25,249 bases of DNA from IMG/VR virus record IMGVR_UViG_3300046011_000635, positions 1 through 25,249 of that record; one strand, 5' to 3'. Position 1 is the first letter of the stretch, and each line of letters opens with the position of its first letter. Under the pieces are notes generated by a model that ran no database searches, had not been told where the DNA came from, and saw only the letters and a list, made by a program, of their open reading frames with translations. The position numbers and the translations under genes are program-made. This DNA is from a virus. Positions 1 through 25,249 of this stretch are shown here, one piece after another.

Positions 1-3000
1 TCTTGTACCTTGATAATTTTGACCTCGTAATACAGCAAATTGGTCATTTGCTAAAATCTCTCCGTCTAAGGCTTCTGTCAATGTGATGATAGGATATAAG
101 CCGCTAACTGTTGTGCTATAGTTGGCTACATATATTTTGTTTTTGACTATAGGATTACTCTCATTCAAGAATACAATTCTTGCGCCTGCAAATAATAATA
201 AGTCGCTGTTATTTTTACTATTAGCTACGAATGAAATTTCAGGAGGTGTGAATGAGGGTGGATAGATTAGGCTTGCACTACCAGGAATGATTGTTGGTAA
301 TGGGTAAAATACTGTAATAGTATAGGTGCTTGTACCATCTATAGATAAGATTCTTGTGTTAGTAGGTAATTGACTTTGGTTGCCTCTGATTTGATCGTTA
401 ATGTACATGCCTACTGTCAAATTACCTACTACTGTGCTTGCAGGTATTGTGATAGTAGTGGCCGTCAATGAAAGGGCAGTGCCATCACCTTGAGTAGCGT
501 AGCCAGTACCGACACCTGCTGCTGTAGCAATAAATGTCCCACCTACAACGGGATCTCCTGCTCCCCAACTGCGATTATCAGGATCGCTTGGATTTAATGG
601 ATCATAATAACTAATATTATTCCATAATGTGGTGCCTAATTCTGTAATAGTATATTCTAAATCTGCGATCAAATCACCTGAATTAATCACACCGGTACTT
701 TGTGCTGTAAATAGAGTTTCAGCGGCTTGTCCACCACCAGAACCTACAGTTTCACCGGAATATACAGCAGTGAAGATTGAACCTACTTCATACACACCAT
801 CAACCAATCCTGTTCCTGATCCTGTGGCTGTAGCTATAAATGTACCCCCTACTATGGGTACTCCTATATATCCTATACTATTCCAGTCAGTATTTCCTAA
901 GATAGTAATCTCATATTCTTTACCGACGGTTAAATTTGAAGGTGAGATATCTGCCGTTCCTGCAATAGCATTCCAATCAGTACTACCTAATAATGTAATA
1001 ACATATTCAATGCCGGGGACAAATTCTCCCTCAACAAAAACATTAACACCTAACGCTACCCAAGCAGCAGGTGCAGTTGTTCCTATATTTGTAATTCTAT
1101 ATTGTTGTCCTAATAAAAATTGACCTTGTGTTACAGTAGGACTTGCGGCGATAGTGGCTGACGTAGAATAATTTGTATAGGTTTCAACGTCAGGATAATA
1201 TGCTGCTTGACCTGCTACAGCAGAAAATGCATCTGTAGTTCTTGTATCTACAAAGTCAACGCTTGATTTTCCAACTGTGCCGCTATTGAATAGTTTCAAG
1301 TTAGGATAAAATTCTAAGATTGGTCTTTTTGCTTTGTTTGTAGCATTCGCAAAAGTTGTTAAAATATCAGGATTATCATTATATTCTGAAGTTGCTTTTA
1401 TGACATCACTATGGAACCATCTGTTGCTACGTGACCAAGCATTTTTGTTGATGCTATTTCTAGCGATAGTGATATAATCTGGATTTTCTGGAACAAATAA
1501 TGAAGCGTCAAAGTTACCGATATCAAAGTTCGTTGTATCGTATGGTAATGATGTCTGAGTAGTGAAACTTTCTGGTACAACTAATGTATCAACAGGAATC
1601 AATTCGATAGCCGTACCAACTCCTTGAACATAATACTGTCCGGATAGATAACTTGTTGGAATTACGTCTCCGTCAAATTCTACTTTTAATCCATTTGTAA
1701 ATACAACGCCATTTGTTGATGTGAAATTTTTCTTTCCTAATATCTCAGTATTGACATTTAAAGTATTAAGAGCATTACTTTCAATCAATCGTATGACACC
1801 TACTTTGTTTGGATTGACATTATCTTGATAATATAATATATCTAGTGGTGCTGAGATATAAGGAATTAGTTGGACATAACCATAATCATTTTTAAAGAAA
1901 TTCTGACCTATATAATTAGTTCCAAATTGCGCAGTAATTTTTTGTTCGGAAGGGATCAGACCATTTGGAACAGGAGTGAGTTTTAATACAGGATCAGTGA
2001 CATCACCTACATAAGTGATATTAAAGAAATAATCATTTACATTTACATAAAAACCTTCTTCGTATAATCCTTCATTTACTCGTACTATCATATTGCCGAT
2101 AGCCGCTGCGCTAGGGACATATGTTGGTCCATCTAGAGATAGGCTGATTGTGATAGTATTATTAACTGAATTAATAGTCTTAATATAATATATGACAGGC
2201 TGATAGCGTCTTACTTTACCAGTACCGGCTAAAGGTCCAGTTGATGTAAATATTTTTCCGTCAGAAAGATCGTAGACATCAATATTTGTATTTGGTACAG
2301 TTTGAGAAACGCTTACATAATATGTGTCTTTACCAGTGAGTCCACTTGTTTCAGCATCATAACCTGTTATTGTGGTTCCTGAAGCGATTCCTGAACCTGT
2401 TATGGTCATACCAATATTAAACGCGCCTGATATGACCGTTTCTACTGTCAATAGATTGCCGTTTATTTCACCATTCAATGTCGCATTTGAGGTCACACCA
2501 GCATTTATCCAATTAGTATCACCTAATTCTGTGATCCAATACATCAAGCCTGCGGTCATCGATGATGAAGGTATTTCAACATATCGAAGCGGTGTGTATG
2601 GAAACAAACCACCAAAGCTTGGACCACTAAATGTTATGCTTCCACCTATCGATAGGTTTGCTACATTCGATAATGTGATATCTCCTGACCCGCTTATAGC
2701 GGTAGCTGTCTTAGTGATAGGCGCAACTAAATTACCATAGTTAGTATCATATGTCCCCTCAGCAAAGAAGTTTGAGACATATCCTATTTCATTAGTAAAT
2801 TCTTCAGGTCTATTATTGGGATTATAGAACATAACTGTTCTACCATTCAGTGATGTCACCCCGTCAATATTATTAATGTCTGATAATCTTGCACCATTAA
2901 CTTGCGAGAAAGGTAGTGTACTCACGACATCTACTAGATTGTTGCCTGGAAAATTAAATTCATTCTGTGCATCTTTGAACGGTACATTAAATGTGACTAT

Positions 3001-3699
3001 ACCCCTATCTTCGCCGTTGTTGTCTACTCCGTATACCATTCGTGTGTTAATGTTTGGCTGACTAGGATCTTTTCCTGTGACACCCGGTTTGCCTTGTATC
3101 CAAAATTCTGTATCTTGGTCTACGTAAAAATTATAAGTACCGCCGCGAATCAATGTGATTGTAGGATTATCCGCGCCGGCGCCTGCACCAATAGCTCTAA
3201 TATTATATGTGTTTGGTAAACTTTCTACGATATATTCATTGTTCAAAAAGACTGTATCGCTAGCAACTATAACAGCGGGAGGACCTTCAGGTAACCAGTA
3301 ATACTGGTTATAATTGATGATCATGTCTAAGTTGGTAAAACTATCCCAGCTATAGAATTGGCTATTAAACAGTTTACTATTATCCGTAGTGATTCCGCCT
3401 TGTAGTTTTAATGCGTCTAGTATACCTGGATAACTTATAAAATCTTTTGCGACAGATTCATTATTTTTAAGAAATGTGACCCCTGGCTCTAGTTGATAAT
3501 CTGTTCTAACTTTAGTAGGTTCTGTCACATAAAAATCATTAGCATTCACGCCATAACCAAATTTACTTCCTACGTATCCCTGAATTTTTTTAGTCAGAGG
3601 GGGATTTACAAGTTGATCCAATGTAGCCGCTAGAAATTGGCTATTTGTAGGGGTTTGAAAAATACTCGGTAAAAATTCTAAAGTACGTATTCTAGTCAT
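1..3699 (-). CDS. Large virion structural protein, C-terminus cut by the window edge
   Basis: The frame is open from the ATG at 3699-3697 to base 1 with no stop, giving at least 1233 residues. It starts MTRIRTLEFLPSIFQTPTNS and contains, near the middle, a YITIARNSINKNAWSRSNRW segment. I associate both with large structural proteins of marine T4-like phages that lie beside gp6, but cannot name a T4 counterpart; gp7/gp8-like wedge or fibre attachment roles are guesses. The second half carries at least four to five copies of a Y-x-I-T-x-x-G-x-T-x-W motif (about 490-1125, one more near 2450-2580), which suggests repeated small beta domains. Its ATG follows the gp6 stop by one base and I see no Shine-Dalgarno, so translation is probably coupled to gp6. 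The real 3' end is outside the window. Confidence 0.75.
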   Translation of the reverse strand, partial: MTRIRTLEFLPSIFQTPTNSQFLAATLDQLVNPPLTKKIQGYVGSKFGYGVNANDFYVTEPTKVRTDYQLEPGVTFLKNNESVAKDFISYPGILDALKLQGGITTDNSKLFNSQFYSWDSFTNLDMIINYNQYYWLPEGPPAVIVASDTVFLNNEYIVESLPNTYNIRAIGAGAGADNPTITLIRGGTYNFYVDQDTEFWIQGKPGVTGKDPSQPNINTRMVYGVDNNGEDRGIVTFNVPFKDAQNEFNFPGNNLVDVVSTLPFSQVNGARLSDINNIDGVTSLNGRTVMFYNPNNRPEEFTNEIGYVSNFFAEGTYDTNYGNLVAPITKTATAISGSGDITLSNVANLSIGGSITFSGPSFGGLFPYTPLRYVEIPSSSMTAGLMYWITELGDTNWINAGVTSNATLNGEINGNLLTVETVISGAFNIGMTITGSGIASGTTITGYDAETSGLTGKDTYYVSVSQTVPNTNIDVYDLSDGKIFTSTGPLAGTGKVRRYQPVIYYIKTINSVNNTITISLSLDGPTYVPSAAAIGNMIVRVNEGLYEEGFYVNVNDYFFNITYVGDVTDPVLKLTPVPNGLIPSEQKITAQFGTNYIGQNFFKNDYGYVQLIPYISAPLDILYYQDNVNPNKVGVIRLIESNALNTLNVNTEILGKKNFTSTNGVVFTNGLKVEFDGDVIPTSYLSGQYYVQGVGTAIELIPVDTLVVPESFTTQTSLPYDTTNFDIGNFDASLFVPENPDYITIARNSINKNAWSRSNRWFHSDVIKATSEYNDNPDILTTFANATNKAKRPILEFYPNLKLFNSGTVGKSSVDFVDTRTTDAFSAVAGQAAYYPDVETYTNYSTSATIAASPTVTQGQFLLGQQYRITNIGTTAPAAWVALGVNVFVEGEFVPGIEYVITLLGSTDWNAIAGTADISPSNLTVGKEYEITILGNTDWNSIGYIGVPIVGGTFIATATGSGTGLVDGVYEVGSIFTAVYSGETVGSGGGQAAETLFTAQSTGVINSGDLIADLEYTITELGTTLWNNISYYDPLNPSDPDNRSWGAGDPVVGGTFIATAAGVGTGYATQGDGTALSLTATTITIPASTVVGNLTVGMYINDQIRGNQSQLPTNTRILSIDGTSTYTITVFYPLPTIIPGSASLIYPPSFTPPEISFVANSKNNSDLLLFAGARIVFLNESNPIVKNKIYVANYSTTVSGLYPIITLTEALDGEILANDQFAVLRGQNYQGTR
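490..1125 (-). repeat. Degenerate protein repeats (Y-x-I-T-x-x-G-x-T-x-W) in the large virion protein
   Basis: Reading the minus strand, four successive segments share one pattern: LLGQQYRITNIGTTAPAAWV (about 1052-1111), VPGIEYVITLLGSTDWNAIA (961-1020), GKEYEITILGNTDWNSIG (about 868-921) and EYTITELGTTLWNNIS (about 610-657). The last two are followed by a VGGTFIATA-x-G-x-GTG tail. A fifth copy, GLMYWITELGDTNWINAG, lies apart at about 2490-2550. The copies differ strongly at DNA level, so this is an old protein-level repeat and not a recent duplication. Similar GTTDF/FTATG repeats occur in marine phage virion proteins, as far as I recall. Confidence 0.7.
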
Positions 3700-3700
3700 T

Positions 3701-6700
3701 TTATGCTATTTGTAATTCGTTAGGTGTTAATGCAGGGATTACTAAAATATCATTTGCTGTCGCAGCATTAGCAAATATTTCATATGGAGCACACTTAATC
3801 TCATACAATGTACCAAATGGCTCAGATGGGTCGTTTGGAACAAGCACAGCCGAACTAATTAGATCACCTAATTGGTTATGCAAGTATGCACTTAATTCTG
3901 AGAAGAAGAAAGTATCTCCAAAGTTCCAACTATTAATATCAAAATATGTATTCATGCTTGTCAATACCGCGCTACGTATTTCACTATCACTTGCTGTTGT
4001 TGTATTGTTTTTAATAACTTTAATTGTGCCGCGCAATGCTTGTGCTGCTTTTGGTCCAAATAAAGGTTTAAACACTACACTATTTAGAACCACAGAATCA
4101 CTCAACATTTTGTAATCGTTGACTTTACTATAACTTGCTGATAATTCAGATATAGTAGGTCTAGGTGGTTCGGGCACAGTGTTTGTAGTGTCTTGTATAT
4201 AATTCTGATATGCGGTGTAATATGCTTGAGTCACAACATACAAATCAATAATATTAGTAGTAGCCGGGTCGATGCGTGTAGTATTATTGCTGTTATGTCT
4301 ATATTGGAAACTGAATCCTTGTCTGCCATACTTGATTGAATATTCTGGCTGCGGCACTAATACATAAAAAGGTGTTCTGACTGTTGTATCTTGCACCGTT
4401 TTAAAGAAAATATTATCGCTATAAGCGTAGAATAATTGACCTACAGGGTAATCATATTTTATAACTTCAATCTGATCTTCAGTAGCATATTGATATATGA
4501 TATCAGTCGACGGAACTATTTCTAAACGAGTTAGATTCACGGCATCCTGGACCGTTCTGAAAAATACATATTTTCCTATATTGCTACTACCGGTCTCTAC
4601 GCCTGTCAATGAATAGAAGAAATCTGGATTTAAAATAAGCTGACTATTATTAGTATCAGTCGCGCTGACTTCAACTTCAAAATCATTTATATATCCATCA
4701 CTTTCTACTGTCTGTCCTAATATATTAACTTTGTAATCACGACCTAAGGCACTAGTAGAACTAGGAGCTGTATTAATTCCTAAGACATTGATGAAATCTT
4801 GTAATATCTTACCAGTAAAAGGATCGTATACAACTTGATTTAAATTAAAAGTAAATCTTGTATCACTCACGCTACCAAAATAATAACGTAGTGAGCGAAC
4901 TAAAATTTGATATCTACGATTGCCTAAGCTTGTGAATTTAACAAACCAATTTGCGTCACTATGTGGTCTTATAGTCCATCTATCTTGGTTTACTAATAGT
5001 GAGTTGTTGAATACTAACGTAAAATCTTGTTCTAATTCCATTTTAATAATAGCTTCTTGAATATTAGAAATGCTTATAGAATTATCAAACACGGGTATTA
5101 TCTGTGTTAATAAGCAGCCGCTAGGTACAAATCCGTTCAACGTCACAGGACCAGTACCATTACTGAAATTACCTTCGCCATTATTAGATCCATCACCGAC
5201 AACATTTAATACTGTTGTCCATAATGTAGTTGGATTAGTACCAGGTAATCCTAATACTAATCTATTATTGACATCAAAATAATAACCGGTTGGCGCCGTA
5301 AATTGTAGCATAGCACCTTTAGTGATGTATTTTGTATTGTTAGTTGAGAAGATACCTATCTGTGTAGGTGTTCTGATAGTCAAATCAATATTATAAAAAT
5401 ATCCGTTTTCACTATTAGCATCTACAGTGCTTGTTTGCCAATATACCGCTGATGATCCTGTAGTTGGTAAAGTAAATCTTTTATACCAACTACCTTCGTT
5501 TATCGATGATTCATTTATATAATATTGATTTGCGCGATTTAATGATAATGCACCTGCTAAAGTATCAGTAAAGAAATTAATAACATCGCTGTTATTGTTA
5601 ATTGTTAAATCTAAAACAATATTATCATCGTTTTCCCATATTGCGCCATCGTCGCCGAAACTATTGATGCTTGAATATTTTCCAGTTGGATCTAGTAAAT
5701 CTAAATTTTTTGATACGCCGATACTACTACGGTTTATTGATTTTGATTTAATGATTGAACTGTATAATGTATAAGGAAAGTTGTTGTAATCCTCACCGTT
5801 CACCATGCGATTCTGTGTGTAGTAGCGTGTTGGTGCGCGTTGCTTGATGCTTGGCAAACTTTCGCGTGCCTGCGCATTGCTTACAGGTTGTGTTAACTGT
5901 AAGCCTAAAGTTAAGGTCTCGGCGCGACCCTCTCTTGTGATGTACGTGAACGCGACCGTCACACCTTGCATCTCGTTTGGATCGATTGTATAAGTCAATC
6001 CATTGCTTGCACGAACATAGGCTCTAAATGTCCCGACAGGAATATTACTAAACACACCATCACCAAAATTGTAAGTGACTTGATCGTTAAATCTTGAGCT
6101 TACACTAAAAATACTTTTACGTGATGTTTCTGTTTGCAAATAAGCATCAGCATAAACATTATCAACTTGATTCCACAAAATGCGTGTATTGTTATTGGCA
6201 TTAAGTTGATATAACCATGTGTCTGTATTATTGATACCTTGTATATTGACCGGCACCGCTTGGTTAGCAATTTGTTGTTCTAGCACAAAGTCATAATTGT
6301 TAAGCGAACCTTGTTTGAAGTAAAAGAAATAACCTGTATTTGCGCTACCGAATCCTAACTTGTCATTTCTGTATAACATGTTGAATTTGCCGGTAGGCGC
6401 AGGAGGTAATTCATATAATGCATCACTATCTACACTTGATACACTTACCAATTCGAAATTCATACTGATGCCATCTACTGATGTGCTGAACGGTACTATC
6501 GGCAAACTATTAGCAGGTATTTGTAATGCATATTCCGCTGTTGCGATTCCTAATAAATCACTCACATTTCCTGGGCGACCGATGCGCTGACTGCTTATCA
6601 ATGCAGCGTTAATGATCGTATTATATTGTTCAAACCAATTTGGATTTGCTGGATCGTTCCAAAGTATGATGGCATTACTTAGATTAATGCCGTTAAAATC

Positions 6701-7090
6701 TGTGATGTTCTGTGTTGTTTGTATGCTTACTACCTTTAACATTCCCTCAGCACATAAATTGCGTTTTGGGGTATAGCTCACAAGATTAGCTAGTTTGATG
6801 ACGCTATCGCGGCGTTCGGCTGTATCTATAAAGTTTTCGCGGGCGTTTAGATCGTTTCTGAATGCTAGACCTTGACCCATGAACGCCATAACGTCTAATA
6901 ATGCTATGAATTCTGAACTTTCTACATAGTCATTATATGTTTCAGGGTAGTAAATGCGTAGGTAATCTATGAAACTTTTACGTAATGTTTCATAGTCATA
7001 ACTGCGGAAGTCGGCTTCACGGAAGGTTTGATAGATTGTTTTCCAATCATTTATACCAAACAATGCTGCCTGTCTAGAACTTGTAGCCAT
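3701..7090 (-). CDS. gp6: Baseplate wedge protein gp6
   Basis: A 1129-residue protein starting MATSSRQAALFGINDWKTIY. The N-terminal region with FRSYDYETLRKSFIDYLRIY, YVESSEFIALLDVMAFMGQG, LNARENFIDTAERRDSVIKL and the NRMVNGEDYNNFP segment about a third of the way in are characteristic of T4-family gp6, which dimerises to form the inner ring of the baseplate wedge and joins gp53, gp25 and gp7. It is much longer than T4 gp6 (about 660 residues); the extra length lies after the conserved N-terminal part, as in marine relatives. I chose the ATG at 7090-7088; a TTG two codons upstream (7096) keeps the frame open but has less support. A weak GAGA element and a GATAAATA late-promoter-like motif lie just upstream. 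It sits between gp25 and the large virion gene in one minus-strand operon. Confidence 0.9.
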   Translation of the reverse strand: MATSSRQAALFGINDWKTIYQTFREADFRSYDYETLRKSFIDYLRIYYPETYNDYVESSEFIALLDVMAFMGQGLAFRNDLNARENFIDTAERRDSVIKLANLVSYTPKRNLCAEGMLKVVSIQTTQNITDFNGINLSNAIILWNDPANPNWFEQYNTIINAALISSQRIGRPGNVSDLLGIATAEYALQIPANSLPIVPFSTSVDGISMNFELVSVSSVDSDALYELPPAPTGKFNMLYRNDKLGFGSANTGYFFYFKQGSLNNYDFVLEQQIANQAVPVNIQGINNTDTWLYQLNANNNTRILWNQVDNVYADAYLQTETSRKSIFSVSSRFNDQVTYNFGDGVFSNIPVGTFRAYVRASNGLTYTIDPNEMQGVTVAFTYITREGRAETLTLGLQLTQPVSNAQARESLPSIKQRAPTRYYTQNRMVNGEDYNNFPYTLYSSIIKSKSINRSSIGVSKNLDLLDPTGKYSSINSFGDDGAIWENDDNIVLDLTINNNSDVINFFTDTLAGALSLNRANQYYINESSINEGSWYKRFTLPTTGSSAVYWQTSTVDANSENGYFYNIDLTIRTPTQIGIFSTNNTKYITKGAMLQFTAPTGYYFDVNNRLVLGLPGTNPTTLWTTVLNVVGDGSNNGEGNFSNGTGPVTLNGFVPSGCLLTQIIPVFDNSISISNIQEAIIKMELEQDFTLVFNNSLLVNQDRWTIRPHSDANWFVKFTSLGNRRYQILVRSLRYYFGSVSDTRFTFNLNQVVYDPFTGKILQDFINVLGINTAPSSTSALGRDYKVNILGQTVESDGYINDFEVEVSATDTNNSQLILNPDFFYSLTGVETGSSNIGKYVFFRTVQDAVNLTRLEIVPSTDIIYQYATEDQIEVIKYDYPVGQLFYAYSDNIFFKTVQDTTVRTPFYVLVPQPEYSIKYGRQGFSFQYRHNSNNTTRIDPATTNIIDLYVVTQAYYTAYQNYIQDTTNTVPEPPRPTISELSASYSKVNDYKMLSDSVVLNSVVFKPLFGPKAAQALRGTIKVIKNNTTTASDSEIRSAVLTSMNTYFDINSWNFGDTFFFSELSAYLHNQLGDLISSAVLVPNDPSEPFGTLYEIKCAPYEIFANAATANDILVIPALTPNELQIA

Positions 7091-7110
7091 GATCAATCTC
7101 GTATTTTAAT

Positions 7111-7118
7111 TATTTATC
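7111..7118 (-). promoter_or_regulatory. Candidate late promoter for gp6 (GATAAATA)
   Basis: On the minus strand the motif GATAAATA lies 21-28 bases upstream of the gp6 ATG, in the 54-base gap after gp25, the longest gap in the baseplate operon. T4 late promoters are TATAAATA at about -13 to -6, read by gp55. One base differs from that consensus, and the same variant occurs in front of the first gene of the operon. Confidence 0.45.
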
Positions 7119-7144
7119 TAACCATAAAAACCGGTTTTTTAAGA

Positions 7145-7594
7145 TCAAGCTACGCTAGCACTGTTTGTATTAGCGTCTAAAAATATGCTTAATAGTTCTG
7201 TTTGATTGAAGGGGACGATAGACATCTCTACTTCTAATAATATACCGTTTTGTTGCGGGTAAGCATTAACATAATTGACCATCAATCTAGGATCCTGACT
7301 GGCGATACGTCTAATTTCAGTTTCTAAAGCAAGTTGTGTGTCTTGTATGTTAGGATCAAAAACATATCCCCATATCGTTGTCCCATAGTCGGGTTGACCT
7401 ACTTTCTCGCCCTGACGTATGTTTAGAGCATTGATTAAATCCTGTACGACTAGTCTTTCATCAACTATACGATACTTTTTTCCTGCAATAATTGGATTAG
7501 TTATTGAACCTACACCTCCCTGATAGCCAGGAGTCATGTTTGTGGATCTAGGCTTGTTTGCGTTTATTGTACTGAATCCAATATATTGTGGCAT
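7145..7594 (-). CDS. gp25: Baseplate wedge protein gp25
   Basis: 149 residues, MPQYIGFSTINANKP at the start. The GPW/gp25 fold is recognisable: VVQDLINALNIRQGEKVGQP, then PDYGTTIWGYVFDP, then TEIRRIASQDPRLMV, the last matching the EPR motif of the family (here DPR). gp25 is the lysozyme-like-fold protein common to contractile tails (T4 gp25, type VI secretion TssE) that helps hold the inner baseplate and start sheath assembly. It has about 17 extra residues compared with T4 gp25 (132 residues). An AGAGG sequence about 13-17 bases before the ATG overlaps the end of the preceding gene and is the likely ribosome site. It lies directly upstream of gp6, the usual partner. Confidence 0.9.
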   Translation of the reverse strand: MPQYIGFSTINANKPRSTNMTPGYQGGVGSITNPIIAGKKYRIVDERLVVQDLINALNIRQGEKVGQPDYGTTIWGYVFDPNIQDTQLALETEIRRIASQDPRLMVNYVNAYPQQNGILLEVEMSIVPFNQTELLSIFLDANTNSASVA

Positions 7595-7606
7595 ATAACT
7601 TATTTA

Positions 7607-9556
7607 TTAACCTCTACTTCCAACGCCGCTAGATAAACTTCCCGATACAACTCTATTAGTTGGCTGACCACTAGTAGTCTGGCTTGTGCTGTTTTTACTT
7701 GTATCTGCGGTGTTTCTTATAGCGAATTGTGGGAATTCGTTATATAGATTGTCCAATTGTTTCTTTACCGCATTGCGCTCTGCTGCTTTTGCTTCATATT
7801 TTGCTCTTAGGCTTGCTACTACGCTTGATCCTTGCGGCAATGTGTTTTCAGCTAAACCATATGCTGTGTAGGCTGCTATAAATTCGTCATTTTTCTTTTT
7901 ATACTCTTCTTTAAGTTGTTTTTGTTTCACGATAAATTCTTTTCTTTCTTCAGTGGTCTTTTCAATTTTACCAGATGCTTGTTCACTTACACCTATATAA
8001 TTAGGCTCAGGTATTGCAGCATCATTCATAGCATTCTTAAGTTCGGCTGCAATTGTTTTTCTATCTGGCACAGTATTGACGCCGGCGCTAGGGGACTTTA
8101 ATCCTAAACCTGCTGCAGCGATTGAACCTAATGCGTTTTGTAAAAGAGAAGCTGCGCCGGCGGGTAACTTACTTGTAGCCATATCAATCAAGCCATTCAC
8201 GCCTGCTTCCTTTAACGACGTTAAATTATTTTGTGAAAATAAACTGTTTGCTAACGATAAAGCATTTGACTGTATGTTGTTTAATGCGTCTGTTGACAAG
8301 TTTTTGAGTTGTGCTTGTAAGTCGGCAGTGCCGGGCAATGAGGGAAGATTTCCCTTGCTAAAGTCTGTGATGCTTGCTACTGATCCTAAAGCGCCGGGTA
8401 AATTGTTTAACCCTGCCGCTAAAGATGCTGCTGTTGTAGACAAAGAACCTGTAACTGTCGCTCTAGATAAATCTTTTAATGTGTTTCCGGTAAATGGATT
8501 TGACAGTAAGTCTGGTAATTCAGCTTGTCCAAAAGGACTTGCTATAGAACTACTTATAGATTGATTTGATTGTACTGATTCACTTCCATTGCTAGGCATG
8601 TTAGCTAAATTCATCAATGATTGACCGATATTAGTAATATTTTGAGGTAATTTAGTAATATTTGAGATTTTACCCTGTGCTTGTTGAGCCAATTGATTTG
8701 ATGATGCGCTCAATGATGCTCCGGACACTTGTAATGCTTTATTTTTTTGTGCTTCTGTTAAATCATTTGGTACATTTGGTTTTAAATTTGGAATGCTATT
8801 TTTTATGGTCTCATAAGCATCAGCTTGCAACCCTCTTCCTGTGCTTACTAAACCACTTGTAGCCGGATTTTTTGCTAAACTTTGCAATGCTGTCTCTACA
8901 CCATCTAAAGAGCCTAATCCGCTTTCTGCAAGCTTACCTGCAAAGTTACCTGCTTCAATATCTTTTTGAGTTGCGTTTAAATCGCCTCTTGGTTCTTTTT
9001 GAAGTATACTACCATTTACATCTTTATTACTTTTGATAACACCTAAAACGTTATCAACGCCGTTATTTGCTGCGCTTAAAATGACTCCATTGATCTCGCT
9101 AGGTGCTTCCGCTCCAGTAATTAATCCTGCATTCTGAAGGCTAGTCTGTGCAACTTGCAAGTTTTTTACAACAGCATTTGATTGTGCAGGTATATTTCTT
9201 ACAAAACTATTATAATCTTTTGCTCCAGATTTACCTGTAAAGATTGCAGGTGGCATGGCTTTTGATATGTCTACACCTGATGATAGTAAACTTTGTACTA
9301 AACCAGATGAGCCCGGCTTTATTATACCTGCGTTCTCTAACTGTTTAGGTGTAAGTGCATATTGTCCTATATACGTGTCTATGCCCTGTTGAGTTTCTAC
9401 AGTTGTAAATCCTTTAGTAGCAGCAGGTGCTAAATTACTTTGAGCAACATTTTGTGCTATAGTTCCAAGTGTTGCTTGCGTGGTTAAAGGTCCTATGCTA
9501 GGACTGACCTCAGGGGTTTTAGTTGCTTTTATGATATTTGCATTTTCAACTATCAT
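7607..9556 (-). CDS. Putative virion/baseplate structural protein, unrecognised
   Basis: 649 residues, rich in Ala, Ser, Asn and Gln, starting MIVENANIIKATKTPEVSPS. Near residues 65-110 is a segment YALTPKQLENAGIIKPGSSG followed by SSGVDISKAMPPAIFTGKSG, a pattern I have seen in structural proteins of T4-like environmental phages without a known function. The middle is low-complexity with many helix-forming AxxLA/SL repeats. The last 130 residues include a charged probable coiled coil (TTEERKEFIVKQKQLKEEYK) and a Ser/Thr/Gly tail ending SGVGSRG. No signal peptide, membrane segment or enzymatic motif is visible. GGAAGA about 12 bases before the ATG is a plausible ribosome site. Its place between the gp5-like hub and gp25 argues for a baseplate part or hub assembly factor. 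Confidence 0.75.
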   Translation of the reverse strand: MIVENANIIKATKTPEVSPSIGPLTTQATLGTIAQNVAQSNLAPAATKGFTTVETQQGIDTYIGQYALTPKQLENAGIIKPGSSGLVQSLLSSGVDISKAMPPAIFTGKSGAKDYNSFVRNIPAQSNAVVKNLQVAQTSLQNAGLITGAEAPSEINGVILSAANNGVDNVLGVIKSNKDVNGSILQKEPRGDLNATQKDIEAGNFAGKLAESGLGSLDGVETALQSLAKNPATSGLVSTGRGLQADAYETIKNSIPNLKPNVPNDLTEAQKNKALQVSGASLSASSNQLAQQAQGKISNITKLPQNITNIGQSLMNLANMPSNGSESVQSNQSISSSIASPFGQAELPDLLSNPFTGNTLKDLSRATVTGSLSTTAASLAAGLNNLPGALGSVASITDFSKGNLPSLPGTADLQAQLKNLSTDALNNIQSNALSLANSLFSQNNLTSLKEAGVNGLIDMATSKLPAGAASLLQNALGSIAAAGLGLKSPSAGVNTVPDRKTIAAELKNAMNDAAIPEPNYIGVSEQASGKIEKTTEERKEFIVKQKQLKEEYKKKNDEFIAAYTAYGLAENTLPQGSSVVASLRAKYEAKAAERNAVKKQLDNLYNEFPQFAIRNTADTSKNSTSQTTSGQPTNRVVSGSLSSGVGSRG

Positions 9557-9562
9557 AATTTT

Positions 9563-11041
9563 TTATCTTCCACCTCGTAACGAGGCTTTAGGTGATTGCG
9601 GTAATTTATTATTAGCTGCACCACTTGTTTGTACATTAACCCCTAATCCTGCCATGTCCCAAGGAGCATGTGCAGGTGCACGGCTTGTAATGCTCTTAAG
9701 TTTATTAGGAGCAGCAGTCCAACCTTTCGTGTTATCAAACAACGTATCAGTATGTTGAGTTTGATCGATGACTGGCACTGTTTGTGGGTTAGTCGATGTT
9801 TTTCCTGAATTTAAATTAACTCGACTACCATTCACAAATGCTTTCGCACCACTAGCCATGCTAATATCGCCTTGACTATACATGCTATATGGACCATCAG
9901 CTTTAACAGTATGTGTGCCCATAGTATATTGATTAAAGTTAGCGCCTACTCTTACTTTTGTATCTTTTTTACTTTCAATCTGTATATTTTCTGCTTGTAT
10001 GTTTAAATTTTTAGTAGCGTTTATGTTTATATTATTATCAGCATGTAAGTTGATGTCGCCCTGTGTTCTTACGTTAAAACTGTTTGTTGAGTAAATGTCT
10101 ACAGTTCCTTCTTTACCTAATTCAACATAACTTTGTCCATTAGCATGTAATATCATTAATGTTTGACCGCTATCGCTCATCATTATTTGATGACCTAACG
10201 AACTACGTATACGTATTAAATTATCTTTACCGGCGATGTCGCCATCATCCATAACTAAAGTATGTCCGCCTCTTCTGGCAACAACTTTTAATTGTTTATT
10301 TTTTTCTTGTAAGTTGTCAACAACCGTCTCGTCGTTGTATCCACCTTCATAAATTGGTCTGCCGGGAGTGCTTATACCAAATCCTACTCTACTAATATTC
10401 TCGCGCTGTGCGCTACTAGTGATTGGTCCACGAATAGGATCGCGGATTACGCCCTGCTGCCACATCGTGCTTGCTATCCAGCTTTGTACTGGTTTAGCCG
10501 CGGTCAAATATTTTGTTGTTTTTGTAAATTCTGGATTGTTTGAATTTATATTTGTAGTGGGCAATATAGGAGCATCACCGTATTTTTTTGCTTCAGCCTG
10601 ATTAGGTACGATCACATTTGTCGCGCCTATAGCAGGAACCATTTGTAATGCGTCAGCTTCAGGTATGCAACCTATATAAAATCCGCTATCCAATTGACCA
10701 TCAGCAAAAATACAAAGCACTTGTGTGCCGACATCAGGTGGACTAAACCACATGCCATAACTACTTGAATTTCCTTTGTATGTGCCTTCACCTGATTCAG
10801 GGCTTGCTGCTCTAGTCAGCCCATAGAAAGGGCTTAAGAATTGTACTTTGCGCCAGTTGCGATAATCTTCAGGATCGGTGCCGCTGTTGTCAAGCAAATA
10901 TACTTCTAACGTACCCATTCGTTTTGGGTCGCTATTATTTTTCACTATGCCTATAACGGGAGCAATTCTAGGATTAGCTCCACCGCTAAATGGACTACTA
11001 CGTTTTGTAGGACCTTTTGCTTTTTGAACGTCTTGTGCCAT
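9563..11041 (-). CDS. gp5: Baseplate hub / cell-puncturing spike protein, gp5-like, no lysozyme domain
   Basis: 492 residues. After a basic start (MAQDVQKAKGPTKRSS), residues of about 25-130 look like the gp5/VgrG OB-fold: IAPVIGIVKNNSDPKRMGTL, then YGMWFSPPDVGTQVLCIFAD and GFYIGCIPEA. The second half has the short-period beta pattern of the gp5 needle: GGHTLVMDDGD, IRIRSSLGHQIMMSDSGQT, then INLHADNNININATKNLNIQ and similar, which builds a triple-stranded beta-helix. T4 gp5 carries a lysozyme domain between these parts; I see none here, the OB part being followed only by a linker. A strong ribosome site, AGGAG, lies 7-11 bases before the ATG. It acts at the tip of the tail tube to pierce the outer membrane. 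Confidence 0.85.
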   Translation of the reverse strand: MAQDVQKAKGPTKRSSPFSGGANPRIAPVIGIVKNNSDPKRMGTLEVYLLDNSGTDPEDYRNWRKVQFLSPFYGLTRAASPESGEGTYKGNSSSYGMWFSPPDVGTQVLCIFADGQLDSGFYIGCIPEADALQMVPAIGATNVIVPNQAEAKKYGDAPILPTTNINSNNPEFTKTTKYLTAAKPVQSWIASTMWQQGVIRDPIRGPITSSAQRENISRVGFGISTPGRPIYEGGYNDETVVDNLQEKNKQLKVVARRGGHTLVMDDGDIAGKDNLIRIRSSLGHQIMMSDSGQTLMILHANGQSYVELGKEGTVDIYSTNSFNVRTQGDINLHADNNININATKNLNIQAENIQIESKKDTKVRVGANFNQYTMGTHTVKADGPYSMYSQGDISMASGAKAFVNGSRVNLNSGKTSTNPQTVPVIDQTQHTDTLFDNTKGWTAAPNKLKSITSRAPAHAPWDMAGLGVNVQTSGAANNKLPQSPKASLRGGR

Positions 11042-11054
11042 TAATATCTCCTAA

Positions 11055-14021
11055 TTAAGGTCCTGTAAATCTTCCTGTGCGAATCGCTTCAATCTCATCT
11101 GGCATATAGCCTAAATTAAACAATTCAGCATCACTCAATCTATTTAAATCTGTTGGTTCTCTACCTTGGTTTTCTGTTTGCGGGGCGTTGTCCGGAGTTG
11201 GTTGAACATTACTATCGTCATCAGCGACGGCGCCTTGAGGCGTATTTTTAGTTTGTTGACTACTTTGTTGTGCAGGTGCTGATTGTATCGCGGGAGAACC
11301 TTCTTGCGGTGCTTTAGCAGGTTTGCTTCCCGGAAATGTCGGGCCTATCAAATTCAATGTTTGCTCAAATCTACCGTTTGCAAATACACTATCAACTTCA
11401 GTAAGTATATAAACTATATTATCCTTTGCTATAGCTTTAACATCGTCTGGATATTCAATGAACAAAATGTTTTGATTTATGTTTTGCAAACCTGTTTTAT
11501 CTTTATAGTCTTTGCCTTCTTTAAAAGAAACTTCGACAAAGACTTGTCCGCCCTGTGCATTGATAGTAAATCCATCTGTATCATAAAATTGATCATACAG
11601 AGAATTGATAGAGGTCGCTGCATCTCTTATAAGAAAATCGGGGTCGCCTAAGATTTTCATACGACCTGAATAATATGCTCCCAAATCATTTAAGTAGGTT
11701 AATACACTATTTTGTGCTTCTAGGCCCACACCTAATGCTGATGTCCTGTCGCCGTTATTTCTTACACCGGTCGCGATGGGCATCACGCCACCGCCTGTCG
11801 CTGTACCGGCTGGATTGTCTCCTCCGCCGCCATCTGAACGCAATCCTGTATTACCCGCACTACCAGTACCATTTGAGCCGCCTGTACCGGGTCCAGAATT
11901 ATTTGCAGGATTTTGTGATTCTCTACCACCTGCGCTTGTCTGTCCACCACTACCGGCTGCCTCAACTGATGGTCCTAATCCTAACACACTATTAAAATAT
12001 AGATAGTTAAAATTAAAATCCATATCTAAAATTTCAGTGTTCTGCCCTGTAAACCAATACTGATATCGTTTGTGCGGACCATAATATTTTTTACCTGCGA
12101 TACCATATGGTGTCTCGATGCTTGGTACATCATACATTTGAATTATATAATTCATTTTGTACGTCCAATCGCCTATAATAGGATCCCAGTTAGCCTCTGT
12201 TATTTCTGGTTTTATATTAACCCAACGTATGGGAGCGGGTTCTTTTTGTGTTTGTTCATAATTTTTCTTTTCTGGATCAGGTTCTTGTGCATTGACAAAT
12301 ATAGTTTTTAATGCCTTCTCCATCAATGTACTTCTTTTTATGATTGTTTCGATTGCTGAAATAATAGTAGTGTCTTGATTAAATTGAAACTCTCTTTCTG
12401 TAGGTTCGGCAGTTTTAAAATTTTGTCCGTCTGTAGATTCATCTGTTGTTGTGGCTGTAGTAGATCCCCAACGATATTTTTTAAGATCGGCATCTGATAC
12501 TAATGGTGCTTCTTTTACTAATGTCTCGGCATCTCCTAAATATGTTACAGTAAATTCATTGGCAAATTTCTGGCTAGGTGGGTTTAGAGTAGTTTTATCT
12601 TTTTCTATTTTATTAAGATTTTTAAATAATCCTAATTCGCCCATCAATGCATCGTGAACTGTTTTACCTTTGACTTTATTTCCCTGTGGCATTCTTCCAC
12701 GCTTCACGCCTAATAAGGCTTGCCCATTGATGCTTACAGCCCTACACTGATACTGAACCGCTCTACCGTTAATTTGAAACTTCATCTCACTAATCTGTAT
12801 ATCATAAAAGTTTTCAAATAACGCATCGCCACCTAATGGGTCAATTGCGTTTCCATAACGTGCATCTGAACCTTTCACTAATCTACCATCTTGATCGTAA
12901 CCATAAAAACGAATGCCTAATACGAAAAACTGTCTAAAGGCATTAAACAATTTTTGATAGTCCGGGGTGCTACTATAGGCCTTAAGTGCCTCGCTTGCTC
13001 GTTTTAAATCACTTAAGAAACTAAAACCATATGGTTCAGTGATTGTAAAAGATAATTCTGATACAGCGGTTGCTGATGTTCCTGTAGATTTTGTGCTGGT
13101 CAATGTTTTGAATCTTAAATTATCTATAAAATAGTCTACAGGTTCATTTTGACTTGAAGGGGGCATTCTTTGACTATTTTGAGCATTAATACCGCCGCTT
13201 TGTGCGATAATAAAAGCTCCGCCTGTGGGAGGTTTAGAGCCTTGACCTACAGGAGTGGCGCGACTTAATGCATCTATCTTTCTTCTACCCGATGCAACGA
13301 AAGCCTTGTATGCGTCAGGTGTTATCATATAAAGTGAAATGTTGTATGTATAACTAGCCATTTTACTTAATGGATTATACAATCTACGACCTGGTTTGCC
13401 TGCTGTAGGTTTTGGTTCTGGAACTCGTTTACCTGTTACAACTACCTCTTCTAGTTCATCCTTGCTTGCTGAAATTCCTATCTCTGGTACGCCGTCAGCG
13501 CCTATAGTTGCCTGTTGTCCAGGATCATTAGGACCAAATCCATCTACTGCATTAGTCTTATTAGGATTACTATCGTCATCAGCTTGGCCTGTCAATTGAG
13601 GTTTTTTTGCTGCGGCTGCAGGGTCTTGCGGGTTGTCTGGAGCCTGTGCTGTGGGATTAGCCTCTGTTGCAGGTTCGGCAGGTTTAGTTTCAGCAGGAGA
13701 ATCCTCACCTAACCATTTTCTGTAACCAGATGCAGTTTCATTATCTACTTGTACAATTTCTGAAAATTGAGTGCGTAAAGTCTCGGCTAGCAATGCAGAT
13801 TGTTCAGGATTTAGGCCTGGTACACCTCCTGCATTCCTTATTCGTTGCCAGTATGCTAAATCACCTGTTACCTGTTTTCCCGGTAAAAATAAAGTAATAG
13901 TAGGTTTGTTAGTAGAAGGATCAATGGTGCCAGTAAGTACCATTTCATATCTAGGAAATTCTGAATTTACATTCGGAGGTGTTTTGACAGTAACCGACGA
14001 TTGATAATCTACATAGGCCAT
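11055..14021 (-). CDS. Large baseplate/hub-like structural protein with disordered linkers and a TonB-box-like motif
   Basis: 988 residues, starting MAYVDYQSSVTVKTPPNVNS. Residues 1-105 look folded; about 105-190 form a Pro/Ala/Asp-rich linker; LEEVVVTGKR sits at 190-199. A beta-rich region follows from about 215 (MASYTYNISLYMITPDAY), with NLRFKTLT and SELSFTITEPYGFSFLSDL, a pattern I recall from hub-type structural proteins of environmental T4-like phages. A Gly/Ser/Asn-rich linker lies near residues 700-750, then another folded part (SGRMKILGDPDFLIRDAATS), and a Pro/Gln-rich tail. The two linkers share an ADDDSN acidic element. By position, between gp53 and the gp5-like spike, it may do the job of gp27 or a related hub ring, but this is inference. 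It follows gp53 by one base. Confidence 0.75.
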   Translation of the reverse strand: MAYVDYQSSVTVKTPPNVNSEFPRYEMVLTGTIDPSTNKPTITLFLPGKQVTGDLAYWQRIRNAGGVPGLNPEQSALLAETLRTQFSEIVQVDNETASGYRKWLGEDSPAETKPAEPATEANPTAQAPDNPQDPAAAAKKPQLTGQADDDSNPNKTNAVDGFGPNDPGQQATIGADGVPEIGISASKDELEEVVVTGKRVPEPKPTAGKPGRRLYNPLSKMASYTYNISLYMITPDAYKAFVASGRRKIDALSRATPVGQGSKPPTGGAFIIAQSGGINAQNSQRMPPSSQNEPVDYFIDNLRFKTLTSTKSTGTSATAVSELSFTITEPYGFSFLSDLKRASEALKAYSSTPDYQKLFNAFRQFFVLGIRFYGYDQDGRLVKGSDARYGNAIDPLGGDALFENFYDIQISEMKFQINGRAVQYQCRAVSINGQALLGVKRGRMPQGNKVKGKTVHDALMGELGLFKNLNKIEKDKTTLNPPSQKFANEFTVTYLGDAETLVKEAPLVSDADLKKYRWGSTTATTTDESTDGQNFKTAEPTEREFQFNQDTTIISAIETIIKRSTLMEKALKTIFVNAQEPDPEKKNYEQTQKEPAPIRWVNIKPEITEANWDPIIGDWTYKMNYIIQMYDVPSIETPYGIAGKKYYGPHKRYQYWFTGQNTEILDMDFNFNYLYFNSVLGLGPSVEAAGSGGQTSAGGRESQNPANNSGPGTGGSNGTGSAGNTGLRSDGGGGDNPAGTATGGGVMPIATGVRNNGDRTSALGVGLEAQNSVLTYLNDLGAYYSGRMKILGDPDFLIRDAATSINSLYDQFYDTDGFTINAQGGQVFVEVSFKEGKDYKDKTGLQNINQNILFIEYPDDVKAIAKDNIVYILTEVDSVFANGRFEQTLNLIGPTFPGSKPAKAPQEGSPAIQSAPAQQSSQQTKNTPQGAVADDDSNVQPTPDNAPQTENQGREPTDLNRLSDAELFNLGYMPDEIEAIRTGRFTGP
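13425..13454 (-). other. TonB-box-like motif LEEVVVTGKR in the 988-aa protein
   Basis: Codons for residues 190-199 read LEEVVVTGKR, preceded by KDE, at the boundary between a disordered linker and the next folded domain. The string is nearly identical to the N-terminal signature of TonB-dependent outer-membrane receptors (EEVVVTG plus basic residues). Whether it has a TonB-related role in the phage is unknown. Confidence 0.6.
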
Positions 14022-14022
14022 A

Positions 14023-14337
14023 TTATATACCTAATACTTGTCTTAGTGTCTCTAATTTAGGTATGTATATTTGAACTCCGGCAACAAAATCAAAATATGG
14101 ATCAAAGCCTAATCTATTAGGATTACGTGCAGCGAATATCCACCATAATCTTCCGTCACTGTACAAGTCATATGCTAGTAAGTCAGGACGATATTGATAA
14201 ACTTCAGGTATAGTATAAAGCACATCGCTAGAGAAACTTGGTATTGGTCTGTAGACCATGAAGTCCAAATACTTCTCATTAAAAATTCCTGTATCTTTAT
14301 AAGGACTTGTTGATGGATATAAATTATTCTGTGCCAT
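14023..14337 (-). CDS. gp53: Baseplate wedge protein gp53
   Basis: 104 residues. The segment YQYRPDLLAYDLYSDGRLWW followed by IFAARNPNRLGFDPYFDF and AGVQIYIPKLETL is typical of gp53, which has a LysM-like fold and clamps neighbouring wedges together through gp6, gp7 and gp25. T4 gp53 is 196 residues, so this is the short form. The ATG overlaps the TAA of the preceding tail-cap gene by one base (TAATG), so the two are translationally coupled. The gene ends one base before the ATG of the 988-residue protein. Confidence 0.85.
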   Translation of the reverse strand: MAQNNLYPSTSPYKDTGIFNEKYLDFMVYRPIPSFSSDVLYTIPEVYQYRPDLLAYDLYSDGRLWWIFAARNPNRLGFDPYFDFVAGVQIYIPKLETLRQVLGI

Positions 14338-16001
14338 TACCAGTGACCTGCTCCTTTTCTACCTTGTGCTCCATAACCTCTGATTAGATTACCATTAGCA
14401 TAATCCTTGAGACTGAACACGTTGCTTGTTTCGTAGCGTGACATGATCGGTACGCAGCTTATTTGTAAATTGATTTTAGTTGGTACATAAGTGACATTTT
14501 GTTCATTTACGAATGAGCCAGGTTTAAAACCTGATTGTACCCAATTAGGAGCCGATAATGCGCCACCGGGGGTTAGATTTAATCCCACTGCATTTCCTAT
14601 CGTAGCTATCCCTTGTGATAGTCGGCCTTGTATATAATCTTGCGCTATCTGTCCCCAACCTTTTTTGATCACAGGTTTATTTGGAATACTTGATTCTCTT
14701 CTTCCTGTGACTGTAACTTCTTCTAATCCATCTAGTTCTGGATTAGCTCCGGCTCTTATATAATCTACATCTGAAGGTAAGCTATAGTTAAAATTTTGTA
14801 TCGCTAAAGGGTGTGCGTTAAATTGAAATTCTCCTAAACCATATAAGAAGCACATAGGAGGTGGTGTGCCCGGTTTAGGATTTTGATCTTGACCATAAAA
14901 CATTTTAGTGGCGCTTCTAAAGAAATGTATCACGGCTAGTAGATATCTAGCCTCTTGCGTATCTTGCGCTGTAAATTCACAGCCGATAGAGATGTTATCA
15001 ACATAACTATTTTCATATTGATAGTATCTATAATTGCTATGTGCAGGATCTACTGGCTGATAATTTGCGCCATATGTTACTTGTATGCTAGGTGTATAAG
15101 GAAATATAACACCGTCTGTATTACGCAATGGTTGAAGCAATGAATTGCTACTATCATTATACAAATAAGTTGAACTTGGTGCTAATGCAAGTCGCACTCT
15201 CCAATCTTTTCTTGCTTTGAAATTAGTTGACTCTCTTTCTGTTGCCTGATTTCTAGCATTACTAGTCGCGCCCGTCGTACTGTTAGGTCTTTTAGCTGTG
15301 ATAGTAACTTCTTCTAGTTCGTCAGCAGGATCGATGTTTATTTGCGGTGCATCTACATCAACAACGCCGGCATCAATCAGGTTCGGTTCGCTAACTGTTA
15401 ATGGTCTGTCTTGTATTCTGTTTCCTTGTACCGTAACTTCTTCTAATGGCTCTTCGGCATTAGGATCAGAGCCAGGTTGTAATTTAGTTTCGTTTGCTCT
15501 TCTTGCTAATATTGTAAATTCTGGTAGCGTGTCACCCGGTTGTGTAGTTTCGATAGCACCGGGTATGCTGATAGGCGTGGTAGATGCATCTTTTCCTTTA
15601 CCTGCTGTTCCAGGAGTTCCTGTACCTGCATTATTTGCACTTTCTGTTGACTGTGTTGTTGCTCTTTGTGCTTCTCTAAATGCGGTATTAGCTTTAGTTG
15701 CTAGAGGTATTAAACGTTGTTGTAAGCTTTGAAATTGTAGCAACAATGATTTTGCTTGATCAGCTTGTGCTTTACACCCTGCCTTAGTCGCTTGTGAGAT
15801 AAACTGTGTTAAATATGAAACGATTAAATCAACTTGGCCGGCATCTACGTTAAGGGCGTTTGCTATGCTACTTAAAGAGCCGATATCAGCCGGCAATGAT
15901 CCCGAACCGCGTGATATACTTTGATTTGCGCGATTGGCATAGCCAGCAAAATCGCCTCGTTGGTCATCAAGTTCTTTTTGAAAATCTGCACAAGTTGCCA
16001 T
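14337..16001 (-). CDS. Tail-tube-cap-like baseplate protein (gp48/gp54 type) with TonB-box-like repeats
   Basis: 554 residues. The first 100 are helical and Gln/Ala-rich. Residues of about 105-265 form a linker with two LEEVT motifs (186-195, 229-238) and a degenerate one (LPEFTILARR). The folded part starts at RKDWRVRLALAPSSTYLYND and includes NTDGVIFPYTPSIQVTYGAN, then HSNYRYYQYENSYVDNISIG, ARYLLAVIHFFRSATKMFYG and PPMCFLYGLGEF. I recognise this from proteins labelled gp48 (tail tube cap) in marine T4-like phages. A third LEEV motif (426-435) interrupts it before the closing part (VTYVPTKINLQISCVPIMSR). It is the first gene of the minus-strand baseplate operon. The tube cap joins the tail tube to the hub. 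The exact gp48 versus gp54 identity is uncertain. Confidence 0.7.
   Translation of the reverse strand: MATCADFQKELDDQRGDFAGYANRANQSISRGSGSLPADIGSLSSIANALNVDAGQVDLIVSYLTQFISQATKAGCKAQADQAKSLLLQFQSLQQRLIPLATKANTAFREAQRATTQSTESANNAGTGTPGTAGKGKDASTTPISIPGAIETTQPGDTLPEFTILARRANETKLQPGSDPNAEEPLEEVTVQGNRIQDRPLTVSEPNLIDAGVVDVDAPQINIDPADELEEVTITAKRPNSTTGATSNARNQATERESTNFKARKDWRVRLALAPSSTYLYNDSSNSLLQPLRNTDGVIFPYTPSIQVTYGANYQPVDPAHSNYRYYQYENSYVDNISIGCEFTAQDTQEARYLLAVIHFFRSATKMFYGQDQNPKPGTPPPMCFLYGLGEFQFNAHPLAIQNFNYSLPSDVDYIRAGANPELDGLEEVTVTGRRESSIPNKPVIKKGWGQIAQDYIQGRLSQGIATIGNAVGLNLTPGGALSAPNWVQSGFKPGSFVNEQNVTYVPTKINLQISCVPIMSRYETSNVFSLKDYANGNLIRGYGAQGRKGAGHW
14697..15317 (-). repeat. Repeated TonB-box-like motifs in the tail-cap-like protein
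   Basis: The minus strand encodes LEEVTVTGRR at 14697-14726 (residues 426-435) and LEEVTITAKR at 15288-15317 (residues 229-238). A third copy just outside these limits, LEEVTVQGNR, is at 15417-15446 (residues 186-195), and a degenerate LPEFTILARR lies near 15500-15530. Each follows an acidic stretch (for example PADE or ELDG) and is followed by a polar linker. Their codons differ, so they are not recent DNA copies. Confidence 0.6.
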
Positions 16002-16023
16002 TGTTTTACGTCCGTATTGCTAG

Positions 16024-16031
16024 TATAAATA
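16024..16031 (+). promoter_or_regulatory. Candidate late promoter towards gp55 (TATAAATA)
   Basis: A perfect TATAAATA lies on the plus strand about 110 bases upstream of the gp55 ATG. It equals the T4 late consensus, so gp55 could boost its own operon late in infection. The match is short and the spacing long, so the role is uncertain. Confidence 0.35.
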
Positions 16032-16044
16032 GCATGTCTGTGTG

Positions 16045-16052
16045 TATTTATC
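16045..16052 (-). promoter_or_regulatory. Candidate late promoter of the baseplate operon (GATAAATA)
   Basis: On the minus strand GATAAATA lies 44-51 bases upstream of the first baseplate gene (ATG at 16001-15999). It is the same variant as upstream of gp6 and one base from the T4 late consensus TATAAATA. Its place at the head of a ten-plus-kilobase structural operon supports it. Confidence 0.5.
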
Positions 16053-16084
16053 GCCCTAAAAATCACCAATTTTTACTATAGGAC

Positions 16085-16113
16085 TTGACATTCATCGTCG
16101 GGCGTTGTATCAT
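16085..16113 (+). promoter_or_regulatory. Sigma70-type promoter for gp55
   Basis: TTGACA (16085-16090) and TATCAT (16108-16113) are separated by exactly 17 bases: a perfect -35 box and a -10 box with five of six matches. The start site would be near 16120, leaving a leader of about 20 bases that holds the ribosome site AAGAGGA (16131-16137). This points to early transcription by the unmodified host RNA polymerase. Confidence 0.75.
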
Positions 16114-16130
16114 TTTTACAACACTTTTAT

Positions 16131-16137
16131 AAGAGGA
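16131..16137 (+). promoter_or_regulatory. Ribosome binding site deciding the gp55 start
   Basis: AAGAGGA is followed by three bases and the ATG at 16141. The in-frame ATG at 16105 lies inside the promoter, upstream of the expected transcript start, so it cannot be used from this promoter. The site therefore fixes the start at 16141. Confidence 0.7.
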
Positions 16138-16140
16138 ATT

Positions 16141-17037
16141 ATGTCTACAGCAAAGAAACCAGTAAACTACCTAAACAATAAAGATATTCTAAAAGAAATA
16201 CACGCAAGCAAATCAAGTTATTGCTGCTATAGCCGTCAAGAATATCATCAATATGATCTAATTATCGACATGCCACAAAGCTCATTAGAGAAGTCATTAG
16301 ATCAATTATCAAGACCAAAAAACATAAAAGCTGCTAGAGAAGCAAGGGCAGCAAGAATTTTAGTCCAGACCGGAGAAGAGGTCAAGCTAAAGGACATCCC
16401 AGTAACCGATCTAGTATTTCGTGTCATGACTTGGGATCATATTCCAGTCAGCCCAAAACAACCACGTAAGGTCGTAAAGAAAAAGACTGCTAAAGACATC
16501 CTCGAATTTGATGACGTTGAAGATGAAAATCTATTTGAAGATTTAGAGATTGAAGAAACGAAGGATGATGTAGATGACATGGTTCATGTCAAGGTCAACT
16601 TTCCTCCTTTCCAACATTATAAGTTAGACGAAAACAATAGTGCTGTATGTGTTGGCAAGAGTCACTGGAAGGGTGGCGTCAAGACCGGAGAGTTCAGCAA
16701 GGATCATGGTAAGATTACAGACAAGTTAGCAAGAATGTTCATCATGCTTTGTGAAAAGTATGCCATGAAATTCAATTGGCGCGGATATACTTACAACGAT
16801 GAGATGCGCAATAGCGCCATTCTACAGTTGACTTATGTTGGATTGCGTTTCAATGAAGCAAAGAGTGCTAACCCATTCGCATATTACACAGCAGCTATCA
16901 CAAATAGTTTCTGCCGTGTATTGAATACCGAAAAGCGTAATCAAAACATCCGTGACGATATTTTAGAAATGAATGGATTGAACCCAAGTTTCACTCGTCA
17001 AATGGCTGGAACAAAATTCAATCAGTATGAAGAATAA
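16141..17037 (+). CDS. gp55: Late-transcription sigma factor gp55, long form
   Basis: 298 residues from the ATG at 16141. The N-terminus VNYLNNKDILKEI aligns by eye with T4 gp55 (NYVNNKELLQAI). The core from about residue 195 (MFIMLCEKYAMKFNWRGYTY, then NDEMRNSAILQLTYVGLRFN, NPFAYYTAAITNSFCRVL and EKRNQNIRDDILEMNGL) resembles the sigma region 2-like part of gp55, which binds the RNA polymerase clamp and the TATAAATA late promoter. T4 gp55 is 185 residues. Here about 170 residues are inserted between the two parts, including an acidic stretch at about 122-147 (EFDDVEDENLFEDLEIEETK). As I recall, marine T4-like phages share a long form. It leads the plus-strand operon with gp47 and gp46, as in T4 where 55, 47 and 46 are near neighbours. 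Confidence 0.88.
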   Translation: MSTAKKPVNYLNNKDILKEIHASKSSYCCYSRQEYHQYDLIIDMPQSSLEKSLDQLSRPKNIKAAREARAARILVQTGEEVKLKDIPVTDLVFRVMTWDHIPVSPKQPRKVVKKKTAKDILEFDDVEDENLFEDLEIEETKDDVDDMVHVKVNFPPFQHYKLDENNSAVCVGKSHWKGGVKTGEFSKDHGKITDKLARMFIMLCEKYAMKFNWRGYTYNDEMRNSAILQLTYVGLRFNEAKSANPFAYYTAAITNSFCRVLNTEKRNQNIRDDILEMNGLNPSFTRQMAGTKFNQYEE

Positions 17038-17046
17038 CCAAAAAAG

Positions 17047-17075
17047 TTGAATAGAATCAATAACTTACATATAAT
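17047..17075 (+). promoter_or_regulatory. Sigma70-type promoter abutting gp47
   Basis: TTGAAT (17047-17052), 17 bases, then a perfect TATAAT (17070-17075). The expected start, about seven bases after the -10 box, falls at 17082, the A of the gp47 ATG. No Shine-Dalgarno is visible in the intergenic gap, so transcripts from this promoter would be leaderless. Confidence 0.6.
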
Positions 17076-17081
17076 AACTAG

Positions 17082-18098
17082 ATGTCCAACTTATTCAAGA
17101 AGGCAGCAGTATTTACTGACATACATTTTGGTCTGAAGTCAAACAGTCTTGAGCATAATCAAGACTGTTCAGATTTCGTCGACTGGTTTATACAGACTGC
17201 CAAACAAGAAGGCTGTGAGACCTGTCTTTTCTTAGGTGATTACAATCACCATCGTGCAAGCATCAATATCCACACAATGCAGTATGGCTTACGTGCCCTC
17301 GAAAAACTAAATGATGCATTTGACACGGTGCATTTCATTCCAGGCAATCACGATTTATATTATCGTGATCGTAGAGATATTCATAGTGTTGAATGGGCAA
17401 AACATTTATCAAATGTTCATATTGTCAATGATTGGTTTAGTGAAGGTGATGTGACCATCGCGCCTTGGATCGTAGGAGACGAATATAAGAAACTGTCAAA
17501 GTTCAAAACAAAGTATTTGTTTTCGCATCTTGAACTGCCACACTTCTACATGAACGCAATGGTTGAGATGCCTGATCTTGGTGAGATCAATGATAACCAT
17601 GTATCGGGATTTGAACAAGTTTATAGTGGTCACTTTCACAAACGACAAGCACGTAAGAACATTTGGTATATGGGCAATGCATTCCCACATAACTATGCTG
17701 ATGCAGGTGATGATGCTAGAGGTATGATGATATTAGAATGGGGTCGTGACCCAGTATTCAAATCATGGCCACAACAACCTGTATTTCGTGTTTATAAACT
17801 AAGTGATATATTAGAAAATCCTGAGGGATTATTATTGCCAAGAGCAAGTGTCCGTGTGCATCTTGATATTGATATCAGCTATGAAGAAGCGAACTATATC
17901 AAAGAAACACTGATACCAAAACATCAACTACGTGAAATGGCATTGATACCAATCAAACTAGAACAACATCAATTGGATCTTGCCCCAGGTGAGTTGAAAT
18001 TTGAAAGCGTTGATCAGATAATAACAGATCAAATCAGTAATATTGAAAGTCAATTTTATGACAATAAATTATTACTAGAGATTTATAGGAACTTATGA
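17082..18098 (+). CDS. gp47: Recombination nuclease subunit gp47 (Mre11/SbcD-like)
   Basis: 338 residues, almost the length of T4 gp47 (339). Calcineurin-like phosphoesterase motifs are in order: FTDIH (D13, H15), GDYNHHR (G52-R58), GNHD (G88-D91) and SGHFHKR (H184, H186), supplying the ligands for two metal ions. gp47 with the ATPase gp46 processes DNA ends for recombination-dependent replication and degrades host DNA. The N-terminus MSNLFKKAAVFTDIHFGLKS is like that of cyanophage gp47. The stop overlaps the gp46 start by four bases (ATGA), giving coupled, balanced expression. There is no clear ribosome site before the ATG. Confidence 0.93.
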   Translation: MSNLFKKAAVFTDIHFGLKSNSLEHNQDCSDFVDWFIQTAKQEGCETCLFLGDYNHHRASINIHTMQYGLRALEKLNDAFDTVHFIPGNHDLYYRDRRDIHSVEWAKHLSNVHIVNDWFSEGDVTIAPWIVGDEYKKLSKFKTKYLFSHLELPHFYMNAMVEMPDLGEINDNHVSGFEQVYSGHFHKRQARKNIWYMGNAFPHNYADAGDDARGMMILEWGRDPVFKSWPQQPVFRVYKLSDILENPEGLLLPRASVRVHLDIDISYEEANYIKETLIPKHQLREMALIPIKLEQHQLDLAPGELKFESVDQIITDQISNIESQFYDNKLLLEIYRNL

Positions 18099-19858
18099 TT
18101 CATCTAAAGAATATCACATTACGAAACTTTTTAAGTATCGGCCAAGTCACGCAGGCTGTCAACTTTGACAGCAAAGAACTAACATTAATTCTTGGTGAGA
18201 ACCTAGATCTAGGTGGCGATGGCGCACGTAATGGCACTGGTAAGACTACATTGATTCAGGGATTAAGTTATGTATTGTTCGGTACTCCAATCAACAACAT
18301 ACGTAAAGATAATCTAGTCAATCGCACTAATGGCAAGGGCATGATGGTCACACTAGAGTTTAGTGTGAATGGTGTTGATTATAAGATTGAGCGTGGTCGC
18401 AAGCCAAACATACTAAAATTTTATGTAGATAATAAAGAAGAAGAATGTGTCAACGATGCTCAAGGTGAGAATAAGGAAACACAAGAGCATATTGAACGTG
18501 CTATAAACATGACACCCGATATGTTCAAGCATATCGTTGCATTGAATACTTATAGCGAACCGTTTTTGGCTATGAAAGCCAATGATCAACGTAATATCAT
18601 TGAACAGTTGCTTGGTATCACACTACTCAGTGAAAAAGCGGATCTAATCAAAGAACAAATCAAAAGTACAAAAGATAAAATTACCGAAGAAGAATATAAG
18701 AACAAAGCGATTGAAGAAGCCAATAAACGTATACAAGAACAAATCGACAATCTAAAGCGCAGAGCAAAACTGTGGGATACTAAGCACGATGAAGATTTGC
18801 AAAAACTACGTGACGATTTAGAGGAGTTACAAAAGATTGATATTGATCTTGAATTGCAAGGTCACAAAGACCTTACCCTTTATAATCAGCGAAAGAAAGA
18901 TCACGCAGACTTAGATAAAAGCATCAATAGAACAGAAGATGACAACAGTAAAGAAGAAAAGTCACTAAAGAAAATAGTAAAAGAATTAGAACAACTACAA
19001 GACCACAAGTGTTATGCTTGTGGTCAAGATTTCCATGATGAAAAACATACGAAGGTTGTAAAAGAAAAAGAAAAATCAAAGCGTGAGTGTGAAAAGAGCA
19101 TCAAGGAATATACTGAATTATTAGTAGAGCTAAAGAAAGCTAAAGAAGAATTAGGCCCTATCGGCAAGCAACCTAAGCTATATTACGATACAGAACAAGA
19201 GGCGTTCCAGCATCGTAGTCTAGTTGACAGTTTAGTGAAGTCGATAGACGAAAAAGCTAACGATGTGAACCCGTACAACGATCAAATAAGTGAAATGGAA
19301 AACCAAGCACTTCAAACTATATCTTTTGATAAGATCAACGAATATTCAAGATTGGTCGATCATCAAAAGTTCTTGCTTGACTTATTGACAAGTAAGGATA
19401 GTTTTGTGCGAAAGAAAATTATAGACCAAAACCTCAGTTATCTCAACGCAAGACTCACACACTACTTGGACAAGATAGGTCTGCCTCATCAAGTTATATT
19501 TTTGAATGACCTGTCGGTTGAGATAACTGAACTTGGACGCGAATTAGATTTCGATAATCTTAGTCGTGGTGAACGCAATCGTTTGATTCTTGGCTTATCA
19601 TTTGCTTTCCGTGATGTATGGGAAAGTTTATACAGACCAATCAATACATTGTTCATCGACGAATTGATTGATAGTGGATTAGATAGCATTGGTGTTGAAA
19701 ACAGCATGGCTATTCTCAAGGACATGAGCCGCAATCGTAATAAGAGCGTATGGCTAGTCAGTCACCGTGAAGAATTAGCAGGTCGTGTGCCTAGCGTATT
19801 GAAAGTAGTGAAAGAAAATGGATTTACTACGTATAATACTTGTCATGATTTGGCATAA
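18095..19858 (+). CDS. gp46: Recombination ATPase subunit gp46 (Rad50/SbcC-like)
   Basis: 587 residues; T4 gp46 is 560. The ABC/SMC motifs are all present: Walker A NGTGKTT (about 46-52), a Q-loop region (NTYSEPFLAM), a long charged coiled coil of about residues 180-420, a zinc hook CYAC (C306, C309) at its tip, the signature LSRGERNR (489-496), Walker B NTLFIDE (D522, E523) and an H-loop SHREE (H557). It pairs with gp47 as a DNA-end tethering and resection complex. The first part reads ITLRNFLSIGQVTQAVNFDS, the usual strand-loop of the family, with a GENLDLGGDGARNG loop typical of phage forms. It overlaps gp47 by four bases. Confidence 0.94.
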   Translation: MIHLKNITLRNFLSIGQVTQAVNFDSKELTLILGENLDLGGDGARNGTGKTTLIQGLSYVLFGTPINNIRKDNLVNRTNGKGMMVTLEFSVNGVDYKIERGRKPNILKFYVDNKEEECVNDAQGENKETQEHIERAINMTPDMFKHIVALNTYSEPFLAMKANDQRNIIEQLLGITLLSEKADLIKEQIKSTKDKITEEEYKNKAIEEANKRIQEQIDNLKRRAKLWDTKHDEDLQKLRDDLEELQKIDIDLELQGHKDLTLYNQRKKDHADLDKSINRTEDDNSKEEKSLKKIVKELEQLQDHKCYACGQDFHDEKHTKVVKEKEKSKRECEKSIKEYTELLVELKKAKEELGPIGKQPKLYYDTEQEAFQHRSLVDSLVKSIDEKANDVNPYNDQISEMENQALQTISFDKINEYSRLVDHQKFLLDLLTSKDSFVRKKIIDQNLSYLNARLTHYLDKIGLPHQVIFLNDLSVEITELGRELDFDNLSRGERNRLILGLSFAFRDVWESLYRPINTLFIDELIDSGLDSIGVENSMAILKDMSRNRNKSVWLVSHREELAGRVPSVLKVVKENGFTTYNTCHDLA

Positions 19859-19895
19859 ATTTTTCAGTCACACTTACAAGAGATAAAATATAGTC

Positions 19896-20465
19896 ATGCC
19901 TAATCCACAAAAGCAAAAAGGAAATAGTTTTGAGAGAGAAGTCGCTACTTTTCTCAGTGAATTGTTTAACGAAAGTTTTATACGTGCGCCTGGAAGCGGT
20001 GCATATGTAGGTGGAAAAAATCAAGTTCGTACACAAATCTTACACGAAGGACAGATACGCAGTTTCAAGGGTGATATTGTCCCTGGACAAAGTTTCAATA
20101 AGATGAATGCTGAATGTAAGAGTTACGCAGATTTCCCGTTTCATTTAGTTCTGACTGGTCATTGTAAAGTATTAGATGCGTGGTTAGATCAGATGATGTC
20201 TGTTGCTGAAAATGATGACCTAAATATATTGTTTATGAAATTCAACAGAAAAGGAAAATTTGTTTGTGTGCAAACATCTCTAACATGGGTGACAGATCAA
20301 TTTTTATATTATACAAGTGAAAAACACAAAGATTGGATAATAATTGAATGGGATCATTTCTTTAGGCTCAACAAAGACCTTCTTAAAACATACTGTTCTG
20401 GTATAAAAGACATCAAGTCAACAAACATTGTAGAAATCAATACTTTAGTCAATACAAACAATTAG
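19896..20465 (+). CDS. PD-(D/E)XK nuclease-like protein, possibly a Holliday-junction resolvase
   Basis: 189 residues, MPNPQKQKGNSFEREVATFL at the start. The N-terminal KGNSFERE (E13/E15), then KGDIVP (D60) and NAECKSY (E73-x-K75) fit the PD-(D/E)XK order E ... D ... ExK. GSGAYVGGKNQ in between resembles the glycine-rich turn of archaeal Hjc-type and related resolvases. It follows gp46 by 37 bases on the same strand, so a role in recombination or DNA-end processing is plausible. An AAGAGA about 14 bases before the ATG is a weak ribosome site. The last 90 residues (YTSEKHKDWIIIEWDHFFRL) have no motif I can name. Substrate is inferred, not shown. Confidence 0.7.
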   Translation: MPNPQKQKGNSFEREVATFLSELFNESFIRAPGSGAYVGGKNQVRTQILHEGQIRSFKGDIVPGQSFNKMNAECKSYADFPFHLVLTGHCKVLDAWLDQMMSVAENDDLNILFMKFNRKGKFVCVQTSLTWVTDQFLYYTSEKHKDWIIIEWDHFFRLNKDLLKTYCSGIKDIKSTNIVEINTLVNTNN

Positions 20466-20468
20466 TCT

Positions 20469-20485
20469 GATAGGGGTGCCCTATC
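20469..20485 (+). terminator. Hairpin right after the nuclease gene
   Basis: A 7-bp perfect stem GATAGGG/CCCTATC with a GTG loop begins four bases after the TAG stop. There is no T-run behind it, so it may be a 3'-end-protecting hairpin or the first helix of the structured region and not a true intrinsic terminator. Confidence 0.35.
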
Positions 20486-20765
20486 CTCCTTGAGCAAGTC
20501 TAGTTTACTAGTCACCTGCGGATCTGGAGTAAAGACACATATTAATATGTGTCGAATACCGAGTGGGCAATCGACAGGTTTGCGAACCCACAATGAGTAC
20601 ATATCTTATTTCGTTTTGCTGATATGTAACATGCGTTGCAGTAGATGATGAGTCTACAACTACAGTCCATAAACTTTACAGTGCAACCGGTAGCGTGATA
20701 CATCACAACAGGGTAGTGTCACGGGAACAAACGACATGGGTAATGGGCAGGCAAGTCCTTTATTG

Positions 20766-20791
20766 ATGGTAGTGCTGAATAGCACTACCAT
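20766..20791 (+). other. Perfect 11-bp hairpin with GAAT tetraloop
   Basis: ATGGTAGTGCT and AGCACTACCAT are exact reverse complements around GAAT. It is the strongest single helix in the non-coding region. It has no following T-run on the plus strand, so termination is not its obvious job. Confidence 0.75.
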
Positions 20792-20861
20792 GGGTTCAAA
20801 GCGGCAAGTAATATAAATCCTTAAATAATAAAACTACTGAGTGAGCGATAGCGAACGAAGT

Positions 20862-20878
20862 GTTGTCCGAAGGACAAC
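20862..20878 (-). terminator. Hairpin right after the gp26 -1 frame stop
   Basis: On the minus strand GTTGTCC-TTC-GGACAAC begins immediately after the TAA at 20881-20879. A 7-bp stem directly at the end of the convergent gene suits a terminator or mRNA 3'-end. A T-rich stretch only follows about 30 bases later, so classical intrinsic termination is doubtful. Confidence 0.5.
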
Positions 20879-21115
20879 TTAAAAGTAATTTAATCCAGTT
20901 TTCTTAACCGTTTCCATGTGTTCTTCTATAATCTCATTGATGAATTTTCTTTCGGAATTAGACATGTTAAGGATGTCTTGGTAACTAGCACCACCGCGAA
21001 GATGCCAAGCCATGGATAATGCTGATTTTTTAATGCCCCCGACTTCTGTTTCCATACTTTTAATTAACTTCTCAACCTCATCGGGGGTTGCGTTTAGAAG
21101 CCTTAGCCGAAAAAA
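20879..21115 (-). CDS. Frameshift-encoded C-terminal extension of gp26 (gp51-position reading frame)
   Basis: In the -1 frame relative to gp26 an open frame runs from the slippery site to the TAA at 20881-20879, adding 76 residues that begin RLRLLNATPDEVEKLIKSME and end with ETVKKTGLNYF. The central LSMAWHLRGGASYQDILNMS followed by SERKFINEIIEE looks like a conserved helical domain that I associate with a small ORF after gp26 in marine T4-like phages. There is no ATG, GTG or TTG before codon 19 of this frame; an ATG at 21055-21053 would give only 58 residues and would skip the DEVEKLIKS part. In T4 the gene after 26 is 51, a baseplate hub assembly factor, so a gp51-like role is possible by position. 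A fused product would have 349 residues. Confidence 0.65.
   Translation of the reverse strand, partial: FFRLRLLNATPDEVEKLIKSMETEVGGIKKSALSMAWHLRGGASYQDILNMSNSERKFINEIIEEHMETVKKTGLNYF
21036..21090 (-). promoter_or_regulatory. Possible frameshift-stimulating structure (hairpin or pseudoknot)
   Basis: On the minus strand CAACC (21090-21086) pairs with GGTTG (21077-21073) around an 8-base loop. The CCCGA in and beside that loop (21085-21081) is complementary to TCGGG downstream (21042-21038), allowing a pseudoknot; without stem 1 the pair extends to seven, CCCCCGA/TCGGGGG. The spacer from the slippery site is about 18 bases, longer than the usual 5-9, so its effect is uncertain. Confidence 0.35.
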
Positions 21116-21927
21116 TCGCTAGCGTTCAATGTGAAGGGTTGTTTATATTCATGGCTGCATCCGGCGCATTGAATATCTAATGGTTTTAATTCTGTGCTTG
21201 CTTTGAGATTAGTATTATAATCTCTCATGGTTTCATACATGCCAGCATCACAATTACGTAGGAAATCTAAAATAAAATCTTTCTCACGCACAACACCATT
21301 GGGGGTTTGGATATATTCTATTGATTTTGAAATCAATTGCATGGTTATATCAGTGATGCTTTTGATAGCTACTTGTGTTGCAGCTATTTTTTGCTTTTCA
21401 TCTTGAATCTTTTCAATCTCAGCAAAACTCTTTTGAACATCAAATTGACCCAATGCCGCTTCATTCATCTCGGCATAAGTCATTGGTTTAAATTTTATGG
21501 ATAAATTATTAATTTCTAATTTTTGATCGTAGTTACCCTGTTTTAAAGTTTGTAAAACATTGACTAAATTTACTCCATACGTATTTGTTTCTTTACATGA
21601 AGGACATGATGTAGTGACATCTAAGGTAGTATCGCCGCCGGCAGCTCTTATACCGATCAATATTGCGTCTAGATCGCTTGTTGTCAATCTCCAAGGATCT
21701 TTAATATTTGGTAAGCAACTTTTAATCACATCCGCAACAGCATTGCCGTTGAACAATGCATCAGGCGTTCTTAATGATATTTCATCGATTGCTGTCATAG
21801 GATAAACCGGCAATTCGCCGTTTTCCGGCATGTCTATCACATCAGGGCTATAGTCTTTACCCCTACTAGGTAGATTGATAAACACGGCTGGTCTACGGAA
21901 GTACTGTTTTAGCGGATTATTGTCCAT
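21103..21927 (-). CDS. gp26: Baseplate hub subunit gp26
   Basis: 274 residues. The motifs VFINLPSRGKDYSPDVIDMP, then PVYPMTAIDEISLRTPDALF, NGNAVADVIKSCLPNIKDPW and LTTSDLDAILIGIRAAGGDT are those of the T4-type baseplate protein family that includes gp26. Two CxxC pairs (C108/C111 and C254/C257) could hold a zinc ion. T4 gp26 is 208 residues. The ribosome site AAGAGG lies about 9 bases before the ATG. The gene ends with codons GAT TTT TTC GGC TAA, which contain a slippery T TTT TTC heptamer two codons before the stop. It is divergent from the tape-measure gene and shares a promoter region with it. In T4 the 26-51 pair also lies close to the tape measure gene 29. Confidence 0.82.
   Translation of the reverse strand: MDNNPLKQYFRRPAVFINLPSRGKDYSPDVIDMPENGELPVYPMTAIDEISLRTPDALFNGNAVADVIKSCLPNIKDPWRLTTSDLDAILIGIRAAGGDTTLDVTTSCPSCKETNTYGVNLVNVLQTLKQGNYDQKLEINNLSIKFKPMTYAEMNEAALGQFDVQKSFAEIEKIQDEKQKIAATQVAIKSITDITMQLISKSIEYIQTPNGVVREKDFILDFLRNCDAGMYETMRDYNTNLKASTELKPLDIQCAGCSHEYKQPFTLNASDFFG
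21109..21115 (-). promoter_or_regulatory. Programmed -1 frameshift site T TTT TTC in gp26
   Basis: The minus strand from 21115 to 21109 reads TTTTTTC, and in the gp26 frame this splits as T TTT TTC, matching X XXY YYZ. After slippage by -1 the next codon is CGG and the frame stays open for 76 codons, while the 0 frame stops one codon (GGC) later. The match of heptamer phase, stop position and open frame is the main evidence. Confidence 0.65.
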
Positions 21928-21946
21928 ATATTAAACCTCTTTAAAT

Positions 21947-21962
21947 TTGGCATTTTTGCCAA
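21947..21962 (-). other. Small hairpin in the gp26 leader
   Basis: TTGGCA and TGCCAA pair around four A (minus strand) in the leader between the late promoter and the gp26 ribosome site. Such leader hairpins may stabilise late mRNA; no function is shown. Confidence 0.4.
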
Positions 21963-21963
21963 T

Positions 21964-21971
21964 TATAAATA
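21964..21971 (+). promoter_or_regulatory. Late promoter of the tape measure gene (TATAAATA)
   Basis: A perfect T4 late consensus on the plus strand, 44 bases before the ATG at 22015, giving a leader of roughly 37 bases. It lies 12 bases from an oppositely oriented copy. Confidence 0.7.
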
Positions 21972-21983
21972 TATAAGTTGAGA

Positions 21984-21991
21984 TATTTATA
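21984..21991 (-). promoter_or_regulatory. Late promoter of gp26 (TATAAATA)
   Basis: A perfect late consensus on the minus strand, 57 bases before the gp26 ATG, giving a leader of about 50 bases. With the plus-strand copy it forms an inverted pair spanning 28 bases. Confidence 0.7.
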
Positions 21992-22014
21992 ATTAGGTAA
22001 AATACCCATAAAAA

Positions 22015-25000
22015 ATGACACCCGAACAATTACAAGACCTGTCCAATAATCTAAACGATCTACGTGCAGCTATTAATCAAATAGCAGGTGCAAGTAGCAT
22101 CATGGCTAATAGTCTTAACAGAACTATACAGGGTTTAGGACAAGTCGATCCTACATTTAGACGAGCGGCATCAGCATTAGACGAAAGTGTTAATAGAACA
22201 AGACAAGCAGGAAATGCTATTCAACAAGAACAGCAGGTTGCAGCTCAAACAATTAGAAGAAATGCACAAGATCAAGAAAATGCTACTAGGGGTTATGTAG
22301 CATCTTTAAGAACTTTAACTAATGGACTAACATCGGCAACAGCTAGTTTGCAAAATCTATCTGGGATAGCGCAAATTGCAGGTAATTCAGTTTCTTCATT
22401 AGGTATAAAAATGGGCGCTGCCGGGGATAAAGCTGATGCGCTTGGAAGATTTGTTACCGGTATCGGCGAGAATATTTTTAAACAAGCGGAAGCATATAAC
22501 GCTTTAAAAAACTCATTGCAACGAATGGGTGCTGCAGGAGAACATACAGCATCTAGCCTATACCAGTACGGTAAAGCAGCAGGATTATACAGTGAAACAT
22601 TAGGTTACATGCTCGGCCCAATAAAAGCATTGGGTACTAATATAATATCATTAGGAAGAGGCGCTGGCGATGCTCAAAGAGCATTCATGGAGATGCTCCA
22701 AGTCAGCGATGACCAAAGAGCAATGTTTGCTCGTTTGGGCATGTTTCAAGAAGATTTAATTGCTAGACAAGCAGATTATGTAGCACAACAACAAGCAGCT
22801 GGTATCAGTATCAGGAACATGAATACTGATATGCAAAGTTTGCGTAAAGCAAGCCTTGACTATGTAAGAAGTTTATATGACTTGAGTGCATTGACCGGTC
22901 AATCAATCGAACAAGAAAGAGAAAAACAAAAAGAGGCTGTTTACGAACGTAGATTAATGACCGAAATGTTCGCTAAACAAGCGGAAGCTGCTCGCTTAAG
23001 AAGAGAAGCCGATCAAGCTGAAGCGTTAGGCACTCCGGAAGGTTTAGAAGAGGCAAGAAGAAAACGCGGTGAAGCGGCAGCGTTAGATAGACAAGTTCAG
23101 GCACAAGAAAAATTAATAAGATCATTAAGCGAATTGCCAAAAGAAATGCGCGATGGCATTATCGGGGCAATGACAACAGGCGGTATAGTTAATGAAGGTG
23201 CAGAAGTACTAGCACGCCAGGGTGTTCTTGATGACATCTTAGAAATAACAAGTAACCTAAAAGAACGTGCGGAAAGAGGAGAGCAAGTCGATCCAGAAAT
23301 GGAAGCCCAACGCATTATGCAATTGATCGGTGAGGGTCAAGCACAAAATGCTGAAGTATTAAAAAATGCATTGTTAGTAGGCGGCGACGAACTTGCTAGA
23401 AAATTAGGTTTTAGTATCAAAGATATAGAATTTGCTAGAGATCAATTAGGTAGAGATCGCCCAGCAGAACTTGAAGCAGCCAGACGTAGAAGAGAAGCAG
23501 CAGAAGCCGGAGGTCAAGATTTAGTTTCTGATACTGCCGCAAGATTGCAAGGACTTTCTATCGCATTAAATCAAGCCGGAGAAGAACTAACTGCTGCAAC
23601 TAGTCCCTTTATTCAAGGATTTAATTTAGTAACAAATGAATCTGTAAGAACAGCAGGTGCAATACAATCTTTAGGAGAAGCTGCTGTTGATGCTATTGGT
23701 AAAATAGCCTCAACAACACAGGGTTTGTTACAAAATGCAGCAAATGCAAGTGATAAATTTTCAGGAATACCAACTCAAGGAGGTAGCAGTACAATAGGAC
23801 GTAGACTCCCTGTTGATCAACAGGGTACAACACCTTCGCCTGTCGCACCAGTTGCAGCCCCTACCACACAAGAAACACAACCTCCTACTACACCAGCTGA
23901 TACTACGCAGGTTGCGCCTACTGCCACAGCTACACCTGTACCTACATATGCCCCTATCACTGTTGAAACAAATTTAGGAAATAGAATCACATTAAATGCA
24001 GGTGCTGTTGGAAAAATTGCAGGACAAATTAAAGAAGGAAAAAATAGAGACCAATTAAGAGGGGAAATAAGAAAATTAATTGGTAACAACACAAATTATA
24101 ATCAAGCAACTATTGATAAAATTATTGATAAAGTTGCTGAAGTTGCAAATTTACCTAAACCAGCTGGAAGTGCCGCAACAGCTACACCGACTACACCTGC
24201 AGCACAAGTTCCGACACAAGTACCAGAAGCTGTGCCGACTACACCTGTAACGGAAGTTCCGACACAAGTACCAGAAGCTGTGCCGACTACACCTGTAACG
24301 GAAGTTCCGACACAAGTACCTACAGTAGCACCGTCTACTACCAATGCTCCACCGGTAACTGGTGCAAGACCTGAACCAGCTACAGTTGCTAGACCTAGCC
24401 CAACTGCTACAGGTACACAAAGACCTCGAGTAACAACACCTGCCGCCGGCACTGTTGCACCTAGAGATTTAGACGTATCAACTCCTAAAGTAATTGATAC
24501 TGTAAGCTCAGAACAACGTAATTGGCAAAATCGTGAAAATGAGTTACGTAATCGTTTAAGCGATATGGTGCGTAATAAAAAATCAATCACTAAAGATCAA
24601 GCAAATCAGATTTTAGATTACTATGATACATTAAAAGATAAGCCAGGTGCTATACCAACTGTTGATCAAATTATTCAGAATTCTGGAGCGTTGCGTAGAC
24701 CTACTACGGCGACAACAGCGCCAGTCAATACAAATGGCGCCCGCCCAGAAGCAGCACCTAGAGTACAGGCAAATTTACGTAGACCTAGAGAGGTAACTCC
24801 GCCGGCTGATTTAGCAAGAAGAGCTGGATATAGAGAAACATTACCTGGTAATGTTAATACTTCATTACCTGAAATGATAGAAGCAGGATTGCCACCAAGC
24901 GCATTACGCGGCAGCGGTATACAAGAACCGTTAGGGGGCGACAGAGATCCAGGAACATTTGACACGCACGGCGAAGGTGCTCAAATCGATCCAAGATTAT

Positions 25001-25249
25001 TGACTGCTGTAAATCAATTAGTAGCAATGTCAGGAAGCGGAGCTGCTCCGTTTAAGATTTCGCATTTGACAGCACTTAATGACTATTATCATAACGTGAA
25101 TTTACCGGGTAGTCAACATACAAAAGGTAGAGCGGTAGACTTTAAATTAGACTTGCCGCCGGGACAAGAAGCACCTAGCGAAAGACAATTTCAAGAACTA
25201 TCAAATTTCATGAAAGGAACTTTGGGTTTTGATGTCGTAATCAACGATC
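22015..25249 (+). CDS. Putative tape measure protein with M15-type peptidase motif, C-terminus cut by the window edge
   Basis: Open from the ATG at 22015 to the window end, 1078 residues visible. The first 580 residues are mostly helical and Ala/Gln-rich (for example LGYMLGPIKALGTNIISLGR, then coiled-coil EAARLRREADQAEALGTPEG), as in tail tape measure proteins (T4 gp29), which set tail length and pass through the tube. Pro/Thr-rich linkers follow (about 590-645 and 720-800), the second with a 16-residue tandem repeat. Near the end, SQHTKGRAVDF (1033-1043) matches the SxHxxGxAxD zinc motif of M15 D-Ala-D-Ala peptidases (H1035, D1042), suggesting a wall-degrading domain delivered with the tail tube. 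The second metal histidine would lie beyond the window. No good Shine-Dalgarno precedes the ATG. A virion-associated endolysin fusion is the alternative. Confidence 0.7.
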   Translation, partial: MTPEQLQDLSNNLNDLRAAINQIAGASSIMANSLNRTIQGLGQVDPTFRRAASALDESVNRTRQAGNAIQQEQQVAAQTIRRNAQDQENATRGYVASLRTLTNGLTSATASLQNLSGIAQIAGNSVSSLGIKMGAAGDKADALGRFVTGIGENIFKQAEAYNALKNSLQRMGAAGEHTASSLYQYGKAAGLYSETLGYMLGPIKALGTNIISLGRGAGDAQRAFMEMLQVSDDQRAMFARLGMFQEDLIARQADYVAQQQAAGISIRNMNTDMQSLRKASLDYVRSLYDLSALTGQSIEQEREKQKEAVYERRLMTEMFAKQAEAARLRREADQAEALGTPEGLEEARRKRGEAAALDRQVQAQEKLIRSLSELPKEMRDGIIGAMTTGGIVNEGAEVLARQGVLDDILEITSNLKERAERGEQVDPEMEAQRIMQLIGEGQAQNAEVLKNALLVGGDELARKLGFSIKDIEFARDQLGRDRPAELEAARRRREAAEAGGQDLVSDTAARLQGLSIALNQAGEELTAATSPFIQGFNLVTNESVRTAGAIQSLGEAAVDAIGKIASTTQGLLQNAANASDKFSGIPTQGGSSTIGRRLPVDQQGTTPSPVAPVAAPTTQETQPPTTPADTTQVAPTATATPVPTYAPITVETNLGNRITLNAGAVGKIAGQIKEGKNRDQLRGEIRKLIGNNTNYNQATIDKIIDKVAEVANLPKPAGSAATATPTTPAAQVPTQVPEAVPTTPVTEVPTQVPEAVPTTPVTEVPTQVPTVAPSTTNAPPVTGARPEPATVARPSPTATGTQRPRVTTPAAGTVAPRDLDVSTPKVIDTVSSEQRNWQNRENELRNRLSDMVRNKKSITKDQANQILDYYDTLKDKPGAIPTVDQIIQNSGALRRPTTATTAPVNTNGARPEAAPRVQANLRRPREVTPPADLARRAGYRETLPGNVNTSLPEMIEAGLPPSALRGSGIQEPLGGDRDPGTFDTHGEGAQIDPRLLTAVNQLVAMSGSGAAPFKISHLTALNDYYHNVNLPGSQHTKGRAVDFKLDLPPGQEAPSERQFQELSNFMKGTLGFDVVIND
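24208..24320 (+). repeat. 48-bp tandem repeat in the tape measure linker
   Basis: A 48-base unit beginning GTTCCGACACAAGTACCAGA occurs at 24208-24255 and, identically, at 24256-24303, then a partial third copy of about 17 bases at 24304-24320. It encodes VPTQVPEAVPTTPVTE. The identity of the copies suggests a recent slippage expansion that keeps frame. Confidence 0.9.

Follow-up and report, generated by a model that had tools for sequence, protein, structure and literature searches.

The closest described counterparts of the locus presented here are the tail assembly chaperones (TACs) of tailed phages, prototyped by lambda gpG and gpGT, in which a short product and a long fusion arise from one gene by a −1 slip near its 3′ end. 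An older review set T4 apart from the phages with frameshifted tail chaperones ("except T4"; PMC5009743). According to two papers that cite Vladimirov, Gautam & Davidson 2022 (PMC10885494 and PMC12846349), T4-type gp26 and gp51 have already been published as TACs, and poly-T slippery sequences have been reported in the TAC-N genes of T4-like phages; going by those citations, the idea offered in a preliminary description of this DNA was already in print as far as the gp26/gp51 assignment is concerned. A TAC locus of Vandenendeviridae and Andersonviridae (PMC12846349) likewise combines a TAC-N gene, a poly-T shift site, and a −1 frame open for >200 bp; it has a GTTTTT motif and belongs to other phage families, the likeness being one of motif and layout. 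In cyanophages and KVP40, the loci annotated as gp26 and "gp51" have an in-phase TTTTTTC and a −1 frame domain, and this gp51 has been called a separate gene because an ATG of the −1 frame lies directly past the gp26 stop.

The window (the whole stretch of DNA analyzed, 25,249 nucleotides of an ~25-kb virus record) has all the features of its gp26 locus on the minus strand (Table 1). The layout is that of lambda G/GT, with a short product, a potential −1 slip near the 3′ end, a long fusion, and an adjoining candidate tape measure gene; it differs in that the heptamer is TTTTTTC and the tape measure candidate is divergent rather than downstream. The gp26 product matches PF12322 with 61 bits and phrog_150 with 71 bits. 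Its gene (minus strand, 21927-21103) ends GAT TTT TTC GGC TAA, so that the in-phase heptamer, which conforms to the X_XXY_YYZ pattern, had been described correctly to the base. Translation confirmed that the −1 frame entered after a slip (RLRLLNATPDEVEKLIKSMETEVGGIKKSALSMAWHLRGGASYQDILNMS...LNYF) is open for 76 sense codons, ending at 20879, and has no start in codons 1 to 18, the first ATG, GTG, or TTG being codon 19. Since TTTTTTC by itself turns up repeatedly in the window (5 copies observed versus 8.7 expected), the evidence lies in its position, phase, and conservation. Two CxxC pairs in gp26 (C108/C111 and C254/C257), near-invariant in a 79-sequence alignment, suggest a metal site.

Table 1. 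Features of the gp26 locus and its neighbor (window positions)
Feature	Position	Strand	Basis
gp26, 0-frame product, short form, TAC-N-like	21103..21927	-	274 aa; PF12322 T4_baseplate, phrog_150 baseplate hub
Slippery heptamer T_TTT_TTC, in gp26 phase	21109..21115	-	conserved without exception (80/80 unique loci of the clade, 60/60 from cyanophage relatives)
0-frame stop TAA, second codon past the shift site	21103..21105	-	read from sequence
−1 frame extension, 76 codons and stop; predicted four-helix C-terminal domain of the long form (TAC-NC-like)	20879..21109	-	translation, codon-position signature, predicted fold
Stem 1, 5′ arm GCUUCU, starting 7 nt past the heptamer	21096..21101	-	pairing and covariation
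Stem 1, 3′ arm AGAAGU	21067..21072	-	95.8% of cells paired; covariation above 500/500 shuffles
Stem 2 (candidate pseudoknot), 5′ arm CCCCCGAU, inside the stem 1 loop	21080..21087	-	partner-swap test
Stem 2 (candidate pseudoknot), 3′ arm GUCGGGGG	21036..21043	-	partner-swap test
Divergent large neighbor, candidate tape measure protein, running off the window	22015..25248	+	weak PHROG tape-measure matches

To place the locus, relatives were drawn from IMG/VR viral contigs by using the window protein, jumbo-phage alignments, cyanophage gp26, and T4 gp26 as queries. The closest named relatives of the window phage are the jumbo phages Atu_ph07, 121Q, RaK2, and PA5oct rather than common marine T4-like phages, although marine cyanophages do have the same site. 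An in-phase T TTT TTC at the gp26 end was found in all 80 unique loci of the window's clade, in all 60 unique loci of the cyanophage relatives, and in 26 of the 31 unique matches of a more distant jumbo-phage set. When the clade was reduced to clusters with <80% nucleotide identity to each other over the last 240 nt, 62/62 kept it; the corresponding log10 P of −50.6 overstates the significance, as it treats the sequences as independent, and the conservation is nevertheless far beyond chance. The five distant matches that lack the heptamer (L275, L278, L279, L280, and L283) are weak (E values of 3 × 10−9 to 2 × 10−6) and may not be orthologs. Among named phages, it is present in Atu_ph07, 121Q, RaK2, Paride, SCTP-2, Vibrio 2.275.O, and Phosso, as well as in P-SSM2, S-PM2, KVP40, and PhiW-14; Cr30 and phiM12 have the variant T TTT TTT. 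A sequencing error in the T run is ruled out because the run recurs unchanged in independent contigs from numerous samples. In Salmonella phage Vi01 (L048), a gp26 homolog without the heptamer is followed by an overlapping −1 open reading frame (ORF).

Comparison of the region downstream of the stop shows a coding pattern of evolution in the −1 frame. The −1 ORF ends exactly 224 nt beyond the 0-frame stop in 77 of the 80 unique clade loci, the remaining two frames of the same region contain on average 7.4 and 7.7 stops, and differences between 48 moderately diverged pairs are distributed over −1-frame codon positions 1, 2, and 3 as 378, 156, and 970. The translated alignment has conserved residues in the domain (FFR, RLL, Tyr45, and Glu55-Arg56). 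Aligning gp26 ends, as the preliminary description had advised, thus revealed a conserved heptamer and −1 open frame, with early starts missing from most clade clusters: the first ATG typically lies at codons 19 to 37. Of the 61 clade clusters counted, 9 have an early ATG (−1-frame codon 2 or 3), and in cyanophages an ATG is always present at codon 4; in these, an extra independent product may be made.

We modeled gp26 and the −1 domain with AlphaFold2 as two separate chains. The former was predicted with a pLDDT of 89 and the latter as a fold of four helices with a pLDDT of 90. The best viral match of the gp26 model in Foldseek was a T4-like baseplate hub assembly protein (E = 6.8 × 10−25). 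Matches to this model in BFVD also included proteins of ~300 to 550 aa from the further jumbo phages RSF1, RP12, PaBG, phiRSL1, and Special G, which, judging from the predicted structures, may be unrecognized chaperones. Sequence and fold searches of the PDB recovered no solved structure matching gp26 or the −1 domain model. P0001, searched alone, recovered no Pfam or PHROGs family and just three records in the phage collection.

The RNA downstream of the heptamer contains a candidate stimulator. The preliminary description had noted a CCCCCGA/TCGGGGG pairing and a possible pseudoknot; this pairing can form, but a more widely conserved stem (GCTTCT/AGAAGT; stem 1) had been overlooked. In 59 clade sequences without gaps, stem 1 comprises six pairs, with 95.8% of the cells paired versus 37 to 65% when the partner is slid by 1 to 3 columns, and its covariation score was reached by 0/500 shuffles, a control that ignores the relatedness of the sequences. 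Both covarying pairs are at largely synonymous −1-frame positions: in one, codon position 3 of Arg/Lys/Thr pairs with codon position 1 of Leu; in the other, position 1 of a Leu codon pairs with position 3 of Lys or Gln. In some members, the stem is long and perfect or nearly so (e.g., L197 and L218), and a stem-loop occurs at the same place in P-SSM2 (z = −4.1), S-PM2 (z = −6.7), and Atu_ph07 (z = −6.7). The 7-nt spacing of stem 1 is within the 5 to 9 nt expected of −1 frameshift sites. In the window, CCCCCGAT (21087-21080) is complementary to GTCGGGGG (21043-21036), and this stem 2, together with stem 1, has the geometry of an H-type pseudoknot. Good pairing in the stem 2 register was seen in 23 of 61 sequences versus 12.0 ± 2.4 with partners swapped (0/2,000 swaps), and control windows in the same test were not significant. 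A broad partner-swap test that let the stem 1 loop pair anywhere downstream gave no significant excess (12.9 versus 12.45 ± 0.28), and the stem 2 P value is optimistic because the register was picked after viewing that result. These comparisons suggest that a pseudoknot can form in about one-third of the lineages, the window included. RNAalifold returned no consensus structure for the whole alignment, and therefore one named stem was tested instead; the minimum-energy fold of the window alone has stem 2 without stem 1 (z = −0.7). The case for a stimulator rests on comparison.

The relationship to T4 is clarified by the two T4 genes themselves. Genes 26 and 51 of T4 are separate and divergently transcribed; their products both match PF12322 and phrog_150, with gp51 aligning almost up to the last positions of the phrog_150 profile, and are similar to each other, by which they are paralogs. 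The claim that gp26/gp51 and the window locus are the same device is supported as regards a probable chaperone pair, but T4 26 and 51 are divergent and not an adjacent pair that lost its shift site. Nor is gp51 the counterpart of the small downstream domain: in sequence comparisons, it resembles the whole frameshift fusion. A profile of jumbo and cyanophage fusions matches gp51-type C termini (e.g., phiAS4 gp51, residues 224 to 255; i-E = 3 × 10−5). When the −1 domain alone was compared with the T4 gp51 C terminus in hhalign, the cyanophage version gave an E value of 1.7 × 10−10 and the jumbo version a modest pairwise E value of 1.1 × 10−4 with a probability of 29%; the cyanophage C domain is therefore closer to T4 gp51. 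Searching the 3′-terminal 80 codons of genes 26 and 51 in T4 and six other Straboviridae loci gave no in-phase TTTTTT. Hence, in T4-type phages, two separate genes go with the absence of the shift site. What T4 and the window share is the PF12322/phrog_150 family and short and long forms with a common N-terminal domain; they differ in that T4 has two divergent paralogous genes without a heptamer, whereas the window has one gene with a shift site, and window-type loci mostly lack an independent start and have a covarying stem or pseudoknot. Cyanophage and KVP40 loci differ from the window in the ATG directly past the gp26 stop, and P-SSM2 and S-PM2 resemble it in the stem-loop directly downstream of the shift site. 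gp26 and its fusion are best read as a predicted TAC-N/TAC-NC pair.

The likely client of these chaperones is the large divergent neighbor of gp26, an ORF that abuts it in nearly all clade loci. Its PHROG tape-measure matches are weak in the window (E values of 2 × 10−4 to 1 × 10−3), and L004 and L012 gave comparable ones. At ~23950 to 24600, the sequence is of low complexity and includes tandem VPTTPVTEVPTQVPEA-type repeats, and the later part of this neighbor varies among relatives, being lysozyme-like in L006, tail lysin-like in L012, and endolysin-like in L022.

Taken together, we put at roughly 0.9 the probability that −1 programmed ribosomal frameshifting lets gene 26 yield a pair of tail assembly chaperones from a single start. 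The fusion of gp26 to the downstream domain by a G/GT-type shift, as first suggested, is strongly supported by conservation, the coding signature, covariation, and the T4-type control. A quite improbable alternative is that the −1 frame constitutes a small gene of its own, translated from its own start by coupling at the gp26 stop. It has been annotated in this way, as gp51 in cyanophages and KVP40 and as hypothetical proteins in 121Q and Phosso, and the ATG at codon 4 in all cyanophages and at codon 2 or 3 in the minority of clade clusters would suit it. However, the window and most clusters offer no ATG until codons 19 to 37, which is inside the folded domain; the stretch from the shift site to the first ATG is itself conserved in the −1 frame (FFR.RLL), and an independent gene gives no reason for an invariant heptamer.

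Equally improbable is transcriptional slippage, whereby RNA polymerase would add one U on the T6 run and generate mixed mRNAs. The homopolymer run and the longer T runs of the relatives Cr30 and phiM12 speak for it, but the surveyed clades have TTTTTTC in ribosomal phase and never longer, and a covarying stem spaced 7 nt from the heptamer is arranged as expected of a ribosomal stimulator. That the heptamer is a mere by-product of a conserved Asp-Phe-Phe C terminus combined with codon bias is the most remote of the alternatives, even though the surveyed frameshift clades keep Phe-Phe without exception and the T4 gp26 C terminus likewise reads ..EFFELL. Given the amino acids, the codon match is expected in ~0.15 per sequence, as opposed to the 62/62 clusters found. 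The site codons GAT, TTT, and TTC each have a frequency of 1.00 among rows with that residue, compared with mostly 0.4 to 0.8 for upstream codons. Elsewhere in the same clade genes, there is 1 other in-phase TTTTTTC in 24,520 codon steps, the 16 other Phe-Phe pairs use the heptamer coding once, and T4-type gp26 ends can retain Phe without it. In this comparison, protein constraint fails to explain the codon invariance.

Under ribosomal frameshifting, most ribosomes would end at the TAA and yield gp26, the short form (TAC-N). A minority would be held by the stem-loop, a probable pseudoknot in the window lineage, 7 nt past T TTT TTC and slip by −1, both tRNA-Phe re-pairing on TTT; these would read 76 further codons to give gp26 joined to the four-helix C-terminal domain, the long form (TAC-NC). 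If the parallel with lambda G/GT holds, the role of the short form is to coat the tape measure protein, probably the product of 22015-25248, and that of the long form is to bring in subunits of the tail tube or baseplate hub. T4 would obtain equivalent products from its paralogous genes 26 (short) and 51 (long). The site, its phase, the coding −1 frame, the stem, the paralogy, and the lack of the heptamer in T4-type phages come from sequence comparison; the slippage itself, its efficiency, and the chaperone role are what we infer. Virion proteomics of RaK2 left four predicted structural proteins undetected; ORF087 (gp26 by position, beside ORF088) was not one of them, and gp26 may hence occur in virions, unlike lambda G. 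We also lean toward the view that the chaperone pair was ancestrally made by frameshifting at TTTTTTC, aided by an RNA stimulator, across the T4 supergroup (here, jumbo phages, cyanophages, and KVP40-like phages), that T4 26/51 is a later duplication freezing both products, and that jumbo lineages tune the ratio by an optional pseudoknot.

Beyond the TAC assignment as described in the citing papers, our analysis adds the jumbo-phage clades that mostly lack an independent start, the covarying RNA stimulator, and the misannotation in 121Q, RaK2, and Atu_ph07; a search of one literature library found no paper combining jumbo phages, tail assembly chaperones, and ribosomal frameshifting. In 121Q (L028; 3837-4046) and in phrog_18291, the −1 domain is kept as a separate truncated family of unassigned function that begins at domain residue 15. 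More generally, the records of 121Q, RaK2, Atu_ph07, Paride, and Phosso split or miss the long chaperone, and proteomic searches of those jumbo phages would therefore not find it. The principle is already known from T4, where two separate genes supply the corresponding pair; a large group of T4-related giant phages very probably makes a second, longer tail-building helper protein by a −1 slip at the end of gene 26.
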